Below, in pieces: positions 1 to 64,000 of a DNA stretch of 64,000 nucleotides (its first letter is position 1; every line of letters begins with the position of its first letter). Under the pieces are notes generated by a model. The model worked only from the letters and a program-made list of their open reading frames with translations. It was not told where the DNA came from and searched no databases. The stretch covers positions 186,001 through 250,000 of the forward strand of contig JAPOWG010000011.1 in NCBI GenBank assembly GCA_026707745.1, written 5' to 3'. A program made the position numbers and the translations under genes. The DNA is from Chloroflexota bacterium. GTDB taxonomy: Bacteria; Chloroflexota; Anaerolineae; Aggregatilineales; Phototrophicaceae.

Positions 1-202
1 AAGCGCTGCCGGTCGCCAAAAGCATGATGACCGGCGTTTCGATCAATATGGACAAAGAGAACATCAAGCCGAAGGCGGCCAATTGCGTTTCGGAATCCGG
101 CTTTCGACTGATTACGCCTTGAATCCAGGGACCTTCGACCGTCATCAAAAGCCAAGCCATTGCCAAGGGCAGCCAGAATACCAGCACCCTGCGATAAGTC
201 AC
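1..202 (-). CDS. Integral membrane protein, N-terminal part only (MATE/ANKH-like?)
   Basis: Reading leftward from a GTG at 202, an open frame runs off the window edge. It encodes about 67 residues starting VTYRRVLVFWLPLAMAW, with one clear hydrophobic helix near the N-terminus, a short polar stretch with EGPWIQG, and a second hydrophobic stretch (LMFSLSILIETPVIMLL). The pattern of two early helices separated by a short loop, with a helix containing E-x-P, resembles the first helices of MATE/ANKH-type transporters, but this is an impression from a fragment. The start is uncertain: GTG 202 has only a distant GGCGGG upstream. The frame opposite to this one at 83-271 is a shadow. Confidence 0.45.
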   Translation of the reverse strand, partial: MTYRRVLVFWLPLAMAWLLMTVEGPWIQGVISRKPDSETQLAAFGLMFSLSILIETPVIMLLATGSA

Positions 203-305
203 GGATTTATCATTTCCCGCCGTCGACAGACAGGCGCGAATTGTATTCGAATCGTCTGCGAATGTGAATGACGCCCTGTATCCAAATGAGCAGATTTGCC
301 TCGTT

Positions 306-1070
306 TCACTTGGTATTGATCATTTCCACGAGTTGTAGAGCGACTTCATAGACAGCTTGATTGCTGGCGTCCAGCGCGTTCTGTTCGTCTTGCGCGAGCG
401 GATCCAGAAAACTTTTTCCCTGGATTAGATCGTCCCAGACCGCCAGCATAGATAGCGCTGGTACGCCGAAATAGCTGGCGGTCGCAAGTGTTGTCGCCGT
501 TTCCATATCGACTGACAAGTAGCCCGCCTGGCGCCAGGTCTCGATTAGCCGCCGGTCTTGCGCGAAAATCGACGACCAGGTCAGATGTATGCCTTGATGT
601 ACGTCGATACGGCGCTCAAGCATGGCGTTGCGTGCATTCTCCGACCAAAGAGCATCACTGTTTACCTCTTCCTGTCCCCCATAAAGATGCGCGACGCCGT
701 CGCGAGCGATGGCGACGGTCGGCAGGATGATATCGCCCGGATTGAGTCCGGGCTGCAATCCGCCGCAGGTGCCGATTTGTATGGCTAGTCTTGCGCCGAT
801 CAGGGAAAAAAGATGAATGATCTCGGCCGCGCGCGGCGCTCCGTAGGCGCAGCAATAGGCGACGCGCTTGCCTCTCCACTCCCCCGCAAAGATATCGGGA
901 AAGCGAAGTTCTTCAACACCCGTCAGATAGGAAAGACGCCAATCATTACGCTGTTGCCGCCACCAGGAACCTTCCACGATCACGGCCTCCGGCGCCTCCG
1001 CTTCCGTCAACTGCAGGGCGGCAAGCCATTCAGCTTTAGAGATTTCCATGATCGATTTTGCCGTCGACAT
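306..1070 (-). CDS. Nucleoside phosphorylase (PNP/UDP family)
   Basis: 254 residues, the usual length for a hexameric PNP/uridine-phosphorylase family member. It would split purine nucleosides or uridine with phosphate into base and ribose-1-phosphate in the cytoplasm. Seen in the sequence: a glycine-rich central part with IQIGTCGGLQPGLNPGDIILP (residues roughly 97-117), the counterpart of the family's phosphate/ribose loop, and SVDMETAT near 185-192, matching the V-E-M-E signature that binds the ribose. The Met-Glu pair is kept. Substrate (purine or pyrimidine) cannot be decided from the sequence. The gene is alone and divergent from the downstream transporter cluster. ATG 1070 has AGGA about 9 bases upstream; an alternative ATG lies at 1049. 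Confidence 0.85.
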   Translation of the reverse strand: MSTAKSIMEISKAEWLAALQLTEAEAPEAVIVEGSWWRQQRNDWRLSYLTGVEELRFPDIFAGEWRGKRVAYCCAYGAPRAAEIIHLFSLIGARLAIQIGTCGGLQPGLNPGDIILPTVAIARDGVAHLYGGQEEVNSDALWSENARNAMLERRIDVHQGIHLTWSSIFAQDRRLIETWRQAGYLSVDMETATTLATASYFGVPALSMLAVWDDLIQGKSFLDPLAQDEQNALDASNQAVYEVALQLVEMINTK

Positions 1071-1314
1071 AACCGTAGATCCTGTACTTGTCGTAACCGG
1101 AATTATGTCTGAGGCTCGATAGAATGCTATCCCTAATAGGTCGCGCGCAGCGACAGTGACGGCAATGTAGCGGCGGTCAATGGAGACGCAGCAACCTTTG
1201 TGTTAGAATACGACTTGGCGCATATGCGCAAATGGATGTCCGGTTCGCTGTCATGCGGCGAGTCTCCGTCCGCAGAAATGGGGCAGATTTATTCGACTAG
1301 GTGAGGAGTTGATC

Positions 1315-2574
1315 ATGTTTAGATATAGAGTATTGGTATTTATTTTGCTTTGTCTAATTCTGTTGCCAATGTCTATGGTCGCGGCAGATGACATGGAAGG
1401 TCCGCCCGGGTTCGATAGCTGGGACGCGGTGTTGGAAGAAGCGCGCGGCCAAACGCTCAATTGGCATATGTGGGGCGGTTCCGACGCCTGGAACAGTTTC
1501 GTTGATATTGTTTATGGCGGCGAGTTGATGGAGAACTACGGTGTCACGTTGAACCGGGTCCCATTGGCCGATACGGTTGATGCGGTCAATCAGGTCTTAA
1601 GTGAAGAAGAAGCGGGCGTCGCGCACGATGCGGGGTCGATTGACCTGATCTGGATCAACGGCGAGAACTTCAAGACGCTCAAGCAGGCGGGCTTGCTCTA
1701 TGGACCCTGGACTCTAAACGTACCCAATAGCAAGTACTTGGATTGGGAAAACGGCGGCTTCTTGCTCGATTTTGGCGAGCCGATCGATTATTCCGAGCAG
1801 CCCTGGGCGGCGGGCGCATTCCAATGGATCTATGATACCGCCAGGATGGACGCCGAAGATTTGCCGCGGAGCTATGCGGAATTGGGCGAGTGGATCGCCG
1901 CGAATCCTGGACGCTTCACGTATGTGGCGCCGGGACCGGGCGCCTTCCAGGGCACGAGAATCGTCAAGCAATTGATGTATGAACTTTGTGGCGGTCCAGA
2001 GCCCTTCGCCGCCTTTGATCAATCCGTCTGGGATGAATGCTCGCCCAAGGCCTGGGAAGTTCTCAATGCCTGGGAACCCAATCTCTGGCGTGAAGGAGCG
2101 ACTTATCCAGCGACCGCCAATGAGCTAAATGAACTCTTTGCCAATAGCGAAGTCGATTTCTCCTTGACGCTCACCGGTACGGGCGCGGCGCGCGGAATCG
2201 CCAGCGGACAGTTGCCAGAAACTGCCAAAGCCTATCTCTTTGACGCCAATATGATCAGTGGCTTCAGCTATCTGGCGATTCCAATCAATTCCGCCAACAA
2301 GGCGGCGGCGCTGGTGATGGGTAATCTGCTGGTACGTCCGGATATGCAGGCGGCGCAATTGGATACCAACAGCCTCGGCACAGGCGCGACGCCGGTTGTC
2401 GATTTCTCGACCCTGAGTGAAGAGGAAGCGCAGACCTTCGCGGACATCGCCGCTGCTATTGTCGGCGCGGCCGATCCGGCTGAATTCGCGGCTCTGGTCC
2501 CCAATACGGCGTCGGAATATCACACGCTTACCGAACAAGATTGGGAGCGTTGTGTATTGCGGGACGAATGCTGA
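1315..2574 (+). CDS. ABC transporter substrate-binding protein, YnjB-like
   Basis: About 419 residues. A signal peptide (MFRYRVLVFILLCLILL, ending near MVAADD) is followed by an extracellular binding-protein fold that starts TLNWHMWGGSDAWNSFVD and contains the segment IDLIWINGENF, as in the E. coli YnjB family. Two permeases follow at 4118 and 5005, so this is the capture component of an importer; the ligand is unknown. I chose ATG 1315 rather than the in-frame TTG 1309 because GAGGAG (1303-1308) sits 6 bases before ATG 1315. A strong stem-loop follows the stop codon, which would keep the binding protein at a higher level than the downstream genes. Confidence 0.85.
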   Translation: MFRYRVLVFILLCLILLPMSMVAADDMEGPPGFDSWDAVLEEARGQTLNWHMWGGSDAWNSFVDIVYGGELMENYGVTLNRVPLADTVDAVNQVLSEEEAGVAHDAGSIDLIWINGENFKTLKQAGLLYGPWTLNVPNSKYLDWENGGFLLDFGEPIDYSEQPWAAGAFQWIYDTARMDAEDLPRSYAELGEWIAANPGRFTYVAPGPGAFQGTRIVKQLMYELCGGPEPFAAFDQSVWDECSPKAWEVLNAWEPNLWREGATYPATANELNELFANSEVDFSLTLTGTGAARGIASGQLPETAKAYLFDANMISGFSYLAIPINSANKAAALVMGNLLVRPDMQAAQLDTNSLGTGATPVVDFSTLSEEEAQTFADIAAAIVGAADPAEFAALVPNTASEYHTLTEQDWERCVLRDEC

Positions 2575-2589
2575 TTTGTTGATGCCGGT

Positions 2590-2623
2590 GAGGGCGGTAT
2601 CAATGCGATGCCGCCCTCTTCTT
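2590..2623 (+). terminator. Stem-loop after the binding-protein gene
   Basis: GAGGGCGG (2590-2597) pairs perfectly with CCGCCCTC (2611-2618) around a 13-base loop and is followed by TTCTTT. The T-run is interrupted, so it is probably a partial terminator or an mRNA-stabilising hairpin between the binding protein and the enzyme gene. Confidence 0.55.
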
Positions 2624-2663
2624 TCACATATCAATCAAACGTGAAGTGGAGCGGACGAATCAC

Positions 2664-4079
2664 ATGAATGTGGTTCTTATTGTGTCGGATACCTTTCGTC
2701 GCGATCATGTCGGGTGTTACGGTAACCCGTGGATTCGTACGCCGCATCTTGATCGCTTCGCGCAGAGCGCCATTGTCTTTGATAAAGCCTTTGCGTCTTC
2801 TTTCCCCACGGTGCCGGCGCGCGCCGATTTGATGACAGGCAGGCACAGCTTCAGTTATCTGGGTTGGAGCCCGCTGCCGAGGACAGAGACGACATTGGCG
2901 GGGCTGATGACGGCGGCGGGTTACCGGACTTTTGGCGTGGCGGACACGCCCTTCGTCCTGCGCCACGGTTACGGCTATGATCGCGGATTCAGCGATTTTC
3001 ATTGGGTGCGCGGGCAATCTTACGGACCCTCGCGCGACAACGTGACCTCTGGCTGGACTTACGAATCCGATTACTTCGCGCCGACCACGCTGCGTATCGC
3101 CGAGGAATGGCTGGAGCGGCATTTTCGCGACAAGTTTTTCCTCTATGTCGATACTTGGGATCCGCACGAACCCTGGCAGCCGCCCAAACATTACATAGAA
3201 CTTTATGATGCGCAATATGCCGACGACATCAGCGCGCACCCGACTTACTGGGATTGGCGCGAGGCCGGGTTCTGCCAGCGCGATATAGAATTGGCGCACA
3301 CCCACTACTGCGCCGAAGTCACTATGGTCGATCGCGCCGTCGGACGTCTGCTGGATCGCATCGAATCCCTGGATTTGCTGGAAAGCACGGTCATCATTTT
3401 TTTGTCCGATCATGGCTTTTACTTCGGCGAGCACGGACTTTGGGGCAAGGGTCGTTTCAAGTCCGAGCTTGGCTATTACCTGGGTCCGGCCAAGGGCAGC
3501 GCCGCATCCACGCTCATGTACCGCCTGGAAAACAGTGAAGAAATCGTTTCCGATGTTAAAGGAGAATGGTATCGTAGCCCACTCTACGATGAAGTGACGC
3601 GGATTCCGCTGCTGCTTTATTTGCCCGGCGCCGGCGCTGGGCGCGTTGACGCGCTGGTTTCTCTGCCTGATGTCATGCCCACGATCTTGGATCTGGTTGG
3701 CATCGAAACGCCAGCGAGGGTGCAAGCTGATTCTTTAAGCGGGCTAATCGACGGATCTGTAGACGCGATACACGACTATGTCGTGACATCATGGCCGATG
3801 TACCTTGCCGGACAGCGCATAAGAGTGGTCGACGATGAGGAGCGTCGCATGCGAGAGAATCAACCAAGCACGGTCACGAGCAGCGACTGGACGCTGCTAT
3901 ATAGCGTCGCGGGCGAAGAAGTAGAATTGTACGACCGGATCGCGGACCCCAAGCAAGAGAACAACGTATACTTGCGGAATAAGAATATAGCGGCGGAAAT
4001 GCACGGACAACTTTTGAGTTTTTTGCGGTCTTTGGGAACGGACGAGGTGTATCTGGACCCTCGCAGGAGCTTGTCCTAG
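2664..4079 (+). CDS. Sulfatase-fold (alkaline phosphatase superfamily) hydrolase with Thr at the nucleophile site
   Basis: About 471 residues. The N-terminus VVLIVSDTFRRDHVGCYG carries the first metal-binding Asp (residue 9) and TPHLDRFA is typical of sulfatases; later motifs are WDPHEPW and FLSDHGFYFGEHGLWGKG with the D-H metal ligands. The position that in formylglycine sulfatases is the Cys or Ser of C/S-x-P-x-R reads T49-V-P-A-R53 here. Threonine is the nucleophile in NPP-type phosphodiesterases and in phosphoethanolamine transferases of this superfamily, so the enzyme may be a phosphoesterase or another type of hydrolase rather than a formylglycine sulfatase. It sits between the binding protein and permeases of an importer. 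ATG 2664 fits the family start better than GTG 2646; GGAG lies 12 bases upstream of it. Confidence 0.8.
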   Translation: MNVVLIVSDTFRRDHVGCYGNPWIRTPHLDRFAQSAIVFDKAFASSFPTVPARADLMTGRHSFSYLGWSPLPRTETTLAGLMTAAGYRTFGVADTPFVLRHGYGYDRGFSDFHWVRGQSYGPSRDNVTSGWTYESDYFAPTTLRIAEEWLERHFRDKFFLYVDTWDPHEPWQPPKHYIELYDAQYADDISAHPTYWDWREAGFCQRDIELAHTHYCAEVTMVDRAVGRLLDRIESLDLLESTVIIFLSDHGFYFGEHGLWGKGRFKSELGYYLGPAKGSAASTLMYRLENSEEIVSDVKGEWYRSPLYDEVTRIPLLLYLPGAGAGRVDALVSLPDVMPTILDLVGIETPARVQADSLSGLIDGSVDAIHDYVVTSWPMYLAGQRIRVVDDEERRMRENQPSTVTSSDWTLLYSVAGEEVELYDRIADPKQENNVYLRNKNIAAEMHGQLLSFLRSLGTDEVYLDPRRSLS

Positions 4080-4117
4080 CCGAGCAAGACCAGTCAATCT
4101 GAAGGGGGAGCGATTCA

Positions 4118-4996
4118 ATGGGGTTCTGGGAGCGCTGGCGCATCCCAATCATGTTGGCGCCGACCATGGCTGTCATCATATTCCTGTTCATCGGCGGTTT
4201 GACTTACGGCTCGCTGGTCAGCCTCGGTTGGCAGCCGATTATCGGTCGTACCGAGATCTCGCTGCAAGCCTATGAGAACATCATATTTTCCGAACAATAC
4301 GCGAGTGTTTTCTGGCAGGGACTCCTGCTGACGATCTGGGTCAGCTTCGCCAGCACATTTTTGTCGGCGGTGTTGGCGCTGGCGACCGCGCTCCTGCTGC
4401 GCCGCAGTTTCTTTGGGAAGCGCTTGGCCACCTTTCTTTACCAATTGAATCTGCCTGTTCCGCATGTGGTGGCGGCGATTGGCATCTTGTTTTTGTTCTC
4501 GCAGAGCGGGCTTATATCGCGGACCGGGGCGCAGATTGGCATCTTCGGCTATCCCAGTGATTTTCCGGTGCTTGTCAGGGACAAATTCGGCATCGGCATC
4601 ATCTTGTCCTTTGTCTGGAAAGAGGTGCCCTTTGTCGGGGTGATCGTGCTGGCGGTCTTGCAATCGCTGGGCGTGGACTATGAAGATTTGGCGCGTAGCC
4701 TGGGCGCCAATCGTTGGCAGCGCTTTCGTTATGTGATATTGCCACTGGTCATGCCCGGGCTGCTTTCCGGATCTATTCTTGTATTTGCGTTCACCTTCGG
4801 TTCATTTGAGGTGCCGGCGATATTGGGCGTTCGCTTTCCGCGAACGCTCACGGTGACAGCTGTGCGATTCTTCCGTGATCCCGATTTGAATGCGCGTACC
4901 GAGGGAATGGCCATCAGCATCATTATATCGATTATCGTTTTCTTCCTGGTGCTCGGCTACATGTGGTTGAGCCGTCGTACGATCCGCAAAGATTGA
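4118..4996 (+). CDS. ABC transporter permease 1
   Basis: 292 residues with about six hydrophobic helices beginning IMLAPTMAVIIFLFIGG. The loop ARSLGANRWQRFRYVILPLVMPGL (around residues 193-216) is the EAA motif that contacts the ATPase. The start has a strong GGGGGAG 8-14 bases before ATG 4118. With the binding protein at 1315 and the permease at 5005 it forms an import system like E. coli YnjB-YnjC, where the two permease halves are fused; here they are separate genes. No ATP-binding protein gene is next to them. Confidence 0.85.
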   Translation: MGFWERWRIPIMLAPTMAVIIFLFIGGLTYGSLVSLGWQPIIGRTEISLQAYENIIFSEQYASVFWQGLLLTIWVSFASTFLSAVLALATALLLRRSFFGKRLATFLYQLNLPVPHVVAAIGILFLFSQSGLISRTGAQIGIFGYPSDFPVLVRDKFGIGIILSFVWKEVPFVGVIVLAVLQSLGVDYEDLARSLGANRWQRFRYVILPLVMPGLLSGSILVFAFTFGSFEVPAILGVRFPRTLTVTAVRFFRDPDLNARTEGMAISIIISIIVFFLVLGYMWLSRRTIRKD

Positions 4997-5004
4997 GAGC
5001 GACC

Positions 5005-5856
5005 GTGACAACAATGGCGCCCGTATCGTCTCGTCCTACCGCCCGCAAACGCCTGGCTCGCGTCCTGCACTATTGCGCTGTCGTGCTCCTGATCTTTTTG
5101 CTCTTGACGCCCCTGATCGCGTTCTTCTTCAACGCATTTTCCTTTCGCTGGTTTTATCCGCAATTGTTTCCCAAGGAAATCAGCCTGCGCGCTTGGGAAT
5201 CAATTGTCGCGGCCAATTCCAAAGTTCCCGAAGCCTTGCTAAGCAGCACGATCTTGGCGGTGGGCGTAACATTCAGTTCCGTCATCATCGGTCTGCCCGC
5301 GGCTCGCGCGCTGGGGCTGTATTCATTTCGGGGCAAGCGTGTGATTGAGTTCTTGATCATATCGCCGACCATCGTGCCGGGCATCGCCGTCGCTATGGGG
5401 CTGAATATCAACTTTATTCGCTGGGGACTTTCCGGCAATATGCTTGGCGTTGGATTGGTTCACCTGGTGCCGGTGATGCCCTATGTGGTTCTTACCTTGT
5501 CCGGCGTCTTCGCCAATTACAACCCGGAGTACGAGCAGCAAGCGCGCTCCCTGGGCGCTGGCGTGCTGGCGACTTTCTGGCACGTGACCCTGCCCGCCAT
5601 ATTCCCCGGCATTGTTGTCGCGAGTCTCTTCGCCTATTTGATCTCCTGGAGCCAGTATATCTTGACCTTTCTGATCGGAGCCGGGCAGGTGATCACGATG
5701 CCCGTGTTACTCTTCTCCACGGCATCCGGCAGCAACAATGCGCTCACGGCTGCCATGTCACTGGTCTTTGTGGCGCCGTCGATACTGATATTGATTCTGA
5801 CCGCTCGCTATTTGTCGGGCAAGTCCAGCGCCATTGGCGGCTTCGGACAGTTGTAG
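5005..5856 (+). CDS. ABC transporter permease 2
   Basis: About 283 residues with six predicted helices (first: VLHYCAVVLLIFLLLTPLIAFFF) and an EAA loop EQQARSLGAGVLATFWHVTLPAIFPG. It pairs with the permease ending at 4996 to make a heterodimeric channel. The open frame extends back to ATG 4963 inside the upstream gene, but GTG 5005 with GAGAG 5 bases before it, right after the upstream stop codon, is the more natural start; ATG 5014 is another option. The stop codon overlaps the first bases of a dispersed palindromic repeat. Confidence 0.8.
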   Translation: MTTMAPVSSRPTARKRLARVLHYCAVVLLIFLLLTPLIAFFFNAFSFRWFYPQLFPKEISLRAWESIVAANSKVPEALLSSTILAVGVTFSSVIIGLPAARALGLYSFRGKRVIEFLIISPTIVPGIAVAMGLNINFIRWGLSGNMLGVGLVHLVPVMPYVVLTLSGVFANYNPEYEQQARSLGAGVLATFWHVTLPAIFPGIVVASLFAYLISWSQYILTFLIGAGQVITMPVLLFSTASGSNNALTAAMSLVFVAPSILILILTARYLSGKSSAIGGFGQL

Positions 5857-5942
5857 CCGCTCGGCGCGTAACCGGCGAAAAGGTCACAGAAATGTCCCGC
5901 TCACGCAAAATCGCAAGCGTTCTCGTCGCATGAGCGACGCGG
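5855..5942 (+). repeat. Dispersed intergenic repeat, copy A
   Basis: Starting on the stop codon of the permease gene, 29 bases (5855-5883, beginning AGCCGCTCGGCGCGTAACC) are identical to the minus strand at 42063-42091 upstream of lysC. A second shared block, CGCTCACGCAAAA, follows at 5898-5910. The unit can fold back (CGCTC 5898-5902 with GAGCG 5932-5936). No coding frame. The two copies lie 36 kb apart in opposite orientation. Confidence 0.7.
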
Positions 5943-6004
5943 TTTACGTAAACAAGGGCTAGATGGAATGCGTCGCGCACAGCCGAGAAGTCTCAACCCG
6001 CCAC

Positions 6005-6033
6005 TTGACAGAGTGTTTGGCAAATGATAACGT
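6005..6033 (+). promoter_or_regulatory. Promoter of tRNA-Asp
   Basis: A consensus -35 TTGACA (6005-6010), 17-base spacer and -10 TAACGT (6028-6033) place the transcript start about 6 bases before the tRNA. Confidence 0.75.
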
Positions 6034-6046
6034 AGTCCCGATGCAA

Positions 6047-6119
6047 GGGGGCGTGGTGTAGCGGTTAACATGCCGGCCTGTCAAGCCGGAGATCGCGGGT
6101 TCAAATCCCGTCGCTCCCG
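6047..6119 (+). tRNA. tRNA-Asp (GTC)
   Basis: Complete cloverleaf: acceptor GGGGGCG (6047-6053) with CGCTCCC (6112-6118) containing one G-U pair, discriminator G 6119, anticodon stem CCGGC/GCCGG with loop CTGTCAA and anticodon GTC at 6080-6082, T-arm GCGGG/CCCGT with TTCAAAT. The CCA end is not encoded. Discriminator G is typical for tRNA-Asp. It has its own promoter and terminator and is thus a monocistronic unit. Confidence 0.97.
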
Positions 6120-6129
6120 CACCCAAGGA

Positions 6130-6159
6130 GGAGACATAGCGAATATGTCTCCTTTTTTT
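6130..6159 (+). terminator. Intrinsic terminator of tRNA-Asp
   Basis: GGAGACATA (6130-6138) pairs perfectly with TATGTCTCC (6144-6152) around GCGAA, followed by seven T. Confidence 0.93.
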
Positions 6160-6205
6160 GTTATGCGCGTAACTGCTGGAAAACCCGAGGGAGCGAGCAG
6201 GTCAT

Positions 6206-7447
6206 ATGGTCTTCAACAGTTCGATTCGCGTCGTCGATGCTGCGCTGATGATCGACGATCTGCCGCTTGATGCCATCGTGCGGGAGCTGGAGACTCCGGT
6301 TTACGTCTACAGTCTCAAGCGTATTCAAGAGAATTACCGGCGCTTGAAGGCCGCGTTTGAACCGGTCGGCGCGCGCATCCATTACAGCGCAAAAGCCAAT
6401 AGCAACGCGGCAATCTTGCGGACGCTGATTGACGAAGGCGCCGGCATCGACGCGGTGAGCGGTGGTGAGATCGCCCGCGCGCTGCATGCCGGGGCGGCTG
6501 CTCAAGACATCGTCTTCGCCGGGGTCGGCAAGACGGTCGCGGAAATCGCATTTGCGGTTGAGCGAGGCATCGCTTGGTTTAATGTCGAGAATGAGTTGGA
6601 GCTGCAGCACATAAACGATGCGGCGTCATCTATGGGAACGGAAAGGGTACAAGTGGCGCTGCGTTTCAATCCCGAGGTGAGCGCCAATACCCATCCGCAC
6701 ATATCTACCGGGCACGGCGGCGCCAAATTCGGCTTGACTGCGGGTGCGATAGGCGACGCGCTTGAACGGCCCGAACGCTATCCTTGTCTCAATATATGCG
6801 GCATCCATGTGCATATCGGCAGCCAGCTTGGCGACTCCGCCCCGACTACCCAGGCGCTGGCGAAGACGAAACAGTTGATTGGTTCTTTTCGGGAAATCCA
6901 CACAATTAACCTGGGCGGCGGCTTGCCCGTTGCCTACAGGCACGATCAGTCGATCCCGGCTATTGAGAATCTCGTCAACGAGATTACGCCTTATCTTTAT
7001 GGATATCAAGTATTGCTGGAGCCGGGACGGGCAGTCATTGCCGATGCTGGCATTTTGCTCGCGACGGTCCTTTACGTGAAAATACAGGGAGGCAAGACCT
7101 TCTATATCGTCGACGCGAGCATGACTGAATTGATCCGTCCGGCATTATACGGGGCGCAGCACGAAATCGTTCCGCTCAGGCAGTCTGATGGCGAGCGAGT
7201 GCTGGCACAGGTTGTCGGACCCGTCTGCGAATCCACCGATGTGCTGGCGGAAGATCGCGAAATGACGCCGCTGAAGGTTGGCGATCAGGTCGCGATCATG
7301 ACAGCCGGCGCCTATGGCATGGCCATGGCGAGTAACTACAATAGCCGGATGCGTCCCGCCGAGGTAGTTGTGGCGGCTGATGGGGCAAGCTGGTCGGTTA
7401 GTAGAAGGCGGGAGACCGTAGAGGATTTGTTGCGATTGGAAAACTGA
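6206..7447 (+). CDS. lysA: Diaminopimelate decarboxylase
   Basis: 413 residues, the normal length of this PLP fold III enzyme, which converts meso-diaminopimelate to L-lysine in the last step of lysine synthesis. The PLP lysine is K63 in HYSAKANSN; STGHGGAKFGL (substrate/PLP phosphate loop), HVHIGSQ, NLGGGLPV, EPGRAVIADAG and the active-site Cys in GPVCESTDVLAED are all present, the last from the partner subunit in the dimer. It stands alone between tRNA units; the lysine-pathway gene lysC is 33 kb away. ATG 6206 has a GAGGGAG-type site a little far upstream (about 12 bases). No lysine riboswitch is visible ahead of it. Confidence 0.95.
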   Translation: MVFNSSIRVVDAALMIDDLPLDAIVRELETPVYVYSLKRIQENYRRLKAAFEPVGARIHYSAKANSNAAILRTLIDEGAGIDAVSGGEIARALHAGAAAQDIVFAGVGKTVAEIAFAVERGIAWFNVENELELQHINDAASSMGTERVQVALRFNPEVSANTHPHISTGHGGAKFGLTAGAIGDALERPERYPCLNICGIHVHIGSQLGDSAPTTQALAKTKQLIGSFREIHTINLGGGLPVAYRHDQSIPAIENLVNEITPYLYGYQVLLEPGRAVIADAGILLATVLYVKIQGGKTFYIVDASMTELIRPALYGAQHEIVPLRQSDGERVLAQVVGPVCESTDVLAEDREMTPLKVGDQVAIMTAGAYGMAMASNYNSRMRPAEVVVAADGASWSVSRRRETVEDLLRLEN

Positions 7448-7470
7448 AGTCGTTCCAGAGCGACCGCAAC

Positions 7471-7493
7471 AAAAAAGACCCCGACGCGGGATC
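7471..7493 (-). terminator. Terminator of the tRNA-Met pair
   Basis: On the minus strand GATCCCG (7493-7487) pairs with CGGGGTC (7483-7477), including one G-U pair, and is followed by TTTTTT (7476-7471). It ends the leftward transcript carrying the two tRNAs. Confidence 0.75.
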
Positions 7494-7503
7494 TCGATCC
7501 AGG

Positions 7504-7577
7504 TGCTGATGGGAAGACTTGAACTTCCGACCTCACGATTATGAGTCGTGCGCTCTAACCAGCTGAGCTACATCAGC
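7504..7577 (-). tRNA. tRNA-Met, elongator type (CAT)
   Basis: Acceptor GCTGATG/CATCAGC, discriminator A, D-arm TAGCTCAGCTGGTTAGAGC, anticodon loop CTCATAA with CAT (complement of 7541-7543), T-arm GGAAG/CTTCC. A CAT anticodon can also belong to the isoleucine tRNA that carries lysidine; the body resembles elongator Met tRNAs more, but this needs a TilS-identity check. It is 4 bases downstream of the initiator tRNA in the same transcript. Confidence 0.88.
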
Positions 7578-7581
7578 AGAG

Positions 7582-7653
7582 TAGCGGGGGCTGGATTCGA
7601 ACCAACGACCTTCGGGTTATGAGCCCGATGAGCTACCACTGCTCCACCCCGCA
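7582..7653 (-). tRNA. Initiator tRNA-fMet (CAT)
   Basis: Initiator hallmarks are visible: the first acceptor pair is unpaired (T1 against T72), followed by GCGGGG/CCCCGC, and the anticodon stem ends in three consecutive G-C pairs (CGGG-CTCATAA-CCCG). D-arm GGAGCAGTGGTAGCTC and T-arm GTTGG/CCAGC are close to the bacterial initiator consensus. CAT is the complement of 7619-7621. No encoded CCA. Confidence 0.95.
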
Positions 7654-7687
7654 ACGATTATCGCAACCATTTTCGTTGCGTGATTGG

Positions 7688-7716
7688 ACAGTAACATCGA
7701 AGAAAGCGCTTGTCAA
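7688..7716 (-). promoter_or_regulatory. Promoter of the tRNA-Met pair
   Basis: On the minus strand: -35 TTGACA (7716-7711), 17-base spacer, -10 TACTGT (7693-7688), about 30 bases before the mature initiator tRNA. Confidence 0.75.
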
Positions 7717-7766
7717 GAGAAAAAGATAAGCCTCGAAGTTTTGATCTTGATTCGTCATGTTTTGCC

Positions 7767-7796
7767 TTGAAATCGGACCTTCAGTTAGGCTATACT
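7767..7796 (+). promoter_or_regulatory. Promoter of uvrB
   Basis: -35 TTGAAA (7767-7772), 18-base spacer, -10 TATACT (7791-7796). It gives a leader of about 40 bases before ATG 7843. I see no LexA-type box overlapping it. Confidence 0.65.
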
Positions 7797-7842
7797 GGAC
7801 GAAAGATCGAACGCCTGTTCTGAAAGAGGATCTGAAGCCAAA

Positions 7843-9864
7843 ATGCCCGAGTTTCAACTGGAATCTCCTTTCGACCCAACCGGCGATCAGCCAAGCGCCA
7901 TCGATGACCTTCTTGATGGGTTGCAGCGGGGCCACCGACATCAAACCTTGCTTGGCGCCACCGGCACCGGCAAGACCTTTACCGTGGCCAATATCGTGCA
8001 GGTCACGCAGCGCCCGACCCTGGTGATGGCGCATAACAAGACTCTGGCCGCGCAGCTCTACGCTGAATTCAAGCGCCTGTTCCCCAGCAACGCCATCGAA
8101 TACTTCGTCAGCTACTATGATTATTACCAGCCGGAAGCCTATGTACCGCGCCACGACTTGTACATCGAAAAGTCGACCGACATCAATGAACAGATTGAGC
8201 GCCTGCGCCTGTCGGCGACGGCCTCCCTGTTCTCGCGGCGCGATGTGCTGATTGTGGCCTCAGTCTCTTGCATTTATGGCTTGGGCGATCCGGTCAACTG
8301 GCGCAAGATGTCGGTTGAATTGAAGGTCGGGGACGAGATTCGTCGCGAGCGGATTCTGCGCGATCTGGTTCGCATCCAGTATACGCGCAACGATATGGAG
8401 TTGCGGCGCGGCACCTTTCGCGCCCGGGGCGATACATTGGAGATTGTCCCGGGATACTCGCAAATGGCCTACCGCATCTATCTATGGGGCGATGAAATCG
8501 AAAAGATCATCGAGTTTCATCCTTTGACCATGGAAGTAATTCATAGGCACGAGCTGGTGACCATCTTCCCGGCGCGCGAATACATCACCGACGAGGAGCA
8601 TATCCGCGAGGCCATTGGCGACATCGAAGTGGAACTGGAAGAACAGATCAAGTATTTCAAAGACGAAGACAAACTGATCGAAGCCCAAAGAATCGAGCAG
8701 CGCACGCGCTATGACGTGGAAATGCTGCGCGAGGTGGGTTTCACGACCGGTATCGAGAACTATTCGCGGCATTTTGATCGCCGTCCGCCCGGCAGCGCGC
8801 CCTTCACCTTGATTGACTACTTGCCCGACGATCACCTGCTGATTATCGACGAAAGTCACATGACCTTGCCCCAGATCCGTGGCATGTACAACGGCGACCG
8901 CCAGCGCAAGCAGGTGCTGATCGATTACGGCTTCCGCTTGCCGAGCGCTTTGGATAACCGGCCTCTGAAGTTCAATGAGTTCGAACAACGGGTCGGGCAG
9001 ACGATATACACCAGCGCGACGCCGGGTCCATACGAGCATGAACATGCGCAAAAGGTCGCGGAGCAAATCATTCGGCCAACCGGCATTGTTGACCCGCAGA
9101 TCGACGTGCGCCCTATCGACGGTCAGATCGACGATTTGCTGCAGGAGATCGCCCTGCGCGTGAAGATGGGACAACGCGTTCTGGTCACCACATTGACGCA
9201 GCGCATGTCCGAAGAATTGGCGGGATACTTGAACGAACTCGGCATCAAAGGGCAGTACCTGCATGCGGAAGTTGATACGCTGGAGCGCGTTGAAATCCTG
9301 CGCGATCTGCGCATGGGGGTCTATGATGTTGTGGTGGGCATCAACCTCTTGCGGGAGGGCTTGGATCTGCCGGAAGTTTCACTGGTGGCCATTCTGGATG
9401 CCGACAAATCGGGTTTCCTGCGCTCGGAGCCGGCGCTGATACAAACAATTGGGCGCGCCGCGCGTCATGTTGAGGGCAAAGTGATCATGTATGCTGATCA
9501 GACGACGCCGGCGATGGCAGCCGCCATCAATGAGACGGACCGACGTCGTGTCAAGCAGGAAACGTTTAACCTGGAAAACGGCATCGAACCACAGCAAATC
9601 GTCAAAGATATTCAGGACATAACCGACCGCTTGCGTTCCATCGAGAGTGAAGAAAAAGAGGAGGCGGCGACGCTGAACGAGGGCTTGCTGGGGCTGCCGG
9701 CCGATGAACTTGAGAAAATGATTGAAGAACTGGAAAACGAAATGCAAAAGGCGGCTCAATCGCTGGAATTTGAAAAGGCGGCGGCATTGCGGGATCAGGT
9801 CTTCGATTTGCGCGGCAGCTTGGTAGCGGCGGGTGGAGCCGAGGGCGACCTGCTGGTGACCTAG
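7843..9864 (+). CDS. uvrB: Excinuclease ABC subunit B
   Basis: 673 residues, full length. UvrB is the damage-verifying helicase-like subunit of nucleotide excision repair that receives DNA from UvrA and recruits UvrC. Visible: Walker A GATGTGKT (38-45), the DNA-clamping beta-hairpin [13 protein letters not shown] (around 90-102), DESH box in [10 protein letters not shown], helicase motif TSATPG, motif [34 protein letters not shown]...QTIGRAARH, and the C-terminal UVR coiled-coil motif in the last 50 residues that binds UvrC. It is transcribed from its own promoter. Its stop codon TAG is shared, through a CTAG palindrome, with the stop of the convergent gene. Confidence 0.98.
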
Positions 9865-10895
9865 ATGCCGTGAATTACCCGGACGCGATTGATCAGGCTC
9901 TGAATATCGCGAGCCGAAGCGCCTTCTGTCGCCGCGCCGTAGGGATCGCTCAATTCCTCACGATCCAGCAGCGCGCGCGCGATATTGCACCAGCCGTGAG
10001 ACAGCGCCTTCAAATCGTAGCCGCCTTCCATCAGGAATACGATCCTGCCGGCACAGACTTGCTTCGCCAGCTTCAGGCATTGGCGGGCCAGCCAGTCATA
10101 ACCGCCCAGGCTCAAGTGCATGCCGGCCAGCGGATCGGCCCAATGCGCGTCAAAACCGACCGAGATCAGTATCAGGTCGGGCCTGAAGCGCTCTGTGGCC
10201 GGTATCACGACTTGTTCAAACATCAGACGATAGGACCGGTCGCCGTGCCCGGCCGCCACCGGTATATTTAATGTTGTGCCTTTTCCTGCGGACTCGCCGA
10301 CATCGTCGAGGCGCCCGGTGCCCGGATAATGAGGACTTTGGTGAATTGACAGAAACATGACCGCTGGATCGCTGTAGAAGATATCTTGCGTGCCGTTGCC
10401 ATGGTGTACATCGTAATCAAGAATCATGACCCGCTGCAATTGATGCTTTGTCAGCGCGTGGCGCGCGCCGATGGCGACATTATTCAGCAGGCAGAAGCCC
10501 ATCTGCCGGTCGAGTGTGGCGTGGTGGCCCGGCGGCCGGACGATCGCCAGCGCATTGTCGGCGTCTCCAGCGCAAACGGCGTCGACTGCGCCGATCATGG
10601 CGCCGGCCGCCAGGCGGCTGACGTCCAGCGAACAGGGGAGGGCGTAGGTATCCTGGTCGATCAAGACCTCGCGATTCGACTGACTGATATAAACCAGCCT
10701 TTGTAGATGCGTGGCGCTGTGTACCGCCAAAATCTCTTCGTCAGTGGCGGGGGCAGGCGCCAGTTGCAGAAGTTGATCGGCCAATCCAGCTTTTTCCAAA
10801 GCCGACCACACCGCTTGGATGCGCCCGGCATGTTCGGGATGGCGCGGGAAATCGTGTTCGGTAAAGCTCAGGTGTGTCAGATAGGCGGTTGTCAC
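9861..10895 (-). CDS. Histone deacetylase / acetoin-utilisation family deacetylase
   Basis: 344 residues from GTG 10895, which has a very strong GAGGAGGG 4 bases upstream; the track-length start at 10919 would run into the upstream gene. The zinc-dependent deacetylase fold is clear: RPPGHHA (catalytic His pair near 124-125), [22 protein letters not shown] with zinc ligands D162 and H164, [12 protein letters not shown] with another Asp ligand, and MEGGYD. In bacteria these enzymes act on acetylated polyamines, short acyl groups or lysine side chains; the substrate here is not known. It is 16 bases after the glycosyltransferase-like gene and probably co-transcribed with it. Stop shared with uvrB. 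Confidence 0.9.
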
Positions 10896-10911
10896 AGGTC
10901 CCTCCTCCCAG

Positions 10912-12492
10912 CTATTCACTTGCGCCGGACTTCGGACGCAAGATCAGGTAGTCAAATCTATTCATGTGAATGGTCTGCCAATGCTCATAGGCGCGACCGA
11001 TCGCTTCCAGAACCGGCGTCGGATAGAACTGCGCCCGCAGGATCACCAAGCCGAATTGATGTGTCTCGATCATCTCGATTAGCCGGTCTCCCCGGAACAA
11101 GCCGGCGAGAAAGAGATTGCGCAATTGTGTTGGATTGGACACGATGTCGCGATCTGCCGCGAAGGCGAAGCTCGCGTCTTCGCTCAAGACGGGGCGATCG
11201 CTGCCCTTGATCAGATCGACGATGCGCCGGCCCGCTGCTTCATCCTCCTCGGAGACGAAGTAGCCGATGTTGGCGTAACCCGGCACGTCAAATGAAGCGG
11301 AATCATAAAATGACTCGCGCGCATTTGGCTCGACTCTCAGCAAATTGGCCAGAGGCGCGAAGGCGCCCTGTGTGGGCATCTTTAGCGTCGCGCGCGCATA
11401 TCCAAGATAGAGCAGCGGCGCGAGCAGCAAAATCGGCCAGGCAGCGCCGTCCAAAACGCGTTGCAGCCAAGGCGGAGACCGCCATGCTGCTTTTACGCTG
11501 CGCGAGAGGCAAATGCCGCTGAGGATACATGCGGCGGCTATCGAGCTGGTGAAATAGCTGTCGCCCGCGCCCCAGGTGCCGGAAGCGATTCCGCCAACCA
11601 GCGCGGCGAAAATAAACCATATCGCGTAGATCGACAATCGGTCGAAATATGTCTCATAAATCATCAGCAATCCAGCGGGGACTAGCAGGAATCCATGCAG
11701 TTGGAACCACAAGACAAACAGTCCAAAGGCTTGCGAAGGATGGAACTGGTTGACATTGGCGACGATCGCCTGCGTCCACCAATGACCGTCGGAAGCCAGA
11801 TTCAGCCAGAGGAAGATCAAAGCGCCGAACACGATGAAACCCGCAGCCCATCGCAGCGCAGCCCGGGGTTGCCGCAAAAACATCCATGCGAATGCCGCGA
11901 CCGCTGTGATCGCGGCCAACTGCTTGGTATATCCGGCACAGATCAATAAGAGCAGTCCGAAAGCGATTCCGCGCTTGTCGCGCTGCGGGAAAGCGCGCGC
12001 CAGTATCACGATCGCGGCTATCTCGAGCGCGACCATCAGCGTATGCTGGCGAAATAAGGGACCTATGTGATACACGAAATTGGACGCGAGAAATGCCAAG
12101 CCGGACAAGGCGGCAAGCCAAAGATGTCGATGACCGTCGCGATACACCGCGTATCCGACGGCGCAGGCGGATGCCAGCGAAGCGAGAAAACTCAGCATCC
12201 GGCCGTACCAGTACGCGGGACCGAAGATCCAGACCATTGGGGCTGCCAGCACATGATAAAGCGGCGGGTAATTGCTCGAGTAAAACGGGTAGACTTCGGT
12301 GTCGCGGTAGGGCAGCTGCCCCTGGCTGAACAAAACGGTGTCCTGTAGTTCGAAGCCTTCTCCCTGGTCGTAGTCGAAAGGGAATGGGATCAGATTGGTG
12401 GCATAAAGCAGGTAAACCAGAAATGACAAGAGCAGAGCCAAGGATGCCGCCAACATCAAGCCGCGGTGCAGACGCCGTACGATTGTGTTCAT
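10912..12492 (-). CDS. Polytopic membrane glycosyltransferase-like protein (GT-C / GT39 type)
   Basis: 526 residues with about ten hydrophobic helices. After the first helix a long outside loop contains FDYDQGEGFELQD and later YSSNYPPLYHVL, the arrangement of ArnT/PMT-like GT-C transferases, in which acidic residues of this loop hold the polyprenyl-phosphate sugar. The C-terminal 100 residues are soluble and contain YLILRPK at the end. It would move a sugar from a lipid carrier to an outside acceptor; neither is known. It lies between a two-helix protein and the deacetylase in a leftward cluster. ATG 12492 chosen; MNTIVRRLHRGLML is a normal membrane N-terminus. Confidence 0.7.
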   Translation of the reverse strand: MNTIVRRLHRGLMLAASLALLLSFLVYLLYATNLIPFPFDYDQGEGFELQDTVLFSQGQLPYRDTEVYPFYSSNYPPLYHVLAAPMVWIFGPAYWYGRMLSFLASLASACAVGYAVYRDGHRHLWLAALSGLAFLASNFVYHIGPLFRQHTLMVALEIAAIVILARAFPQRDKRGIAFGLLLLICAGYTKQLAAITAVAAFAWMFLRQPRAALRWAAGFIVFGALIFLWLNLASDGHWWTQAIVANVNQFHPSQAFGLFVLWFQLHGFLLVPAGLLMIYETYFDRLSIYAIWFIFAALVGGIASGTWGAGDSYFTSSIAAACILSGICLSRSVKAAWRSPPWLQRVLDGAAWPILLLAPLLYLGYARATLKMPTQGAFAPLANLLRVEPNARESFYDSASFDVPGYANIGYFVSEEDEAAGRRIVDLIKGSDRPVLSEDASFAFAADRDIVSNPTQLRNLFLAGLFRGDRLIEMIETHQFGLVILRAQFYPTPVLEAIGRAYEHWQTIHMNRFDYLILRPKSGASE

Positions 12493-12498
12493 GTTGGC

Positions 12499-12714
12499 CT
12501 AGGCGGGCGCGTCACCCAGTGGAATGAGCGTCAAGCCGACAATCAACAAGACGACCATGACAAAGAGGGCGAATGCCTGGGCGGGGCCGATGCCGCCCTG
12601 TCGTCCCACTTGTAAAATATCGATCGCCAGCACACCGAGGATTCCGACGATGCCGATAGCGACAAATGCAATGCCGAGTTGGCGCTTCGTAACCGTATAG
12701 TCGCGTGAAAACAT
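12499..12714 (-). CDS. Small two-helix membrane protein
   Basis: 71 residues from ATG 12714: a short basic head (SRDYTVTKRQ), helix one (LGIAFVAIGIVGILGVLAIDIL), a loop QVGRQGGIGPAQ, helix two (AFALFVMVVLLIVGLTLIPLG). I do not recognise a named family; small proteins of this design are frequent in Chloroflexota. TTG 12732 is an alternative in-frame start but it would overlap the -10 element. Using ATG 12714 the mRNA would have essentially no leader. Stop codon is 6 bases before the start of the membrane glycosyltransferase, so they are likely one unit. Confidence 0.6.
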   Translation of the reverse strand: MFSRDYTVTKRQLGIAFVAIGIVGILGVLAIDILQVGRQGGIGPAQAFALFVMVVLLIVGLTLIPLGDAPA

Positions 12715-12721
12715 CAGTAAC

Positions 12722-12750
12722 AGTGTAGACAATAAGGCGCTTACTGTAAA
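12722..12750 (-). promoter_or_regulatory. Promoter for a probable leaderless transcript
   Basis: Minus strand: -35 TTTACA (12750-12745), 17-base spacer, -10 TACACT (12727-12722). The expected start of transcription, about 7 bases further, coincides with ATG 12714. No Shine-Dalgarno sequence precedes the ATG. Confidence 0.6.
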
Positions 12751-12867
12751 GCGATCCCAGCGACATTTGCCAATGACATGGGCTTCGGAAGAATAGAATT
12801 ACACTAGGTTTGGCTGGCGCTTCGTGATATCCTTTGCGCTTGGCTCATAGCTGGAATCGCGCAAGCC

Positions 12868-12895
12868 TTGTGATCAATCCACGAGTTGATACAAT
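12868..12895 (+). promoter_or_regulatory. Promoter of aspS
   Basis: -35 TTGTGA (12868-12873), 16-base spacer, -10 TACAAT (12890-12895), leading to a leader of about 45 bases before ATG 12947. Confidence 0.5.
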
Positions 12896-12946
12896 CCATA
12901 TTGACCTCTTGTGAACCAAGGTTGGCTGAATGGGAGCGATAATCGC

Positions 12947-14752
12947 ATGATGAAGACACGCACCTGCGGCGAGTTGAGAGAAAAGGACGCCGGGACACCG
13001 GTTTCATTGGCGGGTTGGGTCAATCGCCGGCGAGACCAGGGCGGTCTAATCTTCATTGATTTGCGCGATCGCTGGGGCATTACGCAGGTTGTTGTCGATC
13101 TGAAATTGGCGCCGGAGGCGCACGCGATAGCCGACAGCGTCCGCAACGAATATGTATTGCAGGTTTCCGGTACGGTGCGCATCAGGCCGGAGGGTACAGC
13201 CAATCCGGAACTGCCCACGGGCGATATTGACATCGTTGCCGATGAGATCGTCATCTTGAACAAATCGAAAACGCCGCCCTTTTATATAAACAGGGACGAC
13301 GGCACTGTGGATGAGGCGCTGCGCATGCGCCACCGTTATTTGGACCTGCGCCGCGAGCCGATGCAGCAGAACATGATCCTGCGCCATAAAGTAGTCAAGT
13401 TCATTCGCGATTTTCTCGATGCTGAGGACTTCATAGAGGTGGAGACGCCGATCCTGTTCAAGACGACTCCGGAAGGAGCGCGGGACTTTCTCGTCCCGAG
13501 CCGCTTGCAACCCGGTATGTTCTATGCGCTTCCACAGTCGCCTCAGCAACTCAAACAGTTGCTCATGGTGGGGGGCATCGAGCGCTATTTTCAGATCGCG
13601 CGTTGTTTTCGCGACGAAGATCTGCGAGGTGATCGACAGCCAGAGTTCACCCAGCTCGATCTTGAGATGAGCTTCGTCGAGCGCGAAGATGTGATGCGAC
13701 TCATGGAAAGGCTGGCGAGCGAGATCGTCAAGACTTTGACGCCTGAAAAGCGCCTGATCGCCGAGCCCTTTCCAAGGATTTTGTACCAAGACGCATTGGA
13801 GCAGTATGGCACGGATCGACCGGATATCCGTTTTGATTTGCGGGCCATTGATATCAGCCATATTGCAGGGCGCTGCGCCTTCCCGGTCTTCGTGGAGAAT
13901 GTGAAGGCGGGTAAACCGGTCAAATGCCTGCGCGTGCCGGGCAAAGCCGCGGCATTGAGTGGCACGCAACTGCGCAAGGAAGCGCGTGATTTGGAAAATA
14001 TGGCTCGACGCGCCGGCGCCAAGGGCTTGGCTTATATCACCGTTCCGACTGAACCGGAAGGCGAACTACGGGGACCCATTGGCAAATTCTTCAATGTGGA
14101 TCTCAAACTCGAATTGCTGGATGCCGTAGACGCTGAAGGCGGCGATTTGCTCCTGTTCATGTCGGATGAGCCGGGGATCGTTTACGCTGTGACCGATGCC
14201 TTGCGCAATCACTTCAAAGCCGAGCTCCAACTTGACGACAACTTGCTGGCGTTTTGCTGGGTGATCGATTTCCCGGAGTTTATCTGGGACGACGAGCATG
14301 AGCGCTGGGATCCCTCCCAACATATGTTTACCATGCCCTTGTCGGAGGATCTGCATTTGCTGGACAGTGATCCGGGAGAGGCCCGCGGCTCTCAGTATGA
14401 TTTGATTTGCAATGGATATGAAGTGGGTGGCGGCAGCATTCGAATTCACGATCGGCAGATACAGGAAAAGATCTTCCCCCTGATCGGCCAAACGATGGAG
14501 CATGCCATGGCGGAATTCGGGCACATGCTGGAAGCATTCGAATACGGCGCGCCGCCGCACGGCGGTATGGCATGGGGCATTGATCGCCTGGTCATGCTCT
14601 TGGCGGGCTCGCCCAATATCCGCGAGGTGATCGCTTTCCCAAAGACCCAGGGCGGCGCCGATATCATGGCGCATGCGCCATCAAGCGCGGACGGCGCGCA
14701 GCTGAAGGAATTGCATATACAACTGGATCTTCCCGAGGAGCCAGTGGACTAA
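12947..14752 (+). CDS. aspS: Aspartate--tRNA ligase
   Basis: About 601 residues. Bacterial-type AspRS: an N-terminal anticodon-binding OB fold ([25 protein letters not shown]), class II motif 2 [20 protein letters not shown], a GAD insertion domain around residues 290-420 that marks the bacterial type, and motif 3 [28 protein letters not shown]. It charges tRNA-Asp; whether it also charges tRNA-Asn cannot be read from the sequence. The open frame begins at GTG 12911, but GGGAG (12932-12936) and normal protein length support ATG 12947 (or 12950). No T-box is seen in front of it. Confidence 0.96.
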
Positions 14753-14811
14753 GCTGCGAAGACGAAAGCGGGAAGCGGGGACAGCGATCTGCCCCCTTGC
14801 TCAAGTCGAGT

Positions 14812-15504
14812 CTACTCGTCCGAAGTCAAAATGTTTCCGTGCAGCAGCCCGGCGATGGCGCCCCCGGCGAAAATGCCGATCAAGTAGGGGACGAGATAAG
14901 ATGTCTCGCCGGCTGCAAGCGCCGGTCCCAGCGTACGCGCCGGATTCAATGACGCGCCGGTTGCCGGCCCTCCGGCCAGGATGCTAGCTGCCAGTGTAAA
15001 GCCGATCGCCACGCCCATCAGTTTCCCGGCGTGTCCATAAACGGCCGCCTGAAACACCGCGCTAACCAGGAAGAAGGTCAGAATAGCCTCGTATATGGCG
15101 GCCGTCCAGACACTGTCCTCAGTGAGGAAACCGACGGTTTGCCCGTAATTGTATGTGAACTCTCCCAGGAAGCCGGCGACGGCAGCGTTGTCCTTCGGGA
15201 AGACTGCGGTCAACACGATCGCGGCGATGATGCCGCCGATGAATTGCGCCAGCATGTAGACCAGGGATTTGTTCAGGTCTTGTTTGCCGCCGACGAGCAA
15301 GCCAAGTGTAACAGCGGGATTGACCTGCGCCCCGGAGATGTGCCCGTAGGTGTAAACCAACGCGACCAGGATCAAACCATGTGCCAGCGCCGGCACCAAC
15401 ACGCCAAACTTATCCACGACCAGGACGGCGGCGGATCCCACAAATACCAATACAAAGGTGCCGATTAATTCGGCGAGACTTTCCTTAAAGAGATCGTCAC
15501 TCAT
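14812..15504 (-). CDS. Aquaporin / MIP family channel
   Basis: 230 residues with six helices. Both half-helix signatures are present: SGAQVNPAVT (about 57-66) and GASLNPARTLGP (about 183-194), the latter followed by the selectivity-filter Arg. Small residues in the filter are not conclusive, so water versus glycerol transport is open; the absence of glycerol genes nearby mildly favours water. ATG 15504 begins MSDDLFKESLAELIGTF, a normal aquaporin N-terminus. Monocistronic, its promoter lying in the 377-base gap that also holds a candidate RNA gene on the other strand. Confidence 0.93.
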   Translation of the reverse strand: MSDDLFKESLAELIGTFVLVFVGSAAVLVVDKFGVLVPALAHGLILVALVYTYGHISGAQVNPAVTLGLLVGGKQDLNKSLVYMLAQFIGGIIAAIVLTAVFPKDNAAVAGFLGEFTYNYGQTVGFLTEDSVWTAAIYEAILTFFLVSAVFQAAVYGHAGKLMGVAIGFTLAASILAGGPATGASLNPARTLGPALAAGETSYLVPYLIGIFAGGAIAGLLHGNILTSDE

Positions 15505-15627
15505 TTTTTACTCCCCCGTCGACTTCTCATATTTTGATTGCTTTTGTGACACGCTTATTATAGACGCTACTTGCGATATTGAATACTTGACTTCAACCGC
15601 GGCTTCGCTTCAGCGTCACTTTATTAC

Positions 15628-15656
15628 TTTACATGGCAGAGCGAATTTGTTATAAA
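15628..15656 (+). promoter_or_regulatory. Promoter of the candidate RNA gene
   Basis: -35 TTTACA (15628-15633), exactly 17-base spacer, -10 TATAAA (15651-15656). Transcription should start near 15662-15664, exactly at the 5' side of the closing helix described for the RNA. No reading frame of note follows on this strand. Confidence 0.65.
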
Positions 15657-15661
15657 TGCTT

Positions 15662-15845
15662 GGACCTGCTGTATTCGTGATAGAACTATATGTGCCGAGC
15701 CAACATTCTTTTGACGGGAGTCTATCTTTGGTAGCTAATGTAATAGGCCCGAGCCAAAACAGAGGTTATCGAGCGATTCCCAACCTGTAATTTTTGCAGG
15801 TTCGCGACACTATGGCTACACGGTACAGTGGGCCCGAGATCATAG
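15662..15845 (+). ncRNA. Candidate 6S-like regulatory RNA
   Basis: About 184 bases lie between a good promoter and a strong terminator, without a coding frame. The two ends pair: GGACCTGCTGTA (15662-15673) with TACAGTGGGCCC (15824-15835), 11 of 12 pairs, and further in GTG/CAC and TAG/CTA (15677-15683 with 15816-15821). The middle is a large open region (15684-15715 and 15782-15815) with a small hairpin on its 3' side, AACCTG/CAGGTT (15782-15802). The apex pairs again: GGGAGTC (15716-15722) with GATTCCC (15775-15781). A closing helix, a large central bubble with a 3'-side hairpin, and an apical helix are the architecture of 6S RNA, which holds RNA polymerase. The assignment rests on hand folding. 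Confidence 0.55.
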
Positions 15846-15876
15846 ACAGCGCACGAATTTTGTGCGCTGTTTTCTT
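15846..15876 (+). terminator. Intrinsic terminator of the candidate RNA
   Basis: ACAGCGCAC (15846-15854) pairs perfectly with GTGCGCTGT (15862-15870), loop of 7, then TTTCTT. The T-run is only on the plus strand, so it does not serve the leftward LCP gene that ends just beside it. Confidence 0.8.
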
Positions 15877-15881
15877 GGCCC

Positions 15882-17168
15882 CTACCGATTGTAGTTGTCG
15901 CCGAAGACTTTGCGCATGAGGTAGCCGACTTGTCCCTGGCTGGGAATCACCGCAAATAGGCCGTCTTCGGTGGTATAGTCTTCGACATAGTTGTAATCCA
16001 TGACGCCGGTGGTGATATTTTCCAGATCAATGTCTTTGACAAAGAGCGCTAGCTGAATGACTTGGGCAAGTTCCAAGCCGGTATACAAGTTGTCGCTGAG
16101 CGTGGCCCATAGTTGCGGCGCCTGCAGGACAAGGCGCGGGATCATGTCAAAGCTGAGGACGCGATCGCGAATGGCATAGAGCACCAATTGTTGTCGCTCC
16201 GCGCGACGCATGTCGTTGTTGCCATGTCTGGTGCGGGCAAAACGCAGGGCATCATAGCCGTTCAGCCTGTGTGTGCCGGCTGGAATGAATAGCGGGTCAA
16301 AGCCGTAGTTCATATCCGGATACTTGGGATCGTCTATCGTGTAGTCGATGGTGATTTCGATGCCGTCAATGATGTCGACGATGTCGATAAGCGCCTGAAA
16401 ATCCATCAATACGTAGTTGTGTACGCGGATACCGAAATTGTATTGTATGGTCTGCTGAAGCAGCGTCGGCCCGAATCCAAAGCGCTGGCCTTCGCCATTG
16501 GGCAGCACAGTGTTGATCTTTTGCCGCTTGGCATAGCCGGGCACACTAACCAAGAGGTCGCGCGGAATGCTTAATACGCCGATACTACTGCTATTGGGGT
16601 CAATGCTAACGATCATCAGGCTGTCGGTGCGATGCCCCAGACCGGTTTCTTCGGGTCGTCTGTCCAGCCCGCCGAGGACCACCGTGAAGCGCGATTGGCC
16701 GTCCCATGGTCGCAGATCAATCAAGCTGCCATCCTGTAAAGGCAGGACGTCGACGCCGACGACCCTGCCGTCAGCGAGATAGTCCGTGCGCGCGTCCACG
16801 GGCGTTGGCAGCCGGCTGGAAATATCCATAGTCGCCATCACCTCTTGAGATGACTGCGGCAAGCGCAACAGAATCAGCATACCCAGGATAACAACGCCGA
16901 ATACGCTTATCATGCCCCCCGCTAGGACGACCCAGATCCAATCCCGGCGACGCCCTTTACCGCCCATCCTACGCCTTGGAGGGCGTCGGCGAGCCAGGGG
17001 ATCCGGTGGAGGGGGCGGTACGCGTATCGGTTCCTGATAAAAGTCCGGCGGTCTACGGACAGAGGGTGACGCGCCGGTACGGGTCGCTCTGTCGGCTATG
17101 TTGGTCGCGGAGCGCAGCGCATTCGAATTTGACAAAGCGCCCTCTTTATTGTCGAATGATTGGGACAT
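15882..17168 (-). CDS. LytR-CpsA-Psr (LCP) family wall-polymer ligase
   Basis: About 428 residues from ATG 17168. A proline- and arginine-rich cytoplasmic head (about 1-75, with PPPPPDP and RRRPPRRR) leads to one helix (DWIWVVLAGGMISVFGVVILGMLILL) and an outside LCP catalytic domain: GLDRRPEETGLGHRTDSLMIVSIDPNSSSIGVLSIPRDL, with the conserved Asp/Arg residues that bind the polyprenyl pyrophosphate, and later HRLNGYDALRFARTRHGNNDMRRAERQQ. LCP enzymes attach secondary polymers to peptidoglycan or glycans to proteins. The reading frame extends back to 17240, but a promoter sits inside that extension, so a downstream ATG is needed. It overlaps nothing and is divergent from lipM. Confidence 0.9.
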   Translation of the reverse strand: MSQSFDNKEGALSNSNALRSATNIADRATRTGASPSVRRPPDFYQEPIRVPPPPPDPLARRRPPRRRMGGKGRRRDWIWVVLAGGMISVFGVVILGMLILLRLPQSSQEVMATMDISSRLPTPVDARTDYLADGRVVGVDVLPLQDGSLIDLRPWDGQSRFTVVLGGLDRRPEETGLGHRTDSLMIVSIDPNSSSIGVLSIPRDLLVSVPGYAKRQKINTVLPNGEGQRFGFGPTLLQQTIQYNFGIRVHNYVLMDFQALIDIVDIIDGIEITIDYTIDDPKYPDMNYGFDPLFIPAGTHRLNGYDALRFARTRHGNNDMRRAERQQLVLYAIRDRVLSFDMIPRLVLQAPQLWATLSDNLYTGLELAQVIQLALFVKDIDLENITTGVMDYNYVEDYTTEDGLFAVIPSQGQVGYLMRKVFGDNYNR

Positions 17169-17211
17169 TCGGCGACGGTTCCGTTTCGTGGGCCAATCTG
17201 GATCATAAGAC

Positions 17212-17240
17212 AGTATAGGCAAGGCGGAAAAATGCCGCAA
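17212..17240 (-). promoter_or_regulatory. Promoter of the LCP gene
   Basis: Minus strand: -35 TTGCGG (17240-17235), 17-base spacer, -10 TATACT (17217-17212); start expected near 17205, about 37 bases before ATG 17168. It overlaps the first codons of the divergent lipM. Confidence 0.55.
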
Positions 17241-18047
17241 CTCCGTTTGATACGAGACTCAAACTTCCGAAATGGTTCCAGAAATATGGCGACGGATTGC
17301 GCCATATTCGAAGCCGTTTCCGCGGGTCGACAGCCGCCGACCATGCGACTCTATGGTTGGGAGCCGATGTGCCTCTCCTTAGGTTACGGCCAGCGATCGC
17401 GCGATGTCGATATGGATCGTTTGCGCGCGCGAGGCTGGCAGCTTGTGCGCCGGCCGACGGGCGGCAAGGCGATTCTACACGGCGATGAACTGACATACAG
17501 TCTGTGCCTGCCAATCGATCATCCCTTGGCCGCCGGCCAACTTGTCGATAGCTACCGGCGTATTGGCGAGGGATTGGCGAGTGGCTTGGAAGGCCTGGGG
17601 TTGACAATCAATGCTGCGCTCCAGGATCGGCGGGACAACAAGGGGGCGGGTCCCGTCTGTTTTGAAATCGCGTCTCATTACGAGATTACCGTCGCCGGCC
17701 GCAAGCTGGTTGGCAGCGCGCAGATGCGCCGCAAGGCTGGGATACTACAACATGGGACGATCCCGATCCGCGGCGATGTCGGGCGCATTTGCGATGTCTT
17801 GAGTTTCGCGCGCGAAGAGGAACGAGAATCGCAGCGGCAGAGCGTGCGCGAGCGCGCCGTGACGCTGGAATCGACAATGGAATCTCCACCAAGCTGGGAC
17901 GATGTCGCCGACGCCATTGCCAGGGGAGTCGAGCAGGCATATGGTTATAAGATCCTATGCCAGGAACTCAGCCACGACGAAATTGATCGAATGGAGACCC
18001 TGATGGCCGAACGGTTTGCCAACCCTGATTGGACTGCCAAGCGCTAA
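17232..18047 (+). CDS. lipM: Lipoyl/octanoyl transferase, LipM-like (BPL/LPL domain)
   Basis: 271 residues from ATG 17232, with AAGGCGG 5 bases upstream; the longer frame from 17160 lacks a site. The biotin/lipoate protein ligase fold shows RRPTGGKAILHGDELTYS (73-90), PVCFEIASHYEITVAGRKLVGSAQMR with a Cys at 143 and Lys at 158. The Cys in this x-C-F-E-x context corresponds to the acyl-carrying Cys of LipM (octanoyl-ACP to GcvH transferase), while lipoate ligases of the LplA type use ATP and lack it. It would start assembly of the lipoyl cofactor. No lipA or GcvH gene is visible in the window. Confidence 0.8.
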   Translation: MPQLRLIRDSNFRNGSRNMATDCAIFEAVSAGRQPPTMRLYGWEPMCLSLGYGQRSRDVDMDRLRARGWQLVRRPTGGKAILHGDELTYSLCLPIDHPLAAGQLVDSYRRIGEGLASGLEGLGLTINAALQDRRDNKGAGPVCFEIASHYEITVAGRKLVGSAQMRRKAGILQHGTIPIRGDVGRICDVLSFAREEERESQRQSVRERAVTLESTMESPPSWDDVADAIARGVEQAYGYKILCQELSHDEIDRMETLMAERFANPDWTAKR

Positions 18048-18116
18048 GCGCGGCGGAGACCCGGTAGGCGCTGTCGATATGAGAATATCGAAGGCGGCTC
18101 GGCGTCAGTCTCCATC

Positions 18117-19346
18117 TCAGTGGACGCGCAGCAATAGTCCCTTAAGATATTCCCCTTCGGGGAAGGTCAGCGCCACTGGATGATCGGGCGCAGCGGAGAG
18201 CTGTTCGACGATCTGCGCTTGGCGCCCGGAATCCGCCAGAGCCGCGAATACGATCTTTTGAAACAGGTCTCGACTAATGGCGCCGGAACAGGAAAAGGTC
18301 ATCATGTAGCCGCCCTCTTTGACCAGTCGAAAGGCGTTAAGGTTGAGATCTTTGTAGCCGCGCGCCGCGCGAGCAACTTGTCTTTTGTGCCCCGCAAACT
18401 TCGGCGGGTCCAGCACGACATAATCAAATTGCGCTCCTGCGCCGACGCAATAGCGGAGGTAATCGAATCCATCCGCCTGAATGTGCTCGGCAGAAGGGCC
18501 TGACGAGCGCTTGTCGTATTCGTTGAGCGCAAAGTTTTTTTCCGCCAGTTCAAGAGCCGCGCGCGAGGAATCCACATTGACAGCGCGCAAGTCGCTGTCC
18601 CTTTGCGCCGCGATCGCGAAGCCTCCGCTATAGCTGAAAAGGTTTAGCAGACTAGGCGGACTGTCGCTCGCGCTGGCGTTGCTTTGTACAAGATCATGCA
18701 GCTTTTGTCGATTGCGGCGCTGATCGAGATAGAATCCGGTCTTGTGGCCTCGGACAATATCCACGTGATATAGCGCGCCTTCGTTCAACACAAGACTGTC
18801 GGGCGGCGATCCGCCGACTAGAGATCCGACGGTTTGATCCAGCCCTTCCTGCCGACGCAGGTCGATATCACTGCGTTCAAAGACATGCTCGGCGTCAAAC
18901 TGCGATTGCAGGATATCCGCGATTTTGTCCTTGTGCCGGTCGATAAAGAGCGTCTGCGCTTGCAAGACGTAGCAATCGCCATAAAGATCAAGCACGAGGC
19001 CGGGCATGTAGTCATTTTCGGCGTTGACGATGCGACATGCGCGATTGTCCGGAAGTCCCGCGCCGGGGTGGTTTTGGGCGCGCGACTGCCAAGCTCGGCT
19101 GAGCATTCGCCCCCACCAAGCGTCGTCGATGGCCTCGTCTTCCCAGGTCAGGATACGGACCTGGATCTGTGACTTGGAATTCCAGTAACCGCGAGCCAGA
19201 AAACGGTCTTTGTGATCGACGACCGTGACAAGCCGGCCGTCCACCGCATTGGCCGCGGTTGATACGGCGCCGGAGAAGATCCAGGGATGTCGATTACGGA
19301 TCGGTTTCTCGCGCCCTTTTTTGATCGTGATTTTGGCGGTGGCCAT
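18117..19346 (-). CDS. rlmI: 23S rRNA (cytosine-C5) methyltransferase, RlmI-type
   Basis: 409 residues. An N-terminal PUA domain (ITIKKGREKPIRNRHPWIFSGAV) precedes an EEHEE-like domain and a Rossmann methyltransferase: LLNLFSYSGGFAIAA for S-adenosylmethionine binding, VVLDPPKFAG as the catalytic D-P-P motif, and MMTFSCSG with the Cys nucleophile. It methylates a cytosine of 23S rRNA in the family member studied in E. coli; the exact target here is inferred. It is the last gene of a four-gene leftward operon and starts 4 bases after the ligA stop codon. Confidence 0.92.
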   Translation of the reverse strand: MATAKITIKKGREKPIRNRHPWIFSGAVSTAANAVDGRLVTVVDHKDRFLARGYWNSKSQIQVRILTWEDEAIDDAWWGRMLSRAWQSRAQNHPGAGLPDNRACRIVNAENDYMPGLVLDLYGDCYVLQAQTLFIDRHKDKIADILQSQFDAEHVFERSDIDLRRQEGLDQTVGSLVGGSPPDSLVLNEGALYHVDIVRGHKTGFYLDQRRNRQKLHDLVQSNASASDSPPSLLNLFSYSGGFAIAAQRDSDLRAVNVDSSRAALELAEKNFALNEYDKRSSGPSAEHIQADGFDYLRYCVGAGAQFDYVVLDPPKFAGHKRQVARAARGYKDLNLNAFRLVKEGGYMMTFSCSGAISRDLFQKIVFAALADSGRQAQIVEQLSAAPDHPVALTFPEGEYLKGLLLRVH

Positions 19347-19349
19347 GCG

Positions 19350-21623
<2,274 letters not shown>

Positions 21624-21627
21624 TCAT

Positions 21628-22317
21628 CTATGAAATCACTTGCAGATAGTTCGCCACTGCCCAGCCTTCCACCTGGAATTGCCTGTCTCTCACTTTCCAC
21701 CAACTGAAGCCGTCCGCTTCCCGGGGTCCGCCAATGATGTCGAAGGGTGATCCCTCCGGCGCGCGGAAAAGGATTTGACTGCCGGTTAAGCCGGGCACGT
21801 TGCGAATGTTCAATTCCTGGTTTCCCACGCCGGAAACCTCGACGCCGGCGCCGACTGTAATGGGAACGGGAGTAGGAACGAAAGCCACCGTAGGCAATAT
21901 CGGTCCCTCCATCGCAAGGTCCGCCGGCGCTTGCTGGGCAATGACAACCTCGACCTCGTCATTTGTCGCCGGACGCTTGACTTCGTCGGCGTCCTTCTGG
22001 ATCGCTTCGCTGATCTTGGCTGGATCGGCGACTACGATCTGTATAAGCGGCTCGGCATGGGGAAGGGAATCTCCAGCTCTCAGGGAAACCAGCGTCAGGA
22101 CCAGGCCTGCTGACAAGACCAGCGCAGTCAACAGAGTGAATCCCAGGGACCACAATGGAAGATAAAGCGGACTTGCAGTCCGTTTTCGGGGGCGGTCCGG
22201 CCTTCCCGGAGATCGCCGTGAAGGAAGCAATTGCCTTCCATAAGCAGCCCCGGTGGGGCGCGAATCGCTGGAAGGCCTAAAATCGGGCAGACTGGGTTGC
22301 GGACTTTCTTCGACCAT
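21628..22317 (-). CDS. Single-pass membrane protein with outside SH3-like domain, function unknown
   Basis: 229 residues. A basic, proline-rich cytoplasmic head (about 50 residues, RRSPGRPDRPRKR) is followed by one helix (LYLPLWSLGFTLLTALVLSAGLVLTLV) and an outside region of low complexity (VAFVPTPVPITVG) ending in a bacterial SH3 fold: LNIRNVPGLTGSQILFRAPEGSPFDIIGGP ... WWKVRDRQFQVEGWAVANYLQVIS. SH3-like domains of this kind often bind peptidoglycan or other envelope polymers. It lies between polX and ligA with gaps of 14-16 bases and is co-transcribed with them, which does not explain its function. Confidence 0.65.
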   Translation of the reverse strand: MVEESPQPSLPDFRPSSDSRPTGAAYGRQLLPSRRSPGRPDRPRKRTASPLYLPLWSLGFTLLTALVLSAGLVLTLVSLRAGDSLPHAEPLIQIVVADPAKISEAIQKDADEVKRPATNDEVEVVIAQQAPADLAMEGPILPTVAFVPTPVPITVGAGVEVSGVGNQELNIRNVPGLTGSQILFRAPEGSPFDIIGGPREADGFSWWKVRDRQFQVEGWAVANYLQVIS

Positions 22318-22331
22318 GGCAGTTGCTATGT

Positions 22332-24092
22332 CTACTGATTCTTGTCCTTGATCCAGGCGCTGAAGCGATCGAAGGACCAGGTATTGACGACGTGACGCGC
22401 TTCGACCCAGCCGCGTCGGGCGTTGCTAATGCCATAGTCCAGCAGGTCGAGGTGCGCCACGCGATGGGCGTCGGTGTTGATGGCGAGCAAGGCGCCCATG
22501 TCCTTGGCCAAGCGCGCCAACTCCGGCTTGAGATCGAGACGCAGCGGATTGGCGTTGATCTCCAGGATCGTATTGGTCTCACTTGCAGCGCGCAGGACGA
22601 CGTCCCAGTCCGCGTCTACCGCTTCTCGGTTCGGGAATTGCCGCGCTGACGGATGCCCGATCATATCCACATGGGGATTGTTGATGGCATTGAGCAAGCG
22701 CATCGTGACTTGCTCGCGCTTCTGACCTAAGCCAACGTGCAAGGAAGCGATCACAAAATCCAATCCCGCCAATATGTCATCGGGGAAGTCGAGCTCCCCG
22801 TCGGCGCGGATATCCACCTCGCTCCCAGCCAAGATTTGGATCTCGTCGCCCAGCGCGTCGTTGACTTGCCGGACTTCTTGAACTTGTTCCAACAGCCGCT
22901 CGACAGTGAGGCCGTTGGCGATACCCAGGCTGCGCGAGTGATCGGTGATGACGATGTACTTAAGGCCACGCTGGATACAGGCTTCCGCCATTTCCCGTAT
23001 GGAGTCCTTGCCGTCGCTATAGGTGGTATGCATGTGCAAGTCGGCGACGATGTCGTCTCTCGTGATCAATCGCGGCAATTGATGATTTTGGGCCGCTTCA
23101 ATCTCGCCCGCATCCTCGCGCAGTTCCGGCGGCACGTATTGCATGCCCAAAGTCGCGTAGACTTTTTCTTCGCTGTCGCAGAGGATCTTGGGTGCGGATT
23201 CTAGGATCACTTTATTTTCGTCCACCGGGCTCAAGGCGTGTTCGTTTAGGCTTAAGCCCTGGTCAAGCGCAATTTGCCGCATTTTGACGTTATGCGCCAG
23301 ACTGCCCGTGAAATAGTTGAGCGCCGTACCCCAACGCGCCGCTTCCAGGACGCGCACATCGACCTGCAAGCCGGAGAGCAATTCCACCGAGCTCTTGGTG
23401 GGCCCGTGACCGAGGACCCTGGCGACGTTTTCCATGCCGACAAAGCAGTCCATAATAGGCCCGGCCTGGTCGCTGGCGACGAGAATATCGACATCGCCGA
23501 TGGTTTCTCGACCGCGGCGGATGCTGCCGGCCAGCGCGCCGGCGCCCGCTTCTGGCAAAGCTAAGAGCAGGTCGAGGATCTGTTGCGCTGCTGGCAGGGC
23601 GTCGCCGATTGACGCGCGCCCGGTTTGCCGAGACAAAGCCTCAATGCCGTCAAGAATCTTCTGCTGGCTCTTTTTGCCCATACCGGGCAGCCCGGCCAAT
23701 TGCTCGGCGGTTGCTGCCGCGTGCAATTGTTCGACGTTGATGATGTCCAACTGCTCCCAGAAGAGCTTCGCCTTCTTCGGTCCCACGCCGTTGATGTGCA
23801 TGATCTCGACCAGGCCTTCGGGGATCTCGGCTTTGAGGCGATTGTAGAAGTCCAGTTCTCCCGTCTCCAGCATCTCGTCGATCTTGGCGGCGATCGTCTT
23901 GCCGATATTGCTGAGATCAGTCAGGGCCCCTTCGGCGGAAATGACGCGTAAATCGCGCGGCACCGCGCGAATCGTCTCGGCTGCGCGCCGGTAGGACAAA
24001 ACGCGATGAATATTGTCACCGCGGATTTGCAACATATCGGCGCAACGCTCAAAAATATCCGCGATCTCTCTGTTGTTGAGGCTCAATTCCAA
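22332..24092 (-). CDS. polX: DNA polymerase X family / PHP domain protein (PolX)
   Basis: 586 residues, the standard length for bacterial PolX. N-terminal 8-kDa-like and helix-hairpin-helix region (ADMLQIRGDNIHRVLSYRRAAETIR; INGVGPKKAKLFWEQL; LPGMGKKSQQKI), polymerase palm with GSIRRGRETIGDVDILV (the two catalytic Asp in G-D-x-D) and third Asp in LQVDVRVLE, then a C-terminal PHP phosphoesterase domain (VADLHMHTTYSDGKDSIREM; YIVITDHSRSL; AGSEVDIRADGELDFPDD; INTDAHR). It fills gaps in base excision repair and the PHP part gives 3'-5' exonuclease or AP endonuclease activity in studied homologues. First gene of the repair operon, divergent from the trp T-box. Confidence 0.95.
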   Translation of the reverse strand: MELSLNNREIADIFERCADMLQIRGDNIHRVLSYRRAAETIRAVPRDLRVISAEGALTDLSNIGKTIAAKIDEMLETGELDFYNRLKAEIPEGLVEIMHINGVGPKKAKLFWEQLDIINVEQLHAAATAEQLAGLPGMGKKSQQKILDGIEALSRQTGRASIGDALPAAQQILDLLLALPEAGAGALAGSIRRGRETIGDVDILVASDQAGPIMDCFVGMENVARVLGHGPTKSSVELLSGLQVDVRVLEAARWGTALNYFTGSLAHNVKMRQIALDQGLSLNEHALSPVDENKVILESAPKILCDSEEKVYATLGMQYVPPELREDAGEIEAAQNHQLPRLITRDDIVADLHMHTTYSDGKDSIREMAEACIQRGLKYIVITDHSRSLGIANGLTVERLLEQVQEVRQVNDALGDEIQILAGSEVDIRADGELDFPDDILAGLDFVIASLHVGLGQKREQVTMRLLNAINNPHVDMIGHPSARQFPNREAVDADWDVVLRAASETNTILEINANPLRLDLKPELARLAKDMGALLAINTDAHRVAHLDLLDYGISNARRGWVEARHVVNTWSFDRFSAWIKDKNQ

Positions 24093-24193
24093 CTCCCGTG
24101 TTCAGGATAGGTTTTAGAACGCATATTCGAGCTAAGTATACCAAATCTTTGCCTAGGGACAAAGGAGATTTATGCTGCCACAATCACAGACGC

Positions 24194-24222
24194 TTGACAC
24201 AACCGGCAGGACAGGCTAGCAT
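24194..24222 (+). promoter_or_regulatory. Promoter of the trp operon
   Basis: -35 TTGACA (24194-24199), 17-base spacer, -10 TAGCAT (24217-24222); the transcript would start near 24229, giving a leader of about 310 bases. Confidence 0.7.
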
Positions 24223-24249
24223 GGTTGCAATTGCATATCCAATGAAAGA

Positions 24250-24517
24250 CTGTGAACCAGAGTAGTACGCATCGTCGCGGTGTACAGAGAATCGCTAGTA
24301 GCTGTGAATGCGAGACAACCAGCGATGCGGAATGGACTGGGGAGTTGCGCAGGTGAAAGGGTGGACCGAGTAGCTTGCGACGGTGAGCGCTCCGTTATCT
24401 AGGCGCGGGATATCGATCGTGAGGTCTGTATCCGCAGAGCGATCTGCCCTGGGCAGATAATCAAGGTGGTACCGCGGGAACCCTTCTCGTCCTTGAATGG
24501 ATGATTCGGGTTTTTTT
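24250..24517 (+). promoter_or_regulatory. T-box riboswitch, tRNA-Trp specific, controlling trpE onward
   Basis: The conserved T-box sequence AAGGTGGTACCGCGG is at 24463-24477, followed by CTTCTCGTCC as in other T-boxes. About 130 bases upstream, stem I shows the usual GCGGAA-specifier context: GAA, then TGG at 24333-24335, the tryptophan codon, then AC. The bases of the T-box loop would pair with the uncharged 3' end of tRNA-Trp and favour an antiterminator over the terminator at 24492-24517. The specifier fits the genes behind it. Stem I outlines (AGTAGT..., AGAGAATCGCTAGTAG) are recognised but not folded in full. Confidence 0.92.
24492..24517 (+). terminator. Terminator of the trp T-box
   Basis: CTTGAAT (24492-24498) pairs with ATTCGGG (24504-24510), two G-U pairs, loop GGATG, followed by seven T. 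A further AACCC (24479-24483) could extend pairing with GGGTT. Moderately stable, as usual for a regulated terminator. Confidence 0.75.
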
Positions 24518-24538
24518 GATTTTAGGGGGAGGCTGCCA

Positions 24539-26059
24539 ATGCTGAATGTGACAGATCTAGCGCGACAAGACATTAAACCGACCCGCGAAGAAATCTACGC
24601 GCATTTTGAAAAGGGCGACCACGTGCCAGTCTATCGCACGCTGCTTGCTGATTTGGAAACGCCGGTCAGTGTTTATATGAAACTGAAAGAGGCGGGCAAA
24701 CCGGCATTTTTGCTGGAGAGCGTCGAAGGCGGCGAACAAGCCGGACGTTATTCCTTTATTGGCGTGAATCCCAAGGGTGTGCTGGCCGTCAAGGACAATA
24801 TGGTTCACTTCGAGCGCGATGGGCGGAAGACGAGCTATCCCATTCCCGCGGGCCAAGACCCGTTGCATGTCATCAAGGCTCACTTTGAGAATGTGAATCC
24901 GGTGCCGCTTGAAGGATTGCCTCGCCTGGTCGGCGGCGCGGTCGGCTATATGTCCTACGATATCGTGCGCTATTTCGAGGATTTGCCGGCGACCGCGTCT
25001 GATGACCTGCGCGTGCCGACGGTGGCCTTCATGCTGCCGGATACGCTGGTCATATTCGATCGCGTCAAACATCAATTGATCGTGCTGGCAAACGCGCATA
25101 ACACCGGGGATCCTGATGCCGCTTACGACCGAGCAATCGCCAGCATTGATCAGATTATCGAGGCTTTGGCGCGGCCGATGGAACATCATGCCTACGTGGC
25201 GCCCGCGGGCATCCATCATGGCGACCTCGTTTCCAACGTTGGACAGCATGTCCACGAAGACCGCGTCCGCAAGGCGAAAGAATACATCCGCGACGGCGAT
25301 GCCTTCCAAATCGTGCTGGCGCAGCGCTTCAGTCGACAGACGACAGCGATTCCCTTGCAGATTTATCGCGCCTTGCGCGCGACCAATCCATCACCCTATA
25401 TGTTTTTGCTGGAGTTCAATGACGACTTGAACTTGGTTGGCGCCTCGCCGGAGATGCTCGTGCGCCTGGAAGATGGCATCGCTTACAATCGACCATTGGC
25501 GGGAACACGGCGGCGCGGGGTAAACGAGCAAGAAGATTTGCAACTGGAGGAAGAACTGATAAACGATCCCAAAGAGCGGGCCGAGCATGTGATGCTGGTT
25601 GACCTGGGCCGCAATGATCTAGGGCGTGTCTGCGATTATGGAACCGTCAAAGTGACCAAGATGATGTATATCGAACGCTATTCGCATGTGATGCACATAG
25701 TGAGCCAGGTCGAAGGCGTAATCCGCCAGAATATGGACGCCTTTGATTTGCTGCGGGCGACCTTCCCGGCCGGGACGCTGAGCGGGGCGCCTAAAGTGCG
25801 AGCCATGGAGATTATCGAGGAACTGGAGGAGACGCGGCGGGGACCCTACGGTGGCGCTGTCGGCTATTTCAGTTTCGACGGTTCGATGGATATGTGCATC
25901 ACTATTCGCACCTTGCTGATGCAAAACGGAACAATCAGCGTGCAGGCGGGCGGCGGAATCGTCGCCGATAGCGACCCCACTGCCGAATACTACGAGTCAA
26001 TCAACAAAGCGGAAGCGGTGTTTGAAGCCGTCCGGTATGCGGAAGAAGGTCTGACATGA
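24539..26059 (+). CDS. trpE: Anthranilate synthase component I
   Basis: 506 residues from ATG 24539, preceded by GGGGGAGG. TrpE aminates chorismate and releases pyruvate to give anthranilate, with ammonia from TrpG. The N-terminal half has LLESVEGGEQAGRYSFIG, the feedback site region (L-L-E-S motif binding tryptophan), and the C-terminal chorismate-binding half has RPLAGTRRRG, ELINDPKERAEHVMLVDLGRNDLGRV, SHVMHIVSQVEG, FPAGTLSGAPKVRAMEII and YGGAVGYFSFDG, all characteristic. First gene behind the T-box; 52 bases separate it from trpG. Confidence 0.97.
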   Translation: MLNVTDLARQDIKPTREEIYAHFEKGDHVPVYRTLLADLETPVSVYMKLKEAGKPAFLLESVEGGEQAGRYSFIGVNPKGVLAVKDNMVHFERDGRKTSYPIPAGQDPLHVIKAHFENVNPVPLEGLPRLVGGAVGYMSYDIVRYFEDLPATASDDLRVPTVAFMLPDTLVIFDRVKHQLIVLANAHNTGDPDAAYDRAIASIDQIIEALARPMEHHAYVAPAGIHHGDLVSNVGQHVHEDRVRKAKEYIRDGDAFQIVLAQRFSRQTTAIPLQIYRALRATNPSPYMFLLEFNDDLNLVGASPEMLVRLEDGIAYNRPLAGTRRRGVNEQEDLQLEEELINDPKERAEHVMLVDLGRNDLGRVCDYGTVKVTKMMYIERYSHVMHIVSQVEGVIRQNMDAFDLLRATFPAGTLSGAPKVRAMEIIEELEETRRGPYGGAVGYFSFDGSMDMCITIRTLLMQNGTISVQAGGGIVADSDPTAEYYESINKAEAVFEAVRYAEEGLT

Positions 26060-26111
26060 GGCCCGACGTCCATATAACGCGGGGCAAGGAAAAGTTTGAA
26101 GGGAAGCGCAG

Positions 26112-26699
26112 ATGATCCTGGTAATCGACAATTATGACAGTTTCACTTACAACATTGTGCAGGAACTGGGCGAACTGGGCGCGGAGTTGACAGTTTATCG
26201 CAACGACAAAATCACCGTTGACGAGATAAGGGCTCTTAGGCCGGATCGTATAGTGATCTCGCCAGGTCCGGGCTATCCCTGTGACGCCGGCGTATCGCTG
26301 GAATTGATTCGGGAGTTGGGAGCGGCGATTCCTTTGCTGGGCGTTTGCCTGGGGCATCAGGCGATTGGCGAAGCTTATGGCGGGGTGGTTGTGCACGCGC
26401 CGGAACTGATGCATGGCAAGACCAGCATGATCTATCACCAGGGCGACACAATCTTCGGCGACATTCCTGACCCCTTCGAAGCGACGCGCTATCACAGTTT
26501 AATCGTGGAAGAAGAAAGTCTGCCCGAGTGCCTGATGATCACCGCGCGGACGGCCAGCGGCGAAATCATGGGATTTCGACACAAACAACATCCGGTAATC
26601 GGCGTACAGTTTCATCCGGAAAGTATCTTGACAGGTTACGGCATGAAAATGCTGGGCAATTTCCTGCAATTTCAGCCCTTCCAGACGATCGAAGAATAG
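26112..26699 (+). CDS. trpG: Anthranilate synthase component II (glutamine amidotransferase)
   Basis: 195 residues. Class I amidotransferase that hydrolyses glutamine and channels ammonia to TrpE. Seen: [22 protein letters not shown] at the N-terminus, oxyanion region [12 protein letters not shown], nucleophilic Cys in [17 protein letters not shown], and the His-Glu pair in [13 protein letters not shown]. It may also serve p-aminobenzoate synthase, as TrpG/PabA is shared in many bacteria; no pabB is seen here. Start ATG 26112. Confidence 0.96.
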
Positions 26700-26718
26700 A
26701 CGGACAAGAGGTGCCGAC

Positions 26719-27768
26719 ATGGCGACGAGAACAATGATAAACATCGCGAACGCAATTGACGGGCTGAGCCGATTTGCGAATTTGCAACCCGACGAAGCCA
26801 AGATGGTCATGCTTCAGATTATGAACGGCGGCGCCAGCGATGCGCAAATTGGCGCTTATTTGATGGCCCTGCGCATGAAAGGCGAAACCATAGAGGAGAT
26901 TACGGGCAGCGCCCGCGCCATGCGCGCGGCGGCCAGCAAGGTCCCGACGAATGTCGAGGGCGATCTGCTGGATACCTGCGGAACCGGCGGCGACAAGTCC
27001 GGCACCTTCAACATCAGTACTACGGTGGCCTTTGTGGCGGCTGCGGCCGGGATTCCCGTCGCCAAGCACGGCAATCGCGCCGCCAGCAGCAAATGCGGCA
27101 GCGCGGACGTCTTGGCGGAACTGGGCGTTAATCTCGATCTCAGCCCGGAGCAGGTTGGCAAATGCGTCGATGATATCGGCATCGGCTTTCTGTTCGCGGT
27201 CAAGTTGCACCCGGCGATGCGCCACGCGATTGGACCGCGGCGGGAGTTGGGTATCCGTACGATCTTCAACATCCTCGGTCCCTTGACCAATCCGGCCGGG
27301 GCACAGCGACAACTGATGGGCGTCTTCGCGCCAGATCTGACCGATTTGCTGGCTCAAGTGCTGCGCGCCCTGGGATCGAAATCAGCGATGGTGGTGAATG
27401 GTTATGGAGGTCTGGACGAACTGACAACCACGGGCCCCAATCGCATCAGTTACTTGCAGGAAGACGGCAAGATCACGCATATTGACGTCGACCCGACTGA
27501 ACTTGGATTCCATGCCGCCCATATCACCGACCTGAAAGGCGACGACGCGCCGACCAATGCCGCCATCCTGCGGTCGGTGTTGTCGGGAGGCGATAGCGGC
27601 GCCAAACGCGATGTTGTGCTGCTTAATGCCGGGGCCGCGATCATGGCTGCCGGCAGGACCGCTTCGATTGCCGACGGCATCGAGGTGGCGCGAGAGGCAA
27701 TTGACAGCGGCAAAGCCATCGGGAAACTCGATCAGCTTATCGACTTGAGCCAAAGCTTGGCCTCATGA
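26719..27768 (+). CDS. trpD: Anthranilate phosphoribosyltransferase
   Basis: 349 residues. Transfers phosphoribosyl from PRPP to anthranilate. Signature segments: DTCGTGGDKSGTFNISTTVAFVAAAAGIPVAKHGNRAASSKCGSADVLAELG (PRPP and magnesium site) and MRHAIGPRRELGIRTIFNILGPLTNPAGA. ATG 26719 has AGAGG 8 bases upstream; an in-frame ATG at 26734 is possible. Its last codon overlaps trpC by four bases (ATGA), so the two are translationally coupled. Confidence 0.97.
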   Translation: MATRTMINIANAIDGLSRFANLQPDEAKMVMLQIMNGGASDAQIGAYLMALRMKGETIEEITGSARAMRAAASKVPTNVEGDLLDTCGTGGDKSGTFNISTTVAFVAAAAGIPVAKHGNRAASSKCGSADVLAELGVNLDLSPEQVGKCVDDIGIGFLFAVKLHPAMRHAIGPRRELGIRTIFNILGPLTNPAGAQRQLMGVFAPDLTDLLAQVLRALGSKSAMVVNGYGGLDELTTTGPNRISYLQEDGKITHIDVDPTELGFHAAHITDLKGDDAPTNAAILRSVLSGGDSGAKRDVVLLNAGAAIMAAGRTASIADGIEVAREAIDSGKAIGKLDQLIDLSQSLAS

Positions 27769-28583
27769 CTTCGCCCTTTGTCACGACTGACACGGTCCTG
27801 GACCGGATCCTCGCCAGAAAAGTCGAGGAAGTTGCCGGACGCAAGTCCGAAACTTCGCTCGCCGCGATGCGAGCCGAGTCGGAAGCCTTTCCTTTTGCGC
27901 CGCGCGACATGGTCGCCGCCTTGAGAACGGACAAAGTCGCCCTGATTGCCGAGGTCAAATGCGCCTCGCCGAGCAAGGGCCTGCTGACGGATGACTTCGC
28001 CCCGGTGATGATCGCGGCAACTTACGCCTTTAACGGCGCGGCAGCGATATCGGTATTGACCGACGCCGACTTTTTCATGGGCAGCCTGCGCTATCTGCGC
28101 GCTGTGCGGGAAGCGGTAGACCTTCCGCTGCTGCGCAAGGACTTCGTGATTGATCCTTTTCAAGTCTACGAGGCGCGGGCGGGCGGGGCTGATACCGTCT
28201 TGTTGATTGTCGCGGCCCTTTCCGACTTGCAATTGGGGGAGCTTCATGCGCTGACGCATGATTGCGGCATGTCCGCCCTGGTCGAGGTGCATAATGAAGT
28301 CGAGATGGAACGCGCTTTGAGGCTCGGTGCCAAATTGATCGGCATCAACAATCGTGATTTGAAGACATTCAACGTGGACCTAGAGACCACCGCGCGACTG
28401 GCCGGGATGGTAGATGACGACGTGGTTCTGGTAGCGGAAAGCGGCATCCGCGATGCCGCCGATGTGCGGAAGATGGGCTCGTTTGGCGCGGATGCTATTT
28501 TGGTCGGCGAATCGCTGGTGAAAGCGCCGGACATGGTAAGCTTGACGCGCCAACTGAGCGGACAGCTGCGGGGGAGCCGATGA
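27765..28583 (+). CDS. trpC: Indole-3-glycerol phosphate synthase
   Basis: 272 residues. TIM-barrel enzyme that closes the indole ring from CdRP. Conserved segments: ILARKVEEV near the start, LIAEVKCASPSKGLL (catalytic Lys and Glu region), LRKDFVIDPFQVYEARAGGADTVLLI (catalytic K), LIGINNRDLKTFNVDLETT and LVAESGIRDAADV. Starts and ends with ATGA overlaps to trpD and trpF. Confidence 0.97.
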   Translation: MTSPFVTTDTVLDRILARKVEEVAGRKSETSLAAMRAESEAFPFAPRDMVAALRTDKVALIAEVKCASPSKGLLTDDFAPVMIAATYAFNGAAAISVLTDADFFMGSLRYLRAVREAVDLPLLRKDFVIDPFQVYEARAGGADTVLLIVAALSDLQLGELHALTHDCGMSALVEVHNEVEMERALRLGAKLIGINNRDLKTFNVDLETTARLAGMVDDDVVLVAESGIRDAADVRKMGSFGADAILVGESLVKAPDMVSLTRQLSGQLRGSR

Positions 28584-29242
28584 CTAAAGTCAAAGTTTGC
28601 GGGATCCGATCTTACCAAAACGCGCTGATGGTCGCCGAAGCCGGCGCCGATCTGATCGGATTGAACTTCTATCCTGAATCACCTCGATTCATTGACAGGG
28701 AAGCCGCGGGCGATCTTGTAAAGCGGCTGCGCGCGAGGCTCGGCCGTCATTGTCCGGTTTTGGTTGGCGTTTTCGTCAATGAGTCGGCTGGCCGAGTGCG
28801 CGAGGCAGTCGCGTCGGTCGGCCTTGATTGCGCTCAGCTAAGCGGCGATGAATGCCCGGAAACACTGGAGGAATTGAACGGAATCGCCTTCAAGGGGATT
28901 CGTCCCAAGACCGCGGCAGATGCGCTTGCAGACGCCGATCGCTATGGTAATGCAATTTCCGCGGATGGGCGGATGCCGTCATTGTTGTTGGATGCTTTTA
29001 ATCCCAGGTTATATGGCGGCACCGGGGAAACAGCGGCCCTTGATGTGACGCTGGCGGTGCGGGATGCGGTGCCGCGGCTGATGCTGGCCGGTGGGTTGAA
29101 TCCAGAGAATGTTGCCGAGCGAGTGCGGGCGATTCGACCCTGGGGCGTGGACGTCGCCAGCGGCGTCGAAGCCGGGATACCTGGACTCAAGGACGAAGAC
29201 AAGGTTCGCGCCTTCATCACGCAAGTGAGGAAGGCCAAATGA
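28580..29242 (+). CDS. trpF: Phosphoribosylanthranilate isomerase
   Basis: 220 residues. TIM-barrel isomerase converting PRA to CdRP. KVKVCGIRSYQNALMVAEAGADLIGLNFYPESPRFI holds the catalytic Cys; VQLSG-like AQLSGDECPETLEEL, LLLDAFNPRLYGGTGETA with the general-acid Asp, and LAGGLNPENVAERV binding the phosphate are all in place. Slightly unusual: the first strand motif is V-C-G-I-R where most have V-C-G-I-T/K. Overlaps the Nudix gene by ATGA. Confidence 0.96.
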   Translation: MTKVKVCGIRSYQNALMVAEAGADLIGLNFYPESPRFIDREAAGDLVKRLRARLGRHCPVLVGVFVNESAGRVREAVASVGLDCAQLSGDECPETLEELNGIAFKGIRPKTAADALADADRYGNAISADGRMPSLLLDAFNPRLYGGTGETAALDVTLAVRDAVPRLMLAGGLNPENVAERVRAIRPWGVDVASGVEAGIPGLKDEDKVRAFITQVRKAK

Positions 29243-29865
29243 GCGAACAGTTCGACATTTATGACGAATCCTTGGTCCATATCGGCGTCAAATCGCGCGA
29301 GGCCGTGCATAGAGATGGCGACTGGCATCAGGTCTTTCATTGCTGGGTGATTGGGCGCGAGCTCGATGGCGGCGAATTCGTGATTTTGCAAATGCGAAAC
29401 GACGACAAGGATATGTACCCCGGCAAAGTAGATATAAGCGCGGCCGGGCACTTGGAGGCGGGTGAAAGCGTGGCCGACGGCGTACGAGAAATCGAAGAAG
29501 AGTTAGGCCTGCATGTCGATTTTGAAGATCTGGTTCCCTTGGGACGCAGGCTTGGTATCTCGCAATACCGTGAAAACTTGGACTGTCAAATCTGTCATGT
29601 TTTCTTTTACGAATGCAGTTGGTCCTTGGCGGACTACAACTATAGGGAAGACGAAGTCAAGGGATTACTGAAGTTACCGCTCAATGAGGGTATACGCTTG
29701 CTGGCGGGTGAAGTCGACAGTGTGATGGTCGAAGCAGTCGGCTTGGGGACGGATCGCGTAGCGATTGGCGCCGATGACTTCATACCGAGCGTCGATCATT
29801 ATGCCCTGAAGACGCTGATCCTGGCGAAGAGGTATTTTGTCGGAGAAAAGCATTTGTACATTTGA
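29239..29865 (+). CDS. Nudix hydrolase inserted in the trp operon (IPP isomerase-like subgroup)
   Basis: 208 residues. N-terminus [35 protein letters not shown], as in the YfcD/IPP isomerase-like Nudix group, then the Nudix box [21 protein letters not shown], which matches G-x5-E-x7-R-E-x2-E-E-x-G with the metal-binding Glu residues intact. Such enzymes hydrolyse nucleoside diphosphate derivatives or related compounds; the substrate is unknown. It overlaps trpF by ATGA and is followed by trpB after 16 bases, so it is made together with the Trp enzymes. Its position in a biosynthetic operon suggests clean-up of a damaged or side-product phosphate ester of the pathway, or simply hitch-hiking; neither is proven. 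Confidence 0.88.
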
Positions 29866-29881
29866 CCGAGGATGCGCGAAA

Positions 29882-31105
29882 ATGACAGAACTTTATATAC
29901 GTACGGATCTGACTGACCTGCCGGATGCGCGCGGCTATTTCGGCGAATTTGGCGGACGCTTCGTGCCGGAAACGATCATTCCAGCGCTTGACGAACTGGA
30001 GGGCGCCTACGCCGATGCGATCGCTGACCCCTCGTTTCATGATGAGCTTGCTCACTTGCAGCGCACCTATACCGGGCGCCCGACGCCCGTCAGCTATGCG
30101 CGGCGCTTGAGCGAGCGGCTGGGCGGCGCGCAGATCTATCTCAAGCGCGAGGACCTCGCGCATACCGGCGCGCATAAGATCAACAACGCCCTGGGACAAG
30201 GCCTGCTGGCAAAACGCATGGGCAAAAGGCGTATCATAGCCGAGACTGGCGCCGGGCAACACGGCGTCGGCACAGCCACCGCCATGGCTTTGCTCGGTCT
30301 GGAATGTCATGTTTACATGGGCACGGTGGATATCAAGCGGCAGCGGCCCAACGTCTTCCGCATGAAATTGCTGGGCGCGGAAGTGATTCCCGTGACCAGC
30401 GGCAGCCGCACGCTCAAGGACGCCATCAACGAAGCCATGCGCGACTGGGTGACCAATGTAGAGACGACCTTCTATCTGCTGGGTTCGGCGCTGGGACCGC
30501 ATCCCTATCCGATGATGGTTCGCGACTTCCAGAGTGTCATAGGCGCCGAGGCGCGGGAGCAGGTTCAGGAGATGACGGGTCAACTGCCTGAGGCTTGCAT
30601 CGCTTGCGTCGGCGGCGGCAGCAATGCCATCGGCATGTTCCACGCCTTCCGCGACGACGAAGGCACGGAATTGATCGGCGTTGAAGCGGGCGGGCATGGC
30701 ATCGAAAGCCGGGAACATGCGGCACGCTTTGCCGATCTCGATATCAGCCGTCCCGGCATCTTGCACGGGACCCGCTCTTACGTGATGCAGGACGATGACG
30801 GGCAAATCATGGAAACGCACAGTATCTCCGCCGGTCTGGACTATCCCTCTGTCGGTCCGGAGCACGCCCACTTGCGGCAGATGGAACGGGCCTTCTACAC
30901 TATGGCAACTGATGAAGAGGCTTTAGAGGCCTTTCAGGTCTTGAGTGTAACAGAAGGCATCATTCCGGCTTTGGAAAGTTCGCATGCGCTTGCCGAAGCG
31001 ATCAAGCGCGCGCCGACTATGCCGCGAGACAGCGTTTTGCTGGTCAATCTTTCCGGGCGGGGCGACAAAGACCTTGATACGGTCATCGGCGTCCTGGGCA
31101 GTTGA
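29882..31105 (+). CDS. trpB: Tryptophan synthase beta chain
   Basis: 407 residues from ATG 29882, with GAGGATG about 8 bases upstream; the frame extends back into the Nudix gene but family alignment starts here. PLP enzyme that joins indole and serine. [16 protein letters not shown] lysine K99 in [43 protein letters not shown] (PLP phosphate) and [14 protein letters not shown] are all typical of TrpB1. Followed after 30 bases by trpA. Confidence 0.98.
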
Positions 31106-31135
31106 GCGATGCCGCGACGGGAGAAGACAACTGAC

Positions 31136-31939
31136 ATGACAAACATACGCGAAATTCACGGTCTGGCCGCGCTGGATCAGATGTTCGCCTCCGCGCGCGC
31201 TCAAGGACGCGCGGCATTTTTGCCTTATTTCCCCATCGGCTATCCGACCTATCAAGCGTCGCTGGACGCGGTCGAAGCCATGGTGGATGCAGGCGCCGAC
31301 GGCTTCGAAATCGGCATCCCCTTCAGCGATCCCATCGCCGATGGTCCTACCATTCAAGCGGCGACGCAGGTCGCGCTGGAAAACGGCACGACAGTGCGAC
31401 AATGCCTGGATGCTGTTCGGGCTTTGCGCGCGAAGGGCATTTCCCAGCCGATGCTGATGATGGGATACGCCAATCCCCTGGTGGCTTACGGCACCGATCG
31501 GTTTGTGCGCGATGCGCGGGCGGCGGGGGCTGACGGCTTGATCGTGCCGGATCTGCCGCCGGAGGAAGCGGGGATGTTCGCGCAGAGCTGCGCCCGTGAA
31601 GGGCTGGCGCTGGTTTTCTTTCTGGCGCCGACCAGCAATGACCGCCGCATAGAGATGGCCGCCAAACATGCGACCGGCTTCATCTATGTGGTCTCGTTGA
31701 CCGGGATCACCGGCGAGCGGGCGCAACTGCCGGTTTACTTGACCGATTTCATCGCGCGCTTGCGCTCGCGGACGGACAAGCCGCTGGTCTTGGGTTTCGG
31801 CATCAGCCGGCCCGAGCACGCGCGCCAGGTGAGCGACTTGATGGATGGTTTCATCGTCGGATCGGCGCTGGTGCGGGCCGGGGGCGAGGGCGTCGCCGCG
31901 GTGAGGGAGTTGGCGGGGTCGCTGCGAGGCGCGCTGTAG
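31136..31939 (+). CDS. trpA: Tryptophan synthase alpha chain
   Basis: 267 residues from ATG 31136 (GGGAGAAG 9 bases upstream); ATG 31109 in frame has no ribosome site. TIM barrel that splits indole-3-glycerol phosphate. FLPYFPIGYPTYQASLDAVEAMVDAGADGFEIGIPFSDPIADGPTIQAA contains the catalytic Glu and Asp; MLMMGYANPLVAYG, FIYVVSLTGITGER and LGFGISRPEHARQV form the phosphate site. Last gene of the trp operon; no clear terminator follows, but a palindromic repeat lies 70 bases downstream. Confidence 0.97.
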   Translation: MTNIREIHGLAALDQMFASARAQGRAAFLPYFPIGYPTYQASLDAVEAMVDAGADGFEIGIPFSDPIADGPTIQAATQVALENGTTVRQCLDAVRALRAKGISQPMLMMGYANPLVAYGTDRFVRDARAAGADGLIVPDLPPEEAGMFAQSCAREGLALVFFLAPTSNDRRIEMAAKHATGFIYVVSLTGITGERAQLPVYLTDFIARLRSRTDKPLVLGFGISRPEHARQVSDLMDGFIVGSALVRAGGEGVAAVRELAGSLRGAL

Positions 31940-32011
31940 TAGTGTATCCTCTACGATTGAAATGCGTTTAGCCAGTCCGCTTAGATCCTTAACCCATAAT
32001 ACGAACGATAT

Positions 32012-32083
32012 GGTAGGGGCGACTCGCTGAGTCGCCCGAAACCAAGACCTTGCGTTTGGGCGAGCCACCGGCTCGCCCCTACC
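32012..32083. repeat. Composite palindromic repeat (two units, inverted)
   Basis: GGTAGGGGCGA (32012-32022) is repeated inverted as TCGCCCCTACC (32073-32083). Inside are two perfect hairpins: GGGCGACTC-GCT-GAGTCGCCC (32017-32037) and GGGCGAGCC-ACC-GGCTCGCCC (32058-32078). A third unit of the same family is at 47367. The gap between trpA and the aro promoter holds nothing else recognisable. Confidence 0.8.
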
Positions 32084-32155
32084 GAGTTATCGCTTTTTGA
32101 GAGATAGGGCTTGGTGCGCCAAGAATCTGAAATGCACCTGTTTACTATCGGGATG

Positions 32156-32184
32156 TTGACAGCCATCAAATGACAGTGTAAGCT
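32156..32184 (+). promoter_or_regulatory. Promoter of the aro/tyr operon
   Basis: -35 TTGACA (32156-32161), 17-base spacer, -10 TAAGCT (32179-32184); start expected near 32191, leaving a leader of about 200 bases before aroH. Confidence 0.7.
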
Positions 32185-32218
32185 CTGGACCACATGGTGT
32201 TGAGGATGTCATAAACAC

Positions 32219-32305
32219 ATGCAACATTTACAGTTTGCCAGATTGCGTTATTATTATTTCCCAAACTGCATAGACCGGGTTGGGGTGTTTCGCGCTGGCA
32301 ACTGA
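32219..32305 (+). CDS. Leader peptide with Tyr-Tyr-Tyr-Phe run (attenuator of the aro/tyr operon)
   Basis: 28 codons from ATG 32219 to TGA 32303-32305. Codons 11-14 (32249-32260) are TAT TAT TAT TTC, that is Tyr-Tyr-Tyr-Phe, in the context LRYYYFPN; there is another Phe at codon 6 and codon 24. TGAGG (32201-32205) lies 13 bases before the start. The Tyr/Phe codons sit in the loop of a hairpin, CAGTTTG (32231-32237) with CAAACTG (32262-32268). An intrinsic terminator follows 29 bases after the stop and the first enzyme gene 24 bases after that. This is the order expected for ribosome-mediated attenuation: a ribosome halted for lack of charged tRNA-Tyr would let the operon be read. Confidence 0.75.
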   Translation: MQHLQFARLRYYYFPNCIDRVGVFRAGN

Positions 32306-32333
32306 AGATCAAGTCGATTAGGACAATACATCG

Positions 32334-32365
32334 AGGCGCAGAGTGGAATACTCAGCGCCTTTTTT
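32334..32365 (+). terminator. Attenuator terminator of the aro/tyr operon
   Basis: AGGCGC (32334-32339) pairs with GCGCCT (32355-32360), an A-A mismatch, then GAGT (32341-32344) with ACTC (32350-32353), loop GGAAT, and T-run 32360-32365. A competing pairing is possible between GCGCT (32292-32296) at the end of the leader peptide and GGCGC (32335-32339), a candidate antiterminator. Confidence 0.85.
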
Positions 32366-32389
32366 GTTGATTGAGGAGCGTTCAAATTG

Positions 32390-32782
32390 ATGATGAGAGG
32401 GGTACGGGGCGCCACCACGGTGGCATCCAACTCAAACGATGCGATTCTGGCGGCGACTCAGGAACTGTTGGGCATCATGATCGAGCGCAACGGCATCGTC
32501 GAAGATGATGTGGCGAGCATCCTGTTCACCGTCACGCCGGAGCTCGACGATACCTATCCCGCCAGAGCGGCGCGCATGATGGGCTGGACGCGCACGGCCC
32601 TAATGGGCTTTCAGGAAGCGGATGTTCAGCATGGTCTGCCCATGTGTATTCGCGTGCTGATTCACTGGAATACTGACAAGACCATTGATGAAATCAAACA
32701 TGTTTTCCTGCGTGATGCTGTGCAGTTGCGTCCCGACCTGGCGGATGATTATAAAGCGCACGAAGCTGGGGAATCGTCATGA
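32390..32782 (+). CDS. aroH: Chorismate mutase, AroH type
   Basis: 130 residues from ATG 32390; TTG 32387 and ATG 32393 are close alternatives, with GAGGAG at 32373-32378. Monofunctional chorismate mutase like the B. subtilis trimer: MMRGVRGATTVASNSNDAI, TPELDDTYPARAARMMGWTRTALMGFQEADVQHGLPMCIRVLIHWNT. The catalytic Arg and Glu residues of the B. subtilis enzyme are matched by R in RGVRGATT and by E/R in the EADV...CIRV segment. Converts chorismate to prephenate. Overlaps tyrA by ATGA. Confidence 0.93.
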   Translation: MMRGVRGATTVASNSNDAILAATQELLGIMIERNGIVEDDVASILFTVTPELDDTYPARAARMMGWTRTALMGFQEADVQHGLPMCIRVLIHWNTDKTIDEIKHVFLRDAVQLRPDLADDYKAHEAGESS

Positions 32783-33666
32783 TCGGGGCAAGTTTTCGGG
32801 CGCGTCATCTGTCGATAGTCGGCCTGGGGCTGATGGGGGGATCGCTCGCTCTCTCGCTGCGTGATCACGCCGATCATATCACCGGCATCGACTCTTGCGA
32901 GGCGACGCGTGCCTACGGGCTGCAGGGGGGATTCGTCGACTGCGCCACGGGTGATCTGTTTGAAGGTGTCAATCACGCGGACGTTGTCATACTTGCCGCG
33001 CCGGTGCGGGTCATCGTCGAAATGCTGAAGATGCGCATCGGCTCCTATTTGCGCTCGAACACCCTGGTCGTCGATATTGGCAGCACCAAGCAGGATATTG
33101 TCGATGCCATGGCAAACCTGCCCGTCGGCGTCAACGCAATGGGCGGGCATCCCATGACCGGCAAGGAAAACGGGGGCATCGAAGAATCCGATCGCGCCCT
33201 GTATGCGAATCGCCCCTTTGTGCTCTGCCCGTCCCGCCGCACCACGCCGGCGGCGCGGCTGCGGGCCATATCGCTGGTGGAAACGCTGGGCGCTGTGCCT
33301 ATCGAAATGGAAGCGGAAAGGCACGATCAGATCGTGGCGGGCATCAGCCACTTGCCTTATCTCTTGAGCGCAACCTTGGTGGCGACGGTCGCCAATCAAG
33401 CGGAGGATGACAGCGCCTACTGGGAACTGGCGGCGGGGGGATTTCGCGATACCAGCCGCCTGGCAGCCAGCGATGTGACGATGATGGGGGATATCTTGAG
33501 TACCAATACCAAGGCTGTCGCCACATTGCTGGCGCAGTTTCGCATGCAGCTGGCCATGCTGGAGACGATGTTAATCGGCGGCGACGAGGGGCGCTTGAGC
33601 CAGTCCTTGCAACCGATCAGGCGCGCGCGAAAGGAATGGGCGGACAACTATGAAAAAGGACGATAA
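32779..33666 (+). CDS. tyrA: Prephenate dehydrogenase
   Basis: 295 residues. NAD(P)-dependent oxidation of prephenate to hydroxyphenylpyruvate. Rossmann motif IVGLGLMGGSLALSLRDH at residues about 12-29; VVDIGSTKQDIVDAM and GGHPMTGKENGGIEESDRALYANRPFVLCP are the conserved substrate region with the His-Pro-Met motif; the C-terminal helical domain has ISHLPYLLSATLVATV. No ACT domain at the C-terminus, so no visible feedback domain; this makes transcript-level control by tyrosine more relevant. Overlaps aroA by 17 bases. Confidence 0.93.
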   Translation: MIGASFRARHLSIVGLGLMGGSLALSLRDHADHITGIDSCEATRAYGLQGGFVDCATGDLFEGVNHADVVILAAPVRVIVEMLKMRIGSYLRSNTLVVDIGSTKQDIVDAMANLPVGVNAMGGHPMTGKENGGIEESDRALYANRPFVLCPSRRTTPAARLRAISLVETLGAVPIEMEAERHDQIVAGISHLPYLLSATLVATVANQAEDDSAYWELAAGGFRDTSRLAASDVTMMGDILSTNTKAVATLLAQFRMQLAMLETMLIGGDEGRLSQSLQPIRRARKEWADNYEKGR

Positions 33667-34966
33667 ACATAGCCAGTTGCTGGTGTCTGCCGGAGGCAAG
33701 CTGCTTGGCAGCACGACGATACCGGGCGATAAATCGCTCTCGCACCGCGCAGCCATGTTGGGGGCGATTGCCGCGGGCAGTTCACATATTCGCAATTGGC
33801 TGGCGGCTGGCGATACGGCAGCGACGCTGGGCGCGATGCGTGACTTGGGGGCGAAGATCGAGCGCCACGACGCCAATACCTTGACCATTCACGGTGGAGA
33901 ACTACGCGAGGCGGATCAAGCGCTTGATTTGAAGAACGCCGGGACCGGCATTCGCTTGCTGGCAGGCATTATGGTGGGGCAGCCTTTTCCCAGCGTATTG
34001 GACGGAAGCGAGCAATTGCGACGGCGACCGATGAAGCGTATCACAAGTCCGTTGCAAAGCATGGGCGCGCAAATCAGCTCGACGGATGGATGCTGCCCGC
34101 TGAGGATTCAGCGCTCTGAATTGCGCGGCGTCACCTGCGAATTGCCTGTGGCCAGCGCTCAAGTGAAGAGCGCAATCCTGCTGGCGGCGCTCTTTGCCGA
34201 TGGCCCGACCACGGTGATTCAGCCGGGACCAACGCGCGATCATACGGAACGCATGCTGGGTTCCATGGGCGTTAGAATTGACTTCGATGACGAGAATCAT
34301 AACAAGATGACACTACATCCGCCGGAAGAGCTTACGCCGCTCGACATGACAATTCCGGGCGATTTTTCCTCGGCGGCCTTTCTTTTGGTGGCGGGATTGT
34401 TGACGCCGGACAGCGATTTGACAGTCACAGGCGTCAATTTGAATCCGACGCGAACCGGTCTGCTGGATGTTTTGGAAGCGATGGATGCTGACATTAGCAC
34501 TGACTACCGTACTATCGAATCTGGCGAAATGATCGGCGAGATCAGGGTCCGGACAAGCGAATTGAAGGGCATTGAGATCGACGGAGAAACGGTTGTAAGA
34601 ATGATCGACGAATTCCCGATCTTGATGGTCGCCGCATTGCGCGCCGAAGGCGAGACGATTGTGCGGGATGCGCGCGAACTGCGCGTGAAGGAGACAGATC
34701 GCATAGCGGTTATGGCGAGCGAATTGCGCAAAATGGGCGCGGAAATCGAAGAGCGTGAGGACGGATTCCGGATCCTTGGACGACAACAATTGTCGGGCGC
34801 CGATGTGGATGGACACGACGATCATCGCATCGCGATGAGCATGACGATCGCGGGAACAATTGCTTCCGGTGAAACGCTCGTCACTGATGCGGCTTGCGTG
34901 GCGGATTCCTTCCCCGGTTTCGCGAAGACCTTGATCGACCGTGGCGCTCATATCGAGCCGGCATAA
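33650..34966 (+). CDS. aroA: 3-phosphoshikimate 1-carboxyvinyltransferase (EPSP synthase)
   Basis: 438 residues, two-domain EPSP synthase that joins shikimate-3-phosphate and phosphoenolpyruvate. GDKSLSHRAAMLGAIAAG is the first conserved block (Lys binding both substrates), LKNAGTGIRLLAG is the PEP loop, DGSEQLRRRPMKRI, LPVASAQVKSAILLAAL, and RELRVKETDRIAVMASELRKMGA follow, with HDDHRIAMSM near the end. The PEP loop N-A-G-T-G-I-R-L differs from the E. coli N-A-G-T-A-M-R-P form. Its start lies inside tyrA. Confidence 0.97.
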   Translation: MKKDDKHSQLLVSAGGKLLGSTTIPGDKSLSHRAAMLGAIAAGSSHIRNWLAAGDTAATLGAMRDLGAKIERHDANTLTIHGGELREADQALDLKNAGTGIRLLAGIMVGQPFPSVLDGSEQLRRRPMKRITSPLQSMGAQISSTDGCCPLRIQRSELRGVTCELPVASAQVKSAILLAALFADGPTTVIQPGPTRDHTERMLGSMGVRIDFDDENHNKMTLHPPEELTPLDMTIPGDFSSAAFLLVAGLLTPDSDLTVTGVNLNPTRTGLLDVLEAMDADISTDYRTIESGEMIGEIRVRTSELKGIEIDGETVVRMIDEFPILMVAALRAEGETIVRDARELRVKETDRIAVMASELRKMGAEIEEREDGFRILGRQQLSGADVDGHDDHRIAMSMTIAGTIASGETLVTDAACVADSFPGFAKTLIDRGAHIEPA

Positions 34967-35003
34967 GATCGTTGATAGAACTAGCGGCGGCGGAGAAGAA
35001 GTC

Positions 35004-35846
35004 ATGAGGAAAAACCGAGTTGGACTCATCGGCTTTCCGGTTGAGCACAGCTTGAGCCCGGTCATGCATAACGCGGCCTTCGAAGCGCTGGGCATGTCGG
35101 ACTGGTTCTACGATGCCATGTCGATACCGCCCGATATCTTGCGCTATGGGGTGCAGGAACCAAAAAATCATGGCTACATCGGCATCAATGTGACGGTGCC
35201 ACACAAGGAAGCCATGATGGAACTGGTGCGCCCGGATAAAATCGCGCGGGCGATCGGCGCGGTCAATACGGTTGACTTCAGGAACAATAGCGGTACGAAT
35301 ACCGATGCCGATGGCATCGTCGACGATTTGCGGGCGAACGGCGTCCCGATCGCGAACCAGCGAGTTTTGGTATTGGGAGCGGGAGGCGCGGCGCGGGCGG
35401 TGGTCTATGGCTTGGCGCGGGCGGGCGCTAAAGTGGCGATTGTCAATCGTACCAAGTCGAGAGCCGAACGCTTGGTCGCGGATCTTGGAAGCGCGGCTGG
35501 CATCGACGGTATCGCAGTGATGACGCTGGATGAAGCCGCGGATTGGAGCATGTCGCTTATCATCAACTGTACCTCCGTCGGCTTGCATCCCCATGTCAAT
35601 CAGTCGCCCTGGATTTACGGCGTGCCTTTCCCGGATGGAGTGACGGTTTATGACACAGTTTACCGCCCGGCGAACACGGCGCTGATGCAGCAATGCATCG
35701 CTCGCGGCGGCCGTGCAATTGGCGGCTTGGGCATGCTGGTGCGGCAAGGCGCGCTTTCATTCGAGATCTGGACGGGCGTCGCGCCGCCGGTTGATGTGAT
35801 GGCTCGCGCGGCGCAGGCGGCTCTTGAACGAACGAATAAAGTTTAG
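35004..35846 (+). CDS. aroE: Shikimate dehydrogenase
   Basis: 280 residues from ATG 35004 (GGAG 9 bases upstream); the frame extends back to 34941 into aroA. Reduces 3-dehydroshikimate with NADPH. VGLIGFPVEHSLSPVMHNAAFEALGM is the substrate domain, GINVTVPHKEAMM holds the catalytic Lys, NTDADGIVDDL the catalytic Asp, VLVLGAGGAARAVVYGLARAGAKVAIVNRTKSRAERL is the NADP site with N-R-T, and VYDTVYRPANTALMQQC is conserved. 99 bases to aroC. Confidence 0.96.
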   Translation: MRKNRVGLIGFPVEHSLSPVMHNAAFEALGMSDWFYDAMSIPPDILRYGVQEPKNHGYIGINVTVPHKEAMMELVRPDKIARAIGAVNTVDFRNNSGTNTDADGIVDDLRANGVPIANQRVLVLGAGGAARAVVYGLARAGAKVAIVNRTKSRAERLVADLGSAAGIDGIAVMTLDEAADWSMSLIINCTSVGLHPHVNQSPWIYGVPFPDGVTVYDTVYRPANTALMQQCIARGGRAIGGLGMLVRQGALSFEIWTGVAPPVDVMARAAQAALERTNKV

Positions 35847-35945
35847 CTGGCAGGCATAGACCCGGTGGCGCCAATGACAAGTGCTGATAAAGGCGGATTA
35901 ACGGTTAGAGACGGAATTCAGATCGAGGTCAAGGACTAAAGCGAT

Positions 35946-37124
35946 ATGCCAATTCGATTTTTCACCGCGGGCGAAAGCCACGGCCCGGGCTTGACCGCCA
36001 TTCTGGAGGGCATGCCTGCCGGTTTACCGCTCTCTGCCGAAGATATCAACAGAGATTTGCGCCGGCGTCAGAAGGGCTACGGTTCCGGCGGGCGCATGCA
36101 GATCGAAAAGGACAAGATCGTCATCACTTCAGGCGTAATGAACGGCATGACGACGGGCGCCCCCATCGCGCTGCACGTTCAGAATCGCGATTTCAAAAGC
36201 TGGAAGGAACGCGATATCACGCCGATCACCACGCCGCGCCCGGGACATGCGGATTTGACCGGGGCCCTCAAATATGGTTATCGCGAATTGCGGCTGTCGC
36301 TGGAACGGGCCAGCGCCCGGGAAACGACGATGCGCGTGGCCATCGGCGGGATTTGCAAGCGCTTCCTGGACGAGTTCGGCATCAAGATTGACGGATACGT
36401 GGTTCAATTGGGAGATGTCAAGGCGGATCTGGCTTCCATGCCCTTGGAGGAGAGGATCGCTCGCAACGAGGACAACGATGTGCGTTGTCCTGATGCGGCC
36501 GCCGCCGAACGCATGCACGCGGCAATCCGGCAGGTCAAAATAGACAAGGATACGCTGGGCGGCGTCTTTGAAGTTGTCGCCCGTGGACTGCCGCCGGGAT
36601 TGGGATCGCATGTCCATTATGACCGAAAATTGGACGGCAAACTGGTGGCGGCGATGGTCAGCATACAAGCGATGAAGGGGGCGGAAATCGGCAGCGCTTT
36701 CGAGAACGCCGGCAAGCGCGGCTCGCAGGTGCACGACGAAATCACCGTTGATGCCGACGGCAATTTGTCACGCAAGACGAACCGCGCCGGCGGCTTGGAA
36801 GGCGGGATTTCCACCGGCCAGCCGATCGTGGTGCGCGTGGCGATGAAGCCGATATCCACAATGCTGCGCGGCGCTGGTTCTGTTGATCTGGCCAGCGGCG
36901 AACCCAATATGACGGTTTACGAACGCAGCGACTTCTGCGCCTTGCCACGGGCCGTGCCCGTAGGCGAGGCCATGATGGCAATTGTGTTGACCGAGGCGCT
37001 GCTGGAAAAACTGGGCGGGGACAGCATTGAAGAAATGAAGCCGCGCTTCGCCGCTTTGCGCCGCAACCGGGTGGGCGACCTGCCGATGGACAATATCGAG
37101 TGGCGCTTTGGATATGACGTATGA
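35946..37124 (+). CDS. aroC: Chorismate synthase
   Basis: 392 residues. FMN-dependent last step of the shikimate pathway. RFFTAGESHGPGLTAILEGMPAGLPL, RRRQKGYGSGGRMQIEKDK, GHADLTGALKYGYRELRLSLERASARETTMRVAIG, and AGGLEGGISTGQPIVVRVAMKPIST are textbook signatures, including the His residues near the flavin. SD AAGGA lies 11 bases before ATG 35946. Its stop overlaps the start of aroKB by ATGA. Confidence 0.98.
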   Translation: MPIRFFTAGESHGPGLTAILEGMPAGLPLSAEDINRDLRRRQKGYGSGGRMQIEKDKIVITSGVMNGMTTGAPIALHVQNRDFKSWKERDITPITTPRPGHADLTGALKYGYRELRLSLERASARETTMRVAIGGICKRFLDEFGIKIDGYVVQLGDVKADLASMPLEERIARNEDNDVRCPDAAAAERMHAAIRQVKIDKDTLGGVFEVVARGLPPGLGSHVHYDRKLDGKLVAAMVSIQAMKGAEIGSAFENAGKRGSQVHDEITVDADGNLSRKTNRAGGLEGGISTGQPIVVRVAMKPISTMLRGAGSVDLASGEPNMTVYERSDFCALPRAVPVGEAMMAIVLTEALLEKLGGDSIEEMKPRFAALRRNRVGDLPMDNIEWRFGYDV

Positions 37125-38635
37125 GCGGCGGGGAAAACATCGTCATCACCGGCTTTATGGGAACGGGCAAATCAACGGTCGGGAAGTTGGTCGCGGCTAA
37201 GCTTGAGCGACAGTTCGTCGATATGGACCTTGTCATCGAAGAACGTTTTGGCTTGCCGATCCCGGAGATCTTCGGGCGGCATGGCGAAGCGCTATTTCGG
37301 ACCGTCGAACGTGGATTGGCTCACGAGCTCTCCACACAATCCGGTCTGGTGATCGCGACTGGCGGCGGCGCGCTTGTCCCTGAGGAAATGCGGGATCTGA
37401 TGGGGCGGACAGGCAAGCTGATTTGCTTGAACGCCGACCAGACCGAGATAAGCGCCCGACTGTCGGAAGCCGATAATCGGCCGCTGGCGTCCAACTGGCA
37501 GGCGCTGTTTGAACAGCGACAATCAGCCTATGCCCGGATTCCCAATCAAATCGAGACGAGTGGCAAAACAATTGAAGCTATCGCCTGCGAAATCGTCGCG
37601 ATGTGTGATGGCCGGATTCATGTACGAACACCGGTCGGCGGCTATGATATTTGGATCGGCGAAGGGATACTTAAAGATATAAACCGGCATGTCGACAGGC
37701 TCGGATTGCGCGGACACGCGGTAATCGTGACCAACGAGACGGTCGCTCCGCTCTATGCCGAGGCTTTGGCGAGCCGCTTGCCGCGTGCGGACATCATAGC
37801 TGTGAAGGATGGCGAAGAATACAAGAACCTGGAGACCGTGTCTTCGATCTATGATGAGATGCTTGCGCTTGGCGCCGACCGCGGCACGACCTTGATCGCG
37901 CTCGGCGGCGGCGTTCTGGGAGATATGGCCGGTTATGTCGCCGCGACCTATATGCGCGGGATCCGATTGATCCAAGTGCCGACTACCTTGCTTGCGATGG
38001 TGGATTCGAGTGTGGGCGGCAAGGTCGGTATCGACCTGCCGCAGGGCAAAAACTTGATTGGCGCCTTCAAACAGCCCGAAGCGGTCTTGGTTGATACTGA
38101 CGTTATGGAGAGCTTGCCGCCGCTGCAATGGCGCTGCGGCATGGCGGAAGTGATCAAACACGGCTTGATTTCGCGGCCGGCGCTGCTGGATCTTGAAAAC
38201 TGGGAGAAGGAAAACCTGGTCAACCTGCTGAGGCATGCGATCCAGGTGAAAGTCGAAGTGGTCGAAGAAGATCCTTACGAACAGGGAATCCGCGCCCACC
38301 TCAATTTGGGACATACTTTCGGGCACGCGATCGAAAAACTAACGCAGTACAGCGTCCCGCATGGCGAGGCGGTCGCTATCGGCATTTGCAAAGCGGCGCG
38401 CTTGTCGCGCAATTGCGGGTTGATTGATGAACAGTTAGTCCAGAAAGTCATATCCACATTTGAACGAATTGGCTTGCCGGTGGGTATCGAATTGAATCCC
38501 GAAGAATGGTACGCGGCCATGTCTACCGACAAAAAGTGGAAGGCGGGCAAATCACGCTTTGTCCTGTTGAAAGCCTTAGGGGAAGCGACAGTTGTTGAGG
38601 GATTGCCCAAAGAAGAAGTCTTGGCGGTCTTGTAA
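37121..38635 (+). CDS. aroKB: Bifunctional shikimate kinase / 3-dehydroquinate synthase
   Basis: 504 residues, a fusion. Residues 1-165 are shikimate kinase: Walker A GFMGTGKST (11-19), FVDMDLVIEERFGLPIPEIFGRHGEALFRTVE (D and R contact shikimate), ATGGGALV and RPLASN with the lid Arg. Residues about 170-504 are dehydroquinate synthase: LGADRGTTLIALGGGVLGDMAGYVAATYMRGIRLIQVPTTLLAMVDSSVGGKVGIDLPQGKNLIGAF, EVIKHGLI, and HLNLGHTFGHAIEK with the zinc-binding His and Glu. One polypeptide therefore carries steps 2 and 5 of the pathway. No internal stop or frame break. Confidence 0.96.
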   Translation: MSGGENIVITGFMGTGKSTVGKLVAAKLERQFVDMDLVIEERFGLPIPEIFGRHGEALFRTVERGLAHELSTQSGLVIATGGGALVPEEMRDLMGRTGKLICLNADQTEISARLSEADNRPLASNWQALFEQRQSAYARIPNQIETSGKTIEAIACEIVAMCDGRIHVRTPVGGYDIWIGEGILKDINRHVDRLGLRGHAVIVTNETVAPLYAEALASRLPRADIIAVKDGEEYKNLETVSSIYDEMLALGADRGTTLIALGGGVLGDMAGYVAATYMRGIRLIQVPTTLLAMVDSSVGGKVGIDLPQGKNLIGAFKQPEAVLVDTDVMESLPPLQWRCGMAEVIKHGLISRPALLDLENWEKENLVNLLRHAIQVKVEVVEEDPYEQGIRAHLNLGHTFGHAIEKLTQYSVPHGEAVAIGICKAARLSRNCGLIDEQLVQKVISTFERIGLPVGIELNPEEWYAAMSTDKKWKAGKSRFVLLKALGEATVVEGLPKEEVLAVL

Positions 38636-38653
38636 CGAAGGACGAAAAAGAAT

Positions 38654-39103
38654 ATGTCAAAAGGGATTCTGATCTTGCACGGTCCCAATTTGAACCTGCT
38701 GGGTACGCGGCAGCCGGAGATCTATGGCAGCATGACGCTGGAGGATATCAATAGCGCGATCCGGCAACATGTCCGGCCTTTTGAGATCGAGTTGCGTGTA
38801 GAACAGTCGAATCACGAAGGCGATTTAATTGATCGCTTGCACGAGGCGCGTGGCTGGGCGGATGGCGTTGTCTTCAATCCGGGCGCTTATACGCATACAT
38901 CGATCGCATTGCGCGACGCCATCTCCGCCATCGCTTTGCCTGTGATCGAAGTCCATATTTCGAATATTCATGGGCGGGAGTCCTTTCGACACAAGTCGGT
39001 TTTGTCTGGTGTATGCCTGGGTCATATTGCCGGTTTTGGCTGGCATAGCTATGTCTTGGCGGTGGATGCCCTGCTCCGTCAATGGGAAATTGTGGCTAGC
39101 TAA
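38654..39103 (+). CDS. aroQ: 3-dehydroquinate dehydratase, type II
   Basis: 149 residues. Type II (AroQ) dodecameric dehydratase that forms dehydroshikimate. ILILHGPNLNLLGTRQPEIYGSMTLEDI (with catalytic Tyr and Arg), EQSNHEGDLIDRLHEA, NPGAYTHTSIALRDAI and PVIEVHISNIHGRESFRHKSVLSGVCLGHIAGFG with the catalytic His and lid residues. Last gene of the aromatic operon; 113 bases separate it from glnA and no terminator is evident. Confidence 0.97.
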   Translation: MSKGILILHGPNLNLLGTRQPEIYGSMTLEDINSAIRQHVRPFEIELRVEQSNHEGDLIDRLHEARGWADGVVFNPGAYTHTSIALRDAISAIALPVIEVHISNIHGRESFRHKSVLSGVCLGHIAGFGWHSYVLAVDALLRQWEIVAS

Positions 39104-39216
39104 CTGGTGAAAGAAAATGAATACCGGCGCATAAATTTGGCTATCTCGTCAGTACTCTAAGCGCGTCCCCACAACGTATACTTGACTTGGCGCTGGAAAA
39201 TCAGACAGGGTGGAAT

Positions 39217-40551
39217 ATGTTCACGGCAGCTGAAGTCTTGCAGACCGTTAAGGAAGAACGGGTCCGGTTTGTCGCGCTTTGGTTCACCGATATCACCGGC
39301 TTGGTCAAGAATATCATGATCCCGGCCTTGGAATTGGAAAATGTGCTCGAAAACGGATCGCATTTTGATGGCTCCGCCATTGAAGGTTTCGCTCGGGTCG
39401 CGGAAAGCGACATGATCTTGGTGCCGGACTTGTCAAGCTTGGTTGTTTTGCCTTGGACGGATGGCGAGGACAAAACCGCGAGACTAATCTGTTCAATTTG
39501 TACGCAGAACGGCGACCCCTTTATCGGCGATCCGCGCAATCTGTTGGCCAAGGTGCTTGAACAAGCCAGAGGAATGGGTTTTCTCTTCAAGATCGGCATG
39601 GAACTGGAGTATTTTCTCTTTCCTTTTGACGAGAAAGGCAAGCCGCAAATTGTCGCGAATCATGACATTGCCGGGTATTTCGACTTGACCGACGACCCGA
39701 TTCAATCGATCGGAAGGTCAATGCTTGCGGCCTTGGACAAGATCGGCATTCGCGTGGATTCGACCCATTCGGAGACGGGCACGGGTCAACACGAAATCGA
39801 TTTTCAATACGACGACGCCTTGCGATCCGCAGACAACGTTTTGACCGCGCGAATAGCGCTGAAGACTATTGCCAGAGAACGCGATTACTACTGTACTTTC
39901 ATGCCGCGGCCTCATGCCGACTTCCCGGGCTCGGGCATGCATACCCACCAAAGCCTTCACGATGTTGCCACCGGCGTAAATCTCTTCGCGGACAAGGAAG
40001 GCGAATATGGTTTGTCGGAGGTAGCCAAGTTCTTCCTGGCCGGACAGTTAGAACATGCGCGAGCCATGTGCGCGGTCTTGGCGCCGCTGGTCAATTCCTA
40101 CAAGCGACTGGGCACCAGCTTCGAAGCGCCGGTAGACGTCACTTGGGCGCATGTGAATCGCAATGCCTTGATCCGAGTGCCAAGTACCGTTCCGGGCAAG
40201 GAATATCATACGCGTCTGGAATTGCGCTGTCCCGACCCGACCGCCAATCCTTATCTGGCGATGGCGGTCATGTTACAGGCTGGGCTCGATGGCATCAGGC
40301 ACAAGATGCCGCTGCCCGAACCGCTGGAAGAGACGCTTATGCGCCGCACCAGCGGTCGCATGCGTCATATAGAGGTGCTTCCGCAGTCCCTTGATGAAGC
40401 GCTTGACGCGCTTAGCGAAGACGAAGTGATTCTTTCCGTGCTTGGACCTTATGTCAGTGACCGATACATTGCCGCCAAACGCCACGAGTGCTCGGAATAT
40501 AACAGGCAAGTCACATCTTGGGAACTCGAACGCTACCTCAGCCGCTTTTGA
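39217..40551 (+). CDS. glnA: Glutamine synthetase, type I
   Basis: 444 residues from ATG 39217 (GGGTGG just upstream; the TTG at 39187 is less likely). Makes glutamine from glutamate and ammonia. VRFVALWFTDITGLVKNIMIP, HFDGSAIEGFARVAESDMILVPD (the Asp-50 loop), GMELEYFLF, DSTHSETGTGQHEIDF, TFMPRPHADFPGSGMHTHQSL and NALIRVPS cover the metal and substrate sites. The length and the lack of a 25-residue insertion match the GSI-alpha form, and I do not see a clear adenylylation motif. Tail-to-tail overlap of 14 bases with lysC. Confidence 0.96.
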   Translation: MFTAAEVLQTVKEERVRFVALWFTDITGLVKNIMIPALELENVLENGSHFDGSAIEGFARVAESDMILVPDLSSLVVLPWTDGEDKTARLICSICTQNGDPFIGDPRNLLAKVLEQARGMGFLFKIGMELEYFLFPFDEKGKPQIVANHDIAGYFDLTDDPIQSIGRSMLAALDKIGIRVDSTHSETGTGQHEIDFQYDDALRSADNVLTARIALKTIARERDYYCTFMPRPHADFPGSGMHTHQSLHDVATGVNLFADKEGEYGLSEVAKFFLAGQLEHARAMCAVLAPLVNSYKRLGTSFEAPVDVTWAHVNRNALIRVPSTVPGKEYHTRLELRCPDPTANPYLAMAVMLQAGLDGIRHKMPLPEPLEETLMRRTSGRMRHIEVLPQSLDEALDALSEDEVILSVLGPYVSDRYIAAKRHECSEYNRQVTSWELERYLSRF

Positions 40552-41947
40552 CGGTCAGCTCGTGAATTCGCGCAAGCGCCCCGCGCGAATCCGCTTGCGC
40601 TACCGCCACGGTGATGCTGCAATTTGAAGGCCCTACTGCCATTCCCAAGATGGGAATATCATCCAGTTTTGCCAGAACTGTCGCCAGCAACCCGGGCGAG
40701 GAACTGATGTTATTGCCGATGGCGGTGACCAGAGAGACCGTTTCGATCTCCCAGGGCATCTTTTCCGGGTGCTCCGCCATCTTCTCCCGCAGAGCCTGTT
40801 GAAGTCGATCCACGCCGTCAATGCCGATGCTGGTTGGAATCACCAGGACGAGAAAGCTGCTGCTGGAGGATTGCGAGGCGATCATTACTTCCGTACGCAT
40901 GCCCAGGGTCTTGAAGAGCGTATTGCCTACCAGTCGCGTGATGCCCGCCATCGAACCGCTTGTGGGCCGCGTCAAGGCCAAACCCTGGATGGACGTGACG
41001 GCCTTTATGACCGGCTGCCCCTGATCTGCGCTATGAGAGATTGCCGTACCTGTTTCCCGAGGGCGGTAGATATTCTTGATGCGCAAAGGAATTGCGCCTT
41101 TGGCAAGCGGCGCGATCATTTTGGCGTGAAGTATCTTGGCGCCGAAATAGGCGAGCTCCGCCGCCTCGTTATAATCTAGCGCGGGGATCACCCGCGCGTC
41201 GGAAATCTCGCGCGGGTCGGCGGACATCATGCCGTCGACATCGGTCCAGATCCACAGCGCCTCCGCTTCCAGCAGCGCGCTCAATACAGAAGCGGTGAAA
41301 TCCGTTCCGCCGCGACCGAGCGTTGTGGTTTCTCCTGCTTCAGTCGCGCCGATGTACCCGGTCACAACCGGCATAATCTCACGGTCAAGCATGGGCACAA
41401 GCAGGTCGTTGACGTTCTCGGCACTGCGCTGCAAAATCGGATTCGCATTGCCATGCACGTCGTCCGTGACGATCAATTCAGTGCCATCGATGGTGACGCC
41501 ACGGATATCATTCTGGCGCAGCAAAGCCGCGATGATCCGCGCTGACAGGCGCTCGCCTACAGCGACCACAGCATCGCTCATACTGGGCAGCAACTCTTCA
41601 TTGAGGTTGTTGGCTACTTTCTGACATTGATCGAGCATGTCGGAAAGCAATTGGTCAATGTCCGCTTTTAGCGCATTACGATCGGAGGTATCGAAGGGCA
41701 ATTGATCGGCCAAGGCCATGTGCCGCGTGCGCAAAGTCGCGGCGATACGGCGATAGCCCCTCTGGTCGCCGACTCTGGCGTGCATCGCAGCCTCGAGCAG
41801 CATGTCGGTGACACCCTCTAGCGCCGACGCCACGATCAAAATGCGTTCCCAGCGTTTGGACTCGTCGATGATGATAGCCAATACCTGGACGAGCGCCTTT
41901 GCCGTCCCCAGCGAGCCCCCGCCGAATTTCATGGTTAAGATCGCCAT
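40538..41947 (-). CDS. lysC: Aspartate kinase
   Basis: 469 residues. Phosphorylates aspartate, the first step to lysine, methionine and threonine. The N-terminal kinase domain starts AILTMKFGGGSLGTAKALVQV; the family motif K-F-G-G-T-S has Gly in place of Thr. VAVGERLSARIIAALL, GYIGATEAGETTTLGRGGTDFTAS, and WTDVDGMMSADPREI are conserved. Two ACT domains follow (from about 320: VIKAVTSIQGLALTRPT and VSLVTAIGNNISSSPGLLATVLAKLDDIPILGMAVGPSNCSITVAV), so it should be feedback-regulated. The 356-base gap upstream holds a dispersed repeat but no lysine riboswitch that I can recognise. Confidence 0.93.
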   Translation of the reverse strand: MAILTMKFGGGSLGTAKALVQVLAIIIDESKRWERILIVASALEGVTDMLLEAAMHARVGDQRGYRRIAATLRTRHMALADQLPFDTSDRNALKADIDQLLSDMLDQCQKVANNLNEELLPSMSDAVVAVGERLSARIIAALLRQNDIRGVTIDGTELIVTDDVHGNANPILQRSAENVNDLLVPMLDREIMPVVTGYIGATEAGETTTLGRGGTDFTASVLSALLEAEALWIWTDVDGMMSADPREISDARVIPALDYNEAAELAYFGAKILHAKMIAPLAKGAIPLRIKNIYRPRETGTAISHSADQGQPVIKAVTSIQGLALTRPTSGSMAGITRLVGNTLFKTLGMRTEVMIASQSSSSSFLVLVIPTSIGIDGVDRLQQALREKMAEHPEKMPWEIETVSLVTAIGNNISSSPGLLATVLAKLDDIPILGMAVGPSNCSITVAVAQADSRGALARIHELTVKSG

Positions 41948-42017
41948 GCAATCCTCGTACGCGGCAAATGAATGCGCAGAATCAATTCATTTTCTCTCTT
42001 TGTTAACAGACCTCCAT

Positions 42018-42091
42018 CCGCGCGAGCGGAACGAGTTTCTTGTTTTGCGTGAGCGCGGGAGTCCTTTTCGCCGGTTACGCGCCGAGCGGCT
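42018..42091 (-). repeat. Dispersed intergenic repeat, copy B
   Basis: On the minus strand, 42091-42063 is identical over 29 bases to 5855-5883, and CGCTCACGCAAAA (42055-42043) recurs as well; the spacer between the blocks differs in length. It ends in a hairpin whose outer arms are CCGCGC (42018-42023) and GCGCGG (42053-42058). It lies in the 41948-42303 gap between the divergent lysC and ricT genes, in the untranslated leader side of lysC; the rest of the gap shows no feature beyond a weak -10 TAGAAT for lysC near 42122. Confidence 0.7.
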
Positions 42092-42303
42092 GTTGGAAGA
42101 TGCGTATCGCTACAGATATTCTAGCAATTTTTCTTAAGCGGCAACAGTCGTCGCCGGCAAATTTCGACTTGTCGATATTGCCTTTGAGGACGTTTTCAAG
42201 TAAAGTGCAAATCATTCCTGTACCCGTATCTTTTAGCGCAAAAGCCGGATTGTTCGGCCTCGTGTCGATACGATCCTCTGGCCCAAGCGGAAGGCGAATA
42301 TGT

Positions 42304-43422
42304 ATGGCTACGGTTCATGCTGCAGGACCTAGACTCGTAGCGGGCGTGCGGTTTCAAAAGATCGGCAAGCTCTATCATTTTGATTATTCAACATATCCCG
42401 AGTTGCAGACGGGCGACTTTGTCATCGTCGATACCTTGCGCGGCCGGCAGATGGGCCAGGTTATGGGCTTTACCGCGCCCGATTCGGATCGTCCGGTACG
42501 GCAGATCCTGCGTCAGGCCACTGCCCGCGACCTGGTATTACGACAGCATTGGGAATCGAAAGAGGCGGAGGCGCTTGATACCTGTAAGGAAACCGCCGCC
42601 AACTTGCGGCGCCTTGCCGGCGTCAAGTTCGTTGCCGCGCAATACAACTATGACGGCAGCGTAATCACCTTTCTGTTTAGCGCCGAACAAAAGATTGATA
42701 CAGCCGTCTTGCAGAAACGGCTCCAACGCAAATTCGATGCGCGTATCGAAATGCGCCAAATCGGCCCGCGTGATGTCGCCAAGCTCCTGGGCGGTTTCGG
42801 CGCTTGTGGCGAGACGCGCTGTTGCAGCACCTTCTTGACTGACTTCAGTCCGATATCGATTAAAATGGCCAAGGCGCAGGGCGTTTCGCTAAACCCGTCG
42901 GAAATCACCGGTATGTGCGGACGGCTGCGTTGTTGTCTTGTTTATGAATACGAACAATACGTGGAAGCTCGGCGGAAGTTGCCGCGCCGCAACAAGCGAG
43001 TCGGCACCCCGCACGGTGAAGCCCGCGTCACCGACCAGCTTCCCTTGCGCGACGCTGTTATGGTGGATCTGGGAGACGGCGTGCGAAAAATCGTCACGAG
43101 AGAGGAAATCATTCCCCTGGAAGAATTCCGCAAATTGGCCGAAAAGGCGCATTCCCCGTGTGACAAACACGGCGACGGCAGTTGCGAGTGCGGCATGCCC
43201 GTCGGGAAGCGTCAGGCGGATGTGATCGCATCTCGCCGCGCGCGGTCCGAACGGTCCGATGCCCCAGCGAAAAAGGAACCAGACGGCGAGCGCGAGCGCC
43301 GGCCGCGCCGAGCCAGCGAAAAGTCGGCGGAGCCGGGCAAGAGTCCCAGGCGGCGGCGAGGACGTCGTCGGTCCCGTCGGCGTGAGGATCCCTCCGCCAA
43401 GCGGCCAAATAGCGGCGATTAA
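42304..43422 (+). CDS. ricT: PSP1-domain protein, RicT (YaaT) type
   Basis: 372 residues from ATG 42304 with GGAAGG about 9 bases upstream; the longer frame from 42040 is not supported. The PSP1 domain is followed by the RicT cysteine motifs ACGETRCC and GMCGRLRCC, which in B. subtilis RicT take part in binding [4Fe-4S] clusters in the RicA-RicF-RicT complex that governs RNase Y and mRNA processing. After a conserved C-terminal core (HGDGSCECG) comes an 80-residue very basic, disordered tail (RRRRGRRRSRRRED) that could bind RNA. First gene of an operon continuing to purA. Confidence 0.9.
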   Translation: MATVHAAGPRLVAGVRFQKIGKLYHFDYSTYPELQTGDFVIVDTLRGRQMGQVMGFTAPDSDRPVRQILRQATARDLVLRQHWESKEAEALDTCKETAANLRRLAGVKFVAAQYNYDGSVITFLFSAEQKIDTAVLQKRLQRKFDARIEMRQIGPRDVAKLLGGFGACGETRCCSTFLTDFSPISIKMAKAQGVSLNPSEITGMCGRLRCCLVYEYEQYVEARRKLPRRNKRVGTPHGEARVTDQLPLRDAVMVDLGDGVRKIVTREEIIPLEEFRKLAEKAHSPCDKHGDGSCECGMPVGKRQADVIASRRARSERSDAPAKKEPDGERERRPRRASEKSAEPGKSPRRRRGRRRSRRREDPSAKRPNSGD

Positions 43423-43444
43423 TTCTGACCCACGGAATGCCAAT

Positions 43445-44167
43445 ATGACAGATAACGACACGGGACGCGCGAAACGGATACTCGGCGTTTTCGCACATCC
43501 CGACGATCCGGAGTTCTTTGCCGGCGCAACCTTCGCCAAGTGGGCGGCCGACGGCGCCGAGATTACCTTTCTTGTCGCTACCAGCGGAGACAAGGGCAGC
43601 GCCGATCCCGACATGACCCACGCGCGCCTGTCAAAAATCCGCGAGCAGGAAGAGCGCGAAGCCGCCGCTGTGCTCGGTGTCAAGGAAGTAATCTTTCTGC
43701 GCTACCGAGACGGCGAATTGTTCCCCACGTTAGAGCTTAGGCGCGATATCACGCGCGTGATACGCCTGACCAAGCCAGACATCGTCGTTACGCTCGATCC
43801 TACGGTATTCTGGCGTGGCACGCGCGGCATCAACCACCCCGACCATCGCGCGATAGGCGCGGCGACCTTGGAGGCGGTCTTCCCGACAGCGCGGGACCGC
43901 CTGAATTTTCTGGAGCAAGAGCGCGACGAGGGCCTGGGTACACATAAGGTGCCGACCGTATACATTGCCGGCGCGGCAGAGCCTACGCTGACCGTCGATG
44001 TCTCCGATGCCGTAGAGACCAAGATCCGCTCCCTGTATTCACATAAGAGTCAGATATCGGATATGGGAAAAATGGCGGAGCGAATACGCGAGCATACGCT
44101 GGATCCCAATTCTCCTCCCGAATATCCGCGCCATATCGAAAGATTTCGCGTCATAAACCTAGGATAG
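43445..44167 (+). CDS. PIG-L / LmbE family deacetylase
   Basis: 240 residues from ATG 43445. Zinc-dependent N-deacetylase fold: ILGVFAHPDDPEFFAGATFAKWAADGAEITFLVATSGDKGS with the A-H-P-D-D zinc and base motif, EREAAAVLGVKEVIFLRYRDGEL, and the second zinc His in GINHPDHRAIGAATLEAV. Such enzymes remove acetyl groups from N-acetylglucosamine-type sugars, including in bacillithiol and mycothiol synthesis; no other thiol genes are present here, so the substrate is open. 22 bases after ricT, 6 before the amidohydrolase gene. Confidence 0.92.
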   Translation: MTDNDTGRAKRILGVFAHPDDPEFFAGATFAKWAADGAEITFLVATSGDKGSADPDMTHARLSKIREQEEREAAAVLGVKEVIFLRYRDGELFPTLELRRDITRVIRLTKPDIVVTLDPTVFWRGTRGINHPDHRAIGAATLEAVFPTARDRLNFLEQERDEGLGTHKVPTVYIAGAAEPTLTVDVSDAVETKIRSLYSHKSQISDMGKMAERIREHTLDPNSPPEYPRHIERFRVINLG

Positions 44168-44173
44168 GGAAAC

Positions 44174-45355
44174 ATGGCAATTGACTACATGGCAGAGGCC
44201 GACGCCCTGCGCGACGAATTGATAGACAGACGCCGCGACTTTCACCGTCATCCGGAGTTGGCGTATCAAGAACATCGTACCGCCGGTATTGTGGCTGATG
44301 AACTCAATAATCTGGGCTTGGAAGTGCAAACTGGCGTGGGCAAAACCGGCGTGATTGGCATATTGGAAGGCGCGAACGATGGTCCCACAATCTTGTACCG
44401 CGCCGATATGGACGCCTTGCCGATCCAGGAAGAAAACCAGGCTGAATATGTTTCGCAGGCGGCGGGGGTAATGCATGCCTGCGGCCACGATGGACATACC
44501 GCCATAGCGCTGGGCATTGCCAAGCTGTTGACCAATCACCGCGAGCAACTGGGCGGCAGAGTCAAGTTTGTCTTTCAGCCAGCCGAAGAAGTTGGCAGCG
44601 GCGCGAGCTCCATGATTGACGACGGCGCGCTGGAATCGCCGGCGCCGGATCGAACCTTGGGAATTCACCTCTGGAACGATCTGGAGGTTGGTACGGTGAG
44701 CGTAGTCGACGGCCCGACGATGTCGGGGGCCGGGGTCTTCGAAATAACAGTTACCGGCAAGGGCGGTCACGGCGCAATGCCGCATCAGACGGCTGATCCC
44801 ATTGTGTGCAGCGCCCAGATCATCGTCGCGCTTCAGTCGATTGTCAGCCGAAACATCGATCCTCTGGACACAGTTGTGTTGACGATTGGGGAACTACACG
44901 GCGGCAGCGCCCGCAACATCATCCCGCAGACGGTGAGCTTTAGCGGATCCTTCCGTCTCTTCCGCGAAGAGACCCGCGATACGATCAAGTCGCGCATCCA
45001 CGATATTGCAACCGGCGTGGCGGGGGGAATGGCTTGCCGAGCCGATGTCAACTTCGGCCTCGGGATCGGCGCGATCGTAAACGATGTTGAGGTGGCCGCG
45101 CACGCGCGCTCGGTGTTTTCCGGCTTCGGCGATACCATCGACGTGGTGCGGCAGCCTTGGATGGCGTCGGAAGACGTTGGCTTGTTCATGCAACGCAATC
45201 CGAGCGCCTATCTGCTCGTGGGTTCTGCAAATCACCAACGCGAACTTGACTTTCCTCATCATCATCCGCGCTTCGATTTTGACGAGGACGTTCTCCCCCT
45301 CAGTGTGGGCATGATGTCGGCGGTCATCGCGGATTATCTGGGAGCGGGCGCTTAG
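44174..45355 (+). CDS. M20 family amidohydrolase (carboxypeptidase Ss1 / IAA-amino acid hydrolase type)
   Basis: 393 residues. Metal-dependent amidase that removes N-acyl groups from amino acids or splits small peptides. RRDFHRHPELAYQEHRTAGIVADELNNLGLEVQTGVGKTGVIGIL, LYRADMDALPIQEENQAEYVSQAAGVMHACGHDGHTAIALGIAKLL with the metal Cys and His, and FVFQPAEEVGSGAS with the catalytic Glu pair, followed by the lid domain. Length typical of M20D. Stop codon directly abuts the next start (TAGATG). Confidence 0.93.
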   Translation: MAIDYMAEADALRDELIDRRRDFHRHPELAYQEHRTAGIVADELNNLGLEVQTGVGKTGVIGILEGANDGPTILYRADMDALPIQEENQAEYVSQAAGVMHACGHDGHTAIALGIAKLLTNHREQLGGRVKFVFQPAEEVGSGASSMIDDGALESPAPDRTLGIHLWNDLEVGTVSVVDGPTMSGAGVFEITVTGKGGHGAMPHQTADPIVCSAQIIVALQSIVSRNIDPLDTVVLTIGELHGGSARNIIPQTVSFSGSFRLFREETRDTIKSRIHDIATGVAGGMACRADVNFGLGIGAIVNDVEVAAHARSVFSGFGDTIDVVRQPWMASEDVGLFMQRNPSAYLLVGSANHQRELDFPHHHPRFDFDEDVLPLSVGMMSAVIADYLGAGA

Positions 45356-46015
45356 ATGCTGGATGGCCTTCCGATTCGCTGGCTGGAATCGTACGGCTGG
45401 CTAGTACTCTCTGGCAGCGCCGATCCTCATAGCGAGATTCGCGCCCTGGCTTTGAGTAGATGCAACGCCTCCGGCGCGGTCGCTTATATTTCACTCGCGG
45501 ATGATTTTGGCGACGCGCTAATGGACGACCTGGCGGAATTGGGCGCGCCTTCAGGTTATCTGGTTGATTTGGAAGATGAGGACAACAACGAAATACATGA
45601 ACGCTTGAGCGGCGCCGGCATGATCGTCATAGAAGGGGGCGATGACATCCACCGCTTAAAGCGACTCATGACACAGACAGTTGTGCATGCCATTAAAGGG
45701 GCGCTCCAAGATGGCGCGCTGGTTCTGTTTGAAGGCTTGGCTGCAACGCTGGCCGGCTCATATTATTTGGATCCGTCTGGGGAGGTTGCCAGCGCATTGA
45801 AGATCGTCGAAGACGTCTATGTGGCGGTTGATGTGAACAGCTTCCTCGAAACAGAGCCGGCCCAATTGGTCTTTCAAAAGCGACCGGATGCGGTTGGTGT
45901 CGCAATTGACAGGGGTTCCGCGCTGGTCCTGGGCCCGGATCAACACATCGAAACCTGGGGCGGGAAACAGATCACGTTTAGCTTGGGCGATCCGTCGCGC
46001 CAAGCCGACATTTGA
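45356..46015 (+). CDS. Unrecognised protein, possibly related to peptidase S51 / cyanophycinase fold
   Basis: 219 residues, no signal peptide or helix across the membrane. A Rossmann-like alternation of strands and helices is suggested by GWLVLSGSADPHSEIRALAL, GAVAYISLADDFGDALMDDLAELG and IVIEGGDDIHRLKRLM, the last recalling the G-G-D/N-x2 loop of S51 peptidases. But the segment where their G-x-S-A-G nucleophile would be reads VLFEGLAATLAG, without Ser. So, if the relationship is real, it is not an active serine peptidase. Its start touches the stop of the M20 gene, and purA begins 29 bases later, so it is made together with the deacetylase and amidohydrolase. Confidence 0.6.
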   Translation: MLDGLPIRWLESYGWLVLSGSADPHSEIRALALSRCNASGAVAYISLADDFGDALMDDLAELGAPSGYLVDLEDEDNNEIHERLSGAGMIVIEGGDDIHRLKRLMTQTVVHAIKGALQDGALVLFEGLAATLAGSYYLDPSGEVASALKIVEDVYVAVDVNSFLETEPAQLVFQKRPDAVGVAIDRGSALVLGPDQHIETWGGKQITFSLGDPSRQADI

Positions 46016-46044
46016 CCGGATTGGGGGCAAAAAGACAAACTGAT

Positions 46045-47337
46045 ATGCCAATTACGATATTAATAGGAGCGCAGTGGGGGGACGAAGGCAAGGGTCGCGC
46101 GGTCGACTGGCTGGCTTCGTCAGCCGATATCGTGGCGCGCTATGCCGGTGGAGACAACGCTGGACATACAGTGGCGCTGGGCAGTGACGTATACAAACTG
46201 CATCTGGTGCCATCCGGCATTTTGCACGAGGACGTCGTTTCCATCATGGGCAACGGGATGGTGATCAATCCGGTCAACCTCGTGCGAGAAATCCAATCTC
46301 TCAGGGAACAGGGTCTGGACATTAGTCCGGAGCGCCTAGTCATCAGTTCTCGCGCTCACATCATCACGCCCGCTCATATTGAGTTGGACAAAGCGAGAGA
46401 ACGCGCGCTGGGCGACGAGAAGATCGGCACGACACTGCGCGGCATCGGGCCTGCTTATCTGGACAAGACCAACCGCGCCGGCATCAGGACTGGCGATATG
46501 CTGCTCGATATCGAAGTCTTTGCCGAGCGCCTGAGCGTCGCCGTTGAAGCCACGAATGCCGAATTGCAGCAGGGTGGTTTGGAATCTCTGGATCCAACGG
46601 AGGCTGCGGAGAGCTACCTGGAAGCGGCTGATTATCTGCGTCCTTATATCAAGGATGTATCAATCTACCTGCACGAGGCGTTGAAGACGGGCAAGCGAGT
46701 CGTCTGCGAAGGGGCGCAGGGAACCATGCTTGATATCGATCACGGCAGTTATCCCTTCGTCACGAGTTCATCGCCCACAGCCGGCGGCGCATTGACCGGG
46801 CTGGGGGTCGGCCCATTGTTTGTCGAGCGCGTGATCGGCGTTGCGAAGGCCTTCAGCACGCGGGTGGGGGGCGGTCCCATGCCAACGGAGGTGGACGGCG
46901 AAATCGCGGACCGTTTGCGCGGCACCGGCGCCAACTTTTGGGATGAGTTTGGTACGACGACAGGTCGTCCGCGGCGCTGCGGCTGGCTTGATGTCGTTAT
47001 GTTGCGCTATGCCGCCAGCGTTAATGGCTTGAGTGAATTGATGCTTACAAAAATGGATATCCTGTCCGGCTTTGACGAACTGAAACTGGCGGTGGCATAT
47101 CAAATCGACGGTGTACGTCACGAATACCCGCCGGTGACCAATGAGCAATTGGCGCGCGCCGTTCCGATTTATGAAAGTCTGCCCGGGTGGCGAGATGATA
47201 TCACCGGCTGTCGCGCGCTTGAGGAATTGCCAAAAGCCGCCAGAAACTATGTCGAGCGCATCGCCGAGCTATGCGACGTTCCGATCAGGAGCGTCAGCGT
47301 AGGGCCCGAACGCGAACAGTTGGTGACGGTCTTTTAG
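46045..47337 (+). CDS. purA: Adenylosuccinate synthetase
   Basis: 430 residues from ATG 46045. GTP-dependent joining of IMP and aspartate in AMP synthesis. Signature ITILIGAQWGDEGKGRAVDWLA at the N-terminus (P-loop with the catalytic Asp), YAGGDNAGHTV (catalytic His), TTLRGIGPAYLDKTNRAGIRTGDM, CEGAQGTMLDIDHGSYPFVTSSSPTAGGALTGLG and TTTGRPRRCGWLDVVMLRYA. The frame extends 33 bases upstream into the previous gene without a better site. Followed by a palindromic repeat. Confidence 0.97.
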   Translation: MPITILIGAQWGDEGKGRAVDWLASSADIVARYAGGDNAGHTVALGSDVYKLHLVPSGILHEDVVSIMGNGMVINPVNLVREIQSLREQGLDISPERLVISSRAHIITPAHIELDKARERALGDEKIGTTLRGIGPAYLDKTNRAGIRTGDMLLDIEVFAERLSVAVEATNAELQQGGLESLDPTEAAESYLEAADYLRPYIKDVSIYLHEALKTGKRVVCEGAQGTMLDIDHGSYPFVTSSSPTAGGALTGLGVGPLFVERVIGVAKAFSTRVGGGPMPTEVDGEIADRLRGTGANFWDEFGTTTGRPRRCGWLDVVMLRYAASVNGLSELMLTKMDILSGFDELKLAVAYQIDGVRHEYPPVTNEQLARAVPIYESLPGWRDDITGCRALEELPKAARNYVERIAELCDVPIRSVSVGPEREQLVTVF

Positions 47338-47366
47338 ATTTGCAAGTGTATCCTTTTCTACTCGTC

Positions 47367-47392
47367 GGGCGATCCATCGGATCGCCCCTACC
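47367..47392. repeat. Palindromic repeat unit, third copy
   Basis: GGGCGATCC-ATC-GGATCGCCC (47367-47387) followed by CTACC. It is the same unit as at 32017-32083 but with compensated changes in the stem: ATCC/GGAT instead of AGCC/GGCT or ACTC/GAGT. Lies 30 bases after the purA stop codon. Confidence 0.75.
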
Positions 47393-47458
47393 GGCTGTCA
47401 AGTGACTGTTGTTCACTATTTCAACCAACTTCAATGCGCTGCAAATGATCTTGATGGC

Positions 47459-47487
47459 TTGCCGCGCTTTGTGATAGATAGTACAAT
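47459..47487 (+). promoter_or_regulatory. Promoter of the small membrane protein / cytochrome genes
   Basis: -35 TTGCCG (47459-47464), 17-base spacer, -10 TACAAT (47482-47487), about 28 bases before ATG 47516. Confidence 0.6.
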
Positions 47488-47515
47488 CACCTGCGTAAGA
47501 GATCGGAGCGGATGT

Positions 47516-47788
47516 ATGCAGCGACTGGGAGCCTTGGCTCTTATTTTCATCTTTTTGTTGGGTGGGGGCGCGATTACTTCAAACCTGCTTTCGTCGGATT
47601 TGGCGATTCAGCAAACGACGGATCCGAGCGGAAACGCGCTGACCGCCACGCCCGATCAAGCGGTGGCCTTCATCTTGATTGTCGGTTTCATTCTCGTCAA
47701 TGTGGTTGGGGCGGGGCTTACCCTGGCGCTGGTAATTTGGCTCTTGAATCGTCAAGTGACCGTTGTGCGTCAAGAAGCGGAAGCCTGA
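47516..47788 (+). CDS. Small two-helix membrane protein
   Basis: 90 residues from ATG 47516, with GGAG 8 bases upstream and a promoter placed right before it, so the longer frame from 47402 is excluded. Helix one (LGALALIFIFLLGGGAITSNLL) may be a signal anchor; an outside loop of about 28 residues (SSDLAIQQTTDPSGNALTATPDQ) leads to helix two (AVAFILIVGFILVNVVGAGLTLALVIWLL). No cofactor motif. A cytochrome c gene follows after 132 bases, which suggests a shared role in electron transport, but the family is unknown to me. Confidence 0.65.
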   Translation: MQRLGALALIFIFLLGGGAITSNLLSSDLAIQQTTDPSGNALTATPDQAVAFILIVGFILVNVVGAGLTLALVIWLLNRQVTVVRQEAEA

Positions 47789-47920
47789 GTCCATTCGCCG
47801 TCGCGTGCCCATGCGATCCCCGTTCATGCGAAGGCGCCTCCTAATGAGTGCCCTAAACGGTATGCCAATTCTACAGCCAGCCCTGGCGGATTTGCTGTTC
47901 TGCGCTGAAGGTCAAGTCTG

Positions 47921-48406
47921 ATGACTGGCGAGTCCAAAACGGCCCGGCGGCCACGGCCAAAAGCCGCGCTGGCAGTTGTTGCGGTGGTCTTGATCGCCTT
48001 CATTCTGCTCATCGCATATGTGCTTATTGAGAATTCCTCGGGCGCTTCGACCGCGACCCTGTCTGAAGATTCCTACGCTGACGAGGTCGCCGCGGCGATG
48101 GAAGGCGCTGACGCCGACATTGGCGCTGGCCTGATCAACGAATACGAATGTTACACTTGCCATGTCTTGGGAGACGGCAGCCAATCGCCCCTTTTCGACG
48201 GCATAGGCAAATATGCGGCAGAACGCCGACCACCTCTTTCCGCCGAGCAATACCTGTATGAGGCGACTATTTTCCCGGGTGTACATATAGTCGAAGGCTA
48301 CAGTGATTCTATGCCGAACAACTACGACGAACGACTCAGCGAGCAAGAGGTCGGCCATATTATCGCCTACTTGCTGACGCTTACCGACGAGCCCCCGGAC
48401 TATTAG
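47921..48406 (+). CDS. Membrane-anchored monoheme cytochrome c
   Basis: 161 residues. A basic head, one helix (AALAVVAVVLIAFILLIAYVLI, about 15-36) that is an uncleaved anchor, a Ser/Ala/Glu-rich linker, then a class I cytochrome c domain with heme motif C77-Y-T-C80-H81 and the likely distal ligand M131 in DSMPNN, ending in a helix GHIIAYLLTLT. It would carry electrons outside the membrane, for instance to a terminal oxidase; none is in the window. Basic residues before the helix set the outside orientation of the heme. Confidence 0.88.
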   Translation: MTGESKTARRPRPKAALAVVAVVLIAFILLIAYVLIENSSGASTATLSEDSYADEVAAAMEGADADIGAGLINEYECYTCHVLGDGSQSPLFDGIGKYAAERRPPLSAEQYLYEATIFPGVHIVEGYSDSMPNNYDERLSEQEVGHIIAYLLTLTDEPPDY

Positions 48407-48430
48407 ATACGCGGGGGCCTTCGCCTTTTT
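48391..48430 (+). terminator. Terminator after the cytochrome c gene
   Basis: GCCCCCG (48391-48397) pairs with CGGGGGC (48412-48418); the stem spans the stop codon and five T follow at 48426-48430, 7 bases after the stem. The distance makes efficiency uncertain. Confidence 0.5.
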
Positions 48431-48495
48431 GCTGGAGCTGTTCCGCCCGCTCATTAACGAGAAACTCTCTCAGATTGACTGATCCGGGCAATATC

Positions 48496-50211
48496 ATGAG
48501 CTTTGATGTCTTCACGATTTCGGCGCTGGTGGACGACTTTATGGATACGCTGGTCGGCGGTCGCGTGCAGGACGTGATCGACGTCGACGAGATGGGCCTT
48601 GGTCTGGAAATCTACGCAAACCGCATGCGTCACTATCTCTATATGAGCGCCGAAGCCAGCCAGCCTCGGGTATACCTTGCTGCGGGGAAGCTGCGCCGCG
48701 GTCTGATGAAACCGACGCAATTGGGATTGCTCTGTCGGCGCGCTGTCGAAACTGGCATTGTAGCGCATATCAGTCAGCCCGATTGGGAACGGCTGCTGCA
48801 GATAGATATTGCCGGGCCGGAAGGCGACGTCTCGCTTGTCGTCGAACTCATGCCTCGGCGCGCCAATGTCCTGCTCCTGCGCGACGGCGTGATTCTTGAC
48901 TGCCTCAACCGCGTGGGCCCCGACGAGAATCGCTATCGTTTGAGCTTGCCCAACCACAACTATGTGCCGCCGCCGCCGATCCGAGGTCAACTGGCGCCGG
49001 GCGATGTTTCGGTGGAGAGCTTGCGGCGCATCATGGACGCGGTAGAGAAGCCGTCAGTTCAAACCAGACGTGTTTTGCCGGGACGAATCCTCGGCATGAG
49101 CCCGCTGCTAGCCAAAGAAATTGCCTTCCGAGCCAACGGGCGATCCGACGCCAAAGCGCGAGACAGCGACCCTCGCGCGCTGTTAGATGCCTATCAGGCG
49201 CTTGTCGCGCCGCTATTGCGTCGAGATTGGCAACCCGGCATTGGCTATGACATGGGCGTCGCCGTCGAATTTGCCGCTTTCCCTATGTCATTTCTGGATT
49301 GGCGCGCCAGCCCGACAATGAGCGGCGCGATCAGTGAATTTTATGGATCGCACCGCAGCGCGGACGCCTATGACGAGGCCAAGAAGCCTGTGCGGGAGGC
49401 GATAGCTGAAGCGCGGACGAGGCTATCGGCGAAGCTTTCTTCGCTACAGCAAGGCCTCAAAGATGAAGGCGAATTGCGGGCGATAAGGCAGAGTGGAGAA
49501 CTCATCCTGGCCTATCAAACCGCCCTGCATGACGGACAGGAATTGCTGCGCGCGCATTATGAACCTGACGAACCGGAATTGATCATTAAGCTCGACCCCG
49601 AGCTTAGCCCGATCGAGAATGCCCAAAGCTATTTTCGCAGATACGAAAAGGCGAAAGGCGCGAGGAAAGCGATTCCGGCGTTGATCGCGGAGACGAAAAC
49701 TGAATTAGAGTTCATTGCCCAGTTGGAAGCTGATCTATCTTCGGCGAGCAATTGGCCGGAGATTGACGATGTCATGCAGATCTTGCAGGAACGCGGACAT
49801 TGGCAAGGCAAAAAACTCAGGCGAATTGGCGGTGGAGGCAGGCAAGGCCCGCTCCGTGTTGTCAGCCGCGACGGCTATGTGGTTTGGATCGGTCGCAATA
49901 GCCGCCAGAATGAAAGCCTGACCTTCAAGACTGCCAACAACCAGGATCTTTGGTTGCACGCCCGTGGCGTGCCCGGCGCTCATGTCGTCATCCGCAATGA
50001 CGGCAGGCGCATCCGCGACGACTTGATATTAGAGGCGGCGGCGGTGGCGGCCCATTATAGCCAACGGCGAAACGACCAGCGTGTTTCGGTGGACTATACG
50101 CGCGTCAAATTCGTCAAAGCGATCAAGGGCGCGGGACCGGGCATGGTCACCTATCGCAACGAGAAGACGATATCGGTCGAACCTCGGGACGAGACGGCGC
50201 TTACGAAATGA
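48496..50211 (+). CDS. rqcH: Rqc2/NFACT family ribosome rescue factor
   Basis: 571 residues from ATG 48496. RqcH binds 50S subunits holding stalled peptidyl-tRNA and adds alanine tails. NFACT-N starts SFDVFTISALVDDFMDTLVGGRVQDV and includes the segment YANRMRHYLYMSA; the middle has helix-hairpin-helix and a long coiled coil (about residues 285-440), and the end has the NFACT-R domain SRDGYVVWIGRNSRQNESLTFKTANNQDLWLHARGVPGAHVVIRN. The domain order and length are those of bacterial RqcH. The upstream MTDPGNI extension is not needed. A ribosome-binding site is weak. Confidence 0.93.
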   Translation: MSFDVFTISALVDDFMDTLVGGRVQDVIDVDEMGLGLEIYANRMRHYLYMSAEASQPRVYLAAGKLRRGLMKPTQLGLLCRRAVETGIVAHISQPDWERLLQIDIAGPEGDVSLVVELMPRRANVLLLRDGVILDCLNRVGPDENRYRLSLPNHNYVPPPPIRGQLAPGDVSVESLRRIMDAVEKPSVQTRRVLPGRILGMSPLLAKEIAFRANGRSDAKARDSDPRALLDAYQALVAPLLRRDWQPGIGYDMGVAVEFAAFPMSFLDWRASPTMSGAISEFYGSHRSADAYDEAKKPVREAIAEARTRLSAKLSSLQQGLKDEGELRAIRQSGELILAYQTALHDGQELLRAHYEPDEPELIIKLDPELSPIENAQSYFRRYEKAKGARKAIPALIAETKTELEFIAQLEADLSSASNWPEIDDVMQILQERGHWQGKKLRRIGGGGRQGPLRVVSRDGYVVWIGRNSRQNESLTFKTANNQDLWLHARGVPGAHVVIRNDGRRIRDDLILEAAAVAAHYSQRRNDQRVSVDYTRVKFVKAIKGAGPGMVTYRNEKTISVEPRDETALTK

Positions 50212-50234
50212 GTCCTGGCAAGAACTTTTCACTG

Positions 50235-51455
50235 TTAATCTTCGGCGCTTGCCGCTCCTAATACGCGCTGAAGTTCTTCAAGAACCTGGCTTACGCTGAT
50301 ATCTCGCACGCAAGGATGGTATTCGGGCGAGTCATCGCGCCAGTCGAGGATGCGACAGGGACGGCATGCGATTGTCGATGTGATCGCCGCGTGCTTTCGA
50401 TCATCGCCCCAGGGAGCGAACTCAATTGGATCGGCAGGACCAAACAAGGTCACGGTTGGCGTATGCACGGCGGCGGCCACGTGCATCGCTCCGCTGTCCG
50501 GTCCCAGGACCGCCCATGCCCGTCGATAAAGCGCCGCCAACTGAGTTGCGCTTGTTTCACCGGTGACGGAACAAGACTTGGCCTTCATCCTGCCGGCGAT
50601 ATCGTCAATCAAGGCCTTTTCGGGGGAGCTGCCGGTGAAGACTATCGCCGCTTTGTAGAGCCGCGCGACTTGATCCGCAGCTTCCGCCCATTTGTCCGGC
50701 TGCCAGAGTTTGCTGGGCATTCCGGAGCCGGGATGTATACAGACGATTGGCTTCGCAACGTCAATCCCCCGATCGGACAGAAGCTGATCCGCAGTGGCGG
50801 CGTCGGCTGGATTGACGGCTAAAGTCAATTCGATCTCTCGACCGTGGGCAACGCCAAGCCAGAACTCTACCAGATGCAAGTTCTGCAAGACGGCGTGTTC
50901 GTGTTGATGGGGGCTGCGTCCGGTTAGGAAAGGCGCGACGCTGGCATAGTCGTAGCCGACGCGCTCCTGTATGCCCGCCAGAAATGCCAGCATGGCGCCC
51001 CACCAGTGGTCCGGGCGCATGATTAGCGCGCTGTCATAAGCGATTCTGCGCAGCATACGCGCTGAATCAAGGGCTCGCAGATAAGGATTGCCCCGCGCCG
51101 ACCTGCCTCCGCGCTGGAAGCCGGGAAATTCGAGCGTCAGTACGACATCGACCTCGTCGAAACGGGCCAGCAGTTCGGCAGCCCAGGCTCCGCAGATGAC
51201 GTGCAATTCTGTTTCGGGCCGCTCGCGCTTGATAAACTGAAGCGCGGGCGTCATTAGCAGGACGTCGCCGAGGTGGTCCGGGCGTATGACAAGTATCCGG
51301 TTCGAGCGGGCGCGCTGCGGGGGAATCGGCATCTTGGCGAGGCAGGATAGAAACAAATTTCTAACTGCATGTAGCGCGGAGGGCTGGTGCAAGGTCCGCG
51401 CTTTGTTCAGATTGCGGACTGCCAAGGTCTCTTTATCCAAGGCCGATATCCTCAT
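50235..51455 (-). CDS. Glycosyltransferase family 9 (heptosyltransferase-like)
   Basis: About 406 residues. ADP-heptose type GT-B fold: RILVIRPDHLGDVLLMTPALQFIKRERP near residue 52, VCIHPGSGMPSKLWQPDKWAEAADQ, VFTGSSPEKALIDDIA and AVLGPDSGAMHVAAAVHTPTVTLFGPADPIEFAPWG, the nucleotide-sugar site. Adds a sugar in synthesis of an envelope polysaccharide; a heptose donor is not implied in an organism of this kind. The start is uncertain: ATG 51455 overlaps the upstream gene by 23 bases and lacks a ribosome site; internal TTG or ATG codons before residue 42 are possible. Last gene of a three-gene leftward unit. Confidence 0.85.
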   Translation of the reverse strand: MRISALDKETLAVRNLNKARTLHQPSALHAVRNLFLSCLAKMPIPPQRARSNRILVIRPDHLGDVLLMTPALQFIKRERPETELHVICGAWAAELLARFDEVDVVLTLEFPGFQRGGRSARGNPYLRALDSARMLRRIAYDSALIMRPDHWWGAMLAFLAGIQERVGYDYASVAPFLTGRSPHQHEHAVLQNLHLVEFWLGVAHGREIELTLAVNPADAATADQLLSDRGIDVAKPIVCIHPGSGMPSKLWQPDKWAEAADQVARLYKAAIVFTGSSPEKALIDDIAGRMKAKSCSVTGETSATQLAALYRRAWAVLGPDSGAMHVAAAVHTPTVTLFGPADPIEFAPWGDDRKHAAITSTIACRPCRILDWRDDSPEYHPCVRDISVSQVLEELQRVLGAASAED

Positions 51456-52644
51456 AGGCGCTTAGGAGGCGGTGCATAAGCGCAGACCAGTCGTAATGCG
51501 CCCGTACTTGCTCGCGCGCTCGTTCCCCCAGCGCGTGGCGACGATCCGTATCGCTCAACAACGACGATATGGAATGAGCGAATCTGTCGGAGCCGTCCAC
51601 AATTTCGATGGCTTCCCGTATTGACCCATGAAGACCGGAAGCGCCCAGCGATGTCGAAACTACCGTGCAGCCCGAGGCCATCGCTTCGAGAATCTTGAGC
51701 CGAGTGCCACTGCCCATTCGCATTGGCAGGACAAATAGAGTCGTCGCTTTTAAGTAGGGCAGCACAGACTCGACCCAGCCGGTCACTCTCACATGATCGC
51801 CATCGGCCAAGGCTTGTATTCTCGGATGTGGATTCCTGCCGACGATAATCAGTTTTAGCGCAGGATGCCGCTGTAATAGAGCGGGAAAAATTGAATCGCA
51901 GAACCATTCAACCGCGTCGACATTCGGGCGGTAATCCATTTTCCCTGTGAACACCAGTTGATTGTCGGCCCGCCCTTCACCAGAGCAAGATTGGTAGTCG
52001 TCGACGAAAATGCCGCTGGGCATCACATAAATCGGAGCGCCGCCATACGATTCCAGCAGACTGCGGTCTTCTTCGCTAACAGCGATTACCGCATCAACGG
52101 ACCCGCATAAATCCCGCTCGTAACGCTCCAGGCGGCGCGCCTGAATCGCCGAGTAGAGCGCGGTGTGCAGGCGAGACGGTCGCTTCCTGTCGAGCTGGTA
52201 AATCAGCCTCTGCAATTCAGCTTCGGCGTTTAGGGCATCGTATACGATTTTCGCTGCCCCTTTTTTCAGTCGTATTGCTGGAAGATAGCTGCCCAGTTCG
52301 ATACCGGAGAATTGGATGATATCGAAGGCTCGCGAATCCAAAATCGCGGCGAGCTTTTGACCGAAGGCGGGGCTCATTAATCGATCTTCCATGTCCGCCC
52401 TGCGAGTGGCAAGCAGCGACACAATGCGATCCGACTTGCTGCGCTGTGGAATCGGGCAACTGTGGACGTCGCCGCAATATTGAAATAGCGGGTTTGTCCC
52501 GGGGTCCGGCGCGGTATCGCTGAACGTCAGGAGCGTCACTCTGTGACCGGAGCCGTAGAGACCGCGAATGATGCCATAATTGCGTATCGCCGCTCCCGAT
52601 TCGCTGGGAAACGGGTTGTCGGGGGTGAGCAGCAAGATCTCCAT
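51433..52644 (-). CDS. Glycosyltransferase family 4 (GT-B)
   Basis: 403 residues from ATG 52644; the frame extends to 52818 inside the neighbour but the N-terminal strand MEILLLTPDNPFPSESGAAIRNYGIIRGLYGSGHRVTLLTF is the natural start. GT-B retaining transferase: second domain with LVFTGKMDYRPNVDAVEWF, LIIVGRNPHP, GWVESVLPYLKATTLFVLPMRMGSGTRLKILEAMASGCTVVSTSLGASGL, the donor loop with Glu. Similar to the group that includes PEP-CTERM/XrtA-locus transferases, by eye only. The product acts on a lipid-linked or wall glycan, unknown. Confidence 0.88.
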   Translation of the reverse strand: MEILLLTPDNPFPSESGAAIRNYGIIRGLYGSGHRVTLLTFSDTAPDPGTNPLFQYCGDVHSCPIPQRSKSDRIVSLLATRRADMEDRLMSPAFGQKLAAILDSRAFDIIQFSGIELGSYLPAIRLKKGAAKIVYDALNAEAELQRLIYQLDRKRPSRLHTALYSAIQARRLERYERDLCGSVDAVIAVSEEDRSLLESYGGAPIYVMPSGIFVDDYQSCSGEGRADNQLVFTGKMDYRPNVDAVEWFCDSIFPALLQRHPALKLIIVGRNPHPRIQALADGDHVRVTGWVESVLPYLKATTLFVLPMRMGSGTRLKILEAMASGCTVVSTSLGASGLHGSIREAIEIVDGSDRFAHSISSLLSDTDRRHALGERAREQVRAHYDWSALMHRLLSAYEDIGLG

Positions 52645-52651
52645 CGTCTCT

Positions 52652-53755
52652 TCAGTTGAGTACAGTCCGGTAAACGTCGAGTACCGTTTGCGCCGCGGCG
52701 TCCCAGCGAAATCGCTTGGCGCGTTCGATACCCGCGGCAGACTGCGACCCGCGCCAAGCGCTATCGACGAGAACGCGCTGCATGGCCCCCGAGATCGTGG
52801 CGGGATCCTGAGGATCAACCAAAATGCCGACGTCCCCCACGATTTCTGGCAATGCCGCTACCTTGCTGACGATTGGCACCGTGCCGCAGGCCATTGCTTC
52901 CAGGGCGGGCAGGCCGAAGCCTTCGTAATGAGAGGGCAGGATCAGCGCTAGCGCATGGTTGTACAGGGTGGGCAGTTGAGAATCGGATATGTCGTGGCGA
53001 AAGATCAAGCTGTCATCGATTCCAACCTTGGTTATGTCGCGCATTAGCTGCTCAAAGTGCCAGCCGGGTCTACCCGCGATAAGCAGTTTCGGAAGATCGG
53101 GCATCTCTACTTTCAGATCACGATAGGCGCGCGCCAAGCCGACCAGGTTCTTGCGCGGTTCGACCGTGCCAACAAACAGGAGAAATGATTCAGGTAAATC
53201 CAGCTTGGCAATCACCGGCTTGGTGAGGGAGCAGGGCAAGGGACGAAAAACATCTTCCACACCCAGATGATGAACGGTTATTTTTTCGGGAGGGACGTCG
53301 AGGATATCTACAAACTCAAGTTTGGTAGCGAAGCTGTTGGCAAGGATATGGTCCGAGCGCATGACCGAGACTTGGATCTGACCATTGTAGTATCGTCGAC
53401 TGGCAGGGGTCATGTATTCGGGATAGTGAATGAAACTTAGGTCGTGCACGGTGATGACGTGACGTCGCGCGCCACGCATTGGCGCAATAAAATCCGGACT
53501 GTGAAGCAAATCCAGGCGGTGCCTCAATAGTTCAACTGACAGCGCTCCCCGCTCCAATGGATGGTGCGGGGGCGTCCAAAGATTGGCGCTTGCAAAGCGG
53601 GGGGATAGCGAGTGTCTGGCTTTGCGACTTTGGAAGACGGTTACTTTGTGGGCTGGAGGGTCGTCCTCCATGGCAGAAATGATACCCGTTGTATATCGGC
53701 TTATGCCTCCTATGCGGTAGTGAGTTAGACGCGCATCTATTCCGATATGTGCCAT
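52652..53755 (-). CDS. Glycosyltransferase family 4
   Basis: 367 residues. MAHIGIDARLTHYRIGGISRYTTGII at the N-terminus is the usual acceptor-side G-G-I loop; VITVHDLSFIHYPEYMT, FLLFVGTVEPRKNLVGLARAYRDL, LLIAGRPGWHFEQL and ALILPSHYEGFGLPALEAMACGTVPIVSKVAALPEIVGDVGILVDPQDPATI (with the E-x7-E donor motif) are classical. First gene of the leftward unit, 7 bases before the second GT4. ATG 53755 lies 6 bases after a -10 box, so the message is probably leaderless. Confidence 0.93.
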   Translation of the reverse strand: MAHIGIDARLTHYRIGGISRYTTGIISAMEDDPPAHKVTVFQSRKARHSLSPRFASANLWTPPHHPLERGALSVELLRHRLDLLHSPDFIAPMRGARRHVITVHDLSFIHYPEYMTPASRRYYNGQIQVSVMRSDHILANSFATKLEFVDILDVPPEKITVHHLGVEDVFRPLPCSLTKPVIAKLDLPESFLLFVGTVEPRKNLVGLARAYRDLKVEMPDLPKLLIAGRPGWHFEQLMRDITKVGIDDSLIFRHDISDSQLPTLYNHALALILPSHYEGFGLPALEAMACGTVPIVSKVAALPEIVGDVGILVDPQDPATISGAMQRVLVDSAWRGSQSAAGIERAKRFRWDAAAQTVLDVYRTVLN

Positions 53756-53761
53756 GAATTG

Positions 53762-53791
53762 AGTATAGCGGTATCATAATGCTCATGCCAG
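53762..53791 (-). promoter_or_regulatory. Promoter of the glycosyltransferase cluster, probably leaderless
   Basis: Minus strand: -35 CTGGCA (53791-53786), 18-base spacer, -10 TATACT (53767-53762), then six bases and ATG 53755. Start of transcription falls on or next to the A of the ATG. Confidence 0.55.
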
Positions 53792-53885
53792 ACGGATCGG
53801 GGCCGTCCTTGAAGGCCGGGCTGTTGGCGGACCGACAGGCGAGGCGCGGCTAGCTGTTCCTACGGGCCTATGGAAAGGGAGGACC

Positions 53886-54857
53886 ATGCCGACATATGAT
53901 GTGGTGACATTTGGCGAGACGATGATGCGCTTGACGCCGCCTGGCTATTTGCGCATTGAGCAGACGACTTCCTTTGACATTTGGGTTGGCGGGACAGAAT
54001 CCAATACAGCGATTGGTTTGGCGCGTCTGGGTATGGACGCGGCCTGGTTCTCGCGCTTGCCCGCGTCGCCAATGGGTCGCTATGTTAGCAATCGCGTTCA
54101 GCAATACGGTGTGGACGTCAGCCATATCGTCTGGGCCGAGGATGCGCGGCTGGGCATATTTTTCCACGAAAAGTCAGAGGCGCCGCGCGCCAGTCGCATC
54201 ATCTATGATCGAAAAGATTCAGCCGTGAGCCGCATCCAGCCAGCGGATTTGCCGGAGGATTTGTTCCTGGTTGATATGAGTCGACTCTTTCACGTCACCG
54301 GGATAACGCTGGCGATCAGCGATTCCGCCAGGACGACCGCACTGGCAGCCATGCGGCGCGCCAAGGACATGGGCTGGCAAGTTAGCTTCGACACGAACTA
54401 TCGCAGCACTTTGTGGTCGGGCGAGCGGGCGGCGGCGGATTGTGACGAAGCGATGGCTCTGGCGGACATCGTGTTCTGCCCCTTCGGGGATTACAAGGCT
54501 CTGTATGGTGACTTGGCGGCTGAGGATGCGCTACCTGCCTTGGCCGCGAAATATCCCGAGACGCTTGTCATCATGACCTTAGGCAAAGATGGCGCGGGGA
54601 CGGTTACGCCGGATGGCGAGCTCTTTCGCCAATCGGCCATCCTGGCGGGAGAAGTCGGGCGCATAGGCGGCGGAGACGCCTTCGCCGCAGGCTTTCTTTA
54701 CGCCTGGCTGACCTTTGCGGACGTTGCGCTGGCGCTAAAATGGGGGGTCGCCATGTCCTCTCACAAATACACGATCCCGGGCGATCTCCCCTTGGTCGAC
54801 TACGAAGAAGTGGCTTCCCTGGTAGCTGGATCAACCGGGGGCGGCCTCATCCGCTAG
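53886..54857 (+). CDS. PfkB-family sugar kinase (2-keto-3-deoxygluconate kinase-like)
   Basis: 323 residues. Ribokinase fold: VVTFGETMMRLTPPGYLRIEQTTSFDIWVGGTESNTAIGLARLGMDAAWFSRLP, with G-G-T-E-S-N as the sugar-binding signature; FDTNYRSTLW; VIMTLGKDGAGTV; GRIGGGDAFAAGFLYAWL with the catalytic Asp in G-G-D-A. The N-terminal pattern F-G-E-x-M is that of KdgK. It phosphorylates a keto-deoxy sugar acid or related sugar. GGGAGG before ATG 53886. Alone between the divergent glycosyltransferase unit and the ABC exporter gene. Confidence 0.88.
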   Translation: MPTYDVVTFGETMMRLTPPGYLRIEQTTSFDIWVGGTESNTAIGLARLGMDAAWFSRLPASPMGRYVSNRVQQYGVDVSHIVWAEDARLGIFFHEKSEAPRASRIIYDRKDSAVSRIQPADLPEDLFLVDMSRLFHVTGITLAISDSARTTALAAMRRAKDMGWQVSFDTNYRSTLWSGERAAADCDEAMALADIVFCPFGDYKALYGDLAAEDALPALAAKYPETLVIMTLGKDGAGTVTPDGELFRQSAILAGEVGRIGGGDAFAAGFLYAWLTFADVALALKWGVAMSSHKYTIPGDLPLVDYEEVASLVAGSTGGGLIR

Positions 54858-54984
54858 CGCTACCCTGCAATAATGACTGCGCGTCGCGATGCCTCGGAAA
54901 TAACTTCCCATTGTCGCTAGCAGCGGGGCGCCGTCTTACCTATAATTCTGGAATCCCTTTCCTATTCGTCGGTTTACGCAGTAT

Positions 54985-56784
54985 ATGAGCAAGCCGAAAG
55001 ACAGTGGTCATCCCTTTGTTCGCTTATTGAACTATGCCTCGGCATACAAGCGGCGAGTGGCCTTTGCCACCATCTACTCCATGCTAGGCAAGATTTTTGA
55101 CATCATGCCGCCGGTCTTGATCGGGGTCGCGGTCGATATTGTCGTGCAGAGGCAGGACTCGCTTTTGGGCCGTCTGGGCGTCGCCGACTTGACTCATCAA
55201 TTGCTGATACTGGGATTTATCACCCTGATCGTCTGGATACTTGAATCCCTTTTTGGATATATACAACGCGTTCAGTGGCGGAATCTGGCGCAGTCCATAC
55301 AGCACGATTTGCGCGTCGACGCTTACGACCATGTACAGCACCTGGAACTGGCCTATTTTGAGGACCAGAGTACCGGTGGATTGATGGCGATACTTAACGA
55401 CGACATCAATCAGTTGGAGCGTTTCCTGGATATCGGCGCCAGCGATGTGGTGCAGATGGTCACCACCGTTGTCGTGATTGGTGGCATCTTCTTCCTGGTT
55501 GCGCCCAGCATCGCCTGGATGGCCGCAATTCCCATACCCTTCATCATCTGGGGTTCAATGCGATTCCAGCGCCTGCTCGCGCCGCGCTACAGCGAAGTCC
55601 GTGAACAAGTCAGCATGATCAACCATCACTTGTCCAATAGTCTTAGCGGCATCGCAACCATCAAGAGCTTCACCGCAGAAGATTACGAAGCGGAGCGCCT
55701 GCGCGTCGAGAGCAACGAGTACGTCGAACGCAACCGCCGCGCCATCCTTCTGAGTTCGGCATTTACGCCTTTGATACGGATAGTAATCGTGACCGGATTT
55801 ATCGCTATTACCGTTGCCGGCGGCCAGTTGACGCTCAGCGGCAACTTGGATGTCGGCGCGTTCAGCGTGCTGGTCTTCATGACTCAGCGCTTGCTCTGGC
55901 CCTTGACCAGGCTGGGTGAGACTTTTGATCTTTACCAGCGAGCCATGGCATCGACCAACCGTATCCTGGATCTGCTGGGAATCGAGCGCAAGATCAACGA
56001 TGGCGACATCTCCTTGCCGATAGCGGCCATCCGCGGCGATATGCGCCTTGATGACGTGAGTTTCTCCTATAACGACGGGCGTGAAATCATAAAGGGCTTG
56101 ACCTTGGACTTCCCGGCTGGCGATACCGTGGCGATCGTCGGCGCGACCGGCGCCGGCAAGAGCACCGTTATCAAGCTGCTGCTGCGCTATTACGACGTGA
56201 CATCGGGACGCGTTCTGCTTGATGGCTACGATCTGCGAGAGTTGAAGCAAGCGGATATTCGCAATGCGATCGGCTTGGTCAGCCAGGACGTCTTTCTCTT
56301 TCACGGTACAGTGCGCGAGAATATCGCCTATGGCTCCCAAGATATGCCTGACCATCTCATTGTTGACGCTGCCAAGATCGCCGAGGCGCATCAATTCATA
56401 AGTGAGCTGCCACAAGGATACGACACAGTCGTAGGGGAGCGCGGGCAGAAACTTTCCGGGGGACAGCGACAACGCTTGTCCATCGCCCGGGCTGTATTGA
56501 CGGATCCGCCTATACTGGTGCTCGACGAAGCTACCTCTTCAGTCGATAACGAGACCGAAGCCGCGATTCAGCGTTCGCTGGAACGGATCGCCGTTGGCCG
56601 CACCACGATTGTTATCGCGCATCGTCTGTCCACCATTCGCAACGCCGACATGATTTATGTCTTGCAAAACGGCCAACTGAGAGAAAGCGGGAGGCACGAA
56701 GCCCTGGTGCATTTCAATGGCCTCTACGCGACGCTGTGGCGCGTGCAAACCGGCGAACGGATGCTGGCTCAAGCCGGCGACTAG
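54985..56784 (+). CDS. ABC transporter, fused permease and ATPase (exporter type)
   Basis: 599 residues. Six-helix transmembrane domain (1-320) followed by the nucleotide-binding domain: Walker [10 protein letters not shown] (about 387-395), Q-loop [17 protein letters not shown], signature [16 protein letters not shown], Walker [15 protein letters not shown]-loop [12 protein letters not shown] homodimer or heterodimer exporter of the MsbA/LmrA group; substrate unknown. A partial promoter (TATAAT, 54941-54946, without a well-placed -35) precedes it. The stop codon is shared by a CTAG palindrome with the convergent gene. Confidence 0.93.
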
Positions 56785-57749
56785 CGTACCTGCGCAAGCA
56801 AGCTATCAACAATTTCCATATTGCGAACGGCATCGCTCGGCGGGAAGCGCGGGGCTCGTCCCGTGAGCAGGGCGTCGGCGAAGTCTTCCACCATCAATTG
56901 ATAGTGATCAACCGGCGGGATGACATGTTCCCTTAGTTGATCGCCCTGCCAGTGTTGAACGACTGTATCCTTGCCCTTGTCCGGGGTGAAACTCGATCCC
57001 ACGACAATCGAGCCGCTTGTACCCTTGAGCCGGTAGCTTTGCTGGCGATGGGCGCGCAGGCCGCAGTCGAAGTGCCCAATCACGCCCGAGGGAAACTTCA
57101 ACGTGCCGGCTAGAATCTCGTCGACGCCCGTGCTCGGGCCGATGTTGCCGACGGCGGTGACCGTTTCCGGTTCTTCGCCTGTCATGAAGCGCATCAAGTT
57201 GACGCAGTAACAGCCCACATCCATCAATCCGCCGCCGGCGAGCGCCTTGCTCAAACGGATATTAGCCTCATCACTGATATAAAATGTGAAGCTGCTGTTG
57301 ATGATTTTCAGATCGCCAATGCCGCCCTCGGCCATAATAGATTTGACCTTGGCGTGCTGGGGATGAAAGCGATACATGAAGGCTTCCGCCAGCAAAACGT
57401 CCTGGTCTTCAAAAGCGTCGACTATCGTCTGCGCTTCCGCTGCGTCGCTGGCGAAGGGTTTTTCGCAAAGCGTGGCCACACCGGCTTGCGCGCACTTGAT
57501 GCTCCACTCGGCATGCATGCTGTTTGGCAGTGGATTGTAGATGGCGTCAACATCTTCGCTTTCGATCAGCTCTTCGTAGCTGCCATATACGATCGGGATG
57601 CTCTGCTCGGCGGCGAACTCCCGCGCGCGTTCCAGCGATCGACTGGCGACTGCCGCGACGACGCCGTTGCGCGACTCATGGATAGCCGAGATGACCTTCC
57701 GGCCAATATTGGCGGTGCTTAAGATACCCCAGCGGACTTTGTCGGGCAT
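56781..57749 (-). CDS. Gfo/Idh/MocA family oxidoreductase
   Basis: 322 residues. Rossmann domain [20 protein letters not shown] at the N-terminus, [50 protein letters not shown] with the conserved E-K-P lysine, [17 protein letters not shown], and [24 protein letters not shown] with the catalytic D-x3-(H/Y)-like residues. NAD(P)-dependent sugar or cyclitol oxidation-reduction. AAGGAG 7 bases before ATG 57749. Probably co-transcribed after the binding-protein gene (22 bases). Confidence 0.92.
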
Positions 57750-57771
57750 AAGACGCTCTCCTTATTAGATC

Positions 57772-58551
57772 TCATAACCACAGTGCGATGATTTTATCGA
57801 GTTCGCCATTTTCTTTCAAAGCGGCCAAGGCGCCGTCGACAAGCCTCCAGGCGTCTCGGTTATCGCGCCGCGCCGCGATCGCGTAATGATCGCGCGTCAG
57901 GTAGCTTTGCGCGGTACGCCAGTCAGCAAATCGTCTCTGGTAAAGTCGCAATGTGATAGCGTCTACGATAGCGGCATCAGCGTACTCGAGGCGCAGGGAA
58001 TCCAGCGCATATGTCGGCAGTTCGTAGGGCAGGCGCGTCACGGGATCATTCTTGTCTTCCAGCACCCGCAGTTCTGTGTCCGCCCCGCTGCCAAACTCGT
58101 AGGCGACCTTTTGTCCCGCCAGCCCGTCAAGTAACGCGATGGCTTTGTCAGCGGGCGTGACCAGCAGAAGTCCGTTGTCGAAATAATGCCGCGTATAGCG
58201 GACATCATCCATGCGCGCCTCTTCAACTCGCAGGGCCGAAATCAGGATGTCCACCTCTCCGCTGATCAAGGCGTCGTACAGGCCGTAGTAGCCGATGTTG
58301 AGGAATCGAATCGGCAAATTAATATGCCGGGCGATGGCATTCGCGAGATCAATGTCCAGTCCGTAGACCGCCTGACCGTCGTCGCTGGCAAAGGGCGGGA
58401 CACTGGCGTCGACGCCGACGACAATGATGCCGCGGGGAAAGGCTTTGGCTATGTCGGCGGGGCGCTCTGTCCATGAAGCGAACAGAAACAACGAACTCAT
58501 CGAGATGACCAGTAGCGCAAGTGACAGCCCCAGACGCGCCCGCTTGCTCAT
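57772..58551 (-). CDS. Extracellular solute-binding protein, family 3
   Basis: 259 residues from ATG 58551, which overlaps the upstream stop by ATGA; the longer frame from 58710 lies in the upstream gene. An N-terminal helix (ARLGLSLALLVISMSSLFLFASW) without a lipobox acts as anchor or signal, then GIIVVGVDASVPPFASDDGQAVYGLDIDLANAIARHINLPIRFLNIGYYGLYDALISGEVDILISALRVEEARMDDVRYTRHYFDNGLLLV, typical of amino-acid binding proteins (SBP_bac_3), through RLYQRRFADW. No permease or ATPase is adjacent. It may be a sensor or an orphan receptor. Confidence 0.87.
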   Translation of the reverse strand: MSKRARLGLSLALLVISMSSLFLFASWTERPADIAKAFPRGIIVVGVDASVPPFASDDGQAVYGLDIDLANAIARHINLPIRFLNIGYYGLYDALISGEVDILISALRVEEARMDDVRYTRHYFDNGLLLVTPADKAIALLDGLAGQKVAYEFGSGADTELRVLEDKNDPVTRLPYELPTYALDSLRLEYADAAIVDAITLRLYQRRFADWRTAQSYLTRDHYAIAARRDNRDAWRLVDGALAALKENGELDKIIALWL

Positions 58552-59735
58552 GACGCCTCCGGCGGCGGCAGCCACCCGCTGGGGCTGCGTTCCCAGCCGC
58601 GGGCATAGTCCTGGATCGCATAATAGATGGGCTTCAGGTCGAATTCCGGACTCACGAGTGTGAAGTTGTCCGGGTAGCCATTCAGGGGCGCGGGATAACG
58701 AAACGCCCAAATGCAGAGTTGCTGGGCCCAGTTCCAGTTGCTCTGCGCGAATTCGAAAGCTTTAATCGTATACTGCAAGCGCTGCGACGGTCGGACAGCG
58801 CCGGTCCAGCGCGGATGGTCATTCCAGCCGCTCTCGGTGATGAAAACGGGTTTGGCCGCGTCGCCGGCTTCCACCATGATTTGACGGAGGAATTCCACCC
58901 GGCGGAAGTTAAGCCGATCAGCGCTAGGCTCGGCATCGGCCGGTTCGGTTGATCCATAACTGTGAACCGCCAAAGCATCAAAGTGTGGCGCGGCGCCGCT
59001 GCTATACATCTCGCGCAGGTATATGTTTTCGTTGAGCCCGGCCGGGCTGCCCTGGACTTCGTTTGTGGGCGCCAGCGCGCCCGCCAAAACCAGGGCCTGC
59101 GGATTCGCCTCTTTGATCGCCCGGTAACTCAAACCCAGCAATCGGACATAGGCGGCTGGATCGACCGGTCGATAACCCCACTCGAAGCTAAGATTGGGTT
59201 CGTTCCAAATGATAAAATGTCGGATTTCTTCTGGGTAGCGCGCCGCCAACTGCGAGGCGTATTGGGCGAAATCGTCGAAGGAGGCCTCCGGCAAGTAATT
59301 GAGCGTTGTGGCGCGGCCCTCGCTGGTAGCTGGTCGCGCCCAGTCAGGCACCAGCCCCAGCCTGGCGATGATACGCAGGCCCTGGTTCTTCGCGTGACGG
59401 ACGATGATATCTGCTTGCGTCCAGTTGTACTGATCGTCGCCGGGCTCAAAGTATGCCCAGGGGAAGAATTGTACGATTGTCGTCGCGCCCATCTCTCTTA
59501 CCAGTTCCAGTGATCGCTTGATCTTCCGCTCCTGGACTTCGTTTTCCAACAAGGTATGGACGCAGACTTGTGGCTTGGTTGTCTGCACGACCTGCGCTTC
59601 TCCCAGCTCAACATATTCAACCGGGGACCACGTGGTTGAAAAGACCATGTAGACAGTAGTCAGTAGCAGCAGCCATCCCGGTCGGGTCAGCAACTTGAAG
59701 AAGCGGCGCGATTTATACCTGAATGAGTTAAGCAT
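58548..59735 (-). CDS. Membrane-anchored glycoside hydrolase, clan GH-A (GH5/GH39-like)
   Basis: 395 residues. N-terminal helix LTRPGWLLLLTTVYMVFSTTW anchors an outside TIM barrel: VREMGATTIVQFFPWAYFEPGDDQYNWTQADIIV, HFIIWNEPNLSFEWGYRP with acid/base Glu in N-E-P, HFDALAVHSYGS, and KPVFITESGWNDHP with the nucleophile Glu. The order W-N-E-P then T-E-S-G is that of clan A. Sugar specificity unknown. Overlaps the solute-binding gene by ATGA, so they are coupled. The domain ends GWERSPSGWLPPPEAS. Confidence 0.88.
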   Translation of the reverse strand: MLNSFRYKSRRFFKLLTRPGWLLLLTTVYMVFSTTWSPVEYVELGEAQVVQTTKPQVCVHTLLENEVQERKIKRSLELVREMGATTIVQFFPWAYFEPGDDQYNWTQADIIVRHAKNQGLRIIARLGLVPDWARPATSEGRATTLNYLPEASFDDFAQYASQLAARYPEEIRHFIIWNEPNLSFEWGYRPVDPAAYVRLLGLSYRAIKEANPQALVLAGALAPTNEVQGSPAGLNENIYLREMYSSGAAPHFDALAVHSYGSTEPADAEPSADRLNFRRVEFLRQIMVEAGDAAKPVFITESGWNDHPRWTGAVRPSQRLQYTIKAFEFAQSNWNWAQQLCIWAFRYPAPLNGYPDNFTLVSPEFDLKPIYYAIQDYARGWERSPSGWLPPPEAS

Positions 59736-59881
59736 CCGCTACACGATATGTGACATTACTTATGCGATAAGGTACAATGGCGCATGTTCGTTCGCGGCGC
59801 GCGCATTTGCGATTGGGACATTTGCGCGACGGCCGAACGGACATATTGTAGTGGCTGATGTTTGTGTGGGGATAGGTAGAT

Positions 59882-60610
59882 TTGCCGCAGCGTGTTATCG
59901 CCATGTGGTCTGGACCACGTAATATCTCGACCGCCTTGATGCGCTCTTGGGCGAGCAGAAGCGACACCACTGTGATCGACGAACCGTTCTATGCGCATTA
60001 TCTCCAGTTCACTGGCTATGATCACCCTGGCGCTGATGAGGTCATTGCCGCATACGAGACGGACTGGCGCCGAGTGATAGACGGATTGCTCCCGGATGGA
60101 TCTAGCGATGAAACGATCGTCTATCAAAAACATATGACGCAACATATGCTCGAGCATATCGACCGCTCCTGGATTGCCCGGGTTTCCAACTGTTTTTTGA
60201 TACGGGATCCGCGTCGAATGCTATTGTCCTTTTCAAAGGTGATTCCTGACCCGCGTCTCGATCAGTTGGGTCTGGTCCAGCAAGTGGAAATTTTCCAACA
60301 TGTGCGACGCCTTACAGGCGCCGTGCCACCGGTAATCTCATCGCGCGGCGTTTTGTCCAATCCGGAGGGTTCGTTGCGGAGGCTTTGCGCGCTGCTCGAT
60401 GTGCCCTTTGAAAGCGCGATGCTCAGTTGGAAGGCGGGCAGGCACGATAGTGACGGCGTCTGGGCGAAGCATTGGTATGCGAGTGTGGAAAAGTCAACCG
60501 GATTCGCGCCCTACGAGCGCGATGACAGTCCGCTGCCGGGACATTTGCGCGGCTTGCTCGACGAATGCCAGGGACTTTACGAGCAGATGGCTAAACATTG
60601 CATAAACTAA
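59882..60610 (+). CDS. Sulfotransferase-like P-loop protein paired with the aminotransferase homologue
   Basis: 242 residues from TTG 59882 (AGGTAG 3-6 bases upstream; ATG 59903 is an alternative). IAMWSGPRNISTALMRSWASR near the start is the PAPS-type P-loop (S-G-P-R-N-I-S-T), VIDEPFYAHYL gives the second conserved block, and SNCFLIRDPRRMLLSFSKV the 3'-phosphate-binding R-D-P-R. It resembles the small sulfotransferase-like proteins often found next to, or fused to, class IV aminotransferase homologues; I recall such a fusion in plants. The two genes are 8 bases apart here. Substrate and even transferase activity unproven. Confidence 0.82.
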   Translation: MPQRVIAMWSGPRNISTALMRSWASRSDTTVIDEPFYAHYLQFTGYDHPGADEVIAAYETDWRRVIDGLLPDGSSDETIVYQKHMTQHMLEHIDRSWIARVSNCFLIRDPRRMLLSFSKVIPDPRLDQLGLVQQVEIFQHVRRLTGAVPPVISSRGVLSNPEGSLRRLCALLDVPFESAMLSWKAGRHDSDGVWAKHWYASVEKSTGFAPYERDDSPLPGHLRGLLDECQGLYEQMAKHCIN

Positions 60611-60618
60611 GGTAAGGC

Positions 60619-61533
60619 ATGAAACAAGCATTCAATCCCAAGAACAAGGACTTGCTCATCAATATCAATGGAGAACTCTATCATCGCGATGTGGCGGGCA
60701 TCAGTCCTTTTGACTCGGCGGTGCAAGGCGGCGACGCCGTTTGGGAGGGCTTGAGACTTTATCAGGGCAGGATATTCAAATTGATCCCTCATCTCGACAG
60801 ATTGCGCGCTTCGGCTCAGGCCATGGCATTTGCCGAGATTCCGAGCCACCAAGCGATCATCAACGAGATAAGCAAGACATTGCATGCCAATGAAATGACG
60901 GACGGCGTCCACATTCGCTTGACCTTGACCCGCGGCGTCAAATACACTAGCGGGATGGATATACGGCTCAACAATCAGGGACCGACTTTGATCGTTCTCG
61001 CCGAGCACAAACCGCCGGTATACGACAAGAGCGGCATTCGCTTAATCACGTCCGGCATTCGGCGCATCCCGCCGGATTGCGTCGATCAAAACATTCACTC
61101 CTGCAATCTGATAAACTCGATTCTGGCCAAGATTCAGGCCAATGCGGCCGGCGTCGACGACGCCTTGATGCTGGACTATCAAGGTTACGTTGCGGAGACA
61201 AATGCAACCCACGTCTTCATTGTCGACGACGGCCTTGTCATGACATCGGATACGGGTTCTTGCCCGGAAGGCATCACTCGGTCGGCGGTGCTGGAGATTT
61301 GCGAGAGCAAGGGCATTCCCTATGCGATTAAAGACATATCGCTGTCTGAAGTCTTCCGAGCCGATGAAATGTTTTGCACTGGAACAATGGGGGAATTGGC
61401 GCCGGTGATTGAGCTGGATGGCAGGACCATTGGCAGCGGCCAAGCAGGCGAAATGACCCTGCGACTGAGTACCTTGTTCCGCGAACGGACACGACGCGAA
61501 GGTTATCAAATCTTGCAGACTGTGACGAGCTAA
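60619..61533 (+). CDS. Class IV aminotransferase homologue (IlvE/DAAT fold) lacking the PLP lysine
   Basis: 304 residues. Fold of branched-chain and D-amino acid aminotransferases: GISPFDSAVQGGDAVWEGLRLYQGRIFKL, NATHVFIVDDGLVMTSDTGSCPEGITRSAVLEICESKGIPYAIKDISLSEVFRADEMFCTGTMGELAPV. In the block that holds the Schiff-base lysine in the family (I-K-S-L-N in D-amino acid aminotransferase) it has I-H-S-C-N, with His 160 encoded by CAC at 61096-61098. A Lys is present 12 residues further on (LAKIQAN) but is also conserved in active enzymes. So it may bind PLP without normal catalysis, or use another chemistry. Calling it ilvE would be unsafe. Confidence 0.85.
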   Translation: MKQAFNPKNKDLLININGELYHRDVAGISPFDSAVQGGDAVWEGLRLYQGRIFKLIPHLDRLRASAQAMAFAEIPSHQAIINEISKTLHANEMTDGVHIRLTLTRGVKYTSGMDIRLNNQGPTLIVLAEHKPPVYDKSGIRLITSGIRRIPPDCVDQNIHSCNLINSILAKIQANAAGVDDALMLDYQGYVAETNATHVFIVDDGLVMTSDTGSCPEGITRSAVLEICESKGIPYAIKDISLSEVFRADEMFCTGTMGELAPVIELDGRTIGSGQAGEMTLRLSTLFRERTRREGYQILQTVTS

Positions 61534-61575
61534 TCGGCTGTATCTCAATACTGAAGCATAAAGGAGGGTATACAG

Positions 61576-63843
61576 ATGTCAGATTTTTCATTTGTTGGAC
61601 AAGCGACCCCGATGATCGACGGCGGCGCCAAAGTCACGGGCAATTTGAAGTACACGGGCGATTTGAAGCTGGCGGGCATGTTGCATGCCAGGTTCGTCCT
61701 CAGCAGCTACGCTCATGCCAATATCAAGGGGATTGATGTCGACGCCGCCCTGGCGCTCCCGGGTGTGCAGCGTGTTTTGACCGCCGCCGATCTTCCCGAT
61801 ATAGCGCCGTCTTCCCGCGCCAGGCTGATGTTGGCGCGGGACCGCGTCATTTTTGTCGGTCAGCCGGTGGCGGTTGTGCTTGCAGATGACCAGGCCTCTG
61901 CGGCCGACGGCGCCGAACTGGTGGATGTGGATTACGAGCCGCTGGACGCTGCCACAACAATGGATGCGGCAATGGCGGAGGACGCGCCTCTGGTTTGGCC
62001 CAACGGCATCCAAACCGGCGCGGGAGACGAAGCCGCGCATGGCGCCGATGCCGGCGGCGAGGCCGAGGACGAAGAGGAAGAAGCCTCCAACATCGCCGGC
62101 CGCACCAAGATTGAACGCGGCGATGTCGCGGCGGCCTTTGCCGCGGCGGACCTGATTGTGGAACGCACCTTCGAAACGCCGATGGTGCACCAGAGTTCAA
62201 TCGAGACACAAGGTTGGGTTGCCCAGCCAAACCCGATCAACGGCGGGCTTACCATGTGGGGCAGCATTCAGTCGCCCTTCGGCGTGAGACTGGACGTGGC
62301 CGATACGCTCGGCATCCCGGAATCTGACGTGACCGTCTATGGCATGCCGGTCGGCGGCGCATTCGGCGCCAAGTTCGGCTTGTACGAGCCGATGGTGGCG
62401 CTGATTGCGTTTACAGTGGGGCGCCCGGTGAGTTTGATCCTCACGCGCGGCGAGGAACTTTTGACCACGAATCCGGCGCCGGCGCTACGGCTTTCCGCCA
62501 AGCTCGGCTTCAAGAATGACGGCACCTTGCTCGCTATGCAAGCGCTGGCAATGGCCGATACCGGGATTTATCCAAGCGGTCTGGGAAGTTTTGCTTCCTT
62601 CCAATTCGCTAACTTTTATCCCTGCGACAATGTGCTGCTGGAATCAATCAATGTCGTGACCTTTAAGCAATCCGTCGGCGCCTATCGCGCCCCGACGTCC
62701 CCGACGGCCTTTATGGCTGCGGAAACGCTCTTTGATGAAGCCGCCTCGCAACTGGGCATGGATCCGATCGAATTGCGGCTCATGAACGCAGCGCAAGCCG
62801 GCGACCTAATGCCCGACGAAAGCGAATTCCCGAACATCGGCATGGTCCAGACCTTGGAAGCCGTGCGCGAGCACCCCTTATGGAAAAACCGCGCCGAATC
62901 GCGCAAAGCCGGCCGCGGCGTCGGCGTGGCAATCGGCGGATGGATGGGCGGTCTGGAGCCGGGCGCAGCCGCATGCAAGCTCAACCGAGACGGCGTTTTG
63001 CAGGTGCAGATTGGCACGGCTGATCTTTCGGGTACGCCGACCAGTTTCGCGCTGCTCGCGGCAGAGGCTTATGGCGTTGATCCCGACCAGGTACGCTTCG
63101 TCTATAGCGATACCGACAGCGCGCCTTATGGCGGGGGCGTCGGCGGCAGCAAGACACTGTACACTTTGGGCAATGCCGTTCTCCGAGCGGCGGAAGACGC
63201 TCGCCGCCAAACCTTGGCGATTGCCGCCGAAGAATTTGAAGTTTCTACCGAGGATCTGGAGATCGTAGACGGTCGTGTTCAGGTGCGGGGCTTCCCCGAT
63301 CGATCGATTGGCCTGGGCGAGATAGCCGGCAAGACGATGACATTTGGCGGCGAGTACGAACCTGTCTACGGCAACGGCCGACAAGCCGTGACCGACCGCG
63401 CGCCATCGTTCTCGGCGCAGGTCGCCGAAGTTGAGGTGGATGAGGAGACCGGCGAAGTCAATCTGGTGAATCTGGCGGTGGTGCAGGACGTAGGACGCGC
63501 CATCAATCCCCTGGCGGTTGAAGGTCAAATGCAAGGTGGCGCCGTGCAAGGCGTCGGTTGGGCACTCTACGAAGAGATGCGCTACGACGAGAACGGACAG
63601 CTCTTGTCCGGATCCTGGATGGACTATGCCATGCCGGATGCCATGCAGGCTTCGCCGATACAGACGCAAATCGTGGAAGTTCCATCGGAGAGCGGTCCCT
63701 TTGGCGCGCGCGGGGTCGGCGAACCGCCGGTGATACCGACGGTCGCCGCCATTGCCAATGCCGTGGCCGACGCGACCGGGGTGCGACTGACGCAAACACC
63801 GATGACCGCGCCGAGAGTCCTGGAAGCGCTGGAACAGCGCTAG
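61576..63843 (+). CDS. Xanthine dehydrogenase family molybdopterin-binding subunit (large subunit)
   Basis: 755 residues. The N-terminal aldehyde oxidase hammerhead domain (VGQATPMIDGGAKVTGNLKYTGDLKLAGMLHARFVLSSYAHANIKGIDVDAAL) is followed by the molybdopterin domain: VGGAFGAKFG, SVGAYRAPTSPTAFMAAETLFDEAA, GGGVGGSKTLYTLGNAV, AINPLAVEGQMQGGAVQGVGWALYEEM and GARGVGEPPVIPTVAAIANA with the catalytic Glu. A strongly acidic insert (E/D-rich) lies at residues about 150-172. The Ala-Tyr-Arg loop is A-Y-R-A-P, not the Cys form of CO dehydrogenase. AGGAGG 8 bases before ATG 61576. The iron-sulfur and FAD subunits are not adjacent. Confidence 0.93.
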   Translation: MSDFSFVGQATPMIDGGAKVTGNLKYTGDLKLAGMLHARFVLSSYAHANIKGIDVDAALALPGVQRVLTAADLPDIAPSSRARLMLARDRVIFVGQPVAVVLADDQASAADGAELVDVDYEPLDAATTMDAAMAEDAPLVWPNGIQTGAGDEAAHGADAGGEAEDEEEEASNIAGRTKIERGDVAAAFAAADLIVERTFETPMVHQSSIETQGWVAQPNPINGGLTMWGSIQSPFGVRLDVADTLGIPESDVTVYGMPVGGAFGAKFGLYEPMVALIAFTVGRPVSLILTRGEELLTTNPAPALRLSAKLGFKNDGTLLAMQALAMADTGIYPSGLGSFASFQFANFYPCDNVLLESINVVTFKQSVGAYRAPTSPTAFMAAETLFDEAASQLGMDPIELRLMNAAQAGDLMPDESEFPNIGMVQTLEAVREHPLWKNRAESRKAGRGVGVAIGGWMGGLEPGAAACKLNRDGVLQVQIGTADLSGTPTSFALLAAEAYGVDPDQVRFVYSDTDSAPYGGGVGGSKTLYTLGNAVLRAAEDARRQTLAIAAEEFEVSTEDLEIVDGRVQVRGFPDRSIGLGEIAGKTMTFGGEYEPVYGNGRQAVTDRAPSFSAQVAEVEVDEETGEVNLVNLAVVQDVGRAINPLAVEGQMQGGAVQGVGWALYEEMRYDENGQLLSGSWMDYAMPDAMQASPIQTQIVEVPSESGPFGARGVGEPPVIPTVAAIANAVADATGVRLTQTPMTAPRVLEALEQR

Positions 63844-63882
63844 GAGAAGCCGAAGTTGCGACACTACAACCCTCACCCCAAA

Positions 63883-63907
63883 CCCCTCTCCCATAAAGGG
63901 AGAGGGG
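63883..63907. repeat. Palindromic intergenic repeat, first hairpin
   Basis: CCCCTCTCCC-ATAAA-GGGAGAGGGG, a perfect 10-base stem, embedded in a CCCTCACCCCAAA flank. Lies 40 bases after the molybdenum hydroxylase gene and could act as its transcription end. Confidence 0.8.
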
Positions 63908-63937
63908 CTTAAAGGGCTCAATTCGGGTCGCAAGACT

Positions 63938-63964
63938 CCCCTTCTCCCCTTGTGGGAGAAGGGG
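63938..63964. repeat. Palindromic intergenic repeat, second hairpin
   Basis: CCCCTTCTCCC-CTTGT-GGGAGAAGGGG, a perfect 11-base stem, followed by CCGGGGTATGAGGGG, which mirrors the CCCTCACCCC before the first hairpin. The two hairpins and flanks form one composite unit of about 115 bases reaching the window edge. Confidence 0.8.
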
Positions 63965-64000
63965 CCGGGGTATGAGGGGTGTATTTCAACAGACCCTATC

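What the first reader, a model, noticed from the sequence alone, without database searches (positions are those of the whole stretch)
32156..32392. Tyr/Phe leader peptide and terminator in front of the aro/tyr operon: likely ribosome-mediated attenuation
Between a TTGACA-17-TAAGCT promoter and aroH lies an ATG-TGA frame of 28 codons whose codons 11-14 are TAT TAT TAT TTC. They sit in the loop of a hairpin (32231-32237 with 32262-32268). A strong terminator (32334-32365) follows and a possible antiterminator pairs 32292-32296 with 32335-32339. The genes behind it start with chorismate mutase and prephenate dehydrogenase, that is tyrosine synthesis, and TyrA has no visible ACT domain. The codon run matching the operon product is hard to explain by chance. 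Such attenuators are well known in Proteobacteria and some Actinobacteria; I do not know of one described for an aro/tyrA operon in this kind of bacterium.
Basis: partly seen in the sequence, partly recalled or inferred. Interest (0 to 1): 0.85.

Follow-up and report, generated by a model that had tools for sequence, protein, structure and literature searches.

The report
Tyrosine-codon switch before tyrosine genes
In front of the tyrosine-making genes of an uncultured Chloroflexota bacterium lies a 28-codon reading frame with three tyrosine codons in a row and a terminator-like hairpin, an arrangement most of its relatives examined keep, and it would likely let the cell read through into those genes only when tyrosine runs short.

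Summary
The ORF (32219-32305), promoter-like site and terminator hairpin (32333-32361) are present. Of 56 aroH upstream regions (the window's and 55 relatives'), 54 pass an aromatic-ORF-plus-terminator test; it hits 0 of 352 window segments, 5 of 984 flank segments and 9 of 1820 shuffles. In 128 upstream regions with a terminator, Tyr (71% against 1% in shuffles) and then Phe (30% against 4%) are the enriched residues. The terminator shows compensatory changes. Stops differ within the genus (14 of 31 early) while the RNA around them is kept, which argues against a functional peptide. Codons track operon content: Tyr where tyrA follows aroH, Phe+Tyr where DAHP synthase or prephenate dehydratase follows.

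The antiterminator (32287-32299 with 32336-32349, or 32292-32297 with 32353-32358) is conserved, but in the window no stronger than chance by energy.

Best reading: ribosome-mediated attenuation sensing charged tRNA-Tyr. The mechanism is known; my searches found none described in Chloroflexota and none reported to respond to tyrosine. Regulation is untested.

The parts
32156..32184 (+). promoter-like site TTGACA-17-TAAGCT; a transcript would start near 32191
   Evidence: sequence; 102 of 120 leaders have a site of >=9/12 within 100 nt upstream of the ORF against 12.5% of shuffles; not listed by the stricter scan
32219..32305 (+). leader ORF, 28 codons, MQHLQFARLRYYYFPNCIDRVGVFRAGN
   Evidence: relatives
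32249..32260 (+). control codons TAT TAT TAT TTC (Tyr-Tyr-Tyr-Phe)
   Evidence: Tyr >=3 of 6 codons in 71% of 128 regions, 1% of shuffles
32231..32247 (+). region 1, predicted to pair with 32291-32304 when no ribosome covers it
   Evidence: MFE; 69% of cells paired in 31 genus members, 5 pairs with changes on both sides (160 of 500 shuffles reach 5)
32259..32285 (+). hairpin right after the Tyr codons, outer pairs 32259-32263 with 32281-32285 and inner 32266-32268 with 32276-32278, CATA in its loop; possibly a polymerase pause hairpin
   Evidence: 82% of cells paired (with two further outer pairs), no covariation beyond shuffles; CATA 31 of 31
32287..32304 (+). region 2, predicted to pair with the terminator (antiterminator) when the ribosome stalls on the Tyr codons
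   Evidence: energy not above shuffles in the window
32333..32365 (+). intrinsic terminator, stem 32333-32361, T run 32360-32365
   Evidence: 98.9% of cells paired; 15 cells with both sides changed (0 of 500 shuffles), in 4 pairs (142 of 500 shuffles)
32387..32782 (+). aroH, monofunctional chorismate mutase
   Evidence: TIGR01796, PF07736
32779..33666 (+). tyrA, prephenate dehydrogenase without an ACT domain
   Evidence: PF02153 + PF20463, no ACT model at E<=1
33650..39103 (+). aroA, aroE, aroC, aroK-aroB fusion, aroQ: rest of the gene cluster

Best explanation
The leader at 32191-32365 most likely is a ribosome-mediated transcription attenuator that senses charged tRNA-Tyr and controls aroH-tyrA and the shikimate genes behind them. 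Shown by sequence: a promoter-like site, a 28-codon frame with Tyr-Tyr-Tyr-Phe, and a terminator-like hairpin before aroH, kept together in relatives. Inferred: with enough Tyr-tRNA the ribosome runs to the stop codon, covers region 2 (32287-32304), and the terminator 32333-32361 forms, so transcription ends. When Tyr-tRNA is short the ribosome stalls on the TAT codons and covers region 1 (32231-32247); region 2 is then free to pair with the terminator sequence, the terminator fails, and the operon is transcribed. Without any translation, region 1 pairs with region 2 and the terminator forms.
For: 54 of 56 aroH upstream regions carry aromatic ORF plus terminator, against 0 of 352, 5 of 984 and 9 of 1820 in three controls. 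Residue specificity: >=3 in 6 codons is reached by Tyr in 0.71 (shuffles 0.01) and Phe in 0.30 (0.04) of 128 regions; lesser excesses for Ala (0.30/0.15), Ile (0.12/0.04), Thr (0.12/0.07) and, at >=4, Leu (0.12/0.03). Class survey: 22 of 26 regions. Terminator kept by compensatory changes. Two alternative stop positions, 14 early and 17 late of 31, lie at the 5' and 3' edges of region 2 in an otherwise conserved RNA, as expected if what counts is the terminating ribosome sitting near region 2. Region 1:region 2 shows changes on both sides, e.g. GCCAG/CTGGC against CCCAG/CTGGG (L008) and TTCAG/CTGGA (L027, one G-U). Folding of the window before the 3' arm exists: with a ribosome stalled at Tyr, 8 of 12 bases of the terminator's 5' arm pair upstream at 0.8 or more; with one at the stop, its lower arm is free. 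Codon content follows operon content: >=2 Phe/Trp in the 8 residues in 34 of 40 leaders with DAHP synthase or prephenate dehydratase as the first searched gene after aroH, 6 of 32 with tyrA. Promoter-like site in 102 of 120. TyrA lacks an ACT domain, leaving room for control of expression.
Against: No expression or translation data. Window antiterminator: energy p 0.29, 0.32 (5' arm) and 0.27 (3' arm); genus 0 of 31 and 5 of 31 at p<=0.05; 87% of cells paired but no covariation. With the full terminator present, the stalled state of the window still has the antiterminator in only about 0.35-0.46 of the ensemble, so it would have to win kinetically; with the ribosome at the stop, the upper arm still shows pairing of 0.5-0.8. 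Over 91 leaders the stalled-state pairing of the 5' arm beat shuffles at p<=0.05 in 15 only. Region 1:region 2 keeps only 69% of cells, and two of its covariation measures are no better than shuffles. The number of terminator pairs with both sides changed (4) is reached by 142 of 500 shuffles. The Shine-Dalgarno-like GAGG (32202-32205) is 13 nt from the ATG, further than usual. 4 of 26 class and 56 of 63 other Chloroflexota regions lack the element directly before aroH. The codon/operon match is not corrected for shared descent.
Confidence: 0.9

Rival explanations
1. The ORF makes a small functional or arrest peptide (like TnaC) whose own sequence acts, instead of serving only as a codon counter.
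For: In the genus the residues PNCI after the Tyr run are kept in most members (26 of 31 by eye).
Against: The frame behind the Tyr run is not kept: a 1-nt difference gives two stop positions (14 and 17 of 31) while the nucleotides stay; across families the peptide behind the aromatic run is different; the Tyr number varies.
Confidence: 0.05
2. A T-box or another tRNA- or metabolite-binding riboswitch sits here and the ORF is incidental.
For: T-boxes are common in these genomes: 100 of 100 class genomes at E<=0.001, 82 over the cut-off; three in this one, one before trpE in this window. A CATA motif is conserved at nucleotide level.
Against: No Rfam family at E<=1 in 32100-32450; the Tyr/Phe enrichment is in-frame codon content and follows operon content.
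Confidence: 0.03
3. The hairpin is a constitutive terminator or processing site and the Tyr run has no role, inherited by common descent.
For: The terminator is the best-paired helix of those tested in the genus.
Against: Aromatic runs are kept in families with very different leaders, with changed residues, lengths and starts, and far above shuffles.
Confidence: 0.02

Closest known systems
aroR leader before aroF, Corynebacterium glutamicum (Neshat 2014, not seen; known through passages of review PMC11802643)
   Same: leader peptide with Phe-Tyr-Phe, ribosome stalling, aromatic pathway operon
   Different: different phylum, controls DAHP synthase, responds to Phe and not to Tyr according to the review; here the run is Tyr-dominated and tyrA follows
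aroF-tyrA operon of E. coli: attenuation hypothesised by Camakaris 1980 (not seen; named in a passage of PMC8632094)
   Same: a tyrosine-pathway operon suggested to be attenuated
   Different: a hypothesis as cited; other phylum, other first gene; I compared no sequence with it
uORFC-13-1 motif before aroF, Acholeplasma (PMC8632094, passages)
   Same: short ORF, terminator, aromatic pathway gene
   Different: 24 sequences, at least one Phe codon, other phylum
pheA (pheL) and trp (trpL) attenuators of E. coli (review passages; anatomy recalled)
   Same: codon run, terminator, alternative helices
   Different: amino acid and phylum; no Rfam leader family matches here
T-box leaders of Chloroflexota (PMC2494555 and PMC3766115, passages)
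   Same: same genomes, same task of sensing tRNA charging
   Different: direct tRNA binding, no translation; here used for trpE, not for the tyrosine operon

Membership tests
ribosome-mediated (leader-peptide) attenuator | short ORF with a run of codons for the amino acid made by the operon | tested here: met
ribosome-mediated (leader-peptide) attenuator | intrinsic terminator between ORF and first gene | tested here: met
   (sequence and pairing only)
ribosome-mediated (leader-peptide) attenuator | antiterminator exclusive with the terminator | tested here: inconclusive
   conserved, not above chance by energy in the window, 0 and 5 of 31 in the genus; 40 of 89 other leaders p<=0.05 in either register
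ribosome-mediated (leader-peptide) attenuator | region 1:region 2 helix that frees the terminator without translation | tested here: inconclusive
   69% of cells paired; covariation score reached by 10 of 500 shuffles, cells with both sides changed by 6, pairs with both sides changed by 160
ribosome-mediated (leader-peptide) attenuator | promoter upstream of the ORF | tested here: met
   (sequence only); the stricter scan does not list it in the window
ribosome-mediated (leader-peptide) attenuator | translation of the ORF and response to tRNA charging | not testable with these tools
   needs experiment
T-box leader (RF00230) | matches the covariance model | tested here: not met
known Rfam amino-acid leaders | matches a family model | tested here: not met
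   no family at E<=1 in 32100-32450

The most novel reading that the evidence does not exclude
An old aromatic-amino-acid sensing leader family of Chloroflexota, in most Anaerolineae examined and in some genomes of other classes, re-tunes its control codons with the operon it governs: Phe+Tyr where DAHP synthase or prephenate dehydratase sits in the operon, Tyr alone where those genes are elsewhere, as in this genus. In part of the family (e.g. L080, L083, L093, L048, L049) the antiterminator works by region 2 capturing the loop and 3' arm of the terminator (GGAGCGTT with AACGCTCC) rather than the 5' arm as in trp.
Probability: 0.35. Interest if true: 0.7.

Novelty: new variant of a known kind. 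Interest (0 to 1): 0.6.

Why it matters
The passages I read describe leader-peptide attenuators in Proteobacteria, Actinobacteria and Firmicutes (PMC2965389) and suggest that the known attenuator motifs arose in gamma-proteobacteria (PMC3766115). A system spread through a class of Chloroflexota, with no match to the Rfam leaders, in genomes that also use T-boxes, would show that such switches arose or persisted outside those phyla and can coexist with T-boxes within one pathway (T-box on trpE, leader peptide on aroH-tyrA, 8 kb apart). Tyrosine as main signal would be a new specificity: the one Tyr-containing leader whose test I saw reported (aroR) did not respond to Tyr. The codon/operon match offers a natural series for testing how such sensors are re-tuned.

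Tried and rejected
T-box and Rfam families: none at this place. A second copy of the leader core in the genome: one exact match of CAAACTGCATAG, at aroH; one-mismatch matches are about as frequent as in the reversed-pattern control. Leaders before pheA and DAHP synthase of the same genome: none found in about 700 nt upstream. Viral contigs: no relative of aroH. Energy tests of the antiterminator gave weak support. Pairing of region 2 with the 3' arm in the genus: 97% of cells but nearly invariant, so silent on covariation; in A3 (20 relatives outside the genus, picked by me for alignability) 84% of cells, 2 pairs with changes on both sides, covariation score reached by 31 of 500 shuffles. The exact leader core was not found in two genus genomes without an aroH match (G002, G007). 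Planctomycete-titled aroH loci as a negative control: 0 of 10 pass. Script one search failed on file names; one search oriented four loci wrongly (L006, L010, L018, L029), redone; one search failed on a wrong frame, redone.

Full report
What is there. Between trpA (ends 31939) and aroH (32387) lie a promoter-like TTGACA-17-TAAGCT, a 28-codon ORF with TAT TAT TAT TTC at codons 11-14, and a hairpin followed by T's. The cluster behind is aroH, tyrA, aroA, aroE, aroC, aroK-aroB and aroQ; TyrA shows the two prephenate dehydrogenase domains and no ACT domain at E<=1. The region folds better than 197 of 200 shuffles and matches no Rfam family at E<=1.

Organism. The window's own record is unnamed. 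Contigs of its genus that carry titles (L057-L073) are called Chloroflexi, Chloroflexota, Anaerolineae or Anaerolineales bacteria; two somewhat more distant loci are titled Aggregatilineales (L083, L086). Class and order are inferred from these titles and from the kinship labels of the search.

Relatives. aroH was found in 56 of 61 related genomes, the window's own included. All 56 upstream regions were read (four orientations corrected in 17). By a fixed test (ORF of 10-55 codons, >=3 Tyr/Phe/Trp in 6 codons, stop within 110 nt of a terminator) 54 of 56 pass. With the 80 named loci there were 136 upstream regions; 91 unique ones pass: 54 from the first set and 37 of the loci L074-L136 (63 loci, four of which, L077, L078, L102 and L115, repeat the first set). 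Loci L057-L073 repeat genus members; the 10 planctomycete-titled loci do not pass. Controls: 0 of 352 window segments, 5 of 984 flank segments, 9 of 1820 shuffles; 80 of the 91 have >=4 aromatic residues in 6.

Wider survey. Of 400 phylum genomes 225 have aroH. I read 89 of these upstream regions: 29 of the 30 returned loci (the other is the window) and 60 that I picked by hand, aiming at different genera (L212 is cut to 211 nt). 22 of 26 in the class pass, 7 of 63 outside it, two of those 7 (L225, L229) weak. Absence directly before aroH does not exclude a leader before another first gene.

Codons. Over the 128 of 204 upstream regions with a terminator in the last 300 nt, Tyr reaches >=3 in 6 codons in 71% (shuffles 1%) and Phe in 30% (4%); Ala (30% against 15%), Ile (12% against 4%), Thr (12% against 7%) and, at >=4, Leu (12% against 3%) show lesser excesses. 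In the genus the run is Tyr (2 to 4 codons, at times followed by Phe or broken by Pro or Cys); in other families Tyr and Phe mix, at times with Trp. For 72 of 120 leaders enough downstream DNA was at hand to look for tyrA, DAHP synthase, prephenate dehydratase, aroA and aroB by tblastn. Where the first of these after aroH is DAHP synthase or prephenate dehydratase, 34 of 40 leaders have >=2 Phe/Trp among the 8 residues ending at the last aromatic; where it is tyrA, 6 of 32 do (5 of 29 genus, 1 of 3 others). Spot checks by Pfam agree on L083, L093, L107, L110 and L126. DAHP synthase (fused here to a type II chorismate mutase) and prephenate dehydratase of this genome lie on other contigs, and I found no such leader before them. 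The comparison is not corrected for shared descent.

RNA. In 31 genus leaders (L005 left out as partial; alignment) the terminator pairs in 98.9% of cells; 15 cells in 4 pairs have both sides changed (cells: 0 of 500 shuffles; pairs: 142 of 500). The frame after the Tyr run is not kept: 14 stop early, 17 late, while TTCGCGCTGG and its surroundings largely stay. That speaks for an RNA role of this stretch and against a peptide role. Region 1 (32231-32247) with 32291-32304: 69% of cells, 5 pairs with both sides changed; cells with both sides changed are reached by 6 of 500 shuffles, the number of such pairs by 160 of 500. The hairpin after the Tyr codons pairs in 82% without covariation beyond shuffles. 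Antiterminator 32287-32299/32336-32349: 87% of cells, one pair changed on both sides, no covariation signal; the alternative with the 3' arm, 97%, nearly invariant. RNAalifold on the same alignment predicts the terminator and part of the middle hairpin only.

Switching. With the ribosome edge placed after the Tyr codons and the 3' arm not yet made, 8 of 12 bases of the terminator's 5' arm pair upstream at 0.8 or more; with the ribosome at the stop the lower arm is free, the upper arm still 0.5-0.8 paired. With the whole terminator present the stalled state keeps the antiterminator in only about 0.35-0.46 of the ensemble, so it would have to win kinetically. Against shuffles this is not special in the window (p 0.29; p 0.32 and 0.27). 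Over 89 leaders outside the genus the 5' register is better than shuffles at p<=0.05 in 28 and the 3' register in 19 (about 4.5 expected each); either in 40. In part of the order region 2 matches the terminator's loop and 3' arm (A3; L048 and L049). Which register switches is open.

Context. The same genome holds T-boxes before trpE (window 24243-24497) and before two genes that by their translation look like valyl- and phenylalanyl-tRNA synthetases (the second below the family's cut-off) (those two names are my reading of the sequence). T-boxes occur in 100 of 100 class genomes at E<=0.001, 82 over the cut-off.

Literature. Searches (two returned no paper; others showed part of their lists) turned up no leader-peptide attenuator described for Chloroflexota and no Tyr-responding one; most subscription papers are not in the library. 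Read as passages only: PMC11802643 (aroR, pheL, trpL), PMC1262725 (Actinobacteria: no conserved Phe/Tyr elements), PMC8632094 (uORFC-13-1 and the older hypothesis for E. coli aroF-tyrA), PMC2965389 (leader peptides in Proteobacteria, Actinobacteria and now Firmicutes), PMC3766115 and PMC2494555 (T-boxes in Chloroflexi), PMC4833913.

Verdict. A ribosome-mediated attenuator for tyrosine synthesis is strongly supported by comparative evidence. The helices of the switch are partly supported, and the response to tyrosine is untested. The mechanism is known; the phylum, the Tyr-dominated run and the codon/operon match are, as far as I could search, new.

Noticed in passing
24243-24497: T-box leader before trpE (114 bits), in the same window as the leader-peptide system; two further T-box matches in the genome (119 and 69 bits) stand before genes that look like valS and pheS.
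   Followed up: partly
CATA at 32269-32272, and related leaders: CATA lies 5-14 nt, mostly 8, after the last aromatic codon in 66 of 120 leaders (about 7 expected by shuffling), in 8 of 35 non-genus cases in another reading frame. Unexplained nucleotide-level motif.
   Followed up: partly
32284-32297: A G-10/Y-1/G+1 polymerase-pause pattern (recalled consensus) fits G32287, T32296, G32297 about 12 nt after the hairpin ending at 32284; it might synchronise polymerase and ribosome. By eye only.
   Followed up: no
32010-32088: REP-like inverted repeat (GTAGGGGCGACTCGCTGAGTCGCC...) with 43 matches listed in the genome, itself included; similar stretches are seen upstream of some other genus leaders (L028, L029).
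   Followed up: partly
15660-15838: 6S RNA (64 bits).
   Followed up: no
L239 (G000:C115): The genome's DAHP synthase match is fused to a type II chorismate mutase (PF01817), so this genome has a second chorismate mutase besides aroH; in the relatives checked, the operon-borne DAHP synthases carry a ferredoxin-like domain instead.
   Followed up: partly
L095, L100: Records titled Pleurocapsa minor and Bacteroidetes bacterium carry an aroH with the leader (L100's is nearly that of L091); likely mislabelled or mixed assemblies.
   Followed up: no
32206-32214: Mini-ORF ATG TCA TAA just upstream of the leader start, seen in L001-L004 but with its ATG lost in L008.
   Followed up: no
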